DNA of 64,000 bases from Paracoccus haematequi. Lineage in GTDB: Bacteria > Pseudomonadota > Alphaproteobacteria > Rhodobacterales > Rhodobacteraceae. The notes under the pieces are model-generated. The model did not search any database. It was not told where the DNA came from and worked only from the letters and a program-made list of their open reading frames with translations. Numbering within the stretch: the stretch's first letter is position 1; the number at the start of each line of letters is the position of its first letter. The stretch spans positions 1-64,000 of the forward strand of contig NZ_UZWE01000021.1 in the NCBI RefSeq assembly GCF_900631945.1, given 5' to 3'. Of this stretch, positions 1 through 64,000 are shown piece after piece. Made by a program: the position numbers and the translations under genes.

Positions 1-115
1 AGGCTCAAGGAATACAGAGGCATCGCCATGCGCTGCTGCAAGACTGATGAAAGTTTCAGCGCCTTCATTGCTCTCGCCGCAACCGTCATCCGACTCCGGT
101 GAACGTCAACACACC

Positions 116-607
116 CTAGTCGCCGCTGCCCTCCAGCCGGATCCGCAATTCGCGCAGGACCGGCAGGGCGATGCGCACGCGGTCGACGCCGATGTCGCGC
201 ACCACCTCGCCGATCAGGGGCATGAAGGCGGCGATGGCCGCGTCGCGCGCTGCCCGGCCCGCCGGGCTGATCGACACGAACTTGCGCCGCGCATCGTCCC
301 AGTCCGGGCGGATATGGACATGGCCCGCCCATTCCAGCCGCGACAGGGTGTTGGTCATCGCCCCCCGCGTCACATGGAAGGCCTGCGCCAGTTGCGCGGG
401 GGTGCGTTCCTCGTTCACATGGGCCAGCAGGTTCAGCACCGAGAAATGCGAGATCTGCATTCCGCGCGGCAGGGCCTTGCTGATCAGGTTGCGCGACAAC
501 TGGTCGGCGATCAGCACCTCGGCGAAAAGGCTGGCCGCAAGCCGGTCATGGGTCTGGGGCTTGTCAGAGGCCGGGGGCCTGTCGGGTTCGGACACAAGGG
601 GGCGCAT
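116..607 (-). CDS. MarR-family transcriptional regulator
   Basis: This is a 163-residue winged-helix regulator of the MarR family; its ligand and targets are unknown. The central part shows the family's winged helix, with the recognition-helix stretch RTPAQLAQAFHVTRGAMTN followed by a basic wing around DWDDARRKFVSIS. I chose the ATG at 607 because translation from 703 would add about 32 residues of low-complexity sequence; the 607 start still leaves a variable N-terminal tail before the conserved LSRNLISKALPRGMQ region. It lies last in a minus-strand run behind comF and grxC, with a 118-base gap that may hold its own promoter. Family assignment is firm, start less so. Confidence 0.85.
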   Translation of the reverse strand: MRPLVSEPDRPPASDKPQTHDRLAASLFAEVLIADQLSRNLISKALPRGMQISHFSVLNLLAHVNEERTPAQLAQAFHVTRGAMTNTLSRLEWAGHVHIRPDWDDARRKFVSISPAGRAARDAAIAAFMPLIGEVVRDIGVDRVRIALPVLRELRIRLEGSGD

Positions 608-725
608 GGTTCCCTGAGGAGCGGGCTGGGTTTTACCGGAGAGGGCGAAATCGTGACCCTGCCTTGCGGTCTGCCCCTTGGTCAAGCCCGACATTGGCCG
701 CACCTTGCGTCACGTCTGCCCATGC

Positions 726-998
726 CTATGCGCCCGTACCCGCCAGCAGGCCGTCCAGCTTGCCCTGACGCTCAAGATCGAACAGGTCGTCGCAGCCGCC
801 GACATGCCGGTCGCCGATGAAGATCTGCGGCACCGTCCGGCGGCCCCCGGCGCGCTGTGTCATCTGCGCGCGGACCTGCGGATCGGCGCCCACGTCGATC
901 TCGTCGTATTGGGCGTTCTTGTCGCGCAGCAACCCCTTGGCGCGGTGGCAGAAGGGGCAGGTGCGGGTGGTATAGATGGTGATCGGGGCTTGGCTCAT
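726..998 (-). CDS. grxC: glutaredoxin 3
   Basis: A 90-residue glutaredoxin of the GrxC type, a cytoplasmic dithiol reductant that uses glutathione. The active site is CPFC at residues 15-18 (the commoner form is CPYC), followed by the TVP cis-proline motif and a C-terminal GGCDD glutathione-binding motif. Length matches the family (about 85 residues). A good ribosome site (AAAAGGA) precedes the ATG. It starts 30 bases downstream of the comF stop in the same direction, and comF-grxC adjacency is common in alphaproteobacteria, so the two are probably co-transcribed. Confidence 0.95.
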   Translation of the reverse strand: MSQAPITIYTTRTCPFCHRAKGLLRDKNAQYDEIDVGADPQVRAQMTQRAGGRRTVPQIFIGDRHVGGCDDLFDLERQGKLDGLLAGTGA

Positions 999-1028
999 GA
1001 TGCGGTCCTTTTCCTGTCGTCCCCATAT

Positions 1029-1767
1029 CTAGTCATCCTTGACCGCCCTTGCCAGAACCGCGACCGACACCGGCCCCGATCCCGCCGCCAGCAGCGCCTC
1101 GGTGGCCGCGGCCATGGTCGCGCCCGAGGCCATCACGTCGTCGATCAGCAGCACCGGCCGCCCCGCCAGGGCCGCCGCATGGCGCGGATTGACCGCAAGC
1201 GCGCCGGCGATATTGGCGAAGCGGTCGCCGACGCCCCGATGATCCTGTCCGGGCGTATGCCGCCGCCGGACCAGCAGGCCGGGCAGATGTGCCGCCCCAT
1301 GCGTCCGAGCCACCCGGCCCGAGATCAGTGCCGCCTGGTTGTATCGCCGCTTCAGCAGCCGCCGCAGATGCAGCGGCACCGGCGCCACGATCGTGTCGGG
1401 CCGCACCAGCGGTGCCGCCGCGCGCGCCAGCCAGGCCGCAAGCGCGGGCGCCAGGTCGGGCCTGTCGCCATGCTTCAGCGCCAGCACCAGCTTGCGCCCG
1501 ATACCCGAATAGACCATCGCCGCCCGCCCGGCCTGCCAAGGGCCGCGCCATCGTCAGGCAGTCGTCGCAGGTCAGCGTCGGGTCGTCCGCGCCCGTCCCG
1601 TCATCGGGCAGCGGCACCCCGCAGCGGCCGCAGGCCGCGCCGGTGATGAAGCGCGTGTCGGGAAAGCAATCCGGGCACAGCTGGCCGGGATCGTCGCCCC
1701 CGCCCGCCACCGGCGCGCCGCAGGACACGCATTGCGGCGGATACAGCAGGCGCAACGCGCCTTTCAT
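1029..1767 (-). pseudogene. comF: ComF family protein, interrupted by a frameshift
   Basis: The N-terminal half encodes the ComF zinc-ribbon part (YPPQCVSCGAP, CPDCF, CGRCG, CDDC) in one frame, and the C-terminal half encodes the phosphoribosyltransferase-like part (VYSGIGRKLVLALKHGDR, then the LLIDDVMASGAT nucleotide-binding loop) in another. The frames meet near 1538-1539. Removing one A there (one T on the coding strand) would give a continuous RPWQAGRAMVYSG, which is what the family has. ComF proteins are linked to DNA uptake, but many bacteria carry them without known competence. I prefer the start at 1767 (strong AGGGGG ribosome site); ATGs at 1794 and 1800 are alternatives. This is either a real inactivating indel or a sequencing error. 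Confidence 0.8.
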
Positions 1768-1798
1768 CGCCCCCTGAAGCACCCTATGTTCCATCCCC

Positions 1799-2635
1799 AT
1801 GACCAAGCCCGCGCCAGATCGCCCCGCCCTGACCGACCGTCCCGCGCTGCTGCGCCAGCGTGCCCGCGCGATTCGCCAGGGCTTCGCCGACGTGCTGCAC
1901 CGGCTTGCCGCCGACGAGATCCAGGATAGGCTCTCCGAGATTAACAGAAGGTTTACGGCTCCGGCCGTGGTGACGGGTTTTCCGCACCTGTGGTCCGAAA
2001 CCTTCCCCGATGCCCGCATCGTCCCCGACGATCCGGTGCTGGATCTGGAACCCGGCGCGCATGACCTGGTGATCCACGCCCTGTCGCTGCACTGGGCCGA
2101 GGATCCGGTGGGCCAGATCGTGCAATCCGCCCGCGCGCTGCGCGAGGACGGGCTGTTCGTCGCCGCCTGCTTCGGCGGCCAGACCCTGCACGAATTGCGC
2201 GGCGCCCTGGCCCAGGCCGAGGTCGAACTGACCGGCGGCCTGTCCCCTCGCGTGCTGCCGATGGGGGAAATCCGCGACCTGGGCCAGCTTCTGAGCCGCG
2301 CCGGGCTGGCCCTGCCGGTGGCCGACGTGGTGACGCAGAAGGCCAGCTATCGCGACCTGATCCACCTGGCCCGCGACCTGCGCGCCATGGGCGAGGGCAA
2401 TGCGATGGCCGCCCGCCTGCGCCGCCCGACCGGGCGCGCGGTGCTGGCGCGGGCTGCCCAGATCCTGGCCGAACACCATCCCGACCGCGACGATCCGTCC
2501 CGGATCGCGGCGACCTTCGATCTGGTCTTCCTGACCGGATGGTCGCCGTCCGACAACCAGCAGAAGCCGTTGCGGCCGGGATCGGCCAAGACCCGCCTTG
2601 AAGACGCGCTGAACGAAATCAGGACCAAGACATGA
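1799..2635 (+). CDS. class I SAM-dependent methyltransferase-fold protein, NDUFAF5/BioC-like
   Basis: A 278-residue protein of the methyltransferase-fold family that includes the mitochondrial complex I assembly factor NDUFAF5. The C-terminal signature QQKPLRPGSAKTRLEDAL is typical of these alphaproteobacterial and mitochondrial proteins. The middle has the DLVIHALSLHWAEDP segment usual after the SAM-binding core, but the early glycine-rich motif I is not obvious, so catalytic activity is uncertain. NDUFAF5 itself is known to hydroxylate an arginine of complex I; a similar role here is inference. It starts divergently from comF and its stop overlaps the hemH start by four bases (ATGA), so the two are co-translated. 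Confidence 0.8.
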   Translation: MTKPAPDRPALTDRPALLRQRARAIRQGFADVLHRLAADEIQDRLSEINRRFTAPAVVTGFPHLWSETFPDARIVPDDPVLDLEPGAHDLVIHALSLHWAEDPVGQIVQSARALREDGLFVAACFGGQTLHELRGALAQAEVELTGGLSPRVLPMGEIRDLGQLLSRAGLALPVADVVTQKASYRDLIHLARDLRAMGEGNAMAARLRRPTGRAVLARAAQILAEHHPDRDDPSRIAATFDLVFLTGWSPSDNQQKPLRPGSAKTRLEDALNEIRTKT

Positions 2636-3660
2636 CGCCAGCCCATGCGCCCGCAAACCATCCCGCGATCCCGCCGAAGAAGACCGGGATCCTGATCGCC
2701 AACCTGGGCACGCCGGACGGCTATGACTATTGGTCGATGCGGCGCTATCTGAACGAGTTCCTGTCGGACAAGCGGGTGATCGACTATCCGGCCTGGAAAT
2801 GGCAGCCGCTGTTGCAGGGCATCATCCTGACCAAGCGGCCCTTCACGTCCGGCAAGAACTACAAGCTGATCTGGAACGAGGAGCGGAACGAAAGCCCGCT
2901 GATGACCATCACCCGGTCGCAGACCGAGGCCCTGCGCGCCCGCGCAGCCGCCGAATGGGGCGACGGGGTGATGGTCGAATTCTGCATGCGCTATGGCAAC
3001 CCCTCCACCCAGGACGTGCTGGACCGGATGGTCAAGGCGGGCTGCCAGCGGATCGTGTTCCTGCCGCTTTATCCGCAATATGCGGGCGCGACTTCGGCCA
3101 CGGCGAACGACCAGCTGTTCCGGGCGCTGATGACGCAGAAATGGCAGCCTTCGGTGCGCACCTGCGAACCCTATTTCGACCGTCCCGACTATATCGCGGC
3201 CCTGGCCGCATCGGTCCGCCGCGCCCTGGGCGACACCGTGCCCGCCAAGCTGGTCGCCAGCTATCACGGCATGCCGCGCCGTTACCTGCTGGAGGGCGAT
3301 CCCTATCATTGCCAGTGCCAGAAGACATCCCGCCTGCTGCAACAGGCGCTTGGCTGGCCCGACGGGGTGATCGACACCACCTTCCAGTCGGTCTTCGGGA
3401 CCGAGGAATGGCTGCGCCCCTATACGGTCGAACATGTGGCCGAGCTGGCGAAACGCGGCATCACCGACATCGCCGTGATCTCGCCCGCCTTCGCCGCCGA
3501 CTGCATCGAGACCCTGGAGGAGATCAACGGAGAGATCCGCGAAAGCTTCGAACATGCGGGCGGCAAGGGCTTCACCTATATCCCCTGCCTGAACGACGAC
3601 CCGGCACATATCGAGGTGATGCTGAACGTCATCCGCGACAATATCGGCGGCTGGGTCTGA
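2632..3660 (+). CDS. hemH: ferrochelatase
   Basis: Ferrochelatase inserts ferrous iron into protoporphyrin IX, the last step of protoheme synthesis. The 342-residue protein has the N-terminal LIANLGTPDG motif, the catalytic histidine in ASYHGMP (His212), and the conserved acidic signature SPAFAADCIETLEEI (about residues 284-298). Length is normal for a bacterial enzyme. It is translationally coupled to the upstream methyltransferase-like gene. Heme supply fits the many cytochromes encoded further right (NapB, NapC, the caa3-like oxidase, catalase). A GC-rich hairpin follows between this gene and the convergent transpeptidase gene. Confidence 0.97.
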   Translation: MTPAHAPANHPAIPPKKTGILIANLGTPDGYDYWSMRRYLNEFLSDKRVIDYPAWKWQPLLQGIILTKRPFTSGKNYKLIWNEERNESPLMTITRSQTEALRARAAAEWGDGVMVEFCMRYGNPSTQDVLDRMVKAGCQRIVFLPLYPQYAGATSATANDQLFRALMTQKWQPSVRTCEPYFDRPDYIAALAASVRRALGDTVPAKLVASYHGMPRRYLLEGDPYHCQCQKTSRLLQQALGWPDGVIDTTFQSVFGTEEWLRPYTVEHVAELAKRGITDIAVISPAFAADCIETLEEINGEIRESFEHAGGKGFTYIPCLNDDPAHIEVMLNVIRDNIGGWV

Positions 3661-3674
3661 TCCCGAAAGCGAAA

Positions 3675-3692
3675 GGGGGCCGCCCGGCCCCC
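3675..3692. terminator. hairpin between convergent genes
   Basis: A 7-base stem, GGGGGCC / GGCCCCC, with a 4-base loop sits between hemH and the convergent L,D-transpeptidase gene. On the minus strand it is followed by a T-richer stretch (CTTTCGCTTTC), so it may serve both directions. No long T run is present. Confidence 0.55.
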
Positions 3693-3697
3693 CGTCC

Positions 3698-4351
3698 TCA
3701 GATCACCAGAACCTGCGTACCGATCTTGGTCAGGCCGAACAGTTCCTTGATATGTTCGTTATACAACCCGATGCAGCCGTTCGACGATTTGCGCCCGATC
3801 TTGCGCGTGTCATGCGTGCCGTGGATGCGGTAATACTGCCAGCTTAGCCACAGCGCATGGGTTCCCAGGGGGTTGTCGGGGCCGGGGGGCACGAAATCGG
3901 GCCATTCCGGGTTGCGGGCCTTCATTTCCGGGGTGGGCGACCAGCTTGGGCCTTCGACCTTCTTGATGATCTCGGTCCGGCCGGTGCGGGTCAGGTCCTG
4001 GCTGACCGGGATGGACGAGGGATAGACCCGATAGGTGGCCCCGTCCTCGGACCAGAAATGCACCGCGCGCGAGGTCAGGTCGCACAGGATCGCGCCGTTG
4101 GTCAGGTTCTGGAAATGCGGCTGCCAGCTTTGGCCGGCGAAGCTGGAGATGTTGTGGCGCTGATCTGCGGTCGGATCGTATTGCACCGCGCCCGCGTCGG
4201 GGGTGGCGCCGGGGACCAACGCGCCCTGGATGGGCTGGCCGGTATAGGGGTCGTACTGCTGGGCAAGCGCCGGCATCGCCAGGCCTGCGGCGCCCAGAGC
4301 TGCGGCCGAACCCAGGAAGGCCCGGCGGCTGATTGCGGATGATCTGCTCAT
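3698..4351 (-). CDS. L,D-transpeptidase (YkuD domain), Tat-exported
   Basis: A 217-residue periplasmic L,D-transpeptidase, an enzyme class that makes 3-3 crosslinks in peptidoglycan or attaches proteins to it. The N-terminus has a twin-arginine signal (SRRAFLG, then an alanine-rich segment ending PALAQ). The C-terminal YkuD domain carries the HGTHDTRKIGRKSSNGCIG motif, containing the catalytic histidine and cysteine. I start at the ATG at 4351 because it opens the signal peptide and has an AAGGA site; the longer reading from 4573 adds 74 residues without a domain. A second transpeptidase lies 0.8 kb away, with a CAP lipoprotein between them. Confidence 0.92.
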   Translation of the reverse strand: MSRSSAISRRAFLGSAAALGAAGLAMPALAQQYDPYTGQPIQGALVPGATPDAGAVQYDPTADQRHNISSFAGQSWQPHFQNLTNGAILCDLTSRAVHFWSEDGATYRVYPSSIPVSQDLTRTGRTEIIKKVEGPSWSPTPEMKARNPEWPDFVPPGPDNPLGTHALWLSWQYYRIHGTHDTRKIGRKSSNGCIGLYNEHIKELFGLTKIGTQVLVI

Positions 4352-4571
4352 CGTCACATGTCCTTCGAAGGATGGCCGTTCTTGCTGGACGGCCTTGACC
4401 ACTCTGCCTTTGGGGGCAGGACGTGCTATACGACCGGGCGGCGATTCCGGCAATTCAAACTGCCGTGCGGGCCAAGATGCCACAGCGCGCCGCTTCACGA
4501 ATTCGTGGGTTTGATCGGCTGATCGTCCTTCGATAGATCTGCGCGCAAGAAACACGAGGGATGGCGAAAAC

Positions 4572-5084
4572 ATGCCGAATTACAAGGTGATCGCGACGCT
4601 GTCGCTGATGGCGCTGGCGGCCTGCCAGCCGCGCAGCCTGCCGCCGGTCGCGCCCGACGGGCAGGCGCTGCCCACCGGCCGCCAGATCAGCGCCGCCGAA
4701 GAGCAGCAGATTCCGATCCGTGTGTTGCAGCAAATCAACACGCTGCGCGGGAACATCGCCGCGCCCCCGCTGACGCTGAACCCGCAGCTGTCGGCGGCCG
4801 CCCTGGCCCATTCGCGCGACATGTCGGCGCAGAACCGGGCCTGGCACTGGGGATCGGACGGATCCTCGCCGCTGGATCGGGCGCGCCGGGCCGGATATCT
4901 CGGCACCGTCATCGGCGAGAACATCTCGGAATCCTATGAAAACGACATGCAGACGCTGTCCGCCTGGATGGGCACGCGCGACACACGCGACGTGATCATG
5001 GATCCGGCCGCCACCAACCTGGGCTTCGCCTGGTATCAGGAACCCTCGGGCAAGCTGTGGTGGACGCTGCTGACCGGAAATTGA
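4572..5084 (+). CDS. CAP-domain (SCP-like) lipoprotein
   Basis: A 170-residue envelope protein with a lipoprotein signal (MALAAC lipobox, lipidated Cys about residue 18) and a CAP domain. The domain signatures are LNPQLSAAALAHSRDM, an HWGSDGSSPLDRARRAGY stretch and GENIS; it ends in WWTLLTGN. Bacterial CAP proteins are secreted and mostly of unknown function; some are thought to act at the cell wall. It is transcribed divergently from the Tat-exported transpeptidase, with 220 bases between the starts, and is convergent with the second transpeptidase. The position between two peptidoglycan enzymes suggests a wall-related job, which is inference. Confidence 0.88.
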   Translation: MPNYKVIATLSLMALAACQPRSLPPVAPDGQALPTGRQISAAEEQQIPIRVLQQINTLRGNIAAPPLTLNPQLSAAALAHSRDMSAQNRAWHWGSDGSSPLDRARRAGYLGTVIGENISESYENDMQTLSAWMGTRDTRDVIMDPAATNLGFAWYQEPSGKLWWTLLTGN

Positions 5085-5097
5085 GCCGCAAGCAAAA

Positions 5098-5117
5098 GGC
5101 CCCGGTCGTCCGGGGCC
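5098..5117. terminator. bidirectional hairpin terminator
   Basis: An 8-base perfect stem (GGCCCCGG / CCGGGGCC) with loop TCGT lies between the convergent CAP and transpeptidase genes. On the minus strand it is followed directly by TTTTGCTT, so it looks like an intrinsic terminator for the minus-strand gene and may also stop the plus-strand transcript. Confidence 0.7.
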
Positions 5118-5143
5118 CTGGTCACAGCGGGTGCCGATCAGCG

Positions 5144-5659
5144 TCAGGGATTGATGACGATGGGAACGCCGGGGCGCAGCATCGCATAGACCTCTTCGAT
5201 CTCTTCGTCCTTGATGGCGATGCAGCCTGCGGTCCAGTCGCGGTTCTTGGGCGCGAAGCGGTTCCCCTCGGGGCCGCGGCCGTGGATGAAGATGTCGCCG
5301 CCCGCGTGACGGCCCAGGGCGGCAGCCAGCGCGGCATCGCGTTCGTTCGGATAGGACACGCCCACCGACAGGTGATAGCGGCTGCGCGGGTTGAAGCGGT
5401 CGATGAAATAGACGCCCTCGGGCGTCTTGCCGTCGCCCTCGAATTGTTTGTGGCCGACCGGCACGTTGCCCAGGCCCACGTCATAGGATTTCAGCACGGT
5501 CGTGCCGTGCAGAAGATACATCTTGCGCGCGCCCTTGTTCACGACGACCTGGGTCACGGCCGGGCCGTTATAGCCCTTGAACTTGCTTTCCGGTTTGCCG
5601 CAGGCCGCCACGAAGGCAAGCAGGGAAAAGGCGACGGCGCGGCGCGTTGGCTTGAACAT
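5144..5659 (-). CDS. L,D-transpeptidase (YkuD domain) lipoprotein
   Basis: A 171-residue L,D-transpeptidase-family protein predicted to be lipid-anchored: the N-terminus is basic, then hydrophobic, ending in the lipobox FVAAC. The YkuD domain shows the HGRGPEG and WTAGCIAIKDEE motifs with the catalytic histidine and cysteine. Proteins of this shape (murein transpeptidase/amidase-like, related to YafK) may cut or make crosslinks between peptidoglycan and envelope proteins. Start at 5659 fits the lipoprotein signal and an AGAGG site 6 bases upstream; the 5755 start would add a non-signal leader. It shares a terminator region with the CAP lipoprotein gene. Confidence 0.9.
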   Translation of the reverse strand: MFKPTRRAVAFSLLAFVAACGKPESKFKGYNGPAVTQVVVNKGARKMYLLHGTTVLKSYDVGLGNVPVGHKQFEGDGKTPEGVYFIDRFNPRSRYHLSVGVSYPNERDAALAAALGRHAGGDIFIHGRGPEGNRFAPKNRDWTAGCIAIKDEEIEEVYAMLRPGVPIVINP

Positions 5660-5720
5660 CACTGCCTCTGACGTTTTTGATTTTTGTGGGTGATTCATAT
5701 CACAAGCGACTGTGATCTGA

Positions 5721-6959
5721 CTAGGTTCTGACGAATTCCGCGACCGTTTCGACATGGGGCGACCACCGGAACTGATCGACCACGATCAGCCGGGACAACC
5801 TGAAGCCGCCATCGGCAAGAAGCTGCGCATCCCTTGAGAAATTGACCGGATCGCAGGCCACGAAGGCCAGCCGCCCGACCTCGGATCCGGCGATTTCGCG
5901 CGCCTGTGCCTCGGCCCCGGCGCGGGGCGGGTCGATCACGATTGCGTCAAAGCGCTCCAGCTCGTCGGCCATCAGCGGGCAACGGGCCAGGTCGCGAATC
6001 TCGGTCGTGACGCGGCCCAGGCCGGGGGCGGCGCGCCAGCCCGCGTCCAGGGCGGTCAGAGGGGCCGCCAGCCCCTCGACCGCGTGGACGGTCGCGGCTT
6101 CCGACAGGGGCAGCGCGAATGTCCCGCAGCCCGCGAACAGATCGACGATGCGCGTGGCGCCCGCCGTCATGCCGCGCACCGCCGTCAGCAGCGCGGCCTC
6201 TCCGTCCGGGGTCGCTTGCAGGAACGCCCCCGGCGGCGGCACGACCCGCGCGCGGCCCATCGGCAGGGCCGGGGGGCGGCGGGTGATCGACTGGCTGTCT
6301 CCGGCCTGATCCTGCCAGGTCAGCCGCGCCAGACCGCCCTGGTCCGCCAAAGCGGCCAGCGTCTGGAACAGCGCCGGATCCAACGGCTTGCCGCCGGTGA
6401 CGGTCAGGTCCAGCCCGGCGGGGCCGTGGATCACCGTCATCGACAGTTCTGCGCTGCGCGAGGCGCCCGCCACGGTGATCTGCCGCAGCAGGGGCAGGGC
6501 TGCGGTGATTTCGGGGCGCATGACGTGGCATTCGGCCAGATCCACGATCACGTCCGAGGCCCGCGCGTGGAACCCGACCAAGGCGCCCTTCTTGGTGCGT
6601 TTCCCCGACAGCACCGCGCGGCGTCGCGACAAGGGGGGCGAGACATGCACCGCCTCGATGGGCGCGGGCAGGCCGCGCGCAGCCAGCGCGGCCTCGACCA
6701 CCTGCCGTTTCCAGGCGGTGGTGAAACCGTCCGACGCGTGCATCAGTGAACAGCCTCCGCAGGCGCGGTAATGGGTGCAGATGGGCCGCACCCGGTCGGC
6801 CGAGGGCGTGACGATGCGCGGCGCGGCGATGCGGCCATCCTGCGCCTCGCCCTCGATGCGTTCGCCGGGAAGGGTCAGGGGGGCAAGGGCACGGCCTGCG
6901 TCGCCGGCCGCCACCCCGTCGCCGCGACGGCCCAGGCGCTCGACCTGCCACAGGCTCAT
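5721..6959 (-). CDS. class I SAM-dependent RNA methyltransferase (TrmA/RlmC/RlmD family)
   Basis: A 412-residue member of the TrmA/RumA family, which makes 5-methyluridine in 23S rRNA or tRNA. An N-terminal iron-sulfur motif is visible (CTHYRACGGC, plus a later Cys in ECHVM). The methyltransferase half has DLFAGCGTFALPLS (SAM binding), DPPRAGA, and ACDPVNFSRD, where the cysteine is the expected nucleophile; a glutamate in SPHVETVAEF fits the catalytic base. Which uridine is modified cannot be told from sequence. The ATG at 6959 overlaps the stop of the ABC exporter gene (ATGA), making this the last gene of a five-gene overlapping operon. Confidence 0.93.
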   Translation of the reverse strand: MSLWQVERLGRRGDGVAAGDAGRALAPLTLPGERIEGEAQDGRIAAPRIVTPSADRVRPICTHYRACGGCSLMHASDGFTTAWKRQVVEAALAARGLPAPIEAVHVSPPLSRRRAVLSGKRTKKGALVGFHARASDVIVDLAECHVMRPEITAALPLLRQITVAGASRSAELSMTVIHGPAGLDLTVTGGKPLDPALFQTLAALADQGGLARLTWQDQAGDSQSITRRPPALPMGRARVVPPPGAFLQATPDGEAALLTAVRGMTAGATRIVDLFAGCGTFALPLSEAATVHAVEGLAAPLTALDAGWRAAPGLGRVTTEIRDLARCPLMADELERFDAIVIDPPRAGAEAQAREIAGSEVGRLAFVACDPVNFSRDAQLLADGGFRLSRLIVVDQFRWSPHVETVAEFVRT

Positions 6960-8800
6960 TCGGCCGCTTCCTCGGTGCCCAGGAAACCGCCCGACTGCCG
7001 GTTCCAATACCGCGCATACAGCCCGCCGCGCGCCAGCAGGTGATCGTGGCTGCCCTGTTCGACGATCCGGCCCGCATCCATGACGATGATCCGGTCCAGC
7101 TCGGCGATGGTGGACAGCCGGTGGGCGATGGCCAGCACCGTCTTGCCCTTCATGGCGCGGACCAGGGCATCCTGAACCTGGGCCTCGACCTCGCTGTCCA
7201 GGGCACTGGTGGCTTCGTCCAGAACCAGGATCGGCGCGTCCTTGAGGAACGCGCGGGCCAGCGCGATCCGCTGGCGCTGCCCCCCCGACAGCTTGACCCC
7301 GCGTTCGCCCAGATGCGCGTCATAGCCCTTGCGCCCGGCATGATCCTGCAAGGTCAGGATGAAGTCATGCGCCTCGGCGGCCCGCGCCGCCGCCTCGACC
7401 TCGGCCTGGCTGGCGCCGGGGCGGCCATACAGGATGTTGTCGCGGGCCGATCGGTTGAACATCGCCGTTTCCTGCGTGACCATGCCGATCTGGCGGCGCA
7501 GGCTTTCCTGCGTGACGCGGCGGATGTCCTGCCCGTCGATTCGGATGGCGCCTTTTTCCACGTCGTACAGCCGCAGCAGCAGCGCGACCATGGTGGACTT
7601 GCCCGCCCCCGACGCGCCGACGATGCCCACCTTCTCGCCCGGTCGGATATGCAGGTCGATGTCGCGCAAGCCGCCTTCGTCGCGGCCATAGGCGAAACCC
7701 ACATGGTCGAAATCGATCCGGCCCGCGACGCCCTCCATCGCCACGGCATCGGGGGCGTCGGTCAGGCCATGGGCGGGGGACAGGGTCTTCATGCCGTCCT
7801 CGACCTCGCCCACGCTGCCCCAGATGCCCATCAGCGCCATGCTGACCCAGCCGGTCATCTGCGACAGGCGCATGGCGATGGCCCCCGCCGCCGCCACGTC
7901 GCCCGGCGTGGCCTGGCCCTGCCGCCACAGCATGATGGACCCGCCCACCAGGATCACCGGCAGCACCCCCGCAATCACCATCAGCGACATGCGGAAGCTG
8001 CTGCTGACCACGCCGAAATCCAGCGCCCGTTCGCGGAACCCCGCCATGGCACCCAAGGCGGCGCGATCCTCGTGTTCGGCATGGGCGAACAGCTTGACGG
8101 TCTTGATGTTGGTGATCGTGTCGACCACCTGGCCGGTGATCATCGCGCGGGCCGAGGCGCGGGCCCCCGATTTCGCGCGGATGCGCGGCAGGAAGAACTT
8201 GATCAGCACCAGATAGGACGCCAGCCACAGGATCAGCGCCACCGCGCCCCAGGCATCGACCGACACCAGGAAGGCCGCCGACCCCAGGATCGAGGCCAGC
8301 GCGAAAGCCACCACGTTCACCATTTCCGTGGCGACATCGGTGACGGCGCGGGCGGTCTGCATCTGCTTCTGCGCCAGCCGCCCGGCAAAGTCGTTGTCGA
8401 AGAAGGCGACCGAATGGCCCATGGTCCAGCGATGGATCCGCGACAGGACCAGCGGCAGCACGTTCGGCCCGATGATGACGCTGCTGGTCGCGGTGGACAG
8501 GCCGAAGATCAGGGGCCGCAGCAGCAGGAAGAAGCCCACGAAGGCCGCGACCAGCAGCCCGTTCTGGCCCCAGAAGGCGCCCGGATCGCCGCTGGCGATG
8601 GCGTCCACGACCCAGCCCAGCAGCACGGCCGCGACCACGTCGGCCACACCGCCCAGTGCGGATGCGACGGCGGCCAGCCCAAGCCCGCCCCAGGCCCCCG
8701 ACAGGCACCAGCGGAAGAAGGCCAGCAGCGTGGCGGGCGGCGGGCCCTCGGCGGGGCGGAAGGCGTCGATCAGGCGGCCAAGGCGGTGGTGCAGGGTCAT
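6956..8800 (-). CDS. ABC transporter, fused permease and ATPase (exporter type)
   Basis: A 614-residue half-transporter of the exporter (MsbA/ATM-like) class. Roughly residues 1-330 form the six-helix membrane domain and the rest the ATPase, with Walker A VGASGAGKSTM, signature LSGGQRQRIALARA, Walker B ILVLDEATSALD and switch histidine AIAHRLSTI. It would work as a homodimer in the inner membrane; the substrate is unknown. The start at 8800 overlaps the CCA-adding enzyme's stop (ATGA). The reading frame is open far upstream, but the upstream part is a shadow of the cca gene. Confidence 0.93.
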   Translation of the reverse strand: MTLHHRLGRLIDAFRPAEGPPPATLLAFFRWCLSGAWGGLGLAAVASALGGVADVVAAVLLGWVVDAIASGDPGAFWGQNGLLVAAFVGFFLLLRPLIFGLSTATSSVIIGPNVLPLVLSRIHRWTMGHSVAFFDNDFAGRLAQKQMQTARAVTDVATEMVNVVAFALASILGSAAFLVSVDAWGAVALILWLASYLVLIKFFLPRIRAKSGARASARAMITGQVVDTITNIKTVKLFAHAEHEDRAALGAMAGFRERALDFGVVSSSFRMSLMVIAGVLPVILVGGSIMLWRQGQATPGDVAAAGAIAMRLSQMTGWVSMALMGIWGSVGEVEDGMKTLSPAHGLTDAPDAVAMEGVAGRIDFDHVGFAYGRDEGGLRDIDLHIRPGEKVGIVGASGAGKSTMVALLLRLYDVEKGAIRIDGQDIRRVTQESLRRQIGMVTQETAMFNRSARDNILYGRPGASQAEVEAAARAAEAHDFILTLQDHAGRKGYDAHLGERGVKLSGGQRQRIALARAFLKDAPILVLDEATSALDSEVEAQVQDALVRAMKGKTVLAIAHRLSTIAELDRIIVMDAGRIVEQGSHDHLLARGGLYARYWNRQSGGFLGTEEAAE

Positions 8801-9936
8801 GGCGTCTTTCCGGCCAGCAGGGCGATGTCGATCAGGGCGGAGGGCGGCAGGGCAAAGCCCGAGTCGATCCAGGCATCCTCGGCCGCTTTCAGCCCCCGGC
8901 CAAGCGCCGGGCCTTGCAGGCGAGGTTGCAGATCGGCGGCGGCGATGGGCAGCGGGCGGGCGGCGGCCTGCGCCTCGGCCCAGCCGGGGCAGGGGCCTGA
9001 CGGCCCGGTCTGGACCAGCAGCGCGGCGGCCTGGGCAAGGTCGCCCGACAGGCGATAAGCGATGCGGTGGAAGGACCAGTCCTCGGCCAGGGCGGTGGCA
9101 AGGATGCGATGGTCGCGGGCCTCGGACCGGGACAGGCGCAGAACCTCGGTCAGGTCGGCTTGGGACAGCGCGGCCAGCCGCGCCAACCAGGGCGCGGGGG
9201 ATTGCAGGGCGGAAAGCCGGTTCGGCGCGGCATCCGGCAAAACCTTCTTCAGGACGCCGGTATCCGCCATCAGCCGGATGGCGGGCAGCGGATCGGGGGC
9301 CATCAGCAGTTTGCGGAATTCCTGGCCGATGCGTTCGCGGGAAATGCCGTCCAACCCATCGCGCCCGTCCCGGCAGGCGGCGATCGCCGCCGGATCGGCA
9401 TCGCGGCCATACCAGGCCAGGAAGCGGAAGAAGCGCAGGATCCGCAGGTAATCCTCGGCGATGCGTTGCGCTGGATCGCCGACGAAACGCAGGCGCCGGG
9501 CGCGCAGGTCGTCCAAGCCCCCGACAAGGTCGATGACCGTGCCGCCGCGGTCGGCATAAAGCGCGTTCATCGTGAAATCGCGCCGCCGGGCGTCCTGCGC
9601 CAGGTCGTCGGAAAAGGCCACCACCGCGCGGCGACCGTCGGTTTCCACGTCGCGGCGCAGGGTCGTCACCTCGAAGCCGCGCCCGTCCGCCACCACCGTC
9701 ACCGTGCCATGGTCGATGCCCGTGGGCACCGGCTTCAGCCCGGCGGCCTGGGTCAGCTGCGTGACCGTTTCCGGCGGCGCGTCGGTTGCCAGATCCAGAT
9801 CGCCCACCGGCTCGCCCAGCAGGGCGTTCCTGACCGCGCCGCCGACCAGCCAGGCGCGGTGGCCGCCCGCCTGGAGGGCGTCGAAAACCGATTGCAGGGG
9901 GGGATCCTGCAAGACCGCCGGGGGAAGCCGCGTCAC
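8797..9936 (-). CDS. cca: CCA tRNA nucleotidyltransferase / poly(A) polymerase family protein
   Basis: A 379-residue class II nucleotidyltransferase that adds or repairs the CCA end of tRNAs. Visible motifs are GGAVRNALLG (nucleotide binding), DLDLATDA (metal-binding aspartates), RRDFTMNALYAD, and ISRERIGQEF downstream. Length suits the short alphaproteobacterial enzymes. I take the GTG at 9936 as start because it overlaps the upstream NUDIX stop as GTGA; the ATG at 9987 would add 17 residues from within the NUDIX gene. Whether it acts as a full CCA enzyme or a polyadenylating relative cannot be told here, but a CCA role is likely. Confidence 0.92.
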   Translation of the reverse strand: MTRLPPAVLQDPPLQSVFDALQAGGHRAWLVGGAVRNALLGEPVGDLDLATDAPPETVTQLTQAAGLKPVPTGIDHGTVTVVADGRGFEVTTLRRDVETDGRRAVVAFSDDLAQDARRRDFTMNALYADRGGTVIDLVGGLDDLRARRLRFVGDPAQRIAEDYLRILRFFRFLAWYGRDADPAAIAACRDGRDGLDGISRERIGQEFRKLLMAPDPLPAIRLMADTGVLKKVLPDAAPNRLSALQSPAPWLARLAALSQADLTEVLRLSRSEARDHRILATALAEDWSFHRIAYRLSGDLAQAAALLVQTGPSGPCPGWAEAQAAARPLPIAAADLQPRLQGPALGRGLKAAEDAWIDSGFALPPSALIDIALLAGKTP

Positions 9937-10526
9937 GCCTGCATCCTTCTGGCCAGGCCCAGCAGGATCCGCGCCGTCGCACCCCACAGGTAATAGGGGC
10001 CGAAGGGCGCGGCGTGATAGCTGCGCCAGCCCTCGCGCCAGCGCCGCCTTTCGATCCGATAGCGCGAGGGATCGGCGACATGGGCAAAGGGCAGCGCGAA
10101 GGCCTCCTCGACCTCGCCGGGTTCGGGGCGCGGGGCGAAGGGGCCGCGGATGATGCCGATGACCGGGGTCACGGCGAAGCCGGTGACGGTGCGGTGCGGC
10201 GGCAGCGTGCCCAGCAAATCGACCTGCGCGGGATCCAGGCCGATCTCCTCCTGCGCCTCGCGCAGGGCGGCGGCCACATCGTCGGCATCCCCTGGATCGA
10301 CCTTGCCGCCGGGCAGGGCGATCTGGCCCGGATGGTGGCGGAGGCCCGAGGCGCGCTTGGTCAGGAGCAGGCGGCCGTCGTCCTGATGGAAAGCGGCCAG
10401 CACCCCTGCCGGGCGCAGGCTGCCCGCAGGCGGAGTCACGTCCGGGTTGAGGTCGTAATCAGAGGTCGGCCCCATGGCCACGGCCAGCGCGTGGCGCAGG
10501 CGATCCTCGGACCAGTCGGGAATCAC
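9933..10526 (-). CDS. NUDIX hydrolase, CoA pyrophosphatase-like
   Basis: A 197-residue NUDIX protein of the NudL / CoA pyrophosphatase type. The segment LRHHPGQIALPGGK precedes the NUDIX box, whose catalytic residues are seen in GGKVDPG followed by ALREAQEEIGL. These enzymes hydrolyse CoA or its derivatives to 3',5'-ADP and phosphopantetheine; the exact substrate here is inferred. Start is the GTG at 10526, which overlaps the hslO stop (GTGA); its end overlaps the cca start in the same way. Length is normal for the family. Confidence 0.9.
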   Translation of the reverse strand: MIPDWSEDRLRHALAVAMGPTSDYDLNPDVTPPAGSLRPAGVLAAFHQDDGRLLLTKRASGLRHHPGQIALPGGKVDPGDADDVAAALREAQEEIGLDPAQVDLLGTLPPHRTVTGFAVTPVIGIIRGPFAPRPEPGEVEEAFALPFAHVADPSRYRIERRRWREGWRSYHAAPFGPYYLWGATARILLGLARRMQA

Positions 10527-11536
10527 TCGGCCGCCCTGTCGGACAGGGGCTGGCCGTCGGCGTCCACGGTGGCCTCGAAGCCCAGGCTGTGCGGGTCGAA
10601 TTCGTAATGCGCCCCGCAAAACTGGCAGTCGGCGGTGACGATGCCCGCGTCGGTTGTCATATGCGCGATGTCCTTGGCGGAATAGATCGACAGCGTGTTG
10701 CGCACCCGGTCCGCCGTGCAGGAGCAGCCGAATTCGACCCGCTGCGTATCGAAGACGCGCGGTTCCTCCTCGTGGAACAGGCGCAGCAGCAGGTCGGTCG
10801 GCCCGACCGAGGGGCCGATCAGCTCCAGAACCTCGACCGTGTCCAGCAACAGGTTGGCGCGGTTCCAATCCTCGGATTCGGCGCCTTGCAGGATGTCGGC
10901 GGCCTCGATCAACCCGCCCTCGCCGCTGCCGCCCTCGCCCTGCATGGGTTTGGCGGGCAGGGTTTGCAGCATCACGCCGCCCGCCCGCCAATGGCTGTCC
11001 TGCCCCGACAGGCGCGACGCCCCGCTGGCAAGCTGGAACCGGGTCGGCAACTGTTCGGATTGCGCGAAATAGGTCTGCGCGCAGGCCGACAGCGACCCGC
11101 CCGCCAAGGGCGTGATCCCCTGGTAGGGCAGCGTGCCTTCGCCCTGGTCGATCAGCACGGCGAAATAGCCTTCGCCGATCTGCTGGAAGGGGGGGCGATC
11201 GTCCAGCCGGGCGTCGTCAAAGCTGGCCCAGGCGCGGATCCGGGCCGGGGCGCCGTCCCGTTCGGGGGCGTAATAGTCGGCGGCCAGTGTGCGGATGGCG
11301 CCGTTGCCCCGCACCTGAAGGCTGAGCTTCCAGCGCAGCTTGACGGTCGGGCCGACCAGGGCCGCCAGCAGCGCCAGTTCGGCCACCAGGGCGCCGACCG
11401 GGGTCGGATAGTCGTGGCGCGACAGGATGTGGTCCAGCACCCCGTCCAGGCGGGCGACGCGGCCGCGAATGTCCGAACGATCCAGTTGGAACGGCAGAAT
11501 CGTGTCGTCCCACGCGATCTGGTTGATCTTGCTCAT
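10523..11536 (-). CDS. hslO: Hsp33 redox-regulated chaperone
   Basis: Hsp33 is a cytoplasmic holdase that is switched on by oxidation. The 337-residue protein has the C-terminal redox switch: CSC (in FGCSCTADRV) and CQFC (in TADCQFCGAHYEFD), the four cysteines that bind zinc in the reduced form. The N-terminal core contains the QTYFAQSEQLPT segment typical of the family. I use the ATG at 11536 (AGGA site upstream) in place of a start at 11593. It is the first gene of the overlapping operon hslO, NUDIX, cca, ABC exporter, RNA methyltransferase. Confidence 0.95.
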   Translation of the reverse strand: MSKINQIAWDDTILPFQLDRSDIRGRVARLDGVLDHILSRHDYPTPVGALVAELALLAALVGPTVKLRWKLSLQVRGNGAIRTLAADYYAPERDGAPARIRAWASFDDARLDDRPPFQQIGEGYFAVLIDQGEGTLPYQGITPLAGGSLSACAQTYFAQSEQLPTRFQLASGASRLSGQDSHWRAGGVMLQTLPAKPMQGEGGSGEGGLIEAADILQGAESEDWNRANLLLDTVEVLELIGPSVGPTDLLLRLFHEEEPRVFDTQRVEFGCSCTADRVRNTLSIYSAKDIAHMTTDAGIVTADCQFCGAHYEFDPHSLGFEATVDADGQPLSDRAAE

Positions 11537-11679
11537 GCGGTGATTCCTGAAATCCTGGGCAGGCCCGCGCAAGGCGGGCCGGGTCGCGCCCAATATAGGA
11601 TGTTTGCGGGCAATCCCAAGGGGGCGGCTTTTGCGTTGCGCGGGGTTGCGCTAGACGGGCGAAAGCGACCGGAGTTCCC

Positions 11680-12123
11680 ATGATCCCCCGTTACGGCCAT
11701 GTTCCCCGCCCCGGACGGCGGCACCGTCTGCGCCCCGGCGCCTATGCCCTGCTGATCCGCGACGGGCTGCTGTTGCTGACGCATCAGTCCGGACCGGAAC
11801 CGGAATACCAGCTGCCGGGCGGCGGCATCGATCCCGGTGAAACCGGCCTGCGCGCGCTGCACCGCGAGGTGTTCGAGGAAACCGGCTGGACCATCGGCGA
11901 TGCCCGCAGGTTGGGCGCCTACCGCCGCTTCGCCTTCATGCCGGACTATGGCTGGTGGGCCGAAAAGCTGTGCCATGTCTGGGTGGCGCGCCCGACCCTC
12001 CGCCTGTCGGCCCCGACCGAGCCGCATCACAGCGCACATTGGGCCACCCCCCGCGCCGCGATGGGCCTGCTGGCTGATCCGGGCGCGCGGGCGTTCCTGG
12101 CGCGGTTCCGGCACTTGATCTAG
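11680..12123 (+). CDS. NUDIX hydrolase
   Basis: A 147-residue NUDIX-domain protein. The NUDIX box is complete: GGGIDPGET followed by LHREVFEETGW, with the REVxEE core for metal binding. It resembles small nucleotide-diphosphate or MutT-like pyrophosphohydrolases; the substrate is not predictable. A CGGAG site lies 6 bases before the ATG. It is divergent from hslO with about 140 bases between the two starts. The 251 bases after it, up to 12374, hold no gene I can support. Confidence 0.88.
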   Translation: MIPRYGHVPRPGRRHRLRPGAYALLIRDGLLLLTHQSGPEPEYQLPGGGIDPGETGLRALHREVFEETGWTIGDARRLGAYRRFAFMPDYGWWAEKLCHVWVARPTLRLSAPTEPHHSAHWATPRAAMGLLADPGARAFLARFRHLI

Positions 12124-12374
12124 CCCGGACTTCTCACGAGTCGATGGCAGGGGGCGTGTTCGGGTCCGACTGGGGTGTAGTGGACAGGGTTGTGCCGGTT
12201 TGGACGCGCGGGTCTGCGGCGCCGGGAACGCGGGCGAGAGCGGTGGGGTTTGGGGGGGTGCGGGAAGCCTAAGATGCAGGGGGGCCGCGCAGGATACCCA
12301 ATTCGGACGATGCCGTGCCGTACGGAGATCACGAAGCTTTGCCCCGACAGCCGAAGCTGCGATATGAGACCCCG

Positions 12375-12990
12375 ATGCGACCGATTTATCTTTCCTATCT
12401 GACCGCGCCGGTCGATGACCCGTTCGAGGCGCTGCGTATCGCGGCGAATGCCGGATATGCCGTGTTGGGCCTGCGGCTATGCGATCCGGTGACCGGCATG
12501 GGGCCTCTCCGCTGGTCGGAAATCCGGCGCTGTGCCGACGGTTCGCAGCCAGTCTGAAAGAGGCCGGGCTGAGCGTCCCCGAGGTCGAGGCCCGGGTGCT
12601 GATGCGCGGCCCGGACCCGCAGATCGCCCCCGAGGTGCTGGAGGCCGCCGCCATGCTGGGCCGACCCTGCATCATCGCGGTCGCGGACCAGCGGGGCGCG
12701 ATCTAGCCCACCGACGTACGCGACCGTTTCGCCGCCCTCTGCACCGAGGTCGCGGCCTTCGGGCTGGAGGCCGGGTTCGAGCCCATCGCCCATCGCGCCG
12801 CCGGGTCGCTGGATCGCGCACTGGAGATTGTTTCGGGCTCCGGGCAGGGCGCAAGACTGGTTCTGGACGCGCTGCACCTGCACCGCATGGGGATCGGCAC
12901 GGATCGGCTGGCTCGGGTGGACCCCGCGCGGATGCGGGTCTTTCACCTCTGCGACGCCCCGCCGATTCCGGCCGATCATATCGATCATTC
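12375..12990 (+). pseudogene. decayed sugar phosphate isomerase/epimerase-like gene
   Basis: A TIM-barrel isomerase/epimerase relative, now broken. The N-terminus reads from 12375 (IYLSYLTAP, then AANAGYAVLGLRL) in one frame, and the continuation (PLVGNPALCRRFAASL, then LSVPEVEARVL) is in another frame from about 12500. The second frame hits a TAG at 12704-12706, after which coding homology continues (DRFAALCTEVAAFGLEAGF, LVLDALHLHR, FHLCDAPP). Homology then stops near 12975, well before a normal C-terminus. So there is at least one frameshift, one stop and a 3' truncation. The truncation abuts a truncated minus-strand gene (12985-13128), which points to a deletion joining two genes. Confidence 0.75.
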
Positions 12991-13128
12991 CGTTCCCCAC
13001 GCCGGCCAGGCCGCCGGGCCCGCCGTGCCGCCGGTGCCGATGCGGAAGAACGATATCTCTTGCGCCGTGGCGGTCTGGCCCAGTCCGGCGGCTATGGCGA
13101 AGGATGCGAACACTATCTTGAGTTTCAG
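12985..13128 (-). pseudogene. 5' remnant of a TAXI-family TRAP transporter receptor gene
   Basis: The minus strand encodes a signal peptide (KLKIVFASFAIAAGL, ending TATAQ) followed by EISFFRIGTGGTAG, which is the start of the mature part of TAXI-type solute receptors. After TAG (about 13018) the reading continues into unrelated sequence and stops at 12985, so nearly 300 expected residues are missing. The presumed start codon is CTG at 13128 with an AGGGG site upstream; it may once have been ATG. With the neighbouring epimerase remnant it marks a deletion between two convergent genes. Confidence 0.65.
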
Positions 13129-13348
13129 GGCGTTACCCCTGTTTCCCTGACTTCCCGAAATCTGCCGAGCCCAGAGGCGGCGCCCCCGACAACCGTGCAG
13201 ATCCGCCGAATTGCCGCCGTGACGCACCGTCCCGCCGCGCAACGGCCCGTTCGTGCCTGGCGTGGCGGGCAGGACGCGCGGGTGAGCTTGACATTCGGGA
13301 CCGAAAGCCGCTGTTTCCCGGTCGTGGCGACAGGGAAAGAGGCGACCG

Positions 13349-14812
13349 ATGGAACTCGACCGGATAGAAGCAGTCCTGGGGACAATCGGCGGCATCGTCT
13401 GGGGGCCCTATCTTCTGATCCCGCTGCTGCTGGGGACCGGGCTTTACCTGACCTTCCGCTTGCGGGGCATCCAGCTGCTCCGGCTGGGCGCGGCGCTGCG
13501 GCTGGGCCTGCTGAAGCGCAAGGATGACGATGCCGAGGGCGACATCTCGCAATTCCAGGCGCTGACCACCGCCATGGCGGCGACCGTCGGCACCGGCAAC
13601 ATCGTCGGCGTGGCGACGGCCATCGCGGCGGGCGGGCCGGGGGCGCTGTTCTGGATGTGGGTCACGGCGATCCTCGGCATGGCCTCGAAATATGCCGAGG
13701 CCTTCCTGGGCGTGCGCTTCCGCATCACCGACGAGGTGGGAGAGAAGAACGGCGGCCCGCAATATTATCTGGAGCGCGGCATCCGCAACGGCTTCGGCAA
13801 GGTGCTGGCGCTGAGCTTCGCGGTCTTCGCCGTCTGCGCCTGCTTCGGCATCGGCAACATGACCCAGGGCAATTCCATCGCCTCGAACCTGGAGCGCAGC
13901 TTCATGATCCCGACCTGGATCACCGGGGTCGTGCTGGCCGGGCTGACGCTGGTGGTGCTGGTCGGCGGCATCAAGTCCATCGGCCGGGTGACCGCCGGGC
14001 TGGTTCCGGTGATGATCCTGTTCTATGTGCTGGGCGCGCTTTACATCCTGCTGGTCAACATCCAGGCGGTGCCTGCCGCCCTGGGCGAGATCTTCTCGCA
14101 GGCCTTCACGGGCACGGCGGCGACCGGCGGGTTCCTGGGGTCCACGATCATGGTCGCGGTGCAGTTCGGCGTGGCGCGCGGCATCTTCTCGAACGAATCC
14201 GGCATGGGCTCGGCCGCCATCGCCGCGGCCTCGGCGCAGACCACGCATCCGGTGCGCCAGGGGCTGGTGTCTATGACCCAGACCTTCATCGACACGATCA
14301 TCGTCGTGTCCTGCACCGGCCTCGTCATCATCACCACCGGCGTCTGGAGCGAGATCGACCCGCAGACCGGCGTGCAGATCTCGCCCTCGATCATGACCGG
14401 GCAGGCCTTCACCCACGGGCTGCCGGGGCAGTGGGGGCATTGGATCGTCACCATCGGCCTGGTGCTGTTTGCCTATTCGACCATCCTGGGTTGGGCCTAT
14501 TACGGCGAGCGCAACCTGGAACGCCTGGTCGGCCATCGCGGCGTGATGCCCTTCCGCATCCTGTTCTCGCTGGCGGTGCTGCTGGGCTGCACGGTGCAAC
14601 TGGGCGTGGTCTGGAGCTTCTCGGACGTGATGAACGGGCTGATGGCCATTCCGAACCTGATCGGCCTGTTGATCCTGTCCGGCCTGATCGCGCGCGAGAC
14701 CCGCTTCTACCTGCGCCACGATCCCCGGCTGGAGGCCGATCGCCAGCAGATCGAGGCATTCATGAAGGGCCAGCCCGGCTGGGAGGAATGGAAGGCAAGC
14801 GAGCGGTCCTAG
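13349..14812 (+). CDS. sodium:alanine/glycine symporter family protein (AGCS)
   Basis: A 487-residue integral inner-membrane transporter of the alanine or glycine:cation symporter family, with about 10-11 hydrophobic segments. Family signatures include GTGNIVGVATAIAAGGPGAL near residue 80 and CFGIGNMTQGNS near residue 170, plus FSNESGMGSAAIAAA. It would import small neutral amino acids with sodium. A purine-rich GGGAAAGAGG site precedes the ATG. The C-terminus ends in a short cytoplasmic tail. It stands alone; the 198 bases upstream follow a transporter-gene remnant, and about 250 bases separate it from the nap operon. Confidence 0.93.
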   Translation: MELDRIEAVLGTIGGIVWGPYLLIPLLLGTGLYLTFRLRGIQLLRLGAALRLGLLKRKDDDAEGDISQFQALTTAMAATVGTGNIVGVATAIAAGGPGALFWMWVTAILGMASKYAEAFLGVRFRITDEVGEKNGGPQYYLERGIRNGFGKVLALSFAVFAVCACFGIGNMTQGNSIASNLERSFMIPTWITGVVLAGLTLVVLVGGIKSIGRVTAGLVPVMILFYVLGALYILLVNIQAVPAALGEIFSQAFTGTAATGGFLGSTIMVAVQFGVARGIFSNESGMGSAAIAAASAQTTHPVRQGLVSMTQTFIDTIIVVSCTGLVIITTGVWSEIDPQTGVQISPSIMTGQAFTHGLPGQWGHWIVTIGLVLFAYSTILGWAYYGERNLERLVGHRGVMPFRILFSLAVLLGCTVQLGVVWSFSDVMNGLMAIPNLIGLLILSGLIARETRFYLRHDPRLEADRQQIEAFMKGQPGWEEWKASERS

Positions 14813-15029
14813 CCGCGCGCGGCGGCCAGGGCGCGCGAACCTTGCGCGGTTCTATGCTGAGGCTCGTCAGAGGATAACTTACCAGGCTGTCGGCGAGAGA
14901 GCGGCGCAAGCCGGAAGATCGGTTCTGCCGGCAGCTGGGGCGCGGCGTTCCCCTGACGTGACCCCTGCATGACAGAGTGTCCCGTAAAGGTTGCATTTCG
15001 TTTGCTTCTTTTGCTAACCTTCAAGGGCA

Positions 15030-15050
15030 GGGGTGGAGCCGAGTCACCCC
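15030..15050 (+). promoter_or_regulatory. possible 5' leader hairpin of the nap operon
   Basis: GGGGTG and CACCCC form a 6-base stem 19 bases upstream of the napE ATG. The 256-base gap upstream of napE (14813-15068) is otherwise free of genes; it contains an AT-richer patch around 14990-15020. I saw no convincing TTGAT-N4-ATCAA (FNR-type) site. The role of the hairpin is speculation. Confidence 0.3.
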
Positions 15051-15068
15051 CAGACTCAGGAGGCAGCC

Positions 15069-15254
15069 ATGTCGGATCGACATGCCACCCAACCCGAGGG
15101 GCAAGCGCCCAGCCGCCGCAGAGAGTTGGCGCAGTTCCTTTTGCTGGCTTTCGGCATCTGGCCGGTGGTCGCGGTGGCGACCGTGGGCGGCTACGGGTTT
15201 CTTGTCTGGATGTATCAGCTGATCGCCGGACCTCCTGGGCCTTCGGGGCATTAG
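15069..15254 (+). CDS. napE: periplasmic nitrate reductase subunit NapE
   Basis: A 61-residue single-span membrane protein of the NapE/TorE family, first gene of the nap operon. A hydrophilic N-terminus (SRRRELAQF) leads into one hydrophobic helix (LLLAFGIWPVVAVATVGGYG). Its function in nitrate reduction is not established. The ATG at 15069 has a strong AGGAGG ribosome site; an upstream start at 15033 is less likely. napF starts 3 bases after its stop. Confidence 0.9.
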   Translation: MSDRHATQPEGQAPSRRRELAQFLLLAFGIWPVVAVATVGGYGFLVWMYQLIAGPPGPSGH

Positions 15255-15257
15255 GCC

Positions 15258-15749
15258 GTGTCCGCCGGTCCCGCCCTGTCGCGCCGGGATGTGCTGCGCG
15301 GCGCCACCCGCCCGGCGCCGTTCCTGCCGCGTCCTCCTGGCGTCACCGCCGCCTCGCTTGCGGCCTGCACCGGCTGCGGCGCCTGCGTCCAGGCCTGTCC
15401 GCAGGCCGTCCTTGCCCTGACGCCCAGGGGCGTCGCGCTGCGGCCCGAGGCGGGGGAATGCGTCTTCTGCGGCGATTGCGCGGCGGCCTGTCCCGAGCCG
15501 GTCTTCGCGGCCGACCGCCGCATGGCGCATGTGATGCGGATTTCGGCCGACTGTTTCGCCCATGCGGGCATCTCTTGCATGTCCTGCCGTGACGCCTGTC
15601 CCGAACAGGCGATCGCCATGCAGCCCAGGATCGGCGCGCCCTTCCTGCCGCGCATCGACGCGGCCGCCTGCACGGGCTGCGCGGCCTGTTCGGCATCCTG
15701 TCCCGCCGGGGCGATCCTGGCGGTCGCGCGCGAGGCCGAGGATGCGTAA
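15258..15749 (+). CDS. napF: ferredoxin-type protein NapF
   Basis: A 163-residue cytoplasmic iron-sulfur protein thought to help mature or activate NapA. Clusters of cysteines typical of NapF are present: CTGCGACVQACP, CVFCGDCAAACP, CMSCRDACP and CTGCAACSASCP, enough for several 4Fe-4S clusters. The N-terminus carries SRRDVLRG, a twin-arginine-like stretch common in NapF proteins, although the protein is normally cytoplasmic. Start is a GTG, 3 bases after the napE stop. The end overlaps napD by 8 bases. Confidence 0.95.
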   Translation: MSAGPALSRRDVLRGATRPAPFLPRPPGVTAASLAACTGCGACVQACPQAVLALTPRGVALRPEAGECVFCGDCAAACPEPVFAADRRMAHVMRISADCFAHAGISCMSCRDACPEQAIAMQPRIGAPFLPRIDAAACTGCAACSASCPAGAILAVAREAEDA

Positions 15750-16011
15750 GCCGCGCTGGCATGTCTCGTCCGCCGTCGTGACGGTCGCCCCGGACGCGAT
15801 GCCCGCCGTCCGCGACCGGGTGGCCGGAATGGACGGGGTCGAAATCCACGGCGGCGACGCAACCCGCCTGATCGTCACCATCGAGGGCGACAGCACCGGC
15901 AGGCTGGGCGACCGGCTGACCGAAATCAATCTGATCAAGGGCGTTCTGGCGGCCAGCATGGTCTTCGAGCACGCCGAGGACAAGGAGGAAACCTCATGCC
16001 GCTTGACCTGA
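15742..16011 (+). CDS. napD: NapA maturation chaperone NapD
   Basis: An 89-residue NapD-family chaperone, which binds the twin-arginine signal peptide of NapA and holds back export until the cofactor is in place. The N-terminal [17 protein letters not shown] and later [19 protein letters not shown] segments fit the family. It overlaps napF at its start (8 bases) and napA at its end (16 bases), so translation of the three is coupled. Confidence 0.93.
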
Positions 16012-18503
16012 CCCGCCGCCAGCTTCTCAAGGCCCATGCGGCGGCGCTTGCCGCCTCGGCCGCCGGGCTGCCGCAGGCGGCCCTGTCCCAGCCCGTCGCG
16101 GGCGGGGTCGAGGCGCTGAAGATCCACTGGTCCAAGGCCCCCTGCCGGTTCTGCGGCACCGGCTGCGGCGTGATGGTCGGTGTCAAGGAGGGCAAGGTCG
16201 TCGCCACCCATGGCGACATGCAGCACGAGGTCAATCGGGGCCTGAACTGCGTCAAGGGCTATTTCCTGTCCAAGATCATGTATGGCGAGGACCGGCTGAC
16301 CACGCCGATGATGCGCAAGACGAACGGCCAGTTCGACAAGAACGGCACCTTCGAGCCGGTGAGCTGGGACGAGGCCTTCGACCTGATGGCCGCGCGGGTC
16401 AAGAAAGTCCTGGCCGAGAAGGGGCCGGAAGGCATCGGCATGTTCGGGTCGGGCCAGTGGACCGTGCTGGAAGGCTATGCCGCCACCAAGCTGATGCGGG
16501 CGGGGTTCCGGTCGAACAACCTCGACCCCAATGCGCGGCACTGCATGGCCTCGGCGGCGGTGGCCTTCATGCGCACCTTCGGCATCGACGAGCCGATGGG
16601 CTGCTATGACGATTTCGAACATGCGGATGCCTTCGTGCTGTGGGGATCGAACATGGCCGAGATGCATCCGATCCTGTGGACCCGGCTGGCCGACCGCCGC
16701 CTGGGCACGCCGGGCGTGAAATGCGCGGTTCTGTCCACCTTCACGCATCGGTCGATGGACCTGGCCGACATCCCGATCGTCTTCAAGCCGGGCACCGACC
16801 TGGCGATCCTGAACTATATCGCCAACCACATCATCCAGACCGGGCGGGTGAACCAGGACTTCGTGGACCGGCACACGGTCTTCAAGAAGGGCGCCACCAA
16901 CATCGGCTATGGCCTGCGCCCCGAACACGAACTGGAACTGGCCGCCACCGGCGCCGGCAATCCCGGCCTGATGGAGGACAGCGATTTCGAAGCGTTCAAG
17001 GCCCATGTCTCGACCTATACGCTGGATTACGTCAGCGAGCTTTCGGGCGTCGAGCCGGGCTTCCTGGAGGAACTGGCCGAGCTTTACGCCGATCCCGACC
17101 GCAAGGTCATGTCGCTGTGGACGATGGGCTTCAACCAGCACGTCCGGGGCGTCTGGGCCAACCAGATGGTCTACAACATCCACCTGCTGACCGGGAAAAT
17201 CTCGGAACCCGGCAACTCTCCCTTCTCGCTCACGGGCCAGCCCTCGGCCTGCGGCACGGCGCGAGAGGTCGGCACCTTCGCCCACCGCCTGCCCGCCGAC
17301 ATGGTGGTCACGAACCCCGAACATGTCGCCCATGCCGAGGAACTGTGGAAGCTGCCGCACGGGCTGCTGAACACCAAGCCGGGTTTCCACGCCGTTCAGC
17401 AGGACCGGATGCTGAAGGACGGGGTGCTGAACTTCTACTGGATCCAGGTGAACAACAACCTGCAAGCCGCGCCCAATTCGCAGAACGAGACCTATCAGGG
17501 CTATCGCAATCCCGACAACCTGATCGTGGTGTCGGACGCCTATCCGACGGTGACGGCGATGGCCGCCGACATCATCCTGCCCGCCGCCATGTGGGTCGAG
17601 AAGGAGGGCGTCTATGGCAATGCCGAACGGCGCACCCATGCCTGGCACCAGCTTGTCGATGCGCCGGGCGAGGCGCGGTCGGATCTGTGGCAGCTTGTCG
17701 AATTCTCGAAACGCTTCACCACGGACGAGATCTGGCCCGCCGAGATCCTGGACGCGAACCCGGACTTCCGCGGCAAGACCCTGTTCGATGTCTGCTTTGC
17801 CAACGGCCAGGTGGACCAGTATCCGCTGGACCAGGTGCGCGCGGATTACCCCAACCAAGAGGCGCGGGATTTCGGCTTTTACCTCCAGAAGGGCCTGTTC
17901 GAGGAATATGCCAGCTTCGGGCGCGGCCATGGCCACGACCTGGCGCCCTATGACGTCTATCAAAGCGACGAGGTGCGCGGGCTGCGCTGGCCGGTGGTGG
18001 ACGGGCAGGAAACCCGCTGGCGCTTCCGCGAGGGCCACGACCCCTATGTGAAGCCGGGCAAGGGGGTCGAATTCTATGGCAATCCCGACGGCCGCGCGGT
18101 CATCATCGCCGTGCCCTACGAGCCGCCCGCCGAAAGCCCCGACGACGAATTCGACATGTGGCTGGTGACGGGCCGGGTTCTGGAACACTGGCATTCCGGG
18201 TCGATGACCATGCGCGTCCCCGAGCTTTACAAGGCCTTCCCCGGCGCCAAGGTCTTCATGAACGCCATCGACGCGCGCGAACGCGGCCTGAACCAGGGGA
18301 TGGAGGTGCGCATCGTCTCGCGCCGGGGCGAAATCCGCAGCCGGGTCGAAACGCGCGGCCGCAACCGGATGCCGCCCGGCGTGATCTTCGTGCCTTGGTT
18401 CGACGCCAGCCAGCTGATCAACAAGGTGACGCTGGACGCGACCGACCCGATCTCGAAACAGACCGATTTCAAGAAATGCGCCGTGCGGGTGGAGCCGGTG
18501 TGA
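15996..18503 (+). CDS. napA: periplasmic nitrate reductase catalytic subunit NapA
   Basis: NapA reduces nitrate to nitrite in the periplasm, using a molybdenum bis-MGD cofactor and one 4Fe-4S cluster. The 835-residue protein starts with a twin-arginine signal ([12 protein letters not shown]), then the cluster cysteines at about 50, 53, 57 and 85 (CRFCGTGC, then NCVKG). The molybdenum ligand cysteine is in [11 protein letters not shown] (Cys183). Full length. The AGGAGG-like site GAGGAAAC precedes the ATG inside napD. It receives electrons from NapB and NapC, encoded next. In Paracoccus relatives Nap serves redox balancing during growth on reduced carbon, which would be a reasonable guess here. 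Confidence 0.98.
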
Positions 18504-18961
18504 TGGGACAGCTTCGCCTTTCGATCGCGCTTGCCGCCTGTTTCTCTGCCAGCTTCGTGATGGCGCAGAACGTCCCGGAACTGTCCGGCCCGCAGCCCGA
18601 TCCGATGCGGTCGGTGCCCGCCGCGCCGATCGCGCAGTTCGTCACCGACGACGTGCGGCAGATGCGCGCCTATCCCGAACAGCCGCCGGTCATCCCCCAC
18701 TCGATCGAGGGCTATCAGCTGTCGGTCAACACCAACCGCTGCATGTCCTGCCACACCCGAGAAATGACCCGGGGGTCGGGCGCGCCGATGATCTCGATCA
18801 CCCATTACATGACGCGCGAGGCGCAGATGCTGGCCGACGTGTCGCCGCGCCGGTACTTCTGCACCCAGTGCCATGTGCCCCAGGCCGACGCCCCGGCGCT
18901 GATCGGCAACACCTTCACCGACATGTCCGAACTGGGCGCGACCGGCGCGGGGAGTGAGTGA
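18503..18961 (+). CDS. napB: diheme cytochrome c subunit NapB
   Basis: NapB is the small electron-transfer subunit of the periplasmic nitrate reductase. The 152-residue precursor has a signal peptide ending at VMAQ and two heme-binding motifs, CMSCH (residues 80-84) and CTQCH (120-124). Two further histidines nearby (HSIEGYQ, SITHYM) would be the distal axial ligands. The ATG at 18503 overlaps the napA stop by one base (TGATG); a GTG just before it is possible. The alternative of a lipoprotein signal (LAAC) is less likely. Confidence 0.96.
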
Positions 18962-18962
18962 G

Positions 18963-19652
18963 ATGCGCCGGATCCTGCAACCCTTCCGCTGGTTCTGGCG
19001 CGTCCTGTGGACCCCTGCGGGCACGCTGGGCCTGGGCTTCCTGACGCTGGGCGGCTTTCTGGGCGGGGTGATCTTCTGGGGCGCGTTCAACACCGCGCTG
19101 GAATTCACCAATACCGAGGGCTTCTGCATCTCGTGCCACGAGATGCGCGCCAACGTCTATGAAGAGATGTCGCGCACGGTCCATTACTCGAACCGTTCCG
19201 GGGTGCGGGCGGGCTGTCCGCAATGCCATGTGCCCCATGACTGGACGGACAAGATCGCCCGCAAGATGCAGGCCTCGAAAGAGGTCTGGGGCAAGGTCTT
19301 CGGCACCATCGACACGCGGCAGAAATTCCTGGAACACCGGCTGGTGATGGCCAAGCGCGAATGGGCGCGGCTGAAGGCGAACGACAGCCTGGAATGCCGC
19401 AACTGCCATTCCGCCATCGCGATGGACCTGGGGCGGCAGGCCCCGCGCGCGGCCGAAATCCATTCGACCTATCTGCTGTCGGGCGAACGCACCTGCATCG
19501 ACTGCCACAAGGGCATCGCCCACGAACTGCCCGACATGACCGGCATCGAACCCGGCTGGACCGTTCCCGCCGACCTTCAGGGAGAGACCCAGCCCGGCCT
19601 GACCCCCGCCGAGGAAATCCAGAGCTTCCTGCGCCAGGCGCCGGCGGAGTGA
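18963..19652 (+). CDS. napC: tetraheme cytochrome c quinol dehydrogenase NapC
   Basis: NapC is a membrane-anchored member of the NapC/NirT family that oxidises quinol and feeds NapB. The 229-residue protein has one N-terminal membrane helix (about residues 21-43) and four heme motifs: CISCH (55-59), CPQCH (85-89), CRNCH (145-149) and CIDCH (178-182). I choose the ATG at 18963; a GTG at 18954 that overlaps the napB stop is the alternative and would add three residues. It is the last gene of the operon, and a hairpin follows at 19753. Confidence 0.95.
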
Positions 19653-19752
19653 TACCGCCGCGCCCCCGGCGTTTCATCGCCGCATGGGGCAGCTTTCCCG
19701 ACTTTATCCTGCCACCGACCCGATCTGAGGCAGAGGCGGGTCCGCGCAGGCA

Positions 19753-19768
19753 CCCTGCGCCCGCAGGG
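19753..19768 (+). terminator. hairpin after napC
   Basis: CCCTGCG and CGCAGGG form a 7-base stem with a 2-base loop, followed by CGGAAAAATT; an overlapping alternative stem GCGCAGG/CCTGCGC sits at 19744-19760. It is a plausible terminator for the nap operon, though it lacks a T run. Confidence 0.4.
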
Positions 19769-19818
19769 CGGAAAAATTGGCGGCTAACCAGCAGAAGTCG
19801 CGCAAAAATTCCCTTTCA

Positions 19819-19876
19819 TTAATCTTTTGTTAATCATTTTCCGGCCAGAAGGTCCCGCTGCCCTGTTTTCGGGCAG
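19819..19876 (+). promoter_or_regulatory. AT-rich upstream region of the giant repeat-protein gene
   Basis: In an otherwise GC-rich window this stretch is AT-rich, with a direct repeat TTAATC at 19819-19824 and 19830-19835 spaced one helical turn apart. A hairpin with stem CTGCCC/GGGCAG at 19858-19876 lies just before the ATG at 19886. It probably holds the promoter and leader of the surface-protein gene. No factor can be named. Confidence 0.4.
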
Positions 19877-19885
19877 TGAAAGATC

Positions 19886-20015
19886 ATGGTTGAGTCGTCG
19901 ATGTCCAAAAACTTTGCCCGCAGTGTCCGCCGCAATTTCGCTTCTCACCGGGTCTTCTTCCAAGCATTTCTCTCGATCCTGCTGGGCTCCTGGCTCCTAG
20001 CTCCTGGCTTTCAGC
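19886..20015 (+). other. signal-peptide coding segment, out of frame with the giant repeat protein
   Basis: From the ATG at 19886 (or 19901) a basic N-terminus (KNFARSVRRNFASHR) is followed by a hydrophobic core (FFQAFLSILLGSWLL), clearly the start of an export signal. The frame then leaves the coding frame of the downstream 2648-codon gene by one base. Without the seven bases 19999-20005 it would read on as WLLAFSVQGAAAQA, a perfect signal-peptide end, and join the mature protein (VDWVVNV). This is the true 5' end of the following gene. Confidence 0.8.
19985..20005 (+). repeat. three near-tandem 7-base repeats
   Basis: GGCTCCT occurs at 19985-19991 and 19992-19998, and a one-base variant, AGCTCCT, at 19999-20005. 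Seven is not a multiple of three, so each copy gained or lost shifts the frame. The third copy creates a TAG (19998-20000) in the frame of the mature protein. Confidence 0.9.
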
Positions 20016-23000
20016 GTGCAGGGCGCTGCGGCGCAGGCGGTCGATTGGGTAGTCAACGTCAACGATTCGGCCTCGGATCCGTCGCCTGCGGGCGGGCTGA
20101 TCGATTATTCGATCCGCATCACCAATGACGGCTTCAACGCAGCGCCCGCGACCTCGCTGAGCCTGACGGTCCCCTCCGGCACGGTGCTAGAGGCCACGAC
20201 CGGGGCCATCACCGGCTGCGCGCCCCTGCCGGCGACGGGACCGGCCACGGTTTCCTGCCCCGTGCCCGCGCTGGCGGCGGGGGCGGACGTCAGCTTCACG
20301 GCGCATCTGCGCAGTTCGGTGCAGGGCACGATCACCTTTGGCGCCGCGGTCCCGGCCACTGCGGGCACGGCGACCGACACCCAGCCCGGCAACAACGCCG
20401 TGACCGAGAATACCAGCATCACCGCGGGCGCCGATATCGCGCTGGAGATGACCGGGCCGGATTCGGCGGCGGCCGGGTCTGTCGTGACCTACGCGCTGGC
20501 CGCGACGAACAACGGCCCCGATGCGGTCAGCAACCTGACGCTGACCTTCCCGGTCCCGACCGGCCTTGCCAACATCACCCCCCCGTCCGGCTGCACGCTG
20601 GTCGGCGGCACCTATCGCTGCGCCATCGCCGGTCCGGTCGCGGTCGGCGCGACGGTGACGCAGAACTTCCAGGCGCAGATCGTCGCGGCCTCCGGCTCGA
20701 CCATCACCCCGGCGGCCAGCATCGGCGGCGGTACGCCCAACGACCCGATCCCCGATAACAACGCCGCGCTGAAAAATACCGAGATTCAGGCCGGCAGCGA
20801 CCTGTCGATCGTCAAATCCCGCGCGCCTGCGGGCACGATCCTGGTGGGCGATCAGGTCACCTTCACGCTGACCCCGCGCTATTCCGGTGACAGCCCGCAG
20901 GGGATCACGGTCACCGACAGCCTGCCCGCGAATTACAGCATCGTCTCGGTCACGGCGCCGGGCTGGTCGGCGACCACGGCGGGCCAGACGGTGACGGCGA
21001 CCCGCGCTTCGGGCACCGGGTCAGGGGCGAATGTCGCGTTGGGGCCGATCACCATCGTCGCGCAGGCCGACACGCCGGGCAGCATCGTCAACACGGCGCA
21101 GATTTCGGCCGCGACCGCCGATCCGAACCCTGCCAACAACAGCGACGACGATGGCGGCGTGACCATCGAGGCGCCGCGCGTCGACCTCCGCGCCAACAAG
21201 AGGGGGCCGTCTCCGGCGCTGTATGTCGTGGGCCAGAACTATGATTTCGACATCAGCACCAGCAATGTCGGCAACGCGCCCTTCTCGGGCCAGTTGACCA
21301 TGACCGACCATCTGCCGGCCGGGATGACGGTGACGAGCGCCGCTCTGAACGGTTGGACATGTCCCGCCCTGCCGGTGGCCGGGCCCGCGAATCTGACCTG
21401 TACGCGGGACTATGCACCGGGCTCTCCGCTGGGCGTGGGCGCCCAGACGCCAATCGTAAGGCTGACCGCCACCGTGACGGATGCGGGGGCGCAGCCCAAC
21501 GGGCTGACGGTCGGTTCTCCCGACCTGCCGGACGAACAGAACACCGCCAACAACAGCATCACATTCGGCGGCACCGCGGCCCAGCCCGCCAACAGCGCCG
21601 ATCTGCGCGTCATCAAGACGGCCAACCTTGCGACCGTCGCCTCGGGCGACGAGATCCAGTTCACGCTGGAGATCGTCAATGACGGCCCGACCCAAGCGAC
21701 CTCGGTCGCGGTCACGGACGAGTTGACCGGGCTGATCAACAATGCCGCAGGGCCGGCTGCCGGCTTCGTCGGCTATTCGGTGACGAACGGCAGCGCGACC
21801 GGCCTGTCCTGCTCTTCGGCCAGCAGCGGGTCCACAGGCCGCCGCGCCACCTGCTCGATCGCCACGCTGCCGGTCTGCACGGCGGGAACTGGTGACTGCC
21901 CGCGCATCGTGCTGACCGTCCGGCCCGGCGGAGACGCGGGTTCGCGCACCAACACGGCCAGCGCGATGTCCGCCGACACGCCCGATCCGGTCCTTGGCAA
22001 TAATGCGGGCAGCGTCAGCCATGCCGTGACCGCGCGGACGGACGTGACCGTCAGCAAGGTCGCCATCTCCACCACTCCTCCGGCGGTGGGCCAGCCCTTT
22101 GAATATGTGATCACCGCACGCACCCTCAATAACGGGTTGTCGTCCGCTCAGAACGTCACCATCACCGATACGCTGCCCGCCGGAATGACTTTCATCTCGG
22201 CCACGCCCAGCAGCGGCAGCTGTTCGGTCAGGCCTGGGGCGAACACGACGACGGGGCCGGGCAACGACACCGTTACCTGCAACCTGGGCGTGATCGGCGT
22301 GAACGCGCAGCGCACGGCGACGATCCGGCTGCGGCCGAACCTGGGCCTGCAAGGCGGGACGGCGACCAACACCGTCGCCGTCTCGACCTCGACGGCCGAG
22401 ACCGACACCAGCAACAACGTCTTCTCGCTGGGAACCGTCATAGCCAATCCGCAGGTCGACCTTCTGATCAACAAGACCGACAGCGTCGATCCGCTGCCGG
22501 TGGGCGACAGTACGGTCTATCACCTCACCGTGACCAATTCCGGCCCTTCCGTGGCGACCAACGTGGTGGTGACGGACGACATGCCGACCGACCATATCGC
22601 CTATCAAAGCTATGCCGTGTCGGACGATGGCACCTGCGGCACGTTGCCCACGCCGGGAACGTCGGGCGGCAAGCTGATCTGCAGCTTCCCTGTGCTGGGG
22701 GTCAACGAAAGCCGCCGGATCGACATCACGGCCCAAGGCCTGTCCAAGGGCGTCCCCATGAACCGCGCCGCAGTCACCTCGGACGAGACGCAGGGCGGGT
22801 TCGAGCCCAACACCACGAACAATGCCACGCAGCAGGCAACGACGCTGCGCACCCGCGCCGATGTCGAGGTGGTCTCGAAGACCGCCACTCCGGCCACCGT
22901 CAACCTTCGTGATCCTTTCCAGTTCGTGATCGACGTCCGCAACAACAGCGGGGTCGGCCTGGACGAGGCCGACGATGTGGTCGTCACCGACAATCTGCCC

Positions 23001-26000
23001 AGCGGGACCGAGCTGATGGGCACCCCGACCGTCACCGTCACCAGCGGCACCGCCAGCACCGCGTCCTGCACGGGCAGTTCGGGGGCGACCAGCTTCAGCT
23101 GCCAACTGGGCACGATGAGCCCCGGCGCTACGGTCCGCATCGCCGCGCCGACGCGCGTGGTCACGGTGACCTCGACCGGGCAGGAATTCACCAACACCGC
23201 CAGCATCGACACCTCGTCCTTCGAGGCGGATCAGACGAACAACAGCAATTCCGGTATCGTGACCGTGGGCGCAAGCTCTCTGGCGGGGCGCGTGTTCCGC
23301 GACTTCGACAACAATGGCGCGCCGGATGCCGACGATACCGGAATTTCCGGTCTCAGCGTGACGCTGAGCGGCACGGCCTTCGACGGCACGCCGATCACCC
23401 GGACCGTATCGACCGCAGCGGATGGCAGCTATGCCTTCTTGGGCATCCCCGAGGGCACCTACAGCATCACCCATGCCGCCATCGGCGAGGCGCAGTTGCA
23501 AGACGGCGACACGACCGCAGGCAGCGCGGGCGGCACCACGGCGCCGACCACGATCAGCGGTATCGCGCTGCCTGCGGCGACGCCTGCGTCAGGCTATCTG
23601 TTCCCCAAGGTGCCGCAGGCCCTGATCGGCATCGCCAAGCACCGCAGCAGCGGGCCGCAGATCCAGGCCGATGGCAGCTTCACCGCAAGCTTCGGCCTGA
23701 CCGTCCGCAACCCCTCGCTGGAACCGCTGGAAGATATCCAGGTCACCGACCCGCTGGCCGGTGCCGCGCCCGCCTTCGGCAGCTTCGCGGCGCTGTCTGA
23801 TCCCGCGACCGATCCGCTGGCGCCCGGCAGCTACACCATCGTCGGGGCGCCTTCGGGAAGCTGCGGCGGGGCGAATGGCGGCTTCGACGGGGCCTCGGAC
23901 CGGGTGGTGGCCAGCGGCTTCACCCTGGCGGCGGGCGCGCAATGCAGCCTGTCCTTCCAGATCCGCGTGCGGCCCTCGGCGCCGATGCCGCCGGTCCAGG
24001 CCTCGGGCGGCAATTACGAGAACCTGGCCGATGTCGAGGGCACCGGCGCGCTGTCGGGCCAGACCCGCGCCACCAACCCGGACCTGGCCGACCGTTCGAA
24101 CAACGGCACGACGGTGCAGCCGGGCGTGGTCTCGCCGACGCCGCTGGCCCCGGCTTTCGCGCCGTCCCTGACGCTGGTGAAGACGGCCGATACCTCGGCC
24201 CTGTCCGCCCCGCCGGCGGTGGGCGACCGGATCACCTACAGCCTGACGGTGCAGAATACCGGCAACGTGACGCTGACGAATGTGGCGGTCACCGATCCGA
24301 TGCTGGGCGCGATCACTGGCAGCCCGCTGGCCTCTCTGGCGCCGGGCGCATCCCAGGTGCTGACCGCGAGTTATGATCTGACCCAGGCCGATCTGGACGC
24401 GGGCCGGGTCGAGAATACCGCGACGGCCGAAGGCGAGGCGCCGGACGGCAGCACGGTCGATGATGTTTCTGGCACGGACGCGACGAACGACGATCCGACC
24501 ATCACCAGCCTGACGGCGCAACCCGCGATCACGCTGGTCAAGGCGGCGGATGCCTCGGCGGTGTCCTCGCCAGCGGCGGTGGGCGACCGGATCACCTACA
24601 GCCTGACGGTGCAGAATACCGGCAACGTGACGCTGACGAATGTGGCGGTCACCGACCCGATGCTGGGCGCGATCACCGGCAGCCCGCTGGCCTCTCTGGC
24701 ACCGGGCGCGTCCCAGGTGCTGACCGCGAGCTATGATCTGACCCAGGCCGATCTGGACGCAGGCCGGGTCGAGAATACCGCGACGGCCGAAGGCGAGGCG
24801 CCGGATGGCAGCACCGTCGATGATGTTTCCGGCACGGACGCGACGAACGACGATCCGACCATCACCAGTCTGACGGCGCAGCCTGCGATCACGCTGGTGA
24901 AGACGGCGGATGCCTCGGCGGTGTCCTCGCCAGCGGCGGTGGGCGACCGGATCACCTACAGCCTGACGGTGCAGAATACCGGCAACGTGACGCTGACGAA
25001 TGTGGCGGTCACCGACCCGATGCTGGGCGCGATCACCGGCAGCCCGCTGGCCTCTCTGGCACCGGGCGCGTCCCAGGTGCTGACCGCGAGTTATGATCTG
25101 ACCCAGGCCGATCTGGACGCGGGCCGGGTCGAGAATACCGCGACGGCCGAAGGGGATACCCCGGACGGCGGCACGGTCGATGATGTTTCTGGCACGGACG
25201 CGACGAACGACGATCCGACCATCACCGGCCTGACGGCGCAGCCTGCGATCACGCTGGTCAAGACGGCGGATGACAGCGGCATCTCGACCCCCGCAGCGGT
25301 GGGCGACCCGATCACCTACAGCTTCACCGTGACCAATACCGGCAGCGTGACACTGAAGAACGTCGTGCTGACCGAATCGCTGGCCGGGGCGGTCGTGACC
25401 GGCGGCCCGATCGCCGCGCTGGCGCCGGGGGCGGTCGATGCGGCCAGCTTCACTGCGACCTATCGCCTGACCCAGGCCGATATCGACGCGGGCGAGGTCA
25501 GGAACAGCGCCACCGTGACCGGCACGCCCGACAGCGGCGGCCCCGTCTCGGACGTTTCGGGCACGACCGCCGGGGATGACGCGCCGACCCGTGTCACCAT
25601 CGCGCCCCAGACCGGGATCCGGCTGGTGAAGTCGCTGGCCGGGATCGAGGACAGCAACGGAAACGGCATCCAGGACATCGGCGATCTGGTCCGCTTCGGC
25701 TTTGAGGTGACCAATACCGGCAACGTCGCGCTGCGGGTCGAGACCATCGCGGATGCCACGGCCAGCGTGTCGGGCGGGCCGGTGACCATCGCGCCGGGCG
25801 CGACCAACCGGGGCAGCTTCACCGCCATCCACGTCCTGACGCAGGCGGACCTGGATCGCGGCCATGTGCAGAACAGCGCCTCGGTCGAGGGCCTTGCGGT
25901 GCGCGGCGACGGCAGCCCGATCCTGGGCAGCGACGGCGCGCTTCGGGCCAGCGACGTGTCGGACGCAGGGACCGATCCCGAAGGGGCGGCCGTGGGCGAT

Positions 26001-27962
26001 CCGGCGGCGGTAGAGACCCCCGACGGCGCGGGCGGGCGCGACGGCGATCCGGGCAACGACCCGACCGTGGCGCTCTTGACCCGCACGGCGGCGGTCGAAC
26101 TGATCAAGAGCTATCTCGACTTCACCGATGCCAACGGCAATGGCGTCGAGGATGCGGGCGATACGCTGCGCTTCGGCTTTGCCGTCACGAATACCGGCAA
26201 TGTCGCGCTGCGGATCGACACCATCGAGGATCCGCTGGCGGCGGTCGCGGGCGGACCCGTGACCCTGGCGCCGGGCGAAACCGACGCGGCGGCCTTTACC
26301 GCCACCTATCTGCTGACCGACGAGGACATGCAGCGCGGATATGTGCAGAATTCGGCCCGCGTCACCGGCCAGGCGGTCACGGCGGATGGCACGCCGATCC
26401 GCGACGGCCAGACGCCGCTGCGGGCCACCGATGTCTCGGACGCGGGCACCGATCCCGAAGGCGCGGCCCTGGACGATCCGCAGGCGGTGGAGACACCCGA
26501 TGGCGAGGACCGCACCGACGGCGACGGGACCAACGATCCCACCGTGGTCAAGCTGGGCTGGCCCGAGATTCTGCTGAAGATCTCGATTCTCGACACGCCC
26601 GACAGCAACGGCAACGGCATTTTCGACGCGGGCGACCGGATCGTCTATGCCTTCACCGTGACCAATACCGGCAACGTCCTGTTGGAGAATGTCACCGTCG
26701 ATCCGGCCAGCCTCAGCCTGGACCTGCCCGGATTCTCCTGTCAGCCGATCCGGCTTGAGGTGGGCGAAAGCGCGGTGCTGACCTGCACCGGCAACCTCTA
26801 TACCGTCACGCCCGAGGATGCGCGCCGCGGCACGATCAACCTGGCCGCGACCGCGACCGGCAGTTCCATCGCAGGTGTGCAGGCCTCGTCCGATCACGCG
26901 GTCGTCTCGCCCACGATGGAGGCGGGCGGGCTGACGCTGACCAAGACGGCAGATCGCAGCACCGCGCTGGCGGGCGATCTGGTCGGCTATGTGCTGGAGC
27001 TTGGCAACGACGCTTCGGGGATCGCCACGATCACCGATCTGGTCGACACGCTGCCTTCGGGCTTCAGCTATCGCTCGGGCAGCGGCACGGTCGGCGGCAG
27101 CAAGGTCGAGCCCGAGATCCAGGGCAACCGGCTGATCTGGCGCGACCTGCGGCTGGCGGCGGGGGAAACCCTCCGGGTGCGGATCGAGGTTCTGGTCGGC
27201 GGCGGCGTCGAGCCGGGCGCCTATGTGAACCGCGCGCAGGCCTTCAGCCCCGCCACCGGCCGGCCGGTGACGCCCGAGGCCACGGCCACCATCCGGGTCG
27301 AGGCCGATGCGGTCTTTGCCTGCGCGACGGTCATCGGCCGGGTCTTCGACGACCTCAACCACGACGGCTACTACAATGGCCAGCCGTCGCGGCAGAGCCT
27401 GCGTCCCGACCAAGGCAGGCTGCCCGCCGCCGAGGGGGCCGAACGGGGCCTGCCGGGCGTGCGGCTGGTGACGCCGAACGGGCTTGCGGTGACGACCGAC
27501 CGGCATGGCCGCTTCAGTCTGCCCTGCGCCGCCCTGCCGCGCGACATCGGCGCCAACTTCATGCTGAAGCTGGACGAACGCACGCTGCCGCTGGGCTATC
27601 GGCTGACCTCGGAAAATCCGCGCGTGGTGCGGCTGACGCCGGGGATGCTGACGAAGATGAACTTCGGGGCCACCCTGTCGCAGGTCGTGCGCGTGGATCT
27701 GTCGGCGCGCGCCTTCGACGGTCGCGACCTGCGCCCCGAGCTTGAGGCGGGCCTGCGCCAGCTGGTCGGCCAGATCGCGTCGAAGCCTTCGGTGCTGCGG
27801 CTGGGCTATCAGCTGCAACCGGGCGAGGCGAAGGGCGATGCCCGGTCCCGGTTGCGCCAGGTCGAGGCGGCGCTGCGCCGGTTGTGGCCTGCGAACGGCC
27901 GCTTTGCCCTGAATGTCGAGACGGCCGTGGAAACCGCTCCGGCCCGTGCGCGGAACCAGTAA
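20016..27962 (+). CDS. giant DUF11 / SdrD-B-like repeat surface protein
   Basis: A 2648-codon open frame from a GTG at 20016; the real start is probably 19886, in another frame. I count about 17 immunoglobulin-like DUF11 units, recognised by repeated patterns such as VTDPMLGAITGSPLASLAPG and a terminal NTA-type strand. An SdrD-B-like unit (GRVFRDFDNNGAPDADDTGISG) lies near residue 1090. Units about 1386-1745 are three almost identical 120-residue repeats. Later units contain calcium-site-like DSNGNGIQDIGD stretches. A second SdrD-B-like domain (GRVFDDLNHDGYYNG) near residue 2445 and a basic C-terminal segment end it. No sortase, type I or autotransporter signal is seen. Likely an exported adhesin or surface fibre, by analogy. 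It is followed two bases later by an outer-membrane protein gene. Confidence 0.8.
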   Translation: MQGAAAQAVDWVVNVNDSASDPSPAGGLIDYSIRITNDGFNAAPATSLSLTVPSGTVLEATTGAITGCAPLPATGPATVSCPVPALAAGADVSFTAHLRSSVQGTITFGAAVPATAGTATDTQPGNNAVTENTSITAGADIALEMTGPDSAAAGSVVTYALAATNNGPDAVSNLTLTFPVPTGLANITPPSGCTLVGGTYRCAIAGPVAVGATVTQNFQAQIVAASGSTITPAASIGGGTPNDPIPDNNAALKNTEIQAGSDLSIVKSRAPAGTILVGDQVTFTLTPRYSGDSPQGITVTDSLPANYSIVSVTAPGWSATTAGQTVTATRASGTGSGANVALGPITIVAQADTPGSIVNTAQISAATADPNPANNSDDDGGVTIEAPRVDLRANKRGPSPALYVVGQNYDFDISTSNVGNAPFSGQLTMTDHLPAGMTVTSAALNGWTCPALPVAGPANLTCTRDYAPGSPLGVGAQTPIVRLTATVTDAGAQPNGLTVGSPDLPDEQNTANNSITFGGTAAQPANSADLRVIKTANLATVASGDEIQFTLEIVNDGPTQATSVAVTDELTGLINNAAGPAAGFVGYSVTNGSATGLSCSSASSGSTGRRATCSIATLPVCTAGTGDCPRIVLTVRPGGDAGSRTNTASAMSADTPDPVLGNNAGSVSHAVTARTDVTVSKVAISTTPPAVGQPFEYVITARTLNNGLSSAQNVTITDTLPAGMTFISATPSSGSCSVRPGANTTTGPGNDTVTCNLGVIGVNAQRTATIRLRPNLGLQGGTATNTVAVSTSTAETDTSNNVFSLGTVIANPQVDLLINKTDSVDPLPVGDSTVYHLTVTNSGPSVATNVVVTDDMPTDHIAYQSYAVSDDGTCGTLPTPGTSGGKLICSFPVLGVNESRRIDITAQGLSKGVPMNRAAVTSDETQGGFEPNTTNNATQQATTLRTRADVEVVSKTATPATVNLRDPFQFVIDVRNNSGVGLDEADDVVVTDNLPSGTELMGTPTVTVTSGTASTASCTGSSGATSFSCQLGTMSPGATVRIAAPTRVVTVTSTGQEFTNTASIDTSSFEADQTNNSNSGIVTVGASSLAGRVFRDFDNNGAPDADDTGISGLSVTLSGTAFDGTPITRTVSTAADGSYAFLGIPEGTYSITHAAIGEAQLQDGDTTAGSAGGTTAPTTISGIALPAATPASGYLFPKVPQALIGIAKHRSSGPQIQADGSFTASFGLTVRNPSLEPLEDIQVTDPLAGAAPAFGSFAALSDPATDPLAPGSYTIVGAPSGSCGGANGGFDGASDRVVASGFTLAAGAQCSLSFQIRVRPSAPMPPVQASGGNYENLADVEGTGALSGQTRATNPDLADRSNNGTTVQPGVVSPTPLAPAFAPSLTLVKTADTSALSAPPAVGDRITYSLTVQNTGNVTLTNVAVTDPMLGAITGSPLASLAPGASQVLTASYDLTQADLDAGRVENTATAEGEAPDGSTVDDVSGTDATNDDPTITSLTAQPAITLVKAADASAVSSPAAVGDRITYSLTVQNTGNVTLTNVAVTDPMLGAITGSPLASLAPGASQVLTASYDLTQADLDAGRVENTATAEGEAPDGSTVDDVSGTDATNDDPTITSLTAQPAITLVKTADASAVSSPAAVGDRITYSLTVQNTGNVTLTNVAVTDPMLGAITGSPLASLAPGASQVLTASYDLTQADLDAGRVENTATAEGDTPDGGTVDDVSGTDATNDDPTITGLTAQPAITLVKTADDSGISTPAAVGDPITYSFTVTNTGSVTLKNVVLTESLAGAVVTGGPIAALAPGAVDAASFTATYRLTQADIDAGEVRNSATVTGTPDSGGPVSDVSGTTAGDDAPTRVTIAPQTGIRLVKSLAGIEDSNGNGIQDIGDLVRFGFEVTNTGNVALRVETIADATASVSGGPVTIAPGATNRGSFTAIHVLTQADLDRGHVQNSASVEGLAVRGDGSPILGSDGALRASDVSDAGTDPEGAAVGDPAAVETPDGAGGRDGDPGNDPTVALLTRTAAVELIKSYLDFTDANGNGVEDAGDTLRFGFAVTNTGNVALRIDTIEDPLAAVAGGPVTLAPGETDAAAFTATYLLTDEDMQRGYVQNSARVTGQAVTADGTPIRDGQTPLRATDVSDAGTDPEGAALDDPQAVETPDGEDRTDGDGTNDPTVVKLGWPEILLKISILDTPDSNGNGIFDAGDRIVYAFTVTNTGNVLLENVTVDPASLSLDLPGFSCQPIRLEVGESAVLTCTGNLYTVTPEDARRGTINLAATATGSSIAGVQASSDHAVVSPTMEAGGLTLTKTADRSTALAGDLVGYVLELGNDASGIATITDLVDTLPSGFSYRSGSGTVGGSKVEPEIQGNRLIWRDLRLAAGETLRVRIEVLVGGGVEPGAYVNRAQAFSPATGRPVTPEATATIRVEADAVFACATVIGRVFDDLNHDGYYNGQPSRQSLRPDQGRLPAAEGAERGLPGVRLVTPNGLAVTTDRHGRFSLPCAALPRDIGANFMLKLDERTLPLGYRLTSENPRVVRLTPGMLTKMNFGATLSQVVRVDLSARAFDGRDLRPELEAGLRQLVGQIASKPSVLRLGYQLQPGEAKGDARSRLRQVEAALRRLWPANGRFALNVETAVETAPARARNQ
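24181..25260 (+). repeat. three 360-base tandem repeats within the surface-protein gene
   Basis: Exact 360-base periodicity: copies begin at 24181, 24541 and 24901, with a diverged fourth from 25261. Copies 2 and 3 are identical over about 187 bases (24544-24730 against 24904-25090), while copies 1 and 3 agree in places where copy 2 differs (for example the T at 24371 and 25091 against C at 24731). The near-identity at DNA level, including silent sites, points to recent duplication or gene conversion. Confidence 0.95.
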
Positions 27963-27963
27963 G

Positions 27964-30900
27964 ATGGCGAATTTTCCTATCATGAACCCGATTGCTTCCT
28001 TCCGTCTGACGGCCTGTTCCGCCCTGGCGCTGATCCTGTCGCTGCAATCCACGCTGGCGGATCCGGCCGGCAGCCGGGGCTGCGCGCTGATCCAGGGCGA
28101 GTTGCCCGGCGACTGCGCCCATGACAATGCGGGCACCGTCGTCTCGCGCGAGCTGCCGGCCAATGCCCGGCACGAACCGGCGGGCGACCTGGGGCCGCTG
28201 GGCTTCTCGATCTCGATCGAGGCGACCCCGGCCGAGCCGCGCCGAACCGTCGCGGGCGCGGCCCCGGCGCCCGACCGGCTGCGCGAGATGGACCAGGATC
28301 TGGACCGGCTGGGACTTAGGGTCAGCGTCGACGGGCTGGGCGCGCGGCCGATCCTGAACGTGGCGACCGCGGATCTGCGCAGCAGCTATGGTCCGGGGCA
28401 GGCGGTGGTGTTCCGAACCTCGTCGAACTATCCGGGCTGGATCGCGCGGGCGCAGGTGATCGTCATCGATCCCGACCGCCCCGGCCATCCGCTGGCGGTG
28501 CTGCCCGCATCGCCGAACGGGCTGACCGAATGGCGGATGCCCGCCGAGGGTCCGGAGGAGATGACCTATGTTCTGCGGGTCGAGGACCGCGAGGGACGGC
28601 GCGACGAGACCGTGCCCCTGCCGCTGCGGCGCGCCTCGGCCGTCCTGGAGGGCGCGGATCTGACCGGCCCAATCATCGCGCCCGGCGAGGGCGAGGACCG
28701 CACCGCCCGGCGCGGCATCCCGGTCCATGGCGCGGTGGTCACCGTCTCGGGCGAGGATCTGCCCGCCGGGGCGCGGCTGACCGTGCTGGGCGAACCGGCG
28801 ATCCCCGATGCCGGCGGCCGCTTCGTGCTGCAACGCATCCTGCCGCCTGGCGAACATGACCTGCGCATCGCGATGGGCGACCAGGCCCAGACCCGCCACG
28901 TCACCGTCCCGCAGCGCGAGCTGTTCGCGACCGGCATCGCCGAGATCACCCTGGGTCGCGACCAGGTCAGCGACGAGACCTGGCGCTATGGCCGGGTGGC
29001 GGGCTTCGTCCAGGGCGTGCTGGCCGACGGGACCAAGGTGACGGCCTCGGTCGATACCCGCGATACCGAACTGCGCGACATGTTCCGCCATGTGACGCGG
29101 CGCTTCCCCGACCAGGTGCTGCGCCAGATCGAGGACCGCGACGTCTGGGTCACGACCGGCGACGACAGCACGGTCGAGAACCTGGCGCCGACCTCGGGGC
29201 GGCTGTTCGTGCGGCTGGAAAACGACCAGAGCTATGCGATGTGGGGCGATTTCCGCCCCGAGGGCGATCTGGACCGGATGGTGCGCAGTGACCGCACACT
29301 CTACGGCGCCTCTGCCGGGTGGCGTTCGGCCGAGACGGCCGCCGATGGCAGTCCACGGCAGAAGATCGGCGCCTATGCGGCCTCGACCGACCGGCTGAGC
29401 CAGCGCGACGTGTTCCGCGGCACCGGCGGCAGCGCCTATTTCCTGTCCCACCGCGACATCGAGGCGGGAACCGAAACGCTGATGGTCGAAATCCGCGACC
29501 GGGTCTCGAATACCATCGTGTCGTCCCGCCGCCTGGTCGAGGGGCGGGACTATCGCATCGACTATGTGCAGGGCGTGGTGATCCTGAACGGGCCCTTGTC
29601 GCCCTCGGCGGGCGGTCCGGGGCTGGTCAGCGACAGCGCCCTGGGGGACCAACTGGTCAATCTGGTCGCGCAATACGACTATGTCCCGGCGAACGGCGCG
29701 GATTCCAGCGACAGCTATGGCGCGCGGGCCGAAAGCTGGGTCACGCCGCGTCTGCGCTTTGGCGCCACGCTGGCGCAGGAAGGGGCAGGGGGCGCCGACA
29801 ACCGTCTGGGCGGCGCCGACCTGCTGTGGAAGCGCAGCGAGGACAGCTGGTTCTCGGCCGAACTGGCCGAGAGCGAGGGACCGGGCCTGGGCCAGGCCCT
29901 GTCTCTGACCGGCGGGCTGGATCTGGATCCGGCCAGCCCCACGGCGGGCGTCAAGGGGCTGCGCGCAAGGGGGATGCATGTCGAGGGGCGGCTGGATCTT
30001 GCCGAAATCGGCGGCGCGGGCCATGTCACCGCCTTCTGGGATCGCCGGGACGAAGGCTTCGTCTCGCCCGACTGGAACGTGACGGTGGGCCAGCGCAGCG
30101 GCGGTCTGGACGGCCGGGTCGAGATCGGCGGCGCGACTGCCCTGACCTTCGGCGCCACCCGGTTCCGCGACGATGCGGGCAAGCGCGACGACCGCGAACG
30201 CATCGGGATCGACCACTGGCTGAGCGGCGCCTGGCAGGTCGAGGCCGAGATCGCGCGTCGCGACCTGGCCAATCCCACGGCCCTGGTCCAGGGAGAGAAC
30301 GGCAAGTCCACCGACGCCGCCCTGCGCCTGACCTGGCATCGCGACGAGGATCTGTCGGCCTGGGTCTTCGGGCAGGCGAACCTGTCGCGGTCGGGCGATG
30401 TGCTGCGCGACGACCGAGTGGGGATCGGCGCCGAGGCCGCGGTCACAGATCGGCTCAGCGCGCTGTCCGAGGTGTCGGACGGCACCCAGGGCGTCGCCGG
30501 GCGGCTGGAACTGGCCTGGGCCAAGGATGCCGCCACGACCTATACGCTGGGCTGGCGCGAAGATCCGACGCAGATCGACAACCTCGCCAGCGGCGAGCGG
30601 CGCGGCCTGACCTTCGGCGCGCAGCGGCAGGTCAACGACCGCTGGGCCTATACGACCGAGACGATCCGCAGCGGCGTCACCAGCCGCCGGTCGCTGGCCT
30701 CCAGCTATGGCGTCAGCTACACGCCGGACGAACGCTGGCGCCATGATGTCGGGGTGGTCACCGGCCGGACGCTGGAACAGGACGGCAGCCGGATGCGGCG
30801 CACCGGCCTGTCGCTGGGCACCCAGTTCTCGAACGGCGAGGATCAGGCGGCCAGCCTGCGCGGCGAATGGCGGCGCGAACGGTCGGACGACGCGCTGCAA

Positions 30901-31542
30901 CCGATCCGCCGCAAGACCTGGATGGTCACGGGCGATTTCACCTATCGCACCAATGACGACTGGCGCCTGGTGGGGGAACTGGACACGGTGATCTCGACGG
31001 GCGAGGACGACCTGCGCGACGGCCGCTATATCGAGGCGATGCTAGGCTACGCCTATCGCCCGGTCCATGACGACCGGCTGAACGCGCTGTTCAGCTATAC
31101 CTATCTGGAGGATCTGCCGGGGGCCGATCAGGTCAATATCGACGGCGAGACGGACGGGCCGCGCCAGCGCAGCCATATCCTGAACGCGGCCTTCAGCTAT
31201 GACCTGGACCAGCGGTGGACGCTGGGCGGCAAATACGGCTTCCGCACCCGCCAGCAGGCCGACCGGGACGATTCGGATTTCACCCGTTCCACCGCGCATC
31301 TGGCGGCGCTGCGGGCCGATTACCGCATCGTGCATCGCTGGGACGCCATGGCCGAGATCCGCGCCTTCCACGCGCCCCGCGCCGAGATGACCGAATATGG
31401 CGCGCTGCTGGCCGTCTATCGCGAGGTCACGCCCCATGCCCGGCTGGGGGTGGGCTATGCCTGGGGCGGCATCTCGGACGACCTGCGCAAGATCGAACCG
31501 GCCAAGCGGGGGATCTTCGTGAACCTGATCGGCAAGTTCTGA
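27964..31542 (+). CDS. probable outer-membrane beta-barrel protein, partner of the giant repeat protein
   Basis: A 1192-residue exported protein: a signal peptide (SALALILSLQSTLADP) is followed by an N-terminal soluble part with Ig-like or carboxypeptidase-regulatory-like segments (GRFVLQRILPPGEHDLRIA, and YRIDYVQGVVILNGPL near residue 540). The second half has alternating polar/hydrophobic strands rich in Tyr, Trp and Arg and ends in phenylalanine (NLIGKF), both typical of outer-membrane barrels. It begins 2 bases after the repeat-protein stop, so the genes form an operon and the barrel may export or anchor the repeat protein. I do not recognise a named family. An ATG at 27982 is an alternative start. 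Confidence 0.75.
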   Translation: MANFPIMNPIASFRLTACSALALILSLQSTLADPAGSRGCALIQGELPGDCAHDNAGTVVSRELPANARHEPAGDLGPLGFSISIEATPAEPRRTVAGAAPAPDRLREMDQDLDRLGLRVSVDGLGARPILNVATADLRSSYGPGQAVVFRTSSNYPGWIARAQVIVIDPDRPGHPLAVLPASPNGLTEWRMPAEGPEEMTYVLRVEDREGRRDETVPLPLRRASAVLEGADLTGPIIAPGEGEDRTARRGIPVHGAVVTVSGEDLPAGARLTVLGEPAIPDAGGRFVLQRILPPGEHDLRIAMGDQAQTRHVTVPQRELFATGIAEITLGRDQVSDETWRYGRVAGFVQGVLADGTKVTASVDTRDTELRDMFRHVTRRFPDQVLRQIEDRDVWVTTGDDSTVENLAPTSGRLFVRLENDQSYAMWGDFRPEGDLDRMVRSDRTLYGASAGWRSAETAADGSPRQKIGAYAASTDRLSQRDVFRGTGGSAYFLSHRDIEAGTETLMVEIRDRVSNTIVSSRRLVEGRDYRIDYVQGVVILNGPLSPSAGGPGLVSDSALGDQLVNLVAQYDYVPANGADSSDSYGARAESWVTPRLRFGATLAQEGAGGADNRLGGADLLWKRSEDSWFSAELAESEGPGLGQALSLTGGLDLDPASPTAGVKGLRARGMHVEGRLDLAEIGGAGHVTAFWDRRDEGFVSPDWNVTVGQRSGGLDGRVEIGGATALTFGATRFRDDAGKRDDRERIGIDHWLSGAWQVEAEIARRDLANPTALVQGENGKSTDAALRLTWHRDEDLSAWVFGQANLSRSGDVLRDDRVGIGAEAAVTDRLSALSEVSDGTQGVAGRLELAWAKDAATTYTLGWREDPTQIDNLASGERRGLTFGAQRQVNDRWAYTTETIRSGVTSRRSLASSYGVSYTPDERWRHDVGVVTGRTLEQDGSRMRRTGLSLGTQFSNGEDQAASLRGEWRRERSDDALQPIRRKTWMVTGDFTYRTNDDWRLVGELDTVISTGEDDLRDGRYIEAMLGYAYRPVHDDRLNALFSYTYLEDLPGADQVNIDGETDGPRQRSHILNAAFSYDLDQRWTLGGKYGFRTRQQADRDDSDFTRSTAHLAALRADYRIVHRWDAMAEIRAFHAPRAEMTEYGALLAVYREVTPHARLGVGYAWGGISDDLRKIEPAKRGIFVNLIGKF

Positions 31543-31552
31543 CCCCCCTTCG

Positions 31553-31590
31553 GCAGGCCGCGACGCCCTTCCGGCGGCGCTGCGGCCTGC
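31553..31590 (+). terminator. possible terminator after the outer-membrane protein gene
   Basis: A 9-base inverted repeat (GCAGGCCGC / GCGGCCTGC) with a 20-base loop starts 11 bases after the stop codon. It lacks a T run. The rest of 31543-31822 holds no gene I can support; if the next gene really ends at 32092, the gene-free stretch is 31543-32091. Confidence 0.4.
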
Positions 31591-31822
31591 AACTCCTCGC
31601 CCCCGGCCTCCGGCCGCCTGGCCCAGGCATGCGGCAGGCCGGGCGCAGGCCCAACCTCTCCCGGATCGGGGTGACACCGACCGGCGCGGCCCGTCTCGTT
31701 CTGCGACGAGACCCGGCCCGCTCTCTCTGGCCACCCCCGCTCTGAACGGATTATTCCTGACTGGATGCAGGAAAGGTGCTGCCCAATCCGCCGTGGCAGA
31801 TGCTGCCGGGTGAAGGCAATGC

Positions 31823-33664
31823 CTACCGCGTCGAGGCCGCGACCTTCGCGGTCGCCATCACGGGCCGCTGGGTTTCGTCGGGCTGGTCGCGCCGACATCC
31901 GGCAGGACTGTGGCTGGGACCGGATTGCCGGCTGATCCTGCCAATCGCGGCGCTTCGCGGACGGGTGCCGTGCGCGACCCTGGCCCCAGGCCGGGACGCG
32001 GCGCCGCGAATTGCTGGACCGAGGGCCGGGTGCCGCCCGCCGGGCAGGGGCAAGGCTGACCTGATGAAGGGGCGATCCGGGCTGAGGCCTCTCAGTGCCC
32101 GCCGCCGCCCGCCGCCCCGCGGGCGGGGGGGCTTCATCGCCAGGGCCATCACGGCAAGGCCCACGAACAGCATCGTCAGCAGGGTGAACACGTCGATGAA
32201 GGACATGATCGTGGCCTGCTGCGCCACCCGTCCCGCCATCTGCGCCAGGGCGCCGTCAACGGGCAGGCCGTGGCTGGCCAGGTTGCGCTGCATCATCTCA
32301 AGCTGGCTCAGCGCCTGCGGGTTGGCCCAGGTCACGGATTCGTCCAGTCGGGCGGTGTGCAGTGCGCGGCGGTCGGTCAGCACGGTATTGATCATCGCCA
32401 GCCCGACCGCCCCGCCCAGGTTGCGCATCAGGTTGTAAAGCCCGGACGCGCCCTTCATCTTGGCGGGCGGCAGCGTGCCCAGAGCCAGGTTGTTGATCGG
32501 AACCATGCAGATCATCAGCGACAGGCCGCGCAGCACCTGCGGCCAGAACAGTTCCTGAAAGTCCCAATCGGCGGTCATGCCGGTCAGCATCCAGGACGAA
32601 ATCCCGAAGCCGACGAAGCCGCACAGCAGCATCAGGCGCAGATCCATCCTCGACGCCAGGATCCCGGCCAGCGGCGCCGACACGAACATCGCCAGCCCCG
32701 AGACGAACACCGTCTCGCCGATCATCAGGCTGTCATAGCCCCGGATCGCCGAGAGATAGAGCGGATAGAGATAGGTCATCCCGTAAAGCCCGATCCCCAT
32801 CACGAAGGAAAACACCGATCCGACCGCGAAATTGGTGTTCGCGAAGGCCGAGAAATCCACCAGCGGCTCGTCGCGGGTGAAGGCGCGCCAGAAGGTAACA
32901 ATGCCGCCCAGGACCATCACCACGAACAGGATCGCCACGGCCTCGTCCTGGAACCAGTCGTTGCCGGGCCCTTCCTCCAGCACGAATTCCATCGCGCCCA
33001 GGAAGGCCGCCAGGGCGACCAGGCCGGTCCAGTCGAACTTGCCCCACAACGACCATTCCGGCTTGTCGAAATCCACAAGCGCCAGAACGCCCAGGGTGAC
33101 GGCGATCCCGGCGGGGACGTTGACCAGGAACAGCCAGTGCCAGGACAGCGCATGGCTGAGATATCCGCCCACCGTCGGTCCCACCGTGGGCGCCAGCGTC
33201 GCCACCAGCCCGATCATGGGCGAGACGACGTTGCGCTTCGCGGGCGGAAAGATCGTGAAGGCGGCGGCAAACACGGACGGGATCATGCCGCCGCCCAGAA
33301 ACCCCTGGACGCCGCGCCACAGGATCATCTCGTTGATGGACGACGAGGTGGCGCACAGGAAGGACGCCGCCGTGAACCCCGCCGCCGAAATGGCGAACAG
33401 GTATCGCGTCGACATCATCCGGCCCAGGAATCCCGACAGCGGGATCATCACCACCTCGGCGATCAGATATGAGGTCTGCACCCAGGAGATTTCGTCCGAG
33501 GAGGCGCCCAGCCCTGCCTGGATTTCCGGCAGCGATGCCGAGACGATCTGGATGTCCAGGATCGCCATGAACATGCCGAAGACCATGATGAAGAAGGCGG
33601 CGACCCGGCGCGGCGTCAGTTCGGGCGCGGCGGCCTGATCGGCAGGGGCGGCGGGGGCGGCCAT
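31823..33664 (-). CDS. DHA2-type MFS multidrug efflux permease (EmrB-like)
   Basis: A 613-codon reading of a 14-helix drug:proton antiporter of the EmrB/QacA type. The N-terminal VFGMFMAILDIQIVSASLPE (motif D1-like), WVQTSYLIAE and LAPTVGPTVGGYLS (antiporter motif C-like) segments are clear. Homology should end near 32092: the last 90 or so residues are basic and unlike the family. In a run of seven Gs (32125-32131), removing one base gives MKPPARGAAGGGGH and a stop at 32092-32094, a normal end. So the extended tail is probably a frameshift, real or technical. It starts right after the adaptor gene's stop and would form a tripartite pump with it and an outer-membrane channel encoded elsewhere. 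Confidence 0.9.
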   Translation of the reverse strand: MAAPAAPADQAAAPELTPRRVAAFFIMVFGMFMAILDIQIVSASLPEIQAGLGASSDEISWVQTSYLIAEVVMIPLSGFLGRMMSTRYLFAISAAGFTAASFLCATSSSINEMILWRGVQGFLGGGMIPSVFAAAFTIFPPAKRNVVSPMIGLVATLAPTVGPTVGGYLSHALSWHWLFLVNVPAGIAVTLGVLALVDFDKPEWSLWGKFDWTGLVALAAFLGAMEFVLEEGPGNDWFQDEAVAILFVVMVLGGIVTFWRAFTRDEPLVDFSAFANTNFAVGSVFSFVMGIGLYGMTYLYPLYLSAIRGYDSLMIGETVFVSGLAMFVSAPLAGILASRMDLRLMLLCGFVGFGISSWMLTGMTADWDFQELFWPQVLRGLSLMICMVPINNLALGTLPPAKMKGASGLYNLMRNLGGAVGLAMINTVLTDRRALHTARLDESVTWANPQALSQLEMMQRNLASHGLPVDGALAQMAGRVAQQATIMSFIDVFTLLTMLFVGLAVMALAMKPPRPRGGGRRRALRGLSPDRPFIRSALPLPGGRHPALGPAIRGAASRPGARVAHGTRPRSAAIGRISRQSGPSHSPAGCRRDQPDETQRPVMATAKVAASTR

Positions 33665-34813
33665 CTATCCGGCGGCGGCCAGGGCCGCGTCGGGGCCGGT
33701 GCGGGTGTCGATCTCGACCTCGACCGACAGGCCCGCGCGCAGGCCGGGCGTGCCTTCGGGCAGTTCGATCCGAACCGGCACGCGCTGCACGATCTTGGTG
33801 AAATTGCCGGTCGCGTTCTCGGCCGGCAGCAGGGAAAACACCGCGCCGGTGGCAGGGGCGACCGGCACCACGCGGCCCTCGATCGCGGGGCCGTCGAAGG
33901 CATCGACGGACAGGTGGGCGGTCTGGCCCGCGCGAACCTCGGCCAGTTGGGTTTCCTTCAGGTTGGCCTCGACATAGAGGCCCTGGTCGGGGACCACCGC
34001 CGCCAGCCGCGCGCCCGCGCTGACCAGTTCGCCCTGCTTGATGGCGATGTTGGCGACAGTGCCGTCAAAGGGCGCGCGCAGCGTGGTGAAATCCAGATCG
34101 CGCTGCGCCTGCGCCACGGCCAGTTCCAGGGCGCGCCGGGTCGCCCCGGCCTCGGCCCGCTGGGCCTTCAGCACCTCGACCTGGGCAAGGGCGCCCGCGA
34201 TGGCGGCATTCGCGGCGTTGCGGTTGGCCTCGGCCGTGGCCAGGGATTCGTTGGCGTCGTCAAGATCGGCCTGCGATGTCACGCGCCGCCCCGCCAGATC
34301 GCGCGCCCGTTCGGCCGAGGCGCGCGCGGCCGTCAGCACCGCGTCGGATGCGGCAAGCTGCGCCTTCGCCTGGTCCACGCCGCTTTCCGCCGCAGCGACC
34401 TGCGCGTCGATCCGCGCCAGCGTGCTGGACAGCTCCGTCAGCCGGGCCTGCGCCTGTTCCAGGGCGATGCGGTGATCGCCGTCGTCGATGCGCAGCAGCA
34501 CCTCGCCCGCCCGGACATGCTGGTTCGCCGAAACCGGAATATCGGCGACATAGCCGGTGATCTTGGCCGAGATCAGCGACAGATCCGCCTGCACATAGGC
34601 ATCGTCGGTCGAGACCAGGAACCGCCCCTGGGACCACCAGTGCCAGCCCTCGTATCCCCCCGCCAGCAGGGCTGCCGCCGCCAGCCCGGCCAGGATCCGC
34701 ATCTTGCGGCCCTTCGGGGCAGCGGCCTGGGCCTTGGGGGATTCCGAACCGGGCGTGTCGGCGTCGGGCGGGGTTACGGGCCGGGGGGCCTCGGGACGTT
34801 CGTGGCGTGACAC
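33665..34813 (-). CDS. HlyD/EmrA-type periplasmic adaptor of an efflux pump
   Basis: A 382-residue membrane-fusion protein. A cytoplasmic N-terminus rich in proline is followed by one membrane helix (about residues 38-55), then the lipoyl-like domain (STDDAYVQADLSLISAKITG), a long alpha-helical hairpin rich in alanine and glutamine (about 110-215), and the second half with TLRAPFDGTV and ATGNFTKIVQRVPVRI, which are EmrA signatures. Start is a GTG at 34813. It lies directly upstream of the EmrB-like permease and is divergent from a TetR gene with twin operators in between. Confidence 0.9.
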   Translation of the reverse strand: MSRHERPEAPRPVTPPDADTPGSESPKAQAAAPKGRKMRILAGLAAAALLAGGYEGWHWWSQGRFLVSTDDAYVQADLSLISAKITGYVADIPVSANQHVRAGEVLLRIDDGDHRIALEQAQARLTELSSTLARIDAQVAAAESGVDQAKAQLAASDAVLTAARASAERARDLAGRRVTSQADLDDANESLATAEANRNAANAAIAGALAQVEVLKAQRAEAGATRRALELAVAQAQRDLDFTTLRAPFDGTVANIAIKQGELVSAGARLAAVVPDQGLYVEANLKETQLAEVRAGQTAHLSVDAFDGPAIEGRVVPVAPATGAVFSLLPAENATGNFTKIVQRVPVRIELPEGTPGLRAGLSVEVEIDTRTGPDAALAAAG

Positions 34814-34838
34814 TGATGCTCACCCTGCGCTGGGGACA

Positions 34839-34856
34839 TCGAACCATCCGGTTCGA
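34839..34856. promoter_or_regulatory. TetR-type operator, copy 1
   Basis: The inverted repeat TCGAACC-ATCC-GGTTCGA lies 25 bases upstream of the adaptor gene start. An identical pair of half-sites with a different 4-base centre occurs 60 bases away (34899-34916). The divergent TetR regulator is the obvious candidate to bind. Confidence 0.75.
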
Positions 34857-34898
34857 AGCGCCGAAATAACCCGTCGCGGCGCGGTTTTCAATATTCCA

Positions 34899-34916
34899 TC
34901 GAACCCCCCGGTTCGA
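34899..34916. promoter_or_regulatory. TetR-type operator, copy 2
   Basis: The inverted repeat TCGAACC-CCCC-GGTTCGA sits 14 bases upstream of the tetR ATG, probably over its core promoter. It would let the regulator repress itself as well as the pump. Confidence 0.75.
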
Positions 34917-34930
34917 TTAAAATCGAAATC

Positions 34931-35596
34931 ATGACAGACGATCCGCGCCGACCTGACGATACCCCCCCACGCCGCCACGCCGCCGGAGAGGATCCGCAGA
35001 AGCGCGGCCAGATCCTGGCGGGGGCCTGGCAGGAATTCATGGCCAAGGGCTTTGACGCCGCCACGATGAACGGCATCTGCCGCGCGGCGGGCGTGTCCAA
35101 GGGGACGCTGTATGTCTATTTCCGCAACAAGGAGGATCTGTTCGTGGCCCTGGTCGAACACCGCCGGGTCCAGATCTCTGAACAGCTGCGCGCCGCCCTT
35201 GCCGTCCCCGGCGGGATCGAGGCGCGGCTGACCGCCTATGCCGCCGCGATCATCCGAATGCTGACCTCGGCCGAGGTGCTGCGGTCGCAGCGGATCGTGG
35301 TGGCGATGGCCGAACGGATGCCAGACCTGGCGCGCCGCTTCTATGACGCCGGGGCGCGCCAGGTGCTGAACGGCCTGGGCCGCTGGCTGACCGAGGCCGA
35401 GGAGGCGGGCCTTCTGCGCATCCCCGATGCCGAACGCGCGGCCCACCAGTTCGTGGAACTGGCCACGGCGGGGGTCTGGCGGCAATATCTGTTCGGCCTG
35501 CGCAGCGATCCTCCCCGTCAAGGGGAAATCGACGCCCTTGCGGCGGATGCCGTGCGGATCTTCATGGCGGCCCACCGTTCCCCGCCCGCGGGTTAG
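34931..35596 (+). CDS. TetR-family transcriptional regulator
   Basis: A 221-residue TetR repressor. The N-terminal helix-turn-helix is clear (GFDAATMNGICRAAGVSKGT followed by LYVYFRNKEDLF), after a charged leader of about 20 residues. The C-terminal ligand domain resembles those of efflux-pump regulators (AefR/AcrR-like, with the RLIVVA-type helix seen as QRIVVAMAERMPDLARRF). It is divergent from the EmrAB-like pump, with two matching operators in the 117-base gap. It likely represses both itself and the pump until an inducer binds. Confidence 0.92.
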   Translation: MTDDPRRPDDTPPRRHAAGEDPQKRGQILAGAWQEFMAKGFDAATMNGICRAAGVSKGTLYVYFRNKEDLFVALVEHRRVQISEQLRAALAVPGGIEARLTAYAAAIIRMLTSAEVLRSQRIVVAMAERMPDLARRFYDAGARQVLNGLGRWLTEAEEAGLLRIPDAERAAHQFVELATAGVWRQYLFGLRSDPPRQGEIDALAADAVRIFMAAHRSPPAG

Positions 35597-35602
35597 GGGG
35601 CG

Positions 35603-36646
35603 TCATCGCCCCGCCTGGGCGGTATCCACGTGGACGACCACCGACATGCCGGGGCGCAGGTATTCGGCCATCTGCTGGCCGGGGTCGATGGCGATGCGGA
35701 CGGGCAGGCGCTGCGCGATCTTGGTGAAGTTGCCGGTCGCGTTGGTGCCCGCCAGCAGGCTGTATTCCGATGCCGTCGCGGGCGAGAAGGAATCGACCCG
35801 TCCGGTAAAGGCGCGGTCCTGCATGGCATCGACGGTAAAGCGTACCGGCTCGTCCGGGCGCAGGCCGGTCAGGTGGGTTTCCTGGAAATTGGCGATGATC
35901 CAGATTTCGGTCCCGACATGGGACACAAGCGCGGTGCCCGGCGTCACATATTGCCCGACCCGGACCGAGACCTGCCCCAGATGTCCGTCCGAGGGCGCGC
36001 GGATGACGGTGTTGTCCAGGTCGATCTGCGCCAGTTCGACGGCCGCCTGAGCGCTGGCGATGTCGGCGCGGCGCGATTGCAGGGCGACGCGGGCGGATTT
36101 CACCGCCTCGGTCTGCACGTCCAGTTGCGCCTGGGTCTGGGCGACGGCGGCCTGGGCCTGCTGCAAGGCCAGTTCAGACTGGTCGGCCGAGGATTGCGAG
36201 GCCACGCCGCGCGTGCGCAGCGCCTGCGCGCGGTCCCAGCTGGTCTGCGCCGTGGCCAGGGCCGATCGGGCCGATTCCGTCGCCGCCTCGCTGGCCCGCG
36301 CCGCAGCCTGGGCCGAGGCGACGCCCTGGGTCGCCACCTGCAACGCGGCCTGGGCGGCGGCCAGTTGCGCCTGGGCCTGGGCCAGCTTCTGCCGGGCGAT
36401 GCGGTCGTCGATGCGCGCGATCACCTCGCCCGCCTTCACGGGTTGGAAATCGGTGACCTCGACGGCGCTGACATAGCCGGCGACCTGCGGGGCGACCGTC
36501 GTGACCTTGCCCCGGATATAGGCGTTCTCGGTCGTCGGTTGGGATGGCTGGAACGGCGGCAGGTGCCAGGCGAACAGCAGCAGCAGGACGCCTGCCGCGC
36601 CGATGACGAGGGCGATGACGGTGGGGATCAGGTTTTCTTTTTTCAT
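35603..36646 (-). CDS. HlyD-type adaptor protein of a second efflux pump
   Basis: A 347-residue membrane-fusion protein with one N-terminal membrane helix (IPTVIALVIGAAGVLLLLFA), the biotinyl-lipoyl-like segment (ENAYIRGKVTTVAPQVAGYV), a long helical hairpin very rich in alanine and glutamine (about 85-205), and the NTVIRAPSDGHLGQVSVRVG segment. Its start overlaps the stop of the MFS permease gene (ATGA), so the two are co-translated. It is convergent with tetR, with only 6 bases between stops and no terminator seen. Confidence 0.9.
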   Translation of the reverse strand: MKKENLIPTVIALVIGAAGVLLLLFAWHLPPFQPSQPTTENAYIRGKVTTVAPQVAGYVSAVEVTDFQPVKAGEVIARIDDRIARQKLAQAQAQLAAAQAALQVATQGVASAQAAARASEAATESARSALATAQTSWDRAQALRTRGVASQSSADQSELALQQAQAAVAQTQAQLDVQTEAVKSARVALQSRRADIASAQAAVELAQIDLDNTVIRAPSDGHLGQVSVRVGQYVTPGTALVSHVGTEIWIIANFQETHLTGLRPDEPVRFTVDAMQDRAFTGRVDSFSPATASEYSLLAGTNATGNFTKIAQRLPVRIAIDPGQQMAEYLRPGMSVVVHVDTAQAGR

Positions 36647-38250
36647 GGGTTCGGGTCCGGTTTGGGCGCCATCCGCAGGGCCAGCCGGTCGCGCAGCAGG
36701 TGCAGGACCAGGGCCGAGGCGGCCGCAAGGGCGATCAGCGCCGTCAGGGCATAGGCGTCGTTATAGGCCATCACCCAGGATTGGGCGGACGCCTCTTGCG
36801 CGACCTGCTGGACGGCCTGCGCCCGGCGCGCGGCGGCATCGGGGATCGCCGCCGTCAGCGCCGCGGCGGCGCGGGCGATGGCCTGGATGGTGGCGGGATC
36901 GCTGGCGGCAAGCTGTTCGGTCAGGGTCGCGTAATGAGCGGCCTGGCGGTGGTTGATGAAGGTCGTGAACAGCCCCGACCCCAGCACTCCGCCCAGCGGC
37001 TGTGTGGAAATGAAGACGATCACGAAGGACAGCAGGTATTGCGGCCCGCGCGCAAGCGCCTGGACCAGCCCCGCCATCATCGCGGGCGGCAGGAACAGCA
37101 TTCCGGCAAATCCGATCAGCGCCTGGCTGACGATCATCTGCTGGGGCCGGGTGTCGATGGTGGCCTGCGCATCCATGAACGCCCCCGCCGCGATCAGCAG
37201 CAGCGCCGTCAGGTGCAGCGCGGGCACGCGGTTGGGGCGCATCCAGGCCACGCAGGCCAGCCCGCCCAGCAGGCTGGCCGCGACGATGACCGCGAACAGC
37301 CCCGTCATCTGCGCGGGCGCCACGCCAAGCGCCTGGAACATGCGCGGCGCGCCCGCGCTTTGTTCCGACAGGATCAGCCGGAACAGGAACAGCGTCGCGG
37401 TCAGGTGCAGCATCGCCGGGCTGACCAGCCAGCGGATGTCCAGAAGCGGCGCGGCGCGGTTCAGTTCCAGCGCGACCGCCACGGCCAGCGATCCGGCCGA
37501 GGCCGCCAGCAGCATCCCGATCCAGGGCGCGTCGGTCCAGGAGTGGATCGGCCCCATGACGAAGCCGATGGTCAGCCCGGCGAAGCCGAAGCCGATCAGC
37601 GCGAAGCTGACGAAATCCAGCGCCTGGATCACCTTCTGATGCGGCACCGGGCGCAGCGGCAGGCGGAACACCAGCATCAGCGACACCATCGCCATGCCAA
37701 GCGCGGTCAGATGCACCCCGGTCAGCCCGCCGTCGCCGATCAGCGCGGGCGACACCACGCGCGCCAGGGTCGGCCCCGACATCATCACGGCCATCGCGGC
37801 GGGCAGGCCCAGGCGCATCTTCCAGTGCTGGGGCAGGGGTTCCAGCATGTACAGAAAGGCCAGCGTGGACAGAGGCGCGGCCGCCGCGCCCGACAATGTC
37901 TGGACCACCACCGCAGACCGGAAATCGCTGATCCAGACCGAGGCGAAGGCCACCACCACATAGGCGATGATCCCCAGTTCGGCGAAACGGGGCAGGCCGT
38001 ACTGGGTGCGGATCTTGATCAGCAGCAGGGGCAGGGATGCGCGCGGGATCATGTAGGCCGCGACCAGCCAACTGGCCTGGGTGGTGGTCGTGCCCAGGTC
38101 GCCCGCAAACTGCGGAATGTTGGCCGACACGAAGCCCTGGCCCAGCCCCTGGGACAGGGCCAGCATCACGGACGCGCCCATATAGGCCAGGGCGCGGGGC
38201 ACGGGCAGCGGCGGGTGGACCACCGGCGGCGGGGGCGCGGCATCCGTCAT
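36643..38250 (-). CDS. MFS transporter, second efflux pump
   Basis: A 535-residue major-facilitator permease with about 14 hydrophobic segments. The N-terminal GQGFVSANIPQFAGDLG and TQASWLVAAYMIPRASLPLL stretches fit DHA2-like pumps that work with HlyD adaptors; it is more distant from EmrB than the pump at 31.8 kb. A hydrophilic loop of about 45 residues (IQAIARAAAALTAAIPDAAA) precedes the last helix, a feature of FusB/aromatic-acid efflux type permeases. Overlaps both neighbours by ATGA: marR upstream and the adaptor downstream. The substrate is unknown. Confidence 0.88.
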   Translation of the reverse strand: MTDAAPPPPVVHPPLPVPRALAYMGASVMLALSQGLGQGFVSANIPQFAGDLGTTTTQASWLVAAYMIPRASLPLLLIKIRTQYGLPRFAELGIIAYVVVAFASVWISDFRSAVVVQTLSGAAAAPLSTLAFLYMLEPLPQHWKMRLGLPAAMAVMMSGPTLARVVSPALIGDGGLTGVHLTALGMAMVSLMLVFRLPLRPVPHQKVIQALDFVSFALIGFGFAGLTIGFVMGPIHSWTDAPWIGMLLAASAGSLAVAVALELNRAAPLLDIRWLVSPAMLHLTATLFLFRLILSEQSAGAPRMFQALGVAPAQMTGLFAVIVAASLLGGLACVAWMRPNRVPALHLTALLLIAAGAFMDAQATIDTRPQQMIVSQALIGFAGMLFLPPAMMAGLVQALARGPQYLLSFVIVFISTQPLGGVLGSGLFTTFINHRQAAHYATLTEQLAASDPATIQAIARAAAALTAAIPDAAARRAQAVQQVAQEASAQSWVMAYNDAYALTALIALAAASALVLHLLRDRLALRMAPKPDPNP

Positions 38251-38675
38251 GGGCGGTCCAGCCGGGCGATATTGGCGGCGATGCGGTCCAGGACGGATTG
38301 CGCCACGGCCAGATCCTCGGCCGGGATGCCCGCCACCAGATCGGCCCGCATCCGGCGGGTGAAATCGACGATGCCGCTGTCCTGGCCGCGCGGGGTCAGG
38401 AACAGGGCGTTCTTGCGCCCGTCGCCCTGGGCCGGGCGGCGTTCCACGAAACCGGCCCGTTCCAGGGCGTCGATCTGGCGCTTCAGCGTCGGCGCCTCGA
38501 TGTCGAGGGCGGCGGCCAGTTCGGCCTGCGTGGTCCCGTCCATCCGCGACAGCGTGGTCAGCGCGCGGGCGCGCGACAGGGTCAGGCCCATGGCCTCGGC
38601 CCGCGCGTCATAGCTGCGGCGCAGCAGCCGCATCAGTTGCAGCAGGGTGTCGAAGAAATGCGAGGATTGCGGCAT
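38247..38675 (-). CDS. MarR-family transcriptional regulator of the second efflux operon
   Basis: A 142-residue MarR regulator, first gene of the operon marR, MFS, adaptor. The winged helix is visible (TTQAELAAALDIEAPTLKRQ, then the wing RRPAQGDGRKNALFLTP). It probably represses its own operon; the perfect palindrome TTAGCTAGCTAA lies about 20 bases upstream of its start. MarR-pump operons of this shape are usually induced by phenolic or aromatic compounds, which is inference here. Confidence 0.92.
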   Translation of the reverse strand: MPQSSHFFDTLLQLMRLLRRSYDARAEAMGLTLSRARALTTLSRMDGTTQAELAAALDIEAPTLKRQIDALERAGFVERRPAQGDGRKNALFLTPRGQDSGIVDFTRRMRADLVAGIPAEDLAVAQSVLDRIAANIARLDRP

Positions 38676-38695
38676 GGCCAGGTTCCGATTATTCG

Positions 38696-38707
38696 TTAGC
38701 TAGCTAA
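38696..38707. promoter_or_regulatory. palindromic operator of the MarR efflux operon
   Basis: TTAGCTAGCTAA is a perfect 12-base palindrome, 20 bases upstream of the marR ATG and in an AT-richer patch (ATTATTCGTTAGC). Its position and symmetry suit a MarR dimer site. The catalase gene starts 178 bases further right in the other direction. Confidence 0.65.
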
Positions 38708-38884
38708 TGACATGGACCGCCGCCGTCAAGGACGGGCGCCCGTCCGGCCGGGTCTTCATCGAAGATCAATCGGGCAGGTGCCGCGCAGATCTGCCGCGCG
38801 GCAAAAAACGTCGGGCGCCGCGAACAATGCGGCCCGCCGCGCGTTACCTCGCCATAGTCACGAATTTCCAAGCGAGCGAGCATC

Positions 38885-40954
38885 ATGTCAGCCAAGGACT
38901 ATACCACCGAGACCGGCAGCGGCGGAGAGCTTCACCAGAAGGCCGGGGGCGACGTGCCGCCGCTGACCACGCAGGTCGGCGCGCCGGTTTCCGACGACCA
39001 GAACAGCCTGCGGGTGGGGCGTCGCGGCCCCACCCTGATCGAGGACCAGGCCTTCCGCGAAAAGATTTTCCATTTCGATCACGAACGGATCCCGGAACGG
39101 GTCGTCCATGCCAGGGGCTATGGCGCGCACGGCTATTTCGAGACCTATGAAAGCCTGTCCGACATCACGGCGGCCGACATTTTCCAGCGCGCCGGGGAAA
39201 AGACCGAGGTGTTCGTGCGGTTTTCCACCGTGGCGGGAAACAAGGGGTCGATGGATCTGGCCCGCGACGTGCGCGGCTTCGCGGTCAAATTCTATACCAA
39301 GGAAGGCAACTGGGATCTGGTCGGCAACAACATCCCGGTGTTCTTCATCCAGGACGCGATCAAGTTTCCCGATCTGGTCCACGCCGCCAAGCAGGAACCC
39401 GACAGCGATTTCCCGCAGGCCCAGACCGCGCATGACAACTTCTGGGACTTCATCTCGCTGATGCCGGAATCCATGCACATGATCATGTGGATCATGTCCG
39501 ACCGGGCGATCCCCCGGTCGTTCCGCTTCATGCAGGGCTTCGGCGTCCATTCCTTCCGCTTCGTGAACGCGGCGGGCGAGGCGCGGTTCGTCAAGTTCCA
39601 CTGGAAGCCCAAGCAGGGCCTGCAATCCGTGCTGTGGGACGAGGCGCTGCGCATCAACGGCGCCGATCCCGATTTCCACCGCCGCGACCTGTGGACCGCC
39701 ATCCAGTCGGGCGATTATCCCGAATGGGAACTGGGCGTGCAGGTCTTCGACGACGCCTTTGCCGACCAGTTCGATTTCGATGTCTTGGACGCCACCAAGA
39801 TCATCCCCGAGGAGATCCTGCCGGTCCGCCCCATCGGCCGGATGGTCCTGAACCGGATGCCCGACAACTTCTTCGCCGAGACGGAACAGGTCGCCTTCCA
39901 GACCGGCAACATCGTCCCCGGCATCGACTTTTCCGAAGATCCGCTGCTGCAAGGGCGGAACTTCAGTTACCTGGACACGCAGTTGAAGCGGCTGGGCAGC
40001 CCCAATTTCAACCATATCCCGATCAACGCCCCGCGCTGCCCGTTCCACCACTTCCAGCAGGATGGCCACATGGCCATGCACAATCCGCGCGGGCGCGCGA
40101 ATTACGAACCGAACAGTTGGGGCGGCGACCAGGGCGGCCCGCGCGAGGTCGCGCAGGGTGGCATCCGCGCGGTGCCTGTCGCCTATAGCGGTGAAAAGGC
40201 GCGGATCCGGTCGGAAACCTTCGCCGACCATTACTCGCAGGCCCGGCAGTTCTATATCAGCCAGACCCCGGTCGAGCAGAAGCACATGGCCGACGCGCTG
40301 ACCTTCGAATTGTCGAAGGTCAAGACCAAGCCGATCCGGCTGCGGATGCTGGCCCATCTGCTGAACATTCATGAGGATCTGGCCCAGGCGGTGGCGGCGG
40401 GCCTTGGCGTCAAGGACATGCCCGCGCCCGCCCAGCCCGCAGTTCCGCCGCGCACCGATCTGCCGGAAAGTCCGGCCCTGTCGATCCTGAAGAACGGTCC
40501 CGACAGTTTCGCGGGCCGCAAGATCGGCATGTTGCTGACCGACGGATCGGACGTGGCCCAGGTCAAGGCCATCGTCGATGCGGCTCAGGCGGAAGGCGCG
40601 ATGGTGCAGTTCATCGGCCCGATCGCCGGCAGCGTGGTTCTGTCGGACGGCACCGAACTGGACCTGGACGAGATGGTCGAGGGTGCGCCTTCGGCGGTCT
40701 TCGACGCCGTGGCGATCCTGCCGTCCGACGATCAGGCCGAGATGCTGGCCAAGATGGCCGCCGCGCGCGATTTCGCCGCGACCACCTGGGCGCATTACAA
40801 GTTCGCGGCCTTCAACGACGCGGCGCGCGTGCTGTTCGCCAAGGCCGGGCTGCCGCAGGAACTGGACGAAGGCTTCATCCCGGCCTCGGACGCCAAGGGC
40901 TTCATCGCCGCCTGCCGCGACCTGCGCTTCTGGGGACGCAAGAACGCGGCCTGA
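38885..40954 (+). CDS. katE: large-subunit catalase (HPII type)
   Basis: A 689-residue clade 2 heme catalase that breaks down hydrogen peroxide in the cytoplasm. The distal histidine is in [13 protein letters not shown] (His75), the asparagine region is [20 protein letters not shown], and the proximal heme tyrosine is in [13 protein letters not shown]. The extra C-terminal flavodoxin-like domain that marks large catalases starts near residue 535 ([20 protein letters not shown]). Length is somewhat below E. coli HPII (753) because the N-terminal arm is short. Single gene with its own 5' region; no OxyR site could be recognised by eye. Confidence 0.96.
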
Positions 40955-41049
40955 CCGGCCGCTTTCCGAACGGCTGCGGCGGGCGGGCATGGTCCGCCTG
41001 CCGCATCCCGGCGGCCCTTGCCATTCGTCTGGATTGTCCCGATAGTGAA

Positions 41050-41059
41050 TCATGACAAT
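41050..41059. promoter_or_regulatory. possible EnuR-binding half-site at the enuR start
   Basis: TCATGACAAT spans the enuR start codon. Its exact reverse complement, ATTGTCATGA, lies upstream of ehuA at 42455. The match of ten bases between the two likely control regions suggests a shared regulator site, possibly for autoregulation. Confidence 0.4.
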
Positions 41060-42437
41060 CTGGCGCCCCGACCCCCTGGCCTTGTATCGCCCCGCCTATC
41101 TGTCCCTGGCCGAGCAATATGCCCGCGCCATCCGGGACGGGCAGCTTCCCGCAGGATCGCGCCTGCCGCCGCAGCGCAAGCTGGCCGACGATCTGGGGCT
41201 GTCGGTGCAGACCGTCTCGCGCGCGTATGAGGATCTGATCCGGCGCGGGCTGGTGGTGGGCGAGGTGGGGCGCGGATCCTTCGTCCTGCCCGCCGGATCC
41301 GAGAATTCGCCTCCGTATCTGGCCGAACGGCCGGGCGGGCTGGTCGATCTGTCGATCCTGAAGCCGGTGACCGGGCGGATGCATGTCGACATCTTCCGCG
41401 AAGGTCTGCACTGGGTGGCCGAGAACCTGACCGCGCCCGCCGCGCTGTCGTTCCGGCCGAATTCAGTCCTGCCGCAGCATCGCCGGGTGGCGGCGGACTG
41501 GCTGCGGCGCGGCGGCCTGGACGTGGCGCCCGACTGCATCACCCTGACCGACGGCGCGACCTCGGCCATCACCACCGCGGTGATGAGCGCGGTTCCCCCC
41601 GGCGGCACGCTGGCGGCGGCGGCGCTGACCCATCATCTGCTGATGCCGCTGTGCAAATACCTGGGCCTGCATCTGGAGGGCCTGCCGGTGGACCATGATG
41701 GCATCGTCCCCGAGGCCCTGGACCATCTGGCCCGCAAGGGCAGCCTGCGCGCCCTGTATATGCAGCCCTCCGCGATCAATCCGATGGCGATCATGACCAG
41801 CCTAGACCGCCGCGCCGAACTGGTTCAGATCGCCCGCCGCCACGACCTGCTGATCATCGAAAACGACATGCTGAACACGCTGATCCAGGATCGCCCGCCG
41901 CCCATGGCGGTGCTGGCGCCGGAACGTGTGCTGCATATCCAGGGCTTCACCAAGACCACCCTGCCGGGCCTGCGCATCGGCTGGCTGGTGTCGCCGTCGC
42001 GCTTGGCCCCGATCGCCGCGAACCGGCATCTGGTCACGAACTGGATGGCGACGCCCGCGATGGTCGAACTGCTCAGCCACTGGATCAGCGACGGCACGGT
42101 GGACCGTCTGATGTCCTGGCAGCGGGACGCGCTGCGCGAACGCCACGCCATCGCGAGAGAGGTTCTGGGATCCGCGCCCTTTCACGCCCATCCGCAAAGC
42201 CTGCATGTCTGGCTGGAACTGCCCCCCGGCCGCGACGAGGAGGAATTCGTGGCCCAGGCAAGGCAGCGGGGGGTGGCGGTCGCCTCGGGGCGGGCATTCC
42301 GGCTGGACGAACGCGGGCGGCGGGACGCGGTGCGAATCGCCCTGGGTTCCACCGGAGCCGAGGATCTGCGGCGCGGATTGCGGCTGGTCGTGGAAACCCT
42401 GGGCAGCAATGCCGAGCCGGTTCTGACGCTGGTTTAG
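41052..42437 (+). CDS. enuR: MocR-type regulator of ectoine use (EnuR-like)
   Basis: A 461-residue MocR/GntR regulator: an N-terminal winged helix (SRLPPQRKLADDLGLSVQTV, then SRAYEDLIRRGLV) joined to an aminotransferase-like domain that binds PLP. The lysine expected to hold PLP is in GFTKTTLPGLRIGW. EnuR of Ruegeria pomeroyi controls ectoine import and breakdown and senses ectoine-derived intermediates through PLP; identity here rests on the position directly before the ehu/eut cluster and the family match. It reads in the same direction as the cluster, with a 93-base gap before ehuA. Confidence 0.88.
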   Translation: MTIWRPDPLALYRPAYLSLAEQYARAIRDGQLPAGSRLPPQRKLADDLGLSVQTVSRAYEDLIRRGLVVGEVGRGSFVLPAGSENSPPYLAERPGGLVDLSILKPVTGRMHVDIFREGLHWVAENLTAPAALSFRPNSVLPQHRRVAADWLRRGGLDVAPDCITLTDGATSAITTAVMSAVPPGGTLAAAALTHHLLMPLCKYLGLHLEGLPVDHDGIVPEALDHLARKGSLRALYMQPSAINPMAIMTSLDRRAELVQIARRHDLLIIENDMLNTLIQDRPPPMAVLAPERVLHIQGFTKTTLPGLRIGWLVSPSRLAPIAANRHLVTNWMATPAMVELLSHWISDGTVDRLMSWQRDALRERHAIAREVLGSAPFHAHPQSLHVWLELPPGRDEEEFVAQARQRGVAVASGRAFRLDERGRRDAVRIALGSTGAEDLRRGLRLVVETLGSNAEPVLTLV

Positions 42438-42454
42438 GCAAAGCGCCCCGAATA

Positions 42455-42492
42455 ATTGTCATGATATTATTTTGTGATTGACCTGATATAAT
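42455..42492 (+). promoter_or_regulatory. ehu/eut operon promoter with candidate EnuR site
   Basis: A consensus -10 box TATAAT is at 42487-42492, 39 bases before the ehuA ATG, in an AT-rich patch. No good -35 is seen at the right spacing; the ATTGTCATGA element (42455-42464) lies just at the upstream edge of that position. This fits a promoter whose use depends on a regulator. Confidence 0.55.
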
Positions 42493-42530
42493 CCCGCTGC
42501 AAAGTTCCGCTGTGACAGCACGGGGAACGC

Positions 42531-43316
42531 ATGGACCAACCGATCATCCGAATCCAGAACCTGCAAAAGTCCTTCGGTACGCTGAAGGTCATCGACGGGC
42601 TGAACTTCGACGTGATGAAGGGCGAGAAGCTGGCCCTGATCGGCCCGTCGGGATCGGGCAAGACCACCATCCTGCGCATCCTGATGACGCTGGAGGATAT
42701 TTCCGGCGGCCGGATCGAGATCAACGGAGAGCCGCTGTATCACATGACCAAAGGCGGCGCCGAGCTGCCTGCGGACGAGGCGCATCTGCACAAGATGCGC
42801 CGCCATGTCGGGATGGTGTTCCAGCACTTCAACCTGTTTCCGCACAAGACCGTCTTGCAGAACATCACCCTTGCCCCGGTCCTGACCCAGGGCGTCGGCC
42901 GCGCGGCGGCCGAGTCCCGTGCCCGCGAATTGCTGGACATGGTGGGTCTGGCCGACAAGGCCGCCTATATGCCCAGCCAGCTTTCCGGCGGCCAGAAACA
43001 GCGCGTGGCCATCGCCCGCGCCCTTGCCTTGCAGCCGCAGATCATGCTGTTCGACGAAGTGACCTCGGCCTTGGACCCCGAACTGGTCGAGGAGGTGCTG
43101 GAGGTGATGCAGCGTCTTGCGCGGGAAACCGACATGACCATGCTGCTGGTCACGCACGAGATGGGCTTTGCCCATGACTTCGCCGACCGGGTTCTGTTCT
43201 TCGACAAGGGCCGGATCGTCGAACAAGGCCCGCCCGACCAGATCTTCACCGCGCCGCAAGAGGACCGAACGAAGTCCTTCCTGCGCAAGATCATCGCCGC
43301 CGGACAGCGCGTGTGA
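42531..43316 (+). CDS. ehuA: ectoine/hydroxyectoine ABC transporter ATP-binding protein
   Basis: A 261-residue ATPase of the polar amino acid ABC uptake family. Walker A is GPSGSGKTT, the Q-loop region is VGMVFQHFNLFPHKTV, the signature is LSGGQKQRVAIARA and Walker B is IMLFDEVTSALDPE. It would power the EhuBCD import system. The ATG has a CGGGGAA site. It opens the uptake and degradation operon. Assignment to ectoine comes from the adjoining eut genes; by itself the ATPase could serve any amino-acid importer. Confidence 0.93.
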   Translation: MDQPIIRIQNLQKSFGTLKVIDGLNFDVMKGEKLALIGPSGSGKTTILRILMTLEDISGGRIEINGEPLYHMTKGGAELPADEAHLHKMRRHVGMVFQHFNLFPHKTVLQNITLAPVLTQGVGRAAAESRARELLDMVGLADKAAYMPSQLSGGQKQRVAIARALALQPQIMLFDEVTSALDPELVEEVLEVMQRLARETDMTMLLVTHEMGFAHDFADRVLFFDKGRIVEQGPPDQIFTAPQEDRTKSFLRKIIAAGQRV

Positions 43317-43339
43317 TGGACACCCAACAGGAGAAAGCC

Positions 43340-44161
43340 ATGAAAACCACCCTGATCGCCGCCCTGCTGCTGGCGGCCCCGCTGCCCGCGCTGGCGGACA
43401 AGCTGGACGACCTGAAGGAAGCGGGCACCGCCCGCATCGCCATCGGCAACGAACCGCCCTTCACCGCCATCGGCGCCGACGGCAAGGTTTCGGGCGCCGC
43501 GCCCGACGTGGCCCGCGCGGTCTTCGCGGCGTTGGGCGTGGCCGATCTGGAAGCCTCGATCCTGGATTACGGCGCCATGATTCCCAGCCTTCAGGCGGGC
43601 CGCGTCGATGCGATCACGGCGGGTCTGTTCATGAAGCCCGAACGCTGCGACGCGGTGGCCTATTCCGAACCGATCCTCTGCGATGCCGAGGCGCTGCTGC
43701 TGCCCAAGGGCAACCCCAAGGGCTTCAAGTCCTATGCCGATTTCGCCAACGATCCCGAAGCCCGTCTGGGCGCGCCCGGCGGCGGAACCGAGGAGAAGCT
43801 GGCCCTGGACGCGGGCGTGCCGCGCGACCGGCTGGTCGTGGTGCCTGATGCGCAATCGGGGCTGAAGATGGTCCAGGACGGCCGCATCGACGCCTATTCG
43901 CTGCCGGTTCTGTCGTTGAACGACCTGCTGGCGAAATCCGGCGACGCCAGCCTGGAGGTCGTGGCCCCGGTCCAGGGGGCGCCGGTCTATTGCGACGGCG
44001 CGGCCTTCAACAAGCGCGACACCGCGCTGCGCGACGCCTTCGACGTGGAGCTGGCCAAGCTGAAGGAATCGGGCGAATTCGCCAGGATCATCGAACCCTA
44101 CGGCTTCTCGGCCGAGGCGGCCATCTCGACCAACCGCGAGGCGCTTTGCGCGCAACAGTGA
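43340..44161 (+). CDS. ehuB: ectoine/hydroxyectoine ABC transporter substrate-binding protein
   Basis: A 273-residue periplasmic binding protein of the amino-acid (SBP_bac_3) family, with a signal peptide ending PALA-DKL. EhuB of Sinorhizobium binds ectoine and hydroxyectoine through aromatic and acidic residues. Segments EPPFTAIGADGKVSGAAPDV, MIPSLQAGRVDAITAGLFM and YSEPILCDAEALLLPKG match the fold. I start at 43340 (CAGGAG site) in preference to the ATG at 43313, which overlaps the ehuA stop. A strong GC hairpin follows before ehuC. Confidence 0.92.
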   Translation: MKTTLIAALLLAAPLPALADKLDDLKEAGTARIAIGNEPPFTAIGADGKVSGAAPDVARAVFAALGVADLEASILDYGAMIPSLQAGRVDAITAGLFMKPERCDAVAYSEPILCDAEALLLPKGNPKGFKSYADFANDPEARLGAPGGGTEEKLALDAGVPRDRLVVVPDAQSGLKMVQDGRIDAYSLPVLSLNDLLAKSGDASLEVVAPVQGAPVYCDGAAFNKRDTALRDAFDVELAKLKESGEFARIIEPYGFSAEAAISTNREALCAQQ

Positions 44162-44169
44162 CGTGACGG

Positions 44170-44190
44170 GGGCGGGGCGCGGCCCCGCCC
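44170..44190 (+). promoter_or_regulatory. intercistronic hairpin between ehuB and ehuC
   Basis: A 9-base perfect stem (GGGCGGGGC / GCCCCGCCC) with a 3-base loop and no T run. Such hairpins after binding-protein genes often stabilise the upstream mRNA and lower downstream expression, so that more binding protein than permease is made. Confidence 0.6.
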
Positions 44191-44224
44191 GATCATCCGA
44201 CAGCAGAAAGGCAGGCATCAGCGC

Positions 44225-44884
44225 ATGGGCGACTGGTCTGGATATCTGACGCTTATCCTTCAGGGGGCATGGGTCACCGTCAAGCTGACGCTGATGGGAT
44301 CCGCGCTGGCGCTGGTGGTGGCCTTCATCGCCGGGCTGGGCCGCATCTCGGGCCACGCCGCCCTGCGCTGGCTGGCGACCGGATATATCGAATTCTTCCG
44401 GGGCACCTCGATCTTCGTGCAGCTGTTCTGGATCTATTTCGTGCTGCCGATGACCGGGCTGTGGGCGCCCACGCCGATGCAGGCGGGCGTCCTGGCGCTG
44501 GGCCTGAACGTGGGCGCCTATGGGGCCGAGGTGGTGCGCGGCGCCATCCTGGCCGTGCCGCGCGACCAGTACGAGGCCTGCACCGCCGTCAACCTGACCC
44601 GCTTCCAGCGGATGCGCCACATCATCCTGCCCCAGGCGCTGCCGCTGATGCTGCCGACCTTCGGCAACAACGCCATCGAACTGCTGAAGGCCACGTCGGT
44701 CGTGTCGCTGATCTCGCTGGCCGACATGACCTTCCAGGCGCAGGTGGTGCGGTCCCAGACCGGCAACACGCTGCTGCCCTTCGTCACGATCCTGCTGCTG
44801 TATTTCGCGATGTCCTCGGTGATTTCCTTCGCCATCCGCCGGTACGAGCGGCGCGTGACGCGCGGCCTGGACGGGGTGCGCTGA
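44225..44884 (+). CDS. ehuC: ectoine/hydroxyectoine ABC transporter permease
   Basis: A 219-residue inner-membrane permease of the His/Glu/Gln family with about five membrane helices and the EAA loop (YEACTAVNLTRFQRMRHIIL), which docks the ATPase. An early segment FFRGTSIFVQLFWIYFVLP is typical. It pairs with EhuD. Its stop shares one base with the ehuD start (TGATG). Confidence 0.92.
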   Translation: MGDWSGYLTLILQGAWVTVKLTLMGSALALVVAFIAGLGRISGHAALRWLATGYIEFFRGTSIFVQLFWIYFVLPMTGLWAPTPMQAGVLALGLNVGAYGAEVVRGAILAVPRDQYEACTAVNLTRFQRMRHIILPQALPLMLPTFGNNAIELLKATSVVSLISLADMTFQAQVVRSQTGNTLLPFVTILLLYFAMSSVISFAIRRYERRVTRGLDGVR

Positions 44885-45543
44885 TGGAATGGGATTGGGA
44901 ATTCGCCGCCTCGATCATGCCGCAGCTGCTGGCGGGGTTCAGGATCACGCTGATCGCCACCGCGCTTGGCGCCGTGGTCGCCGCCGTGCTGGGGCTGGTC
45001 TTTGCCATCCTGCGCCGGTCGCGGAACCGGATCCTGTCGCGCGGCACCGGCTTCGTGGTGGAATTCATCCGCGGCACGCCGCTGCTGGTGCAGCTTTACT
45101 TCATCTTCTACGTCCTGCCCGATCTGGGCATCCGCCTGCCCGCGCTGACGGCGGGGGTGATCGGCATGGGCCTGCATTACGCGACCTATGCGTCCGAGGT
45201 TTATCGCGGCGGGATCGAGGCCGTGTCGCGCGGCCAGTGGGAGGCCGCGAAGGCCACCAACCTGAACGCCCGCCAGACCTGGATCCACATCATCCTGCCG
45301 CAGGCGGTGCCGCCGATGATCCCGGCCATGGCGAATTACCTGCTGGCGATGTTCAAGGAAACGCCGCTGCTGTCGGCCATCACCGTGCTGGAACTGATGA
45401 ACCAGGCCCGGTCGGTCGCCAACAGTTCCTATCGCTATGTCGAGCCGATGACCCTGGTCGGGGTGATGTTCCTGATCGTCAGCGTGATCTCGGTCGTCGG
45501 GCTGCGCTGGCTGGAACGGCGCTATGGCGGGGTGGGGAAATGA
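44884..45543 (+). CDS. ehuD: ectoine/hydroxyectoine ABC transporter permease
   Basis: The second 219-residue permease of the importer, homologous to EhuC: FIRGTPLLVQLYFIFYVLP and an EAA loop QWEAAKATNLNARQTWIHII are visible. Identical length to EhuC reflects ancient duplication. Start overlaps ehuC by one base; the stop overlaps eutA (ATGA). Confidence 0.92.
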   Translation: MEWDWEFAASIMPQLLAGFRITLIATALGAVVAAVLGLVFAILRRSRNRILSRGTGFVVEFIRGTPLLVQLYFIFYVLPDLGIRLPALTAGVIGMGLHYATYASEVYRGGIEAVSRGQWEAAKATNLNARQTWIHIILPQAVPPMIPAMANYLLAMFKETPLLSAITVLELMNQARSVANSSYRYVEPMTLVGVMFLIVSVISVVGLRWLERRYGGVGK

Positions 45544-46268
45544 CCGTGGTTCTGGACGACCGTCCCCTGCCGCATCGCCTGGGCCTGGTGACGCTGGCCA
45601 CCGACCACACGACCGAGGTCGACTTCGCCGCCCTGCCGCCGCATGGCATCGGCGTCTATGCCACCCGGATTCCCTTTGCCAACCCGGTCACGCCCGAAAC
45701 GCTGGCCGCGATGGCGGGCGACGTGACGCGGGCGGCGGCGCTGATCCTGCCGGATCAGGATCTGGACGCGGTGGTCTATAGCTGCACCTCGGCGTCGGTG
45801 GTCATCGGCGACGACAAGGTGCGCGGGGCCATCGCGGCGGGCAAGCCGGGGGCGGCGGCGATCACGCCGATCTCGGCCGGGTTCGCGGCGCTGCGGGCGC
45901 TTGGCGCGGATCGGATCACGCTGCTGACCCCCTATGATGCCCAGACGACGCAGCCGATGGCCGAGTGCTTCGAGGCGGGCGGCTTTGCGCTGCAAGCGGT
46001 GTCCTGTCTGGGCCTGACCGACGACCGCGACATGGCCCGGATCACCCACGCCAGCATCGTCGAGGCCGCGCGGGCGGCCGTTGCCCCCGGCAGCCAGGCG
46101 CTGTTCGTGGCCTGCACCGCCGTCCGCGCCGCCGGGATCATCGACCGGATCGAGAACGCCGTGGGCATCCCGGTCGTCTCGGCCAATTCCGCAACGCTGT
46201 GGGCCGCCGCGCGCGCCTGCGGCGTCGCGGGCGCCCTTGCCCCCGGCCAGTTGATGAGGCTGCCATGA
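45540..46268 (+). CDS. eutA: EutA, Asp/Glu racemase-fold protein of ectoine degradation
   Basis: A 242-residue protein of the maleate isomerase / Asp-Glu racemase fold, conserved at this place in ectoine clusters. Candidate catalytic cysteines lie in VVYSCTSASVVIG and ALFVACTAVRAAGI, the two positions used by the fold. The biochemical step is not settled; a role in handling hydroxyectoine has been proposed. It overlaps ehuD and eutB by 4 bases each. Confidence 0.88.
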   Translation: MTVVLDDRPLPHRLGLVTLATDHTTEVDFAALPPHGIGVYATRIPFANPVTPETLAAMAGDVTRAAALILPDQDLDAVVYSCTSASVVIGDDKVRGAIAAGKPGAAAITPISAGFAALRALGADRITLLTPYDAQTTQPMAECFEAGGFALQAVSCLGLTDDRDMARITHASIVEAARAAVAPGSQALFVACTAVRAAGIIDRIENAVGIPVVSANSATLWAAARACGVAGALAPGQLMRLP

Positions 46269-47206
46269 CGCTGGACGACATCCGGGCCGCCGCCGCCCGC
46301 CTTCGGGGCCATGTCGCGGAAACGCCACTGCCGCGCGACGAGGCGCTGTCGGCGCGGCTGGGCCAGCCGGTGCTGATGAAATGCGAATACCGCCAGCCGA
46401 CCGGCGCCTTCAAGCTGCGCGGCGCGACCAACGCGATCCTGTCGCTGCCCGCCGGGGTGCGGGGGGTGGTCACGGCCTCGACCGGGAACCATGGCCGGGC
46501 GCTGGCCCATGCCGCCCGCGCGCTTGGCGTGCCTGCCACGGTCTGCCTGTCGCGGCTGGTGCCCGCGAACAAGGTCCAGGCGATCCGCCATCTGGGCGCC
46601 CTGGTGCGGATCGTCGGCGACAGCCAGGACGACGCCATGGCCGAGGTCGCGCGCCTGGTGGCCCAGGACGGCCTGACCCAGATCCCGCCCTTCGACCACC
46701 CCGATGTGGTCGCTGGCCAGGGCACCATCGGGTTGGAGATCGGCACGCCCAACGCGGTGCTGGTGCCGCTGTCCGGCGGCGGACTGGCGGCGGGGATCGC
46801 GGTGGCGATCAAGGCGATCTCGCCCGCGACCCGCGTGATCGGCCTGACGATGGAGAACGGTGCGGCCATGGCCGCCAGCCTGCGCGCGGGGCGCCCCGTC
46901 GAGGTGGCCGAGGTCGCGACCCTGGCCGACAGCCTGGGCGGCGGCATCGGGCTGGACAACCGCGTCACCTTCGCCCTGTGCCGCGATCTTCTGGACGATG
47001 TGATCCTGCTGACCGAGGCGGAAATCGCCGCCGCCATCCGCCATCTGGGCCGCGCCGGCCATGTGGTCGAGGGCGCGGCGGCGGTCGGCCATGCCGCGCT
47101 GCTGGCCGGGAAATTCGTGCCTCGGGGTCCGACCGTCACCATCCTGTCCGGCGGCAATATCGACCCCGCCCAGCACGCCCGGTTGATGCAGGAGGACGCC
47201 GCATGA
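46265..47206 (+). CDS. eutB: EutB, threonine dehydratase-like PLP enzyme
   Basis: A 313-residue fold-type II PLP enzyme similar to threonine/serine dehydratases. The PLP lysine is in QPTGAFKLRGATNAIL, the cofactor phosphate loop is SGGGLAAG, and the substrate loop is ASTGNHGRALAHAA. In ectoine clusters EutB has been proposed to act on the hydroxylated diaminobutyrate branch derived from hydroxyectoine. Coupled to eutA and eutC by ATGA overlaps. Confidence 0.9.
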   Translation: MTLDDIRAAAARLRGHVAETPLPRDEALSARLGQPVLMKCEYRQPTGAFKLRGATNAILSLPAGVRGVVTASTGNHGRALAHAARALGVPATVCLSRLVPANKVQAIRHLGALVRIVGDSQDDAMAEVARLVAQDGLTQIPPFDHPDVVAGQGTIGLEIGTPNAVLVPLSGGGLAAGIAVAIKAISPATRVIGLTMENGAAMAASLRAGRPVEVAEVATLADSLGGGIGLDNRVTFALCRDLLDDVILLTEAEIAAAIRHLGRAGHVVEGAAAVGHAALLAGKFVPRGPTVTILSGGNIDPAQHARLMQEDAA

Positions 47207-48183
47207 GACCGCCCGTGAAGATCCTGACGGAATCCGACCTGCGCGCCCTGATGCCCCTGGATACCGGGGCCGTGGCCTGCATCCGCGACGCCTTCCTGGC
47301 GCTGGCGACGAAGCCCGTCGCCATGCCGCCGATCCTGCGGCTGGACATCCCCGAACACCGGGGCGAGGTCGATGTGAAGACCGCCTATGTTCCCGGCCTG
47401 TCGCATGTCGCGATCAAGATCTCGCCCGGCTTCTTCGGCAATCCGGCGCTTGGCCTGCCGTCCACCAACGGCATGATGGTGGTGCTGTCGGCCAGGACCG
47501 GCCTGGTCGAGGCACTGCTGCTGGACAACGGCTGGCTGACGGATGTGCGCACCGCCGCCGCAGGGGCGGTCGCCGCCGATGCGCTGGCGCGGGCCGATGC
47601 GGCCACCGCCGCGATCCTGGGCGCCGGGATGCAGGCGCGGATGCAGTTGCAGGCGCTGACGCTGGTTCGCCCGCTGTCCCGCGCCACCGTCTGGGCGCGC
47701 GATCCGGCAAGGGCGCGGGCCTTCGCCCAGGACATGACCGCCGCGCTGTCGATCCCCGTCACCGCCGCCGCCTCGGTCGAGGATGCCGTGCGCGATGCCG
47801 GGATCGTCGTGACCACCACGCCCGCGGAAAGCCCGATCCTGCACCGGGTCGCGCCGGGCACCCATGTCACCGCCATGGGGTCGGACGCGCCGCACAAGAA
47901 CGAGATCGCCCCGGACCTGATCCGGGCGGCGCATTACGTCGCCGACCGCCTGTCCCAGACCCGCACGCTGGGCGAATTGCGCCATGCCGGGCTGGACGGC
48001 GGGCTGGACGGCGATTTGCCCGAATTGGGACAGATCCTGGCCGGATCGGCCCCCGGCAGGACCAGCCCGGATCAGATCACCCTGGCCGACCTGACCGGCA
48101 CCGGCATCCAGGACACCGCCATCGCCACCCTTGCCTTGGCCCGCGCGGCCCAGGCGGGGGCAGGCCACGACTTCACCCTCTGA
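47203..48183 (+). CDS. eutC: EutC, ornithine cyclodeaminase-like protein
   Basis: A 326-residue member of the ornithine cyclodeaminase / mu-crystallin family with a Rossmann nucleotide-binding segment (AILGAGMQARMQLQALT) and the SDAPHKNEI motif. In ectoine clusters it accompanies EutB and is thought to act in hydroxyectoine catabolism. The overlap with eutB (ATGA) and an 11-base gap to eutD place it in the operon. Confidence 0.9.
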   Translation: MRPPVKILTESDLRALMPLDTGAVACIRDAFLALATKPVAMPPILRLDIPEHRGEVDVKTAYVPGLSHVAIKISPGFFGNPALGLPSTNGMMVVLSARTGLVEALLLDNGWLTDVRTAAAGAVAADALARADAATAAILGAGMQARMQLQALTLVRPLSRATVWARDPARARAFAQDMTAALSIPVTAAASVEDAVRDAGIVVTTTPAESPILHRVAPGTHVTAMGSDAPHKNEIAPDLIRAAHYVADRLSQTRTLGELRHAGLDGGLDGDLPELGQILAGSAPGRTSPDQITLADLTGTGIQDTAIATLALARAAQAGAGHDFTL

Positions 48184-48194
48184 AAGCAACCCCC

Positions 48195-49376
48195 ATGACA
48201 GATGTCGCATTGAAATTCACCCGCGAGGAATACGCGCAACGCCTCGTCAAGACCCGCCGGGCGATGGAGGCCGGTGGCGTCGACCTGCTGATCGTCACCG
48301 ATCCGTCCAACATGAACTGGCTGACCGGCTATGACGGCTGGTCCTTCTATGTCCATCAATGCGTGGTCGTGCCCCCGGACGGAGAGCCGATCTTCTTCGG
48401 GCGCGGCATGGATGCCGTGGGGGCGCGTTTCACCGCCTATCTGAACGACGCCAACATCATCGGCTATCCCGACGATTATGTGCAGAACACCCAGAAGCAT
48501 CCCATGGACCTGCTGTCGCAGATCCTGACGGACAAGGGCTGGGGCGCGAAACGCATCGGCGTCGAGATGGACAATTACTGGTTCACCGCCGCCGCCTTCG
48601 CCGCCCTGCAAAAGCACCTGCCCAACGCGACGTTCAGCGACACGACCGGGCTGGTGAACTGGCAGCGCGCGGTGAAATCCCCGACCGAGCTGGACTATAT
48701 GCGCAAGGCCGGGGCCATCGTGACGAAGATGCACGAACGCATCTTCGAGAAGATCGAGCCGGGGATGCGCAAATGCGACCTGGTGGCCGAGATCTATGAC
48801 GCGGGCATTCGCGGCACCGATGGCTTCGGCGGCGATTACCCGGCCATCGTGCCGCTGCTGCCCTCGGGGCGCGAGGCCGCGGCGTCGCACCTGACCTGGG
48901 ACGACCGGCCGATGCGCGCGGGCGAGGGGACGTTCTTCGAGATCGCGGGCTGCTATAACCGCTATCACGCGCCGCTGTCGCGGACGGTGTTCCTGGGCAA
49001 GCCCACCCAGGTGTTTCTGGACGGCGAAAAGGCCGTGCTGGAAGGCATGGAGGCCGGGCTGGAGGCCGCGCGTCCCGGCAATACCTGCGAACAGTTCGCG
49101 GGCGCCTTCTTCGCGGTGCTGAAGAAATACGGCATCGTCAAGGACGGCCGCACCGGATACGGCATCGGCGTCAGCTATCCCCCCGACTGGGGCGAACGCA
49201 CCATGTCGCTGCGTCCGGGCGACACCACCGTGCTGCAACCCGGCATGACGTTCCACTTCATGACCGGCCTCTGGTCCGAGGAAATGGGGCTGGAGATCAC
49301 CGAAAGTATCGCCATCACCGAGGGCGCGCCGGAACTGCTGGCCTCGGTCCCGCGCAAGCTGTTCGTGAAGGACTAG
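48195..49376 (+). CDS. eutD: ectoine hydrolase (M24 peptidase fold)
   Basis: Also called DoeA. A 393-residue enzyme of the M24 (Xaa-Pro aminopeptidase/creatinase) fold that opens the ectoine ring to N-alpha-acetyl-diaminobutyrate. N-terminal creatinase-like domain (LIVTDPSNMNWLTGYDGWSF), then the pita-bread domain with ERIFEKIEPGMRK, YHAPLSRTVFLG and a C-terminal WSEEMGLEITESIAIT. Several usual metal ligands of true peptidases are altered, as in creatinase-like hydrolases. First enzyme of the degradation route. Confidence 0.93.
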   Translation: MTDVALKFTREEYAQRLVKTRRAMEAGGVDLLIVTDPSNMNWLTGYDGWSFYVHQCVVVPPDGEPIFFGRGMDAVGARFTAYLNDANIIGYPDDYVQNTQKHPMDLLSQILTDKGWGAKRIGVEMDNYWFTAAAFAALQKHLPNATFSDTTGLVNWQRAVKSPTELDYMRKAGAIVTKMHERIFEKIEPGMRKCDLVAEIYDAGIRGTDGFGGDYPAIVPLLPSGREAAASHLTWDDRPMRAGEGTFFEIAGCYNRYHAPLSRTVFLGKPTQVFLDGEKAVLEGMEAGLEAARPGNTCEQFAGAFFAVLKKYGIVKDGRTGYGIGVSYPPDWGERTMSLRPGDTTVLQPGMTFHFMTGLWSEEMGLEITESIAITEGAPELLASVPRKLFVKD

Positions 49377-49379
49377 GCC

Positions 49380-50396
49380 ATGCTGCCCCTTCAGATGCAA
49401 CTGACGCCGTCGCCCATCACGGCGACGGTCGATTTCGCGGAACCGGGCGTCCGCCACGGCTTCCTGCGCCTGCCCTATTCGCGCGACGACGCGGCCTGGG
49501 GGTCGATCATGACCCCCATCACCGTGGTCGTGGGCGGCGAAGGGCCGACCGTGCTGCTGACCGGCGCCAATCACGGCGACGAATACGAAGGTCCGATCGC
49601 GCTGTTCGACCTGGCCTCGACCGTCCGGGCCGATCAGGTGACGGGCCGGATCATCATCGTGCCGGCAATGAACTATCCGGCCTTCGGGGCGGGGACGCGC
49701 ACCTCTCCCATCGACCGGGGCAACCTGAACCGCAGCTTTCCGGGGCGGCCCGACGGCACGGTGACGCAGAAGATCGCGGACTACTTCCAGCGGGTTCTGC
49801 TGCCCATGGCCGATGTGGTGGTGGATTTCCATTCCGGCGGCAAGACGCTGGATTTTCTGCCCTACTGCGCCGCCCACATCCTGCCCGACAAGCGGCAGGA
49901 GGGGCAGAGCTTCGATCTGGTGCGGGCCTTCGGGGCGCCCTGGTCGGTCAAGATGCTGGAGATCGACGCGGTCGGCATGTACGACACCGCCGCCGAGGAG
50001 ATGGGCAAGGTCTTCGTCACCACCGAACTGGGCGGCGGCGGCACCGCGACCGCGCGCACGGCGGGCATCGCCAAGCGCGGGTTGAAGAACCTGCTGATCG
50101 CGGCGGGCGTCCTGCGCGGCGAGGTTCAGGCCCAGCCGACGCAATGGCTGGACATGCCTGACGCCGATTGCTTCACCTTCGCGGAAGACGGCGGGCTGAT
50201 CGAATTCCTGGTGGATCTGGGCGATGCCGTCGCGCAGGACCAGCCGGTCGCCCGCATCTTTCCCGTGACTCGCACCGGGCTGCCGCCCGTGACCGTCACC
50301 GCCGCGCGCGCCGGGCTGATGATGGCGCGGCATTTCCCCGGCATCGTGAAACCCGGCGATTGTGTCGCCGTCATCGGCGTAGAGGTGGACGAATGA
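49380..50396 (+). CDS. eutE: N-acetyl-diaminobutyrate deacetylase
   Basis: Also called DoeB. A 338-residue zinc deacylase of the succinylglutamate desuccinylase/aspartoacylase family, which removes the acetyl group to give L-2,4-diaminobutyrate. Zinc ligands fit GANHGDEYEG (His and Glu) and VVDFHSGGKTLDF (His). Further support comes from NRSFPGRPDG and the C-terminal beta domain. It begins 3 bases after eutD and its stop overlaps the aldehyde dehydrogenase start (ATGA). Confidence 0.93.
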   Translation: MLPLQMQLTPSPITATVDFAEPGVRHGFLRLPYSRDDAAWGSIMTPITVVVGGEGPTVLLTGANHGDEYEGPIALFDLASTVRADQVTGRIIIVPAMNYPAFGAGTRTSPIDRGNLNRSFPGRPDGTVTQKIADYFQRVLLPMADVVVDFHSGGKTLDFLPYCAAHILPDKRQEGQSFDLVRAFGAPWSVKMLEIDAVGMYDTAAEEMGKVFVTTELGGGGTATARTAGIAKRGLKNLLIAAGVLRGEVQAQPTQWLDMPDADCFTFAEDGGLIEFLVDLGDAVAQDQPVARIFPVTRTGLPPVTVTAARAGLMMARHFPGIVKPGDCVAVIGVEVDE

Positions 50397-51844
50397 TTGC
50401 CGACAAGACCCTGATGCGCCCCGACGCCTTCGTGAACGGCGCCTGGATCGGCGGCGACCGTTTCGCCGTCACCGATCCGGCCACCGGCGGGACCGTCGCG
50501 CAGGTCGCGAAACTGGATGCGGCGGGCGCCCGCGCCGCCGTGGATGCCGCCGACGCGGCCTTCCCGGCCTGGGCCGCCGCGCTGCCGCAGGAACGCGCGG
50601 CGATCCTGTTCCGCTGGTTCCAGCTGATCCGCGACAACCGCGAGGATCTGGCCCGGATCATGACCGCCGAACAGGGCAAGCCGCTGTCGGAATCGCGGGG
50701 CGAGATCGACTATGCCGCCAGCTTCGTCGAATTCTATGCCGAGGAAGCCAAGCGCCCCAATATCGAAAGCGTGACCTCGCACCTGTCCACGGCCGAGATG
50801 GAGCTGTGGCGGGAACCCGTGGGGGTCGCGGCCTTGGTGACGCCCTGGAATTTCCCCTGCGCGATGATCACCCGCAAGGCGGCTGCGGCCCTGGCTGCCG
50901 GCTGCACGGTGGTGATCCATCCCTCTGCCGAAACGCCGCTGTCGGCGACCGCGCTTGCCGAACTGGCGGATCGCGCCGGTTTCCCTGCCGGGGTGTTCAA
51001 CGTGGTGACGGGCGAGGCGCCGGAAATCGTCGGGGAATGGTGCGCCGATCCGCGGGTGCGGGCGCTGTCCTTCACCGGATCCACCGAAATCGGCAGGCTG
51101 CTGTATCGCCAATCTTCGGACACGGTAAAGCGGCTGGTGCTGGAGCTGGGCGGCCATGCGCCTTTCATCGCCTTCGCCGATTGCGATCTGGACCTGGCGG
51201 TGGAAGAGGCGATCAAGGCCAAGTTCGCGACCTCGGGCCAGGATTGCCTGGGTGCCAACCGCTTCCTGGTCGAACGCCCGATCTATGACGAGTTCTGCCG
51301 CCGTTTCGCGGACGCCGCCGCCGCGCTGACGCTTGGCCCCGGCGAACAGGACCGCGACCTTGGCCCGCTGATGAACGAAGGCGCGGTCCGCAAGCAGGAA
51401 GAACATGTGGCCGACGCCCTGTCGCGCGGCGCCCGGCTGCTGACCGGCGGCGGGCGCGACCCGCAAGGTCCGCTGTTCTATCAGCCGACGGTGCTGGCCG
51501 ATGTCCCCGTCGATGCGCTGATCTTCCGCCAGGAAACCTTCGGCCCAGTCGCCGCCATCGCCCCCTTCGAGACCGAGGACCAGGCGGTGCGGATCGCCAA
51601 CGACACCGAATACGGCCTTGTCGCCTATGTCCATTCCCGCGACCCGCGCCGCATCTATCGCCTGTCGCGCGCGCTGCAATTCGGCATGGTCGCGGTCAAC
51701 CGCACCAAGGTCACCGGCGCGCCGATCCCCTTTGGCGGCATGAAGCAGTCCGGCCTCGGCCGCGAGGGCAGCCGCCACGGTTTGGAGGCCTTCACCGAAA
51801 TCAAATACGTCTGCCGCGACTGGGCAGAGCACAGGAGGGCATGA
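50393..51844 (+). CDS. NAD(P)-dependent aldehyde dehydrogenase of ectoine catabolism
   Basis: A 483-residue aldehyde dehydrogenase close to succinate-semialdehyde dehydrogenases (called Ssd or DoeC in ectoine clusters). It would oxidise aspartate-semialdehyde to aspartate. Motifs: VTPWNFPCAMITRKAAAALA, the LELGGHAPF glutamate loop, and the catalytic cysteine in TSGQDCLGANRF. Its ends overlap eutE and the aminotransferase gene by 4 bases each. Confidence 0.92.
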   Translation: MIADKTLMRPDAFVNGAWIGGDRFAVTDPATGGTVAQVAKLDAAGARAAVDAADAAFPAWAAALPQERAAILFRWFQLIRDNREDLARIMTAEQGKPLSESRGEIDYAASFVEFYAEEAKRPNIESVTSHLSTAEMELWREPVGVAALVTPWNFPCAMITRKAAAALAAGCTVVIHPSAETPLSATALAELADRAGFPAGVFNVVTGEAPEIVGEWCADPRVRALSFTGSTEIGRLLYRQSSDTVKRLVLELGGHAPFIAFADCDLDLAVEEAIKAKFATSGQDCLGANRFLVERPIYDEFCRRFADAAAALTLGPGEQDRDLGPLMNEGAVRKQEEHVADALSRGARLLTGGGRDPQGPLFYQPTVLADVPVDALIFRQETFGPVAAIAPFETEDQAVRIANDTEYGLVAYVHSRDPRRIYRLSRALQFGMVAVNRTKVTGAPIPFGGMKQSGLGREGSRHGLEAFTEIKYVCRDWAEHRRA

Positions 51845-53217
51845 GAATGCTGACGAATGACGAACTGGCGAAATGGGACCGCGAGAGCTTTTTCCATCCC
51901 TCGACCAACCTGGGCCAATTCGCCCGCGGCGAAGGCGCGCAGCGCATCGTCAAGGGGGCCGAGGGCGTCCATATCATCGACCGCGACGGCAACCGCCTGC
52001 TGGACGGGTTCGCGGGGCTTTACTGCGTGAACGTGGGCTATGGCCGGACGGAAATCGCCGACGCCATCGCCGCGCAGGCGCGCGAACTGGCCTATTACCA
52101 CGCCTATGCGGGGCACGGATCCGAAGCCGCGATCACGCTGGCGAAGATGGTCATGGACCGCGCCCCCGACGGCATGGCGCGGGTCTATTTCGGGCTTGGC
52201 GGGTCGGACGCCAATGAAACCAACATCAAGCTGGTCTGGTATTACAACAACATCCGCGGCCTGCCGCAGAAGAAGAAGATCATCAGCCGCTGGCGGGGCT
52301 ATCACGGGTCGGGCCTGATGACCGGCAGCCTGACCGGGCTCGAGCTGTTCCACAAGAAGTTCGACCTGCCCCTGGCGCAGGTGATCCACACCGAGGCGCC
52401 CTATTACTTCCGCCGTCCCGATCCCTCACAAAGCGAAAGCAGCTTCGTGGGCTATTGCGTCGACAAGCTGGAGGCGCTGATCAAGGCGGAAGGCCCCGAC
52501 ACCATCGCCGCCTTCATCGGCGAGCCGGTGCTGGGCACCGGCGGCATCGTGCCCCCGCCCCAAGGCTATTGGCCCGCGATCCAGGCGGTGCTGGACAAGT
52601 ACGACATCCTGCTGATCGCCGACGAGGTGGTGACGGGCTTCGGCCGCCTGGGGTCGCTGTTCGGGTCCGATCATTACGGCATGAAGCCCGACATCATCAC
52701 CTGCGCCAAGGGGCTGACCAGTGCCTATGCCCCCCTGTCCGGGTCGATCGTCGGTCAGCGGGTCTGGGACGTGCTGATGCAGGGCACCGACGAGAACGGC
52801 GTCTTCGGCCATGGCTGGACCTATTCCGCCCATCCGATCGGCGCGGCGGCGGGGATTGCCAACCTGAAGCTGATCGACGAACTGGGGCTGGTGCGCAACG
52901 CGGGCGAGACCGGCGCCTATCTGAACGCGCAGATGCGGGCCGCGCTTGGCGATCATCCCCATGTCGGCGAGATCCGGGGCGAGGGGATGCTCTGCGCCGT
53001 GGAACTGGTCCGCGACCGGGATTCGCGGACGTTCTTCGACGCGTCCGAAGGCGTGGGGGCCAGGATCGTGGCGGCGATGCTGAAGCGCGGCGTGATCGCG
53101 CGGGCCATGCCGCAAGGCGACATCCTTGGCTTTGCGCCGCCGCTGTGCCTGACCCGCGCCGAGGCCGACACCATCGTCGCCGCCGCCGCTGAATCCGTGC
53201 GCGAGGTGCTGGGCTGA
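51841..53217 (+). CDS. class III aminotransferase, diaminobutyrate to aspartate semialdehyde
   Basis: A 458-residue class III PLP aminotransferase (Atf or DoeD of ectoine clusters), expected to convert L-2,4-diaminobutyrate to aspartate-beta-semialdehyde. The PLP lysine is in ITCAKGLTSAYAPLSG and the DEVVTGFGRLG segment precedes it. A second ATG two codons in (51847) is an equally possible start. It closes the ectoine operon; a strong terminator hairpin follows. No AsnC/Lrp-type gene, often found before these last two genes, is present. Confidence 0.92.
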   Translation: MRMLTNDELAKWDRESFFHPSTNLGQFARGEGAQRIVKGAEGVHIIDRDGNRLLDGFAGLYCVNVGYGRTEIADAIAAQARELAYYHAYAGHGSEAAITLAKMVMDRAPDGMARVYFGLGGSDANETNIKLVWYYNNIRGLPQKKKIISRWRGYHGSGLMTGSLTGLELFHKKFDLPLAQVIHTEAPYYFRRPDPSQSESSFVGYCVDKLEALIKAEGPDTIAAFIGEPVLGTGGIVPPPQGYWPAIQAVLDKYDILLIADEVVTGFGRLGSLFGSDHYGMKPDIITCAKGLTSAYAPLSGSIVGQRVWDVLMQGTDENGVFGHGWTYSAHPIGAAAGIANLKLIDELGLVRNAGETGAYLNAQMRAALGDHPHVGEIRGEGMLCAVELVRDRDSRTFFDASEGVGARIVAAMLKRGVIARAMPQGDILGFAPPLCLTRAEADTIVAAAAESVREVLG

Positions 53218-53221
53218 GCCG

Positions 53222-53244
53222 CCGGGGGACTTCGCGTCCCCCGG
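53222..53244 (+). terminator. terminator at the end of the ectoine operon
   Basis: A 9-base perfect stem (CCGGGGGAC / GTCCCCCGG) with a 5-base loop, 4 bases after the aminotransferase stop. It is followed by CCCCCTGCGGGATATTTGG, a tail that I recall as recurring after many Rhodobacteraceae genes; that recollection is not tested here. Confidence 0.75.
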
Positions 53245-53408
53245 ACCCCCTGCGGGATATTTGGACAAAGGAGAATGAGGCCGGCCGGGCTTGACAAGAG
53301 AGGTCCCGCCGCCGCTTCAATTCCGGGGCATGGGTCAGGACAGCCGCCGATGACGCGCCAACTTCTCGGAACCGTTTTTCGCAGCCTTGGGGGCAGGGGG
53401 CTTGCCCG

Positions 53409-54305
53409 ATGATCGTCCGCCCCCGGCCCGGCCTGCTGACGCTGTTCTTCGTCCTGAAGGGGTCGATCATCCTGCGCACCTGGCCGCAGCTTGCCGCCGT
53501 GGGCCTGTTGTCGCTGGTCGTCGTGGCCGCCCACCGTCATGCGCCGCAGGTGGTGCCGGGAATCAATCCGGCACCGCTGACCCTGATCGGCATCGCGCTG
53601 TCGATCTTTCTCAGCTTCCGCAACAATGCCTGCTATGACCGCTGGTGGGAGGCCCGAAAGCTGTGGGGCGGGATCATCCACTCGGCCCGCGACGTCGCCC
53701 GGCAGACGGTGGTCCTGGATGACGGCCCGGACGGCCCGTCGCCCGAACGGCGCGAAATCCTGACGGCCATCATCGCCTTTGCCCATGCGGCGGTCGCGCA
53801 ATTGCGGCACAGGACCAGCCTTCAGGCGGCGGGCGCGCCTGCCGTCTCGGCCCGGCCGGCGGACCGGATCCTGCATGAGGTCGCCGGGCTGGTCGGCCGG
53901 CTGCTGCGCCAGGGCCGTCTTGCCCCGGTCGAGGCGCTTGCCCTGAACGACAGCCTGGGGCGGCTGACGCAGGCCCTGGTGGGTTGCGAGCGTCTGGCCA
54001 ACACGCCCTTGCCCTTTGCCTATACGCTGCTTCTGCACCGCACGGCCTATCTGTTCTGCTTCCTGCTGCCCTTCGGCCTTGCCGACATGCTGGGCTGGTC
54101 CACGCCCCTGGCCGCCATGCTGGTCGCCTATACCTTCTTCGGCCTCGACGCCCTGGGCGAGGAACTGGAGGAGCCGTTCGGCCTGATGCCGAACAACCTG
54201 CCGATCGCCGCCTATGCGACGGTGATCGAGATCCACCTGCGATCCGCCCTGGGCGAGACGGACCTGCCCGCCATGCCGGTCCCGCAGGATTACGTGCTGA
54301 CCTGA
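53409..54305 (+). CDS. bestrophin-like chloride channel family protein
   Basis: A 298-residue membrane protein of the bestrophin/UPF0187 family, which in bacteria form pentameric anion or cation channels. The conserved FRNNACYDRWWEARKLWGGI stretch (about residues 70-90) and FGLDALGEELEEPFGLMPNNLP (near the C-terminus) are signatures. Two helix pairs are seen at residues 25-45 and 210-240. It stands alone between the ectoine operon and the oxidase cluster; no functional link to either is evident. Confidence 0.9.
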   Translation: MIVRPRPGLLTLFFVLKGSIILRTWPQLAAVGLLSLVVVAAHRHAPQVVPGINPAPLTLIGIALSIFLSFRNNACYDRWWEARKLWGGIIHSARDVARQTVVLDDGPDGPSPERREILTAIIAFAHAAVAQLRHRTSLQAAGAPAVSARPADRILHEVAGLVGRLLRQGRLAPVEALALNDSLGRLTQALVGCERLANTPLPFAYTLLLHRTAYLFCFLLPFGLADMLGWSTPLAAMLVAYTFFGLDALGEELEEPFGLMPNNLPIAAYATVIEIHLRSALGETDLPAMPVPQDYVLT

Positions 54306-54398
54306 TGCAAGCATCGGCCGCCGCACGAAACCCTTTGGCGGGGTTCGGTATTATCCTTGGACAGCCTGCGGCCCCAGCCCGACGGAAAGCGAGGATCC

Positions 54399-55103
54399 AT
54401 GAGTCAACCCTATTGCGGACCGGGCGCAGCCCCTGGCGGGTTATGGACCGCCTGGAATCTCGATCCGCCGCTGCTGGCCGGGCTGGCGCTGCTGTCGCTG
54501 GCCTTGTGGTGGCGTCAGGCGGGCAGGGCGGGCGGCGTCGCGGTCCTGGCGCTTGTTCTGGCCTTCGTGTCGCCCCTTTGCGCGCTGACCGTTTCGCTGT
54601 TTTCGGCCCGCGCGCTGCATCACCTGGTCCTTGCCGGGGTGGCCGCGCCCGCCCTGGCGCTGGCCTGGCCGCTGGCCGCGCGCTGGCCTGCGCAAATCGG
54701 GGCGGCGGGGATGGCCCTGGCGATGGCGGCCTGGCACCTGCCTGCGGTCTATGACGCGATCTGGCGATCCGATGCGGTCTATTGGCTGATGCAGGCGGCG
54801 CTGCTGCTGCCCGCCTGGGCCTTCTGGTCGGCGGTCTTGGCCGGGCCGCGCCATGCGGTCCTGGGCAACAGCGTCCTGACCATGGGGCTGGCGGGGGTGA
54901 TGGGCTTTCTGGGTGCGGTGCTGACCTTCGCGCCCGCCGTCCTCTATGTCCAGCATGTCGACGGCGCGGCGCTGTGGGGCATGACCGCGCTGGACGATCA
55001 GCGGCTGGCCGGGCTGATCCTGTGGGTGCCGGGTTTCCTGCCGATGGCGGGCTTTGCGGGCTGGATGCTGCGCCGAGGCTGGCAGCGGGGCTTCGCGGCA
55101 TGA
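54399..55103 (+). CDS. CtaG-like cytochrome c oxidase assembly factor (caa3 type)
   Basis: A 234-residue polytopic membrane protein of the caa3-CtaG family, needed for oxidase assembly in Bacillus. It has about seven hydrophobic segments with conserved histidines (ARALHHLVLAGVAAP, MAAWHLPAVYDAIWRSD, YVQHVDGAALWGM). I use the ATG at 54399 with a GAGG site; a TTG at 54357 would lengthen it. It starts a cluster for a heme-copper oxidase, and its stop overlaps the next gene (ATGA). Confidence 0.85.
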   Translation: MSQPYCGPGAAPGGLWTAWNLDPPLLAGLALLSLALWWRQAGRAGGVAVLALVLAFVSPLCALTVSLFSARALHHLVLAGVAAPALALAWPLAARWPAQIGAAGMALAMAAWHLPAVYDAIWRSDAVYWLMQAALLLPAWAFWSAVLAGPRHAVLGNSVLTMGLAGVMGFLGAVLTFAPAVLYVQHVDGAALWGMTALDDQRLAGLILWVPGFLPMAGFAGWMLRRGWQRGFAA

Positions 55104-55600
55104 TCGCGGCGCTGAAGGCCATCCATATCGCCGCGATGCTGTGCTGGTGCGCCGGGCTGATCGCCCTGCCGCTGTTGCTGATCGCCTATGGCCACGCGCG
55201 GCGCCAGGTCCGCTATTCCGAATTCCGGCTGCTGACGCATTACGGCTATATCGGCTTCGCGACCCCCGCGGCGGTCATCGCCGTGGTCGCGGGAACCGCG
55301 CTGATCTTCGCGGCCGAGGTGTTCGATCTGTGGTTCGTCGCCAAGCTGGCGTTCGTCAGCCTGATGGCGCTGACCCATGCCTGGATCGGCCACCTGATCG
55401 AGCAGTCGGGTCTGCAACGCCGGGGCAGGGGCAGCGATCCGGGCCGGGCCTATGACATGCCGTGGCCGGGCATCGCCCTGGCCATCGGCCTGCCGTCGAT
55501 GGCGGCGGTTCTGTGGCTGGTGCTGGCCAAGCCGGATCTGGCCTGGGTCGCGGATCTGCTGCCGGACATCATGCAGGCGCCCAGGGATCAGCTGCCATGA
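55100..55600 (+). CDS. HemJ/CopD-like four-helix membrane protein
   Basis: A 166-residue membrane protein with about four helices. The N-terminal LKAIHIAAMLCWCAGLIALP resembles the start of HemJ (protoporphyrinogen oxidase) and CopD proteins, where the histidine binds heme or metal. Other histidines are in RLLTHYGYIG and LTHAWIGHLIEQSG. It could handle heme or copper for the oxidase encoded around it; neither is proven. It overlaps ctaG by 4 bases and the convergent DUF2231 gene by 13 bases. Confidence 0.75.
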   Translation: MIAALKAIHIAAMLCWCAGLIALPLLLIAYGHARRQVRYSEFRLLTHYGYIGFATPAAVIAVVAGTALIFAAEVFDLWFVAKLAFVSLMALTHAWIGHLIEQSGLQRRGRGSDPGRAYDMPWPGIALAIGLPSMAAVLWLVLAKPDLAWVADLLPDIMQAPRDQLP

Positions 55601-56109
55601 TCCCGTTGCGTGCCGATCTGATAGTCGAAGACCAGCTTGCCGCCATGCCAGCCGGTGACCGTCGTCAGCCCCACCCCCAGGGCCGAGATCAGGATCCCCA
55701 CCGGCAGCACCGCCGCCTGCGGGTCGGGCAGGCGGAAGCCCCAGTTGACGCCCAGGACCGAAAGCAGCGTGCAGGCCAGGATGAAATGCGTCCAACTGGG
55801 CGCGCGGATGCGGATGCCCGGAACGATCAGCAGCTCGACCGTTCCGGCGATGCCGGCCAGCACGCCCATCACGAAGGCGATGCCTGCCGTCCAGACCGCC
55901 ATGCGCGGCCAGAAGGCGTCGCCCGTCCACCAGAACATGCCGTCGGCGAACAGCGTCAGGAAGGCCAGGGCGATGGGATAGGTGATCAGCATCGCGTGGA
56001 TCGGATGGCCCGCCAGGGCGATGGTGGATTCGGTATCGTCGAAGGCCGAATGCTCCTCGATCGGGTCGGAAAGGCGGCGGCGTTGGCTCCAGGTCCGTTT
56101 GGGTCGCAT
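55588..56109 (-). CDS. DUF2231 membrane protein
   Basis: A 173-residue four-helix membrane protein of the DUF2231 family (STIALAGHPIHAMLITYPIA opening signature, GHPIHAML being diagnostic). Its function is unknown. It is the only minus-strand gene in the oxidase cluster. Its ATG at 56109 lies just 18 bases from the presumed coxB start, so any coxB promoter must sit inside this gene or be shared. Members often occur near oxidase or redox genes. Confidence 0.85.
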   Translation of the reverse strand: MRPKRTWSQRRRLSDPIEEHSAFDDTESTIALAGHPIHAMLITYPIALAFLTLFADGMFWWTGDAFWPRMAVWTAGIAFVMGVLAGIAGTVELLIVPGIRIRAPSWTHFILACTLLSVLGVNWGFRLPDPQAAVLPVGILISALGVGLTTVTGWHGGKLVFDYQIGTQRDHGS

Positions 56110-56127
56110 CGGCAGTCTCCGTCGGGG

Positions 56128-56799
56128 TTGCACAAGGGGAAGTTTTGGGCGGTCCTTGCGGTTCCCCTGCTGGCCGGTTGCGACGGCGGCGCAAGCGCGC
56201 TGTCCCCGGCCGGACCCGCCGCCCAGCAGATCGCCACGCTGTGGTGGGCGATGCTGGCCGGGGCGGGCCTGATCACCCTTCTGGTGCTGGTGCTGGCGGG
56301 CCTTGCGCTGTGGCGCGGCCCGCGCCCGACCGGGGAACGCGGCTGGATCGTCTGGTGGGGCCTGGGCTTCACCATGTCGGTGCTGGCGGTCCTGCTGGGC
56401 TTCGCGCTGTGGACGGGCGAGCGGATGATCGCGCGCGGCGACGGCGCCATGCAGGTCCAGGCCGAGGCCTATAACTGGGGCTGGCGCTTTACCCAGCCCG
56501 GCCCGGACGGACCCGTCGTGACCGAGGGGATCCTGTATGTCCCGGCAGGCCAGCCCTTCGACATCGTGCTGACCAGCCCCGACGTGATCCATTCCTTCTG
56601 GGTGCCCCAGCTTGGCGGCAAGATGGACGCGATCCCCGGCCATCGCAACGTCCACCGCCTGCAAGCCGACGCCCCCGGACGGCACGAGGGGCTGTGCGCC
56701 GAATTCTGCGGCCTGGGCCATGCCGCCATGCGGTTCGAGGTGGTCGTCTATGACCCCGCCGCGCCGCCTGCCTTCATCTCTGCCGAAAGGGCGCCATGA
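56128..56799 (+). CDS. coxB: cytochrome c oxidase subunit II, lipoprotein type
   Basis: A 223-residue subunit II of a heme-copper oxidase. Starting at the TTG at 56128 gives a lipoprotein signal (VLAVPLLAGC), then two membrane helices (about residues 45-65 and 85-105) and the periplasmic cupredoxin domain. The CuA site is intact: histidine in DVIHSFWVPQLGGKMD and CAEFCGLGHAAM. There is no C-terminal cytochrome c domain, unlike true caa3 subunit II. No ATG fits in frame near the signal, so the start is the least certain part. It overlaps coxA by ATGA. Confidence 0.88.
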   Translation: MHKGKFWAVLAVPLLAGCDGGASALSPAGPAAQQIATLWWAMLAGAGLITLLVLVLAGLALWRGPRPTGERGWIVWWGLGFTMSVLAVLLGFALWTGERMIARGDGAMQVQAEAYNWGWRFTQPGPDGPVVTEGILYVPAGQPFDIVLTSPDVIHSFWVPQLGGKMDAIPGHRNVHRLQADAPGRHEGLCAEFCGLGHAAMRFEVVVYDPAAPPAFISAERAP

Positions 56800-59294
56800 C
56801 CGAGGACATTCCCGCCAATCCTGCCCGCAAGGCGCTGCGCCTGCACCGCGAGATGGACCGCATCTGGTCCGACCTGCCCGGTTGGCGGGGCAGCCTCGCC
56901 TCGGTCAACCACAGCACGATCGGGCTGCGGTTCATGGCGACCTCCTTCGTGTTCTTCGCCATCGGCGGCGTTCTGGCGATGCTGATCCGGGCGCAGCTTG
57001 CGACGCGGGACGGGGCCTTCCTGGATACGGCGCTGTATAACCAGATCTTCACGATGCACGGCAGCATCATGATGTTCCTGTTCGCCATCCCCATGCTGGA
57101 GGGGCTGGGCATGTGGCTGCTGCCCAAGATCCTGGGTGCGCGCGACCTGGCCTTTCCGCGCCTGGGGGCGCTTGGCTATTGGTGTTACCTGTTCGGCGGC
57201 ACGATCATCCTGGCGTCGCTGCTGCTGGGCATGGCGCCCGATGGCGGCTGGTTCATGTATGTGCCCCTGTCCGGCAAGACCCATACCCCCGGCGTCAGCG
57301 CCGATGTCTGGCTGCTGGGCGTGACCTTCGTCGAGATCTCGGCCGTGGCGGCGGCGGTCGAGATCATCGTCACGATCCTGCGGATGCGCCGGGCGGGCAT
57401 GGGCCTGACGCGGATGCCGCTGATGGGCTGGTACATGCTGGGCACCGCCGCGATGATGCTGGTGGGGTTTCCGCCGCTGATCCTGGGATCGATCCTGCTG
57501 GAACTGGAACGCGCCTTCGACTGGCCGTTCTTCGACATCCTGCGCGGCGGCGATCCCCTGCTGTGGCAGCACCTGTTCTGGCTGTTCGGCCACCCCGAGG
57601 TCTATATCATCTTCCTGCCCGCCGCAGGCGTGCTGTCCACGATCATCCCGGTCTTCGCGCGGGTGCCGATTCTGGGATACGGCGCCATCGTCGCGGCGGT
57701 GCTGGGGCTGGTGTTCCTGTCCTTCGGGCTGTGGGTGCATCACATGTTCACCGTGGGCATTCCGCATATGGCGCTGGCGTTCTTTTCGGCGGCCTCGGCC
57801 CTGGTGGCGGTGCCGACCTCGGTCCAGATCTTCGCCTGGATCGGCACGATGTGGGCGGGCAGGGTAGAGTTGCGCCTGCCGATGCTGCATGTGATCGGCT
57901 TTTTCCTGACCTTCGTGATGGGCGGGCTGACCGGGGTGATGCTGGCCATGGTGCCCTTCAACTGGCAGGCCCATGATACCGCCTTCGTGACCGCGCATCT
58001 GCATTACGTCCTGGTCGGCGGCTTCGTCTTTCCGATGATGGCCGGGATCACCTACTGGATGCCGATGATCAGTGGCAGGTTCCGGGTCCGCGCCCTGGGC
58101 GAGGCCGCCTTCTGGCTGATCCTGCTGGGCTTTCACGGCACCTTCTTCCTGATGCACCTGACCGGGCTTCTGGGGATGCCGCGCCGGATCGACCGCTATC
58201 CGGGCAACCCGGAATGGGAATGGCTGAACCTGGTGTCGTCCATCGGCGGGATGGTGATGGCGGCGGGCTTCGCGCTGTTCGTGATGGATATCGGAATGCA
58301 ATGGCTGTTCGGTCGGCGCAGCCACCGCAACCCATGGCGGGCCGAGACGCTGGACTGGGCGATGGCGCTGCCCGCGCCGCCCTACAACTTCGCCTCGCTG
58401 CCCGGACCGCGCCATCCCGACAGCAGCGCGATCCTGCCCCTGGCGCGGGGCGAGGGCCTGCTGCCCGGCTCCCCCCGAGACCGGCGAGAGGTTCTGGTGA
58501 CGGACGCAGGCACCGGCCGCCCCGATCACGTCGCCGTGGTGCCGGGAAACACCGTGTTGCCGATCTGGACCGCCGCCGCGCTTGGCAGCTTCTTCCTGCT
58601 GATGCTGGCGGGGCTTTACTGGCTGACGCCTCTGGCCATCGCGGCGATCCTGTGGGCGGGATGGCAGTGGGGCGGCTTCATGGGCAGCCCGCGCGACGCG
58701 GCGCCGATCCCCGTCGCGCCCGGCCTGTCCCTGCCCGAGCATTGGCAGATCCGCCAGACCCTCGCCTATAGCGGGACCGTGACGCTGCTGGTGGCGGACG
58801 GGACGCTCTATGCCTCGCTGCTGTTCGGGGTGGGTTTTCTGACCGTCATCGCCCCGAACTGGCCCGCCCCGGAAAGCGGCCTGGGCCTTGGCGCGCTGCT
58901 GGCCGCCGGAGGGGCGCTGCTGTCCATCGCCGCCGCCACCCTGGCCGCCCGCCTGGCCGAGACGCGGCGCGACAGGCCGACCGGCGCCACTGCCGCCCTG
59001 ACGGGAGTGCTGGCCGCGGGGCTGGCGCTGGCGCTGCTGGGCGTGCTGGCCTGGCAGTTGGACGATCCGCGCCGCCATGCCCGCGACGCCCTGCGCGGGG
59101 TTCTGCTGGGCCATGCGGTGTTCCACGGGGCTGTCGCGCTGATGCTGGGGCTGCGCAGCCTGTGCGATGCCCGGCAGGGACGGACCAGCCGGTTGCGCCG
59201 AGGCGCCGCGCCGGTCTGGCAACTGTTCCAGGCCTTCTGGCTGGCGACCGCCGCCCTGTCGCTGGGCCTTGTCATCCTGCAAGAGGTCGGCTGA
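56796..59294 (+). CDS. cytochrome c oxidase subunit I fused to a subunit III-like domain
   Basis: An 832-residue fusion of oxidase subunits I and III, as in caa3-type enzymes. Subunit I (about residues 1-560) has the low-spin heme ligand region FTMHGSIMMF, the CuB site WLFGHPEVYI with the cross-linked His-Tyr and the channel glutamate, the HH pair in WVHHMFTVG, and HLHYVLVGG for the high-spin heme. So it is an A-type proton-pumping oxidase. The C-terminal 250 residues (from about 580) hold further helices similar to subunit III, in a diverged form. Overlaps coxB and the following small gene. Confidence 0.92.
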   Translation: MTEDIPANPARKALRLHREMDRIWSDLPGWRGSLASVNHSTIGLRFMATSFVFFAIGGVLAMLIRAQLATRDGAFLDTALYNQIFTMHGSIMMFLFAIPMLEGLGMWLLPKILGARDLAFPRLGALGYWCYLFGGTIILASLLLGMAPDGGWFMYVPLSGKTHTPGVSADVWLLGVTFVEISAVAAAVEIIVTILRMRRAGMGLTRMPLMGWYMLGTAAMMLVGFPPLILGSILLELERAFDWPFFDILRGGDPLLWQHLFWLFGHPEVYIIFLPAAGVLSTIIPVFARVPILGYGAIVAAVLGLVFLSFGLWVHHMFTVGIPHMALAFFSAASALVAVPTSVQIFAWIGTMWAGRVELRLPMLHVIGFFLTFVMGGLTGVMLAMVPFNWQAHDTAFVTAHLHYVLVGGFVFPMMAGITYWMPMISGRFRVRALGEAAFWLILLGFHGTFFLMHLTGLLGMPRRIDRYPGNPEWEWLNLVSSIGGMVMAAGFALFVMDIGMQWLFGRRSHRNPWRAETLDWAMALPAPPYNFASLPGPRHPDSSAILPLARGEGLLPGSPRDRREVLVTDAGTGRPDHVAVVPGNTVLPIWTAAALGSFFLLMLAGLYWLTPLAIAAILWAGWQWGGFMGSPRDAAPIPVAPGLSLPEHWQIRQTLAYSGTVTLLVADGTLYASLLFGVGFLTVIAPNWPAPESGLGLGALLAAGGALLSIAAATLAARLAETRRDRPTGATAALTGVLAAGLALALLGVLAWQLDDPRRHARDALRGVLLGHAVFHGAVALMLGLRSLCDARQGRTSRLRRGAAPVWQLFQAFWLATAALSLGLVILQEVG

Positions 59295-59605
59295 TGGCCT
59301 GGGTTTTGCGGATGCTGGCGGGGCCGCTGCTGTGGGGCGCGCTGTTTTCCGCCGTCTATGCGCTGCACGGGCTGGGCTGTGCCTGGGACTGGCCCGCCCG
59401 CGCAACGCCCGCCGGGCCGCTGCATCCCCTGGCGATGATCCTGCTGTGGCTGGCCGGGCTGGCCCTGCACGGCGCCTTGATCCTGTGGAACAGGGCCGAT
59501 GGCAGCGCGAGGCAGGCGCTGCTGGTCCGTGCAGGCAACTGGATCGGCGCGGTCGCCAGCGCCGCCACGCTGTTTCCGGTGATCGTCCTGTCGACCTGCG
59601 GCTAA
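59294..59605 (+). CDS. small membrane protein of the oxidase cluster
   Basis: A 103-residue membrane protein with three hydrophobic segments (LLWGALFSAVYALHGLG, LAMILLWLAGLALHGALIL, and the C-terminal WIGAVASAATLFPVIVL). It is tied to the oxidase genes: its ATG overlaps the stop of coxA-coxC by one base (TGATG). It could be a subunit IV-like or assembly protein of this oxidase. I do not recognise a named family. Confidence 0.75.
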   Translation: MAWVLRMLAGPLLWGALFSAVYALHGLGCAWDWPARATPAGPLHPLAMILLWLAGLALHGALILWNRADGSARQALLVRAGNWIGAVASAATLFPVIVLSTCG

Positions 59606-59631
59606 AAGGCCGTTTTGCGGGTTATTGCATA

Positions 59632-59641
59632 TCTTCGAAGA
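59632..59641. promoter_or_regulatory. palindrome upstream of the persulfide dioxygenase-like gene
   Basis: TCTTCGAAGA is a perfect 10-base palindrome, 52 bases before the gene start, flanked by GCATA on the left (59628 area) and GCATAC on the right. Homologous operons elsewhere are controlled by the sulfide-sensing ArsR-type regulator BigR/SqrR; no such gene lies in this window. It may be that regulator's site, which is a guess. Confidence 0.35.
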
Positions 59642-59693
59642 AGCGCATACATCAAGACCCGCACAGGCCCACAGACAGTCCGAGGGACAGGCA

Positions 59694-60572
59694 ATGACCC
59701 ACACGCCCGAAGTCACCGGCTTTTACGAGTCCCGCACCGGATCGGTGCAATACGTGGTGGCCGATCCGGCGGCCGGGGCCTGTGCCATCATCGACCCGGT
59801 GCTGGATTTCGACGACAAGTCGGGCGCCGTCGCGACGGCCCAGGCCGACCGGATCCTGGATTTCGTGGCGACGAAGGGCTATCGGGTGGACTGGATCCTG
59901 GACACCCATCCCCATGCCGACCATTTCTCGGCCGCCGACCACATCAGGCGCAGGACCGGCGCGCCCACCGGCATCGGCGCCCAGGTCGTGCAGGTCCAGC
60001 GGCTGTGGAAGGGCTTTTACAACTGGCCGGATTTTCCCGCCGACGGATCCCAGTGGGACAGGCTGTTCGACGATGGCGACCGCTTCGCGGTCGGGTCCAT
60101 CCCGGCGCGGGTGATGTTCTCGCCCGGCCATACGCTGGCCTCGATCACCTATGTCATCGGCGACGCGGCCTTCGTGCATGACACGCTGTTCATGCCCGAC
60201 AGCGGCACCGCCCGAGCCGATTTTCCGGGCGGCGACGCAGGGCAGCTTTGGCGCTCGATCCAGGCGATCCTGGCCCTGCCGGACGACACGCGGATCTTCA
60301 CCGGCCACGATTATGGCGAGGGCGGCCGTCCGCCCCGCTGGGAATCGACCGTGGCCGAGCAGAAGGCCGCGAACATCCACATCGCCCGATACCGGACCGA
60401 GGACGCCTTCGTCGCGGCCCGGCAGGCACGAGACCGGACACTGCCGATGCCCCGGCTGATCCTGCATTCGTTGCAGGTCAACATGAATGCGGGCCGCCTG
60501 CCCGACGCGGAATCCAACGGGCGCCGCTATCTGAAAATTCCGCTGAACCTTCTGGAGGCCCCGTGGGAATGA
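59694..60572 (+). CDS. metallo-beta-lactamase fold hydrolase, persulfide dioxygenase-like (Blh)
   Basis: A 292-residue MBL-fold enzyme. The metal motif is THPHADHFSA (HxHxDH), with further ligands in SPGHTLASI and TGHDYGEGG. The family (Blh/ETHE1-like) oxidises glutathione persulfide to sulfite and is usually joined to sulfide-responsive operons. The start at 59694 has a GAGGGACAGG site. It overlaps the downstream YeeE/YedE-like gene by 4 bases (ATGA). It follows the oxidase cluster after a short gap. Confidence 0.88.
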   Translation: MTHTPEVTGFYESRTGSVQYVVADPAAGACAIIDPVLDFDDKSGAVATAQADRILDFVATKGYRVDWILDTHPHADHFSAADHIRRRTGAPTGIGAQVVQVQRLWKGFYNWPDFPADGSQWDRLFDDGDRFAVGSIPARVMFSPGHTLASITYVIGDAAFVHDTLFMPDSGTARADFPGGDAGQLWRSIQAILALPDDTRIFTGHDYGEGGRPPRWESTVAEQKAANIHIARYRTEDAFVAARQARDRTLPMPRLILHSLQVNMNAGRLPDAESNGRRYLKIPLNLLEAPWE

Positions 60573-61003
60573 GCGACATGACTGCCTTCACCCCGATCCA
60601 ATCGCTGCTGGGCGGGGCGCTGATCGGCCTGTCGGCGGTGCTGCTGATGGCCTTTCACGGCCGCATCGCCGGGATGACCGGCATCCTGGCCGGCCTGCTG
60701 CCGGGGCAAGAGGGTCGGGGCTGGCGGCTGGCCTTCCTGGCCGGGGCCGTCCTTGCGCCCCTGCTGGCGACGACGCTGGGCGGCATCGAGATTCCGTTTT
60801 CCAGCCAGACCCCCTTGCCCTGGATCGTCGTCAGCGGGCTGGCGGTCGGCATCGGCACGACCTTCGGCGGCGGCTGCACGTCGGGGCACGGAATCTGCGG
60901 CAATGCCCGGCTTTCGCGGCGCTCGATCCTGGCGACGCTGATCTTCATGCTGGCGGCGGGACTGACCGTCTATGCGATCCGCCACGGGATCGGGGGGGCA
61001 TAG
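60569..61003 (+). CDS. YeeE/YedE-type sulfur transport protein, first half
   Basis: A 144-residue membrane protein of the YeeE/YedE family, thiosulfate/sulfur-compound transporters. The key signature is TTFGGGCTSGHGICG with its central cysteine. About four helices. With the following gene it makes up the usual two-part transporter of the type next to persulfide dioxygenases. The start ATG overlaps the upstream hydrolase stop. Confidence 0.9.
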   Translation: MSDMTAFTPIQSLLGGALIGLSAVLLMAFHGRIAGMTGILAGLLPGQEGRGWRLAFLAGAVLAPLLATTLGGIEIPFSSQTPLPWIVVSGLAVGIGTTFGGGCTSGHGICGNARLSRRSILATLIFMLAAGLTVYAIRHGIGGA

Positions 61004-61005
61004 GG

Positions 61006-61443
61006 ATGGCCGTTCCGCTTGCTTTCCTGATCGGGCTGGTCTTTGGAACCGGGATCATGATCTCGGGCATGGCGAACCCCGCCAAGGTATTGAATTTCTT
61101 CGACATCGCCGGAACCTGGGATCCGTCTCTGGCCTTCGTGATGGGCGGCGCGCTGACCGTGGCCCTGATCGGCTATCGCATCGTGTTGCGGCGGCCCCGG
61201 CCGGTGCTGGACACCTGCTTCCACCTGCCGACGCGGCGCGACATCGACCCCGCGCTGATCGGCGGTTCGGCGCTGTTCGGGGTCGGCTGGGGGATCGCGG
61301 GTTTCTGCCCCGGCGGGTCGATCCCCGCGCTTGGCCTGCTGCGCCCCCAGGCGGCGGTGTTCGTCTGCGCGATGCTGGCGGGCATGGCGATCGCCCGCAG
61401 GCTGCGCGCCCGCCGCGCCGCGCCGCGACCCAGGCTGTCCTGA
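61006..61443 (+). CDS. YeeE/YedE-type sulfur transport protein, second half
   Basis: A 145-residue membrane protein homologous to the second half of YeeE/YedE (DUF6691-type). The conserved cysteine is in WGIAGFCPGGSIPALG. It starts 2 bases after the first half and ends the operon, convergent with the sigma-54 gene with 13 bases between stops. Confidence 0.9.
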   Translation: MAVPLAFLIGLVFGTGIMISGMANPAKVLNFFDIAGTWDPSLAFVMGGALTVALIGYRIVLRRPRPVLDTCFHLPTRRDIDPALIGGSALFGVGWGIAGFCPGGSIPALGLLRPQAAVFVCAMLAGMAIARRLRARRAAPRPRLS

Positions 61444-61456
61444 GGCCTGCCCCGCC

Positions 61457-62704
61457 TTACGCCCTCTGCCGCAGACGCTGCGTGCAGACCGGGATGCCCA
61501 AGGCCTCGCGGTATTTGGCAACGGTGCGCCGTGCCAGCGGCTTGCCCTCGCGGCACAGGGCGGCGGCCAGTTCCGCGTCGCCCAAGGGGGCGGCCGGATC
61601 CTCGGCCGCGATCAATTGCCCCAGCCTGTAGCGGATCGCCGCCGCGGCGGGCTGAGGGCCGGGCCGCCTGCCCGGTCCCGCCCGGACGGGGCCGCCGTCG
61701 AACAGGCTGCACAGGGTCCGCAGCCCGTGCGGCGTGTCGACCAGCAGATCCCGCGCCACCCGCCCGACCGTGCTGCCATGCAGGCCCAGATCGGCCGCGA
61801 TCCCGGCCCGGCTGAGGGTCAGCAGCGCGCCGGGACCGTGATCCAGAAAGCCGCGCTGCCGGTTCAGGACCGCCCGCGCCACCGCCAGCACCGTGCGGTT
61901 GCGGCGTTCCACGATGGACGACAGCCATTCGGCCTCGGCCCGGATCGCGCCCATCCCCTTGGCCGCGCGGGCGTCGGGGATCACGTCCAGCACCGGCAGC
62001 GTGGCGCGGTTCAGGGCCACCTGCCAGCCTTGCGCCGCGCGCGAGACGATCACGTCGGGCGCCCTGACCGGCGCGGGGGTGCCCCCGAAGGCCAGTCCGG
62101 GGCGCGGATCCATGCGCCGGACCCGCGCCAGGCAGGCCGCCACCTGGTCCGGGTCCAGCCCCGCAGCCTTTGCCACCGCAGCGGCCCCGCCCTGGGCCAG
62201 AAGGTCAAGATGGCGCAGCACCGCCGCCATCGCGGGCGAATGCTGGTCGCGATCGATGGCCTGAAGGCGCAGGCAATCGGCCAGGCCGCTGGCGAACAGA
62301 CCGGCAGGCTCGATCCCCTGTTGCAGGGCCGTCAGCATGGCTTCAGCCTGGGCAAGCGACCGCTGGGCACTGGCCGCGATCTGGGACAGCGGACGGTCCA
62401 GCCAGCCGTTGCCGTCCAGGGCTTCCACAAAGGCCAGGGCAAGCGCCTCGTCCGCCCGCGCCGCACCGATCAGCCGCAGCTGCGCCGTCACATGGGCATA
62501 TAGCCCGCCTTGGGAATCGGCCAGATCCTCGGTCCCCGGCGAAGCGGTCCCGGCAGGCAGGCGCAGCCGCAGAAAGGGGTTGTGCGCCGCGCGCCGTGCC
62601 AGATCGGCGGCCAGATCCTCGTTCGTCAGCCGCAAGAGGGCGATGCCCTGGATCTGGCGGAACCCCAGGCTTTGCCGCTGGCTTTGCGTCAGGCGCAAGG
62701 ACAT
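61457..62704 (-). CDS. rpoN: RNA polymerase sigma-54 factor, short form
   Basis: A 415-residue sigma-54. The RpoN box ARRTVAKYREALGIP that reads the -24 element is intact near the C-terminus, and the core-binding and helix-turn-helix parts are visible (SSIVERRNRTVLAVARAVL; LGLHGSTVGRVARDLLVDTP). Region I is short (MSLRLTQSQRQSLGFRQIQG) with few glutamines and the acidic region II is small, making it shorter than typical factors (about 450-500). Rhodobacteraceae often have several rpoN copies with different jobs, such as nitrogen fixation or flagella, so this could be a specialised paralogue. A 61-residue gene lies just upstream. Confidence 0.92.
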   Translation of the reverse strand: MSLRLTQSQRQSLGFRQIQGIALLRLTNEDLAADLARRAAHNPFLRLRLPAGTASPGTEDLADSQGGLYAHVTAQLRLIGAARADEALALAFVEALDGNGWLDRPLSQIAASAQRSLAQAEAMLTALQQGIEPAGLFASGLADCLRLQAIDRDQHSPAMAAVLRHLDLLAQGGAAAVAKAAGLDPDQVAACLARVRRMDPRPGLAFGGTPAPVRAPDVIVSRAAQGWQVALNRATLPVLDVIPDARAAKGMGAIRAEAEWLSSIVERRNRTVLAVARAVLNRQRGFLDHGPGALLTLSRAGIAADLGLHGSTVGRVARDLLVDTPHGLRTLCSLFDGGPVRAGPGRRPGPQPAAAAIRYRLGQLIAAEDPAAPLGDAELAAALCREGKPLARRTVAKYREALGIPVCTQRLRQRA

Positions 62705-62718
62705 TCGGGCCGATCCCG

Positions 62719-62904
62719 TCAGTGGGGCGCCGTGGGGCCGCCCATCTTGTCGCTGGCGATCCAGCGCGCGGCCAGCACCAGGGTGCCCATCGCGAAATCC
62801 TTGCCATGGACCTGAATCATCTCTTGCGAGATTTCCGCGATGCGGGCGAAGAAGGCGTCCTTGCTGGCATCCTCGGGGGTCGGTTTGGCCTGGGCGTTGG
62901 TCAT
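62719..62904 (-). CDS. small conserved-looking protein of unknown function
   Basis: A 61-residue soluble protein, mostly alpha-helical by eye (KDAFFARIAEISQEMIQVHG, then DFAMGTLVLAARWIASDKMG). A good AAGGA site is 6 bases before the ATG at 62904; an earlier ATG at 62922 overlaps the previous gene's stop. Its 14-base spacing to rpoN and the shared direction suggest co-transcription. I do not recognise it. Confidence 0.65.
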   Translation of the reverse strand: MTNAQAKPTPEDASKDAFFARIAEISQEMIQVHGKDFAMGTLVLAARWIASDKMGGPTAPH

Positions 62905-62918
62905 GCTGTGTCCTTTCG

Positions 62919-64000
62919 TCATTTGAAAAGCTGCGGCGGCAGGGTGACAAGCGCCGCCTGGCCGTCCGCCGTGCCGATGCCGAGATGAAGCCCGTCGCGC
63001 GACCAGCCAAGCGCGGTCACGGCGTGGCCGTCGGGCTGGCGCAGGGCCATCTCCTCGGAACGGCCCGCGCGGGCGATCTGGACTGCGCCATCGGCAGCGC
63101 CGAAGGCGATCAGGTCGCGGGTCGGGTGGGCGGCGATCCTGTCGATCAGCACCAGCCCCGGCCGCCCGGTCCGCAGTGCGCCGGTTGCCTCGTCATCCCA
63201 GGGCGGCGTCTTCAGCGACCATCCCGCCGCGCGGAAGGCGCCCGAGGCGAACACCGCCCCGGCCGGGCCGCTGAAGGCGAGCGAGGAGGGGGCTGCGCGG
63301 AACCTGCCGATCCGGGCGATCCGTCCGTCACCGCGCCGCAGCAGCCACAGGCCGTCCCGGCAGTTCGACCCGGCCAGCCATCCGCCATCGGCCGAAAAGA
63401 TCAGCGGCCCGCTGCCGCCGATCAGCGGGTGCATGGTCAGCCCGTCTTCGGGTCGGCCCAGCAGCAGGGCCTGGGGCAGCAACGCCGCCAGGGTGCCGTC
63501 ATCGGCGAAGGCCAGCGCCTGGGCCTGGGCCGGCACCGGCAGGCTGGCGATCCGGGCCATGTCCTGTTCGTCATGCAGATCGACCGCCCCCTGTCGCGCC
63601 AGGGCCAGGCGGCCCGCCAGGTCCGAGGCGATGGCCAGGATCGGGCCGTCCGGCACCGGCAGGGCAATGACCTGGCCGCGCGGGGTGACGCGGTGCAGGC
63701 GGCCGTCGCGCCCGGCGGCGACCAGCCCGATCACGCCTGATGCCGCCAGCAGCGGCGCGCCCCGCGCCAGTTCCGGGGTCAGGACCGGCGGGGCGGGCGG
63801 CTTTTCGCGGGGGCGGATGGTGCTGCGGCCCGAATCCGCCTCGATCCGCATCCGCGACAGGGCCGAGTCCGGATCGTCCAGCGGCGCCAGTGCCAGCCGC
63901 CCGTCGTTCAGCGCGAAGCCCGCCAGCTTGCCCGCGCGGTCGAAGGCGATGTCGGTAACGGCCGCGCCCAGCATCCAGTTGCGCGCCAGCAGATCGAACA
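62919..64000 (-). CDS. WD40-like beta-propeller protein, runs off the window
   Basis: The open frame continues to the right edge (FDLLARNWMLGAAV), so the N-terminus is missing and only about 360 residues are seen. Repeated short strand patterns, such as LAGFALNDGRLALAPLD, GLVAAGRDGRLHRVTP, FSADGGWLAGSNCRDGLWLL and LGWSRDGLHLGIGTADGQAA, mark a WD40-like propeller with about seven blades. Function unknown; likely a scaffold or regulatory protein. It precedes the 61-residue gene and rpoN in one direction. Confidence 0.8.
   Translation of the reverse strand, partial: FDLLARNWMLGAAVTDIAFDRAGKLAGFALNDGRLALAPLDDPDSALSRMRIEADSGRSTIRPREKPPAPPVLTPELARGAPLLAASGVIGLVAAGRDGRLHRVTPRGQVIALPVPDGPILAIASDLAGRLALARQGAVDLHDEQDMARIASLPVPAQAQALAFADDGTLAALLPQALLLGRPEDGLTMHPLIGGSGPLIFSADGGWLAGSNCRDGLWLLRRGDGRIARIGRFRAAPSSLAFSGPAGAVFASGAFRAAGWSLKTPPWDDEATGALRTGRPGLVLIDRIAAHPTRDLIAFGAADGAVQIARAGRSEEMALRQPDGHAVTALGWSRDGLHLGIGTADGQAALVTLPPQLFK

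Follow-up and report, generated by a model that had tools for sequence, protein, structure and literature searches.

Results

Layout of the locus

The window, a 64,000-nucleotide stretch of the Paracoccus haematequi genome (a 110-contig draft of 4.1 Mb), carries on its forward strand a giant open reading frame of 2,648 codons (positions 20016 to 27962). This frame begins with a GTG, has no signal peptide and, by domain search, contains DUF11 in 12 stretches, DUF7507 in 7 and SdrD_B. It is open throughout, with no further lesion seen. A second gene follows on the same strand (27979 to 31542; ATG at 27982, longest open reading frame 27913 to 31542) and encodes a partner protein of 1,187 residues, with a signal peptide recognised by eye and a C-terminal stretch that matches Phenol_MetA_deg (28.5 bits against a cut-off of 22), which we take to be an outer-membrane-barrel family; comparison of the partner with solved structures gave no significant match. 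The approximately 11.5 kb of downstream coding sequence contains no other lesion. Nitrate reductase genes lie just upstream; the names napA and napC, given here, are proposed from their domains (molybdopterin oxidoreductase and NapC/NirT) and annotations. A promoter scan revealed no promoter-like site, and a search of the same genome for a paralogue that might be a source of the array described below or a back-up copy returned the gene itself as its sole match.

Two other features of this region were observed. Inside the giant gene, among the DUF7507 repeats, a 360-bp unit is repeated 3.3 times with 93% matches (24171 to 25360), and the copy number of this unit may change by recombination. Beyond the partner, a region of about 4 kb (31551 to 35515) has no match of more than 200 nt in the corresponding stretch of the closest relative, G090 (matches of 200 nt or less were left out of this comparison), while its flanks align at 93 to 96%; it includes an EmrB-type DHA2 efflux gene on the minus strand (31823 to 33664).

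A heptamer array lies between the leader and the giant frame

A short open reading frame of 80 codons (19886 to 20128, forward strand; alternative ATG at 19901) aligns with the in-frame leaders of the relatives G090 and G014. From 19886 it reads MVESSMSKNFARSVRRNFASHRVFFQAFLSILLGSWLLAPGF... and ends at a stop codon at 20126 to 20128. From either start, the leader has the basic beginning and hydrophobic core of a signal peptide, and downstream of the array it is in the wrong frame for the giant protein. Direct reading of positions 19985 to 20009 on the forward strand gives GGCTCCT (19985 to 19991), a second GGCTCCT (19992 to 19998), a variant AGCTCCT (19999 to 20005) and a partial GGCT (20006 to 20009); Tandem Repeats Finder reports the same interval with period 7, 3.6 copies and 88% matches. 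The array is therefore a tandem repeat of a unit that is not a multiple of three, placed in the 5' coding region among the signal-peptide codons. A TAG (19998 to 20000, forward strand), formed with the variant base of copy three, shuts the giant frame upstream. An earlier, sequence-only reading of this DNA had described the two successive frames, the two perfect heptamers with their variant and the TAG in the giant frame, and each was recovered when the sequence was read again. Its further statement, that removal of the third copy repairs the signal peptide, also agrees with our frame reading, in which loss of the variant copy alone gives the frame found in relatives.

Arrays were scored when at least 16 of 18 positions matched the base seven further on, with shorter periods excluded. 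By this measure the array is the only one of period 7 in 605,764 bases of the same genome, sampled as 41 pieces and amounting to about 15% of its 4.10 Mb, and control periods of 4, 5, 8, 10 and 11 gave one array, of period 5, in the same bases. A 4-Mb sequence from an order-5 Markov model, in which codon structure is not reproduced, contained two period-7 arrays. The exact motif GGCTCCTGGCTCCT has a single occurrence in the whole genome. Because of these counts in the genome and in random sequence, such an array is to be seen as uncommon genome-wide, yet not remarkable; it is the position that gives it importance. Stronger evidence against chance comes from the nearest relative, G090, which has exactly 7 nt fewer.

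Relatives lack the additional seven nucleotides

When 125 genomes of the genus were searched at the DNA level, 38 gave matches. Five of these were real homologues by score (the window, G090, G106, G014 and G041); the other 33 were short matches of less than 54 bits and were set aside. The closest relative, G090, is 91% identical, with 914 bases against 921 in the window. In a multiple alignment, a 7-nt gap lies opposite the array in G090, G106 and G014, and the gain relative to each is exactly one 7-nt unit. The leader of G090 has the in-frame reading MVESSISKNFARSVRRYFASHRVFFQTFLSILLGCSLLAFSVQGAAAQAVDW and leads on to the mature protein, without a change of frame, as ...LLAFSVQGAAAQAVDW. In 28 of 28 relatives, all read by eye rather than by a signal-peptide program, a signal-peptide-like leader shares the frame of the mature start. 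Since the closest relative is exactly 7 nt shorter and every one of these leaders is in frame, the window most likely carries a real, lineage-specific +7 frameshift.

No comparable period-7 array (16 of 18 positions) was found within 240 nt around the mature start in any of the 28 relatives; the best self-match at this period was 14 of 18, in G257, with 11 in G090 and 10 in G014. The tract is thus not conserved in orthologues. Partial 7-periodicity is nonetheless seen in G090 and G014, where the orthologous 18 nt are 7-periodic at 7 and 9 of 11 positions, respectively, and may represent the starting point for slippage. Among the aligned relatives there is no perfect ancestral form with two copies in frame. 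With the array aligned on copies 2 and 3, its 18 bases differ from G090 at 4 positions; the upstream flank differs at 6 of 99 and the downstream flank at 25 of 300.

The gene is patchily distributed. By protein search, and with the own genome included, the N-terminal domain was detected in 7 of 125 genomes at the level of the genus, 15 of 394 at that of the family, 15 of 390 at that of the order (a set that partly shares genomes with that of the family) and 1 of 385 at that of the class, this one being the own genome; it was also present in 2 of 3 and 3 of 32 genomes of two more genera. A search for a second strain of the species found none: in a plasmid collection, from which own or very near records may be left out, no record covers 80% of positions 18900 to 22000, and the best 20 of 136 matches to this interval involve the nap part only. 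A protein search of the same collection found four distant relatives, and a scan of genome contigs (own or very near records may again be left out) found one, from Celeribacter naphthalenivorans.

The partner gene was detected in 12 of the 125 genomes of the genus against 7 for the giant gene, the own genome being counted in both. Of 21 additional genomes with a giant gene that were tested, all 21 have a partner homologue, and in all 20 loci followed from end to end the partner lies directly downstream of the giant gene. In Rhodobacteraceae the giant gene thus recurs with a barrel-like partner such as the 1,187-residue protein at 27979 to 31542 (the window and L104 to L138). We infer from this pairing that the two genes form a surface module. 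The label of adhesin goes beyond what is shown, namely the DUF11, DUF7507 and SdrD_B domains, the first of these in 12 stretches, and an export signal that is in frame in the relatives and out of frame in the window.

Substitutions point to recent constraint on the giant gene and its partner

Synonymous (S) and nonsynonymous (N) substitutions between the window and G090 were placed on a branch only where the outgroups G106 and G014 agree, over 1,335 S and 3,600 N sites; the comparison covers the part of the giant gene retained in G090, which is 6.1 kb short. For the giant and partner genes together, the window branch has 56 S and 31 N substitutions and the G090 branch 27 S and 42 N (Fisher p = 0.002), with 81 S and 39 N unassigned. 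The difference between branches is seen for the giant gene alone (18 S and 15 N against 6 S and 18 N, p = 0.03) and for the partner alone (p = 0.02). The N-terminal part of the giant gene taken by itself (12 S and 12 N on the window branch) gives a weaker sign of constraint. For comparison, napA shows 61 S and 11 N and napC 18 S and 7 N, with no indels. Selection thus seems to have acted on the two genes in the window during the greater part of the period after the split, and the copies in G090 to have decayed. This signature (N/S 31/56 against 42/27) suggests that the +7 lesion is recent.

Lesions in other copies of the module

We judged 20 loci, the window and 19 relatives, chosen as those in which the giant gene and its partner share one contig; the nine relatives G183, G234, G278, G365, G583, G696, G746, G751 and G764 were not judged (contig ends, partial length or later discovery). 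Both genes are open in 15 of the 19 relatives, and the giant gene is broken in 5 of the 20 loci. In G411 (L143 / L037; C8, about position 61,430) the frame is lost in a run of six G lying approximately 25 codons past the signal peptide, and is otherwise open to the end, as a frame of 2,330 codons homologous from codon 83. In G709 (L154 / L099; C1, near 442,480) a single TGA falls in frame some 60 codons after the mature start, at a position that is a cysteine in the window and close relatives, with the remaining 2,288 codons open; this lesion is a substitution and is not at a repeat. The G090 copy (L054, 4551 to 9655) is a wreck, in which the giant gene lacks 6.1 kb and the partner about 0.4 kb, with several frame-breaking indels, and the partner is broken as well. 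In G009 (L141; apparently the P. alcaliphilus plasmid NZ_CP067126.1) the giant gene is recognisable at its two ends only, with 3.1 kb without a match between them, and the partner is open. In the three giant genes with single lesions (the window, G411 and G709), the break always falls among roughly the first 120 of some 2,300 to 2,700 codons, with the remainder open; under uniform placement P is approximately 1e-4 for three such early lesions, a value that concerns only three cases and a pattern noticed after the fact.

Discussion

Our results suggest that a giant gene that was under selection until recently has been put out of frame by the gain of a single heptamer in its signal-peptide codons. 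We favour the explanation that this is a young slipped-strand duplication, with the giant gene OFF and a possible low rate of reversal, and consider it reasonably probable, although well short of established. Replication slippage, in the lineage leading to the sequenced strain, would have duplicated a 7-nt unit that by chance was present in about 2.6 copies among the signal-peptide codons. With the resulting +7, the export signal would no longer share the frame of a giant, putatively Sec-exported surface protein with DUF11 repeats. The gene would then be OFF in this strain, as the leader peptide is predicted to end at 80 codons and the giant frame to be left with no usable signal peptide. As purifying selection appears to have acted on the giant gene and its presumed outer-membrane partner until recently, the OFF allele is probably young. 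Reversion might occur, as at other three-copy microrepeats, at a rate that is low but not nil. One observation counts against a young and simple duplication: the third copy has a G to A change, where identical copies would be expected, and at least one further change must therefore have occurred with or after the duplication.

Among the known systems closest to this locus are microrepeats of few copies; our comparisons draw on parts of the cited reports. In Pseudomonas putida, three copies of CTGG in lacI form a slippage hotspot for insertions and deletions (PMC3485313). As in the window, this is a three-copy, non-triplet microrepeat in coding DNA in which a change of one unit inactivates the gene and for which slippage is the proposed cause; unlike the window, the unit is of 4 nt in three tandem copies and its mutation was measured under selection, whereas ours is of 7 nt and includes one variant copy (PMC3485313). 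By this analogy, the +7 would work like a slippage-hotspot mutation. A three-copy 6-bp repeat in mutL is similarly short, with function set by copy number, but its unit is a multiple of three and causes no frameshift. Conversion of this repeat was observed both ways in derivatives of a mutator strain, and in non-mutator Salmonella none was detected among more than 10,000 colonies (PMC2955026).

It is also possible, but rather unlikely in our estimation, that the array is a true contingency locus with high-frequency ON/OFF switching of the giant gene, and that the assembly caught an OFF cell. The sequence-only reading had seen here the classic layout of a phase-variable adhesin. Part of this description stands: a 7-nt unit breaks the frame in the 5' coding region, within the signal peptide, of a large putative surface-protein gene that is otherwise intact, and the in-frame form is found in relatives. 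Heptamers in the 5' coding region of neuO in Escherichia coli K1 set the frame by copy number in just this manner (PMC13001214). Moreover, all window copies have a C at position 5 of the unit, and the corresponding bases are G and T in G090 and G and G in G014; one substitution spread through an earlier expansion and contraction would explain the shared C, but so could two independent substitutions. The remainder of the description is not supported, as the locus lacks two features of established phase-variable loci, namely at least three uninterrupted identical units and conservation of the tract. There are only two identical copies followed by a variant, and a survey of Haemophilus influenzae counted heptamers only at more than two (from three) uninterrupted units (PMC2651432). 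None of the 28 relatives has a comparable array, and no second allele was seen in the collections searched. A contraction between copies 1 and 2 would retain the variant base, so the TAG would stay in the giant frame; reversal of the +7 is thus possible but handicapped, since the frame seen in relatives comes back only on loss of the variant copy. Support for a dedicated phase-variable switch is therefore only partial.

The established heptamer loci also differ from the window in scale and placement. The neuO gene has 3 to 53 repeats, shows measured polymorphism and encodes a capsule-modifying enzyme rather than a giant surface protein (PMC13001214). The hmw1A and hmw2A genes of H. influenzae resemble the window in having heptamers at large surface adhesins. 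In strain PittAA, hmw1A has 14 heptamers inside its 7.3-kb open reading frame, with a frameshift, but these sit 3.5 kb into the gene and not in the signal peptide, and the other hmw1A and hmw2A heptamers considered in the part of that report used here are in promoters, in 13 to 38 copies, and tune transcription (PMC2651432). Tandem repeats in promoters have also been treated for Mycobacterium tuberculosis (PMC12817950).

A broader proposal is that in Rhodobacteraceae the modules of a giant DUF11 exoprotein and its outer-membrane partner serve for bet-hedging, each being silenced by one early lesion, in some cases at a microrepeat present by chance. The window would then show a contingency locus being born from ordinary leucine-rich signal-peptide codons, with at least one earlier cycle of expansion and contraction. 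We regard this proposal as distinctly doubtful.

A fixed pseudogene, in a clade that no longer needs the gene and with the +7 as its first disabling lesion, is an explanation to which we would give only a small chance. The extensive decay of the sister species G090 in both genes, the giant gene of G009, recognisable at its two ends only, and the presence of the gene in so few genomes of the genus point in this direction. However, the N/S ratio of the window branch is significantly below that of the G090 branch, and the giant and partner genes are otherwise fully open in the window. The sole difference between a fixed pseudogene and the young, possibly reversible duplication is whether reversion matters.

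Two further explanations seem to us very improbable. A sequencing or assembly error, the other alternative of the sequence-only reading, might be suspected in a draft of 110 contigs. Usual sequencing reads are longer than 25 bp, and the array, at 25 bp, fits within them; its extra copy is not identical to its neighbours, which is not expected from stutter or graph errors, and because of these two properties an error is unlikely. The neighbouring napA and napC, in addition, have no indel relative to G090. Continued production of the protein, by a +1 ribosomal slippage past the array (for example at TTT C, 20009 to 20012) or from the internal GTG at 20016, is no more credible than such an error: a +1 shift at any point from 20001 to 20125 would bring the two frames together, but on our reading there is no stop codon at the shift site, no Shine-Dalgarno-like purine run precedes 20016, the product from that GTG would have no signal peptide, and the plain in-frame leaders of the 28 relatives give no hint of a programmed shift site.

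We return to a young duplication by slippage as the preferred explanation. Nothing here shows a working on/off switch, although the change, which looks like a recent copying slip, could in principle reverse. A limited search of the titles and abstract openings of the open-licence literature found no switch of this kind described for Paracoccus or Rhodobacteraceae. If other strains of the species prove not to be in frame, the +7 would be an ordinary recent loss, and a warning that an out-of-frame start may lead annotation to overlook or mislabel a giant exported protein; if they are in frame, the emergence of a frameshift switch out of ordinary coding sequence would become observable.
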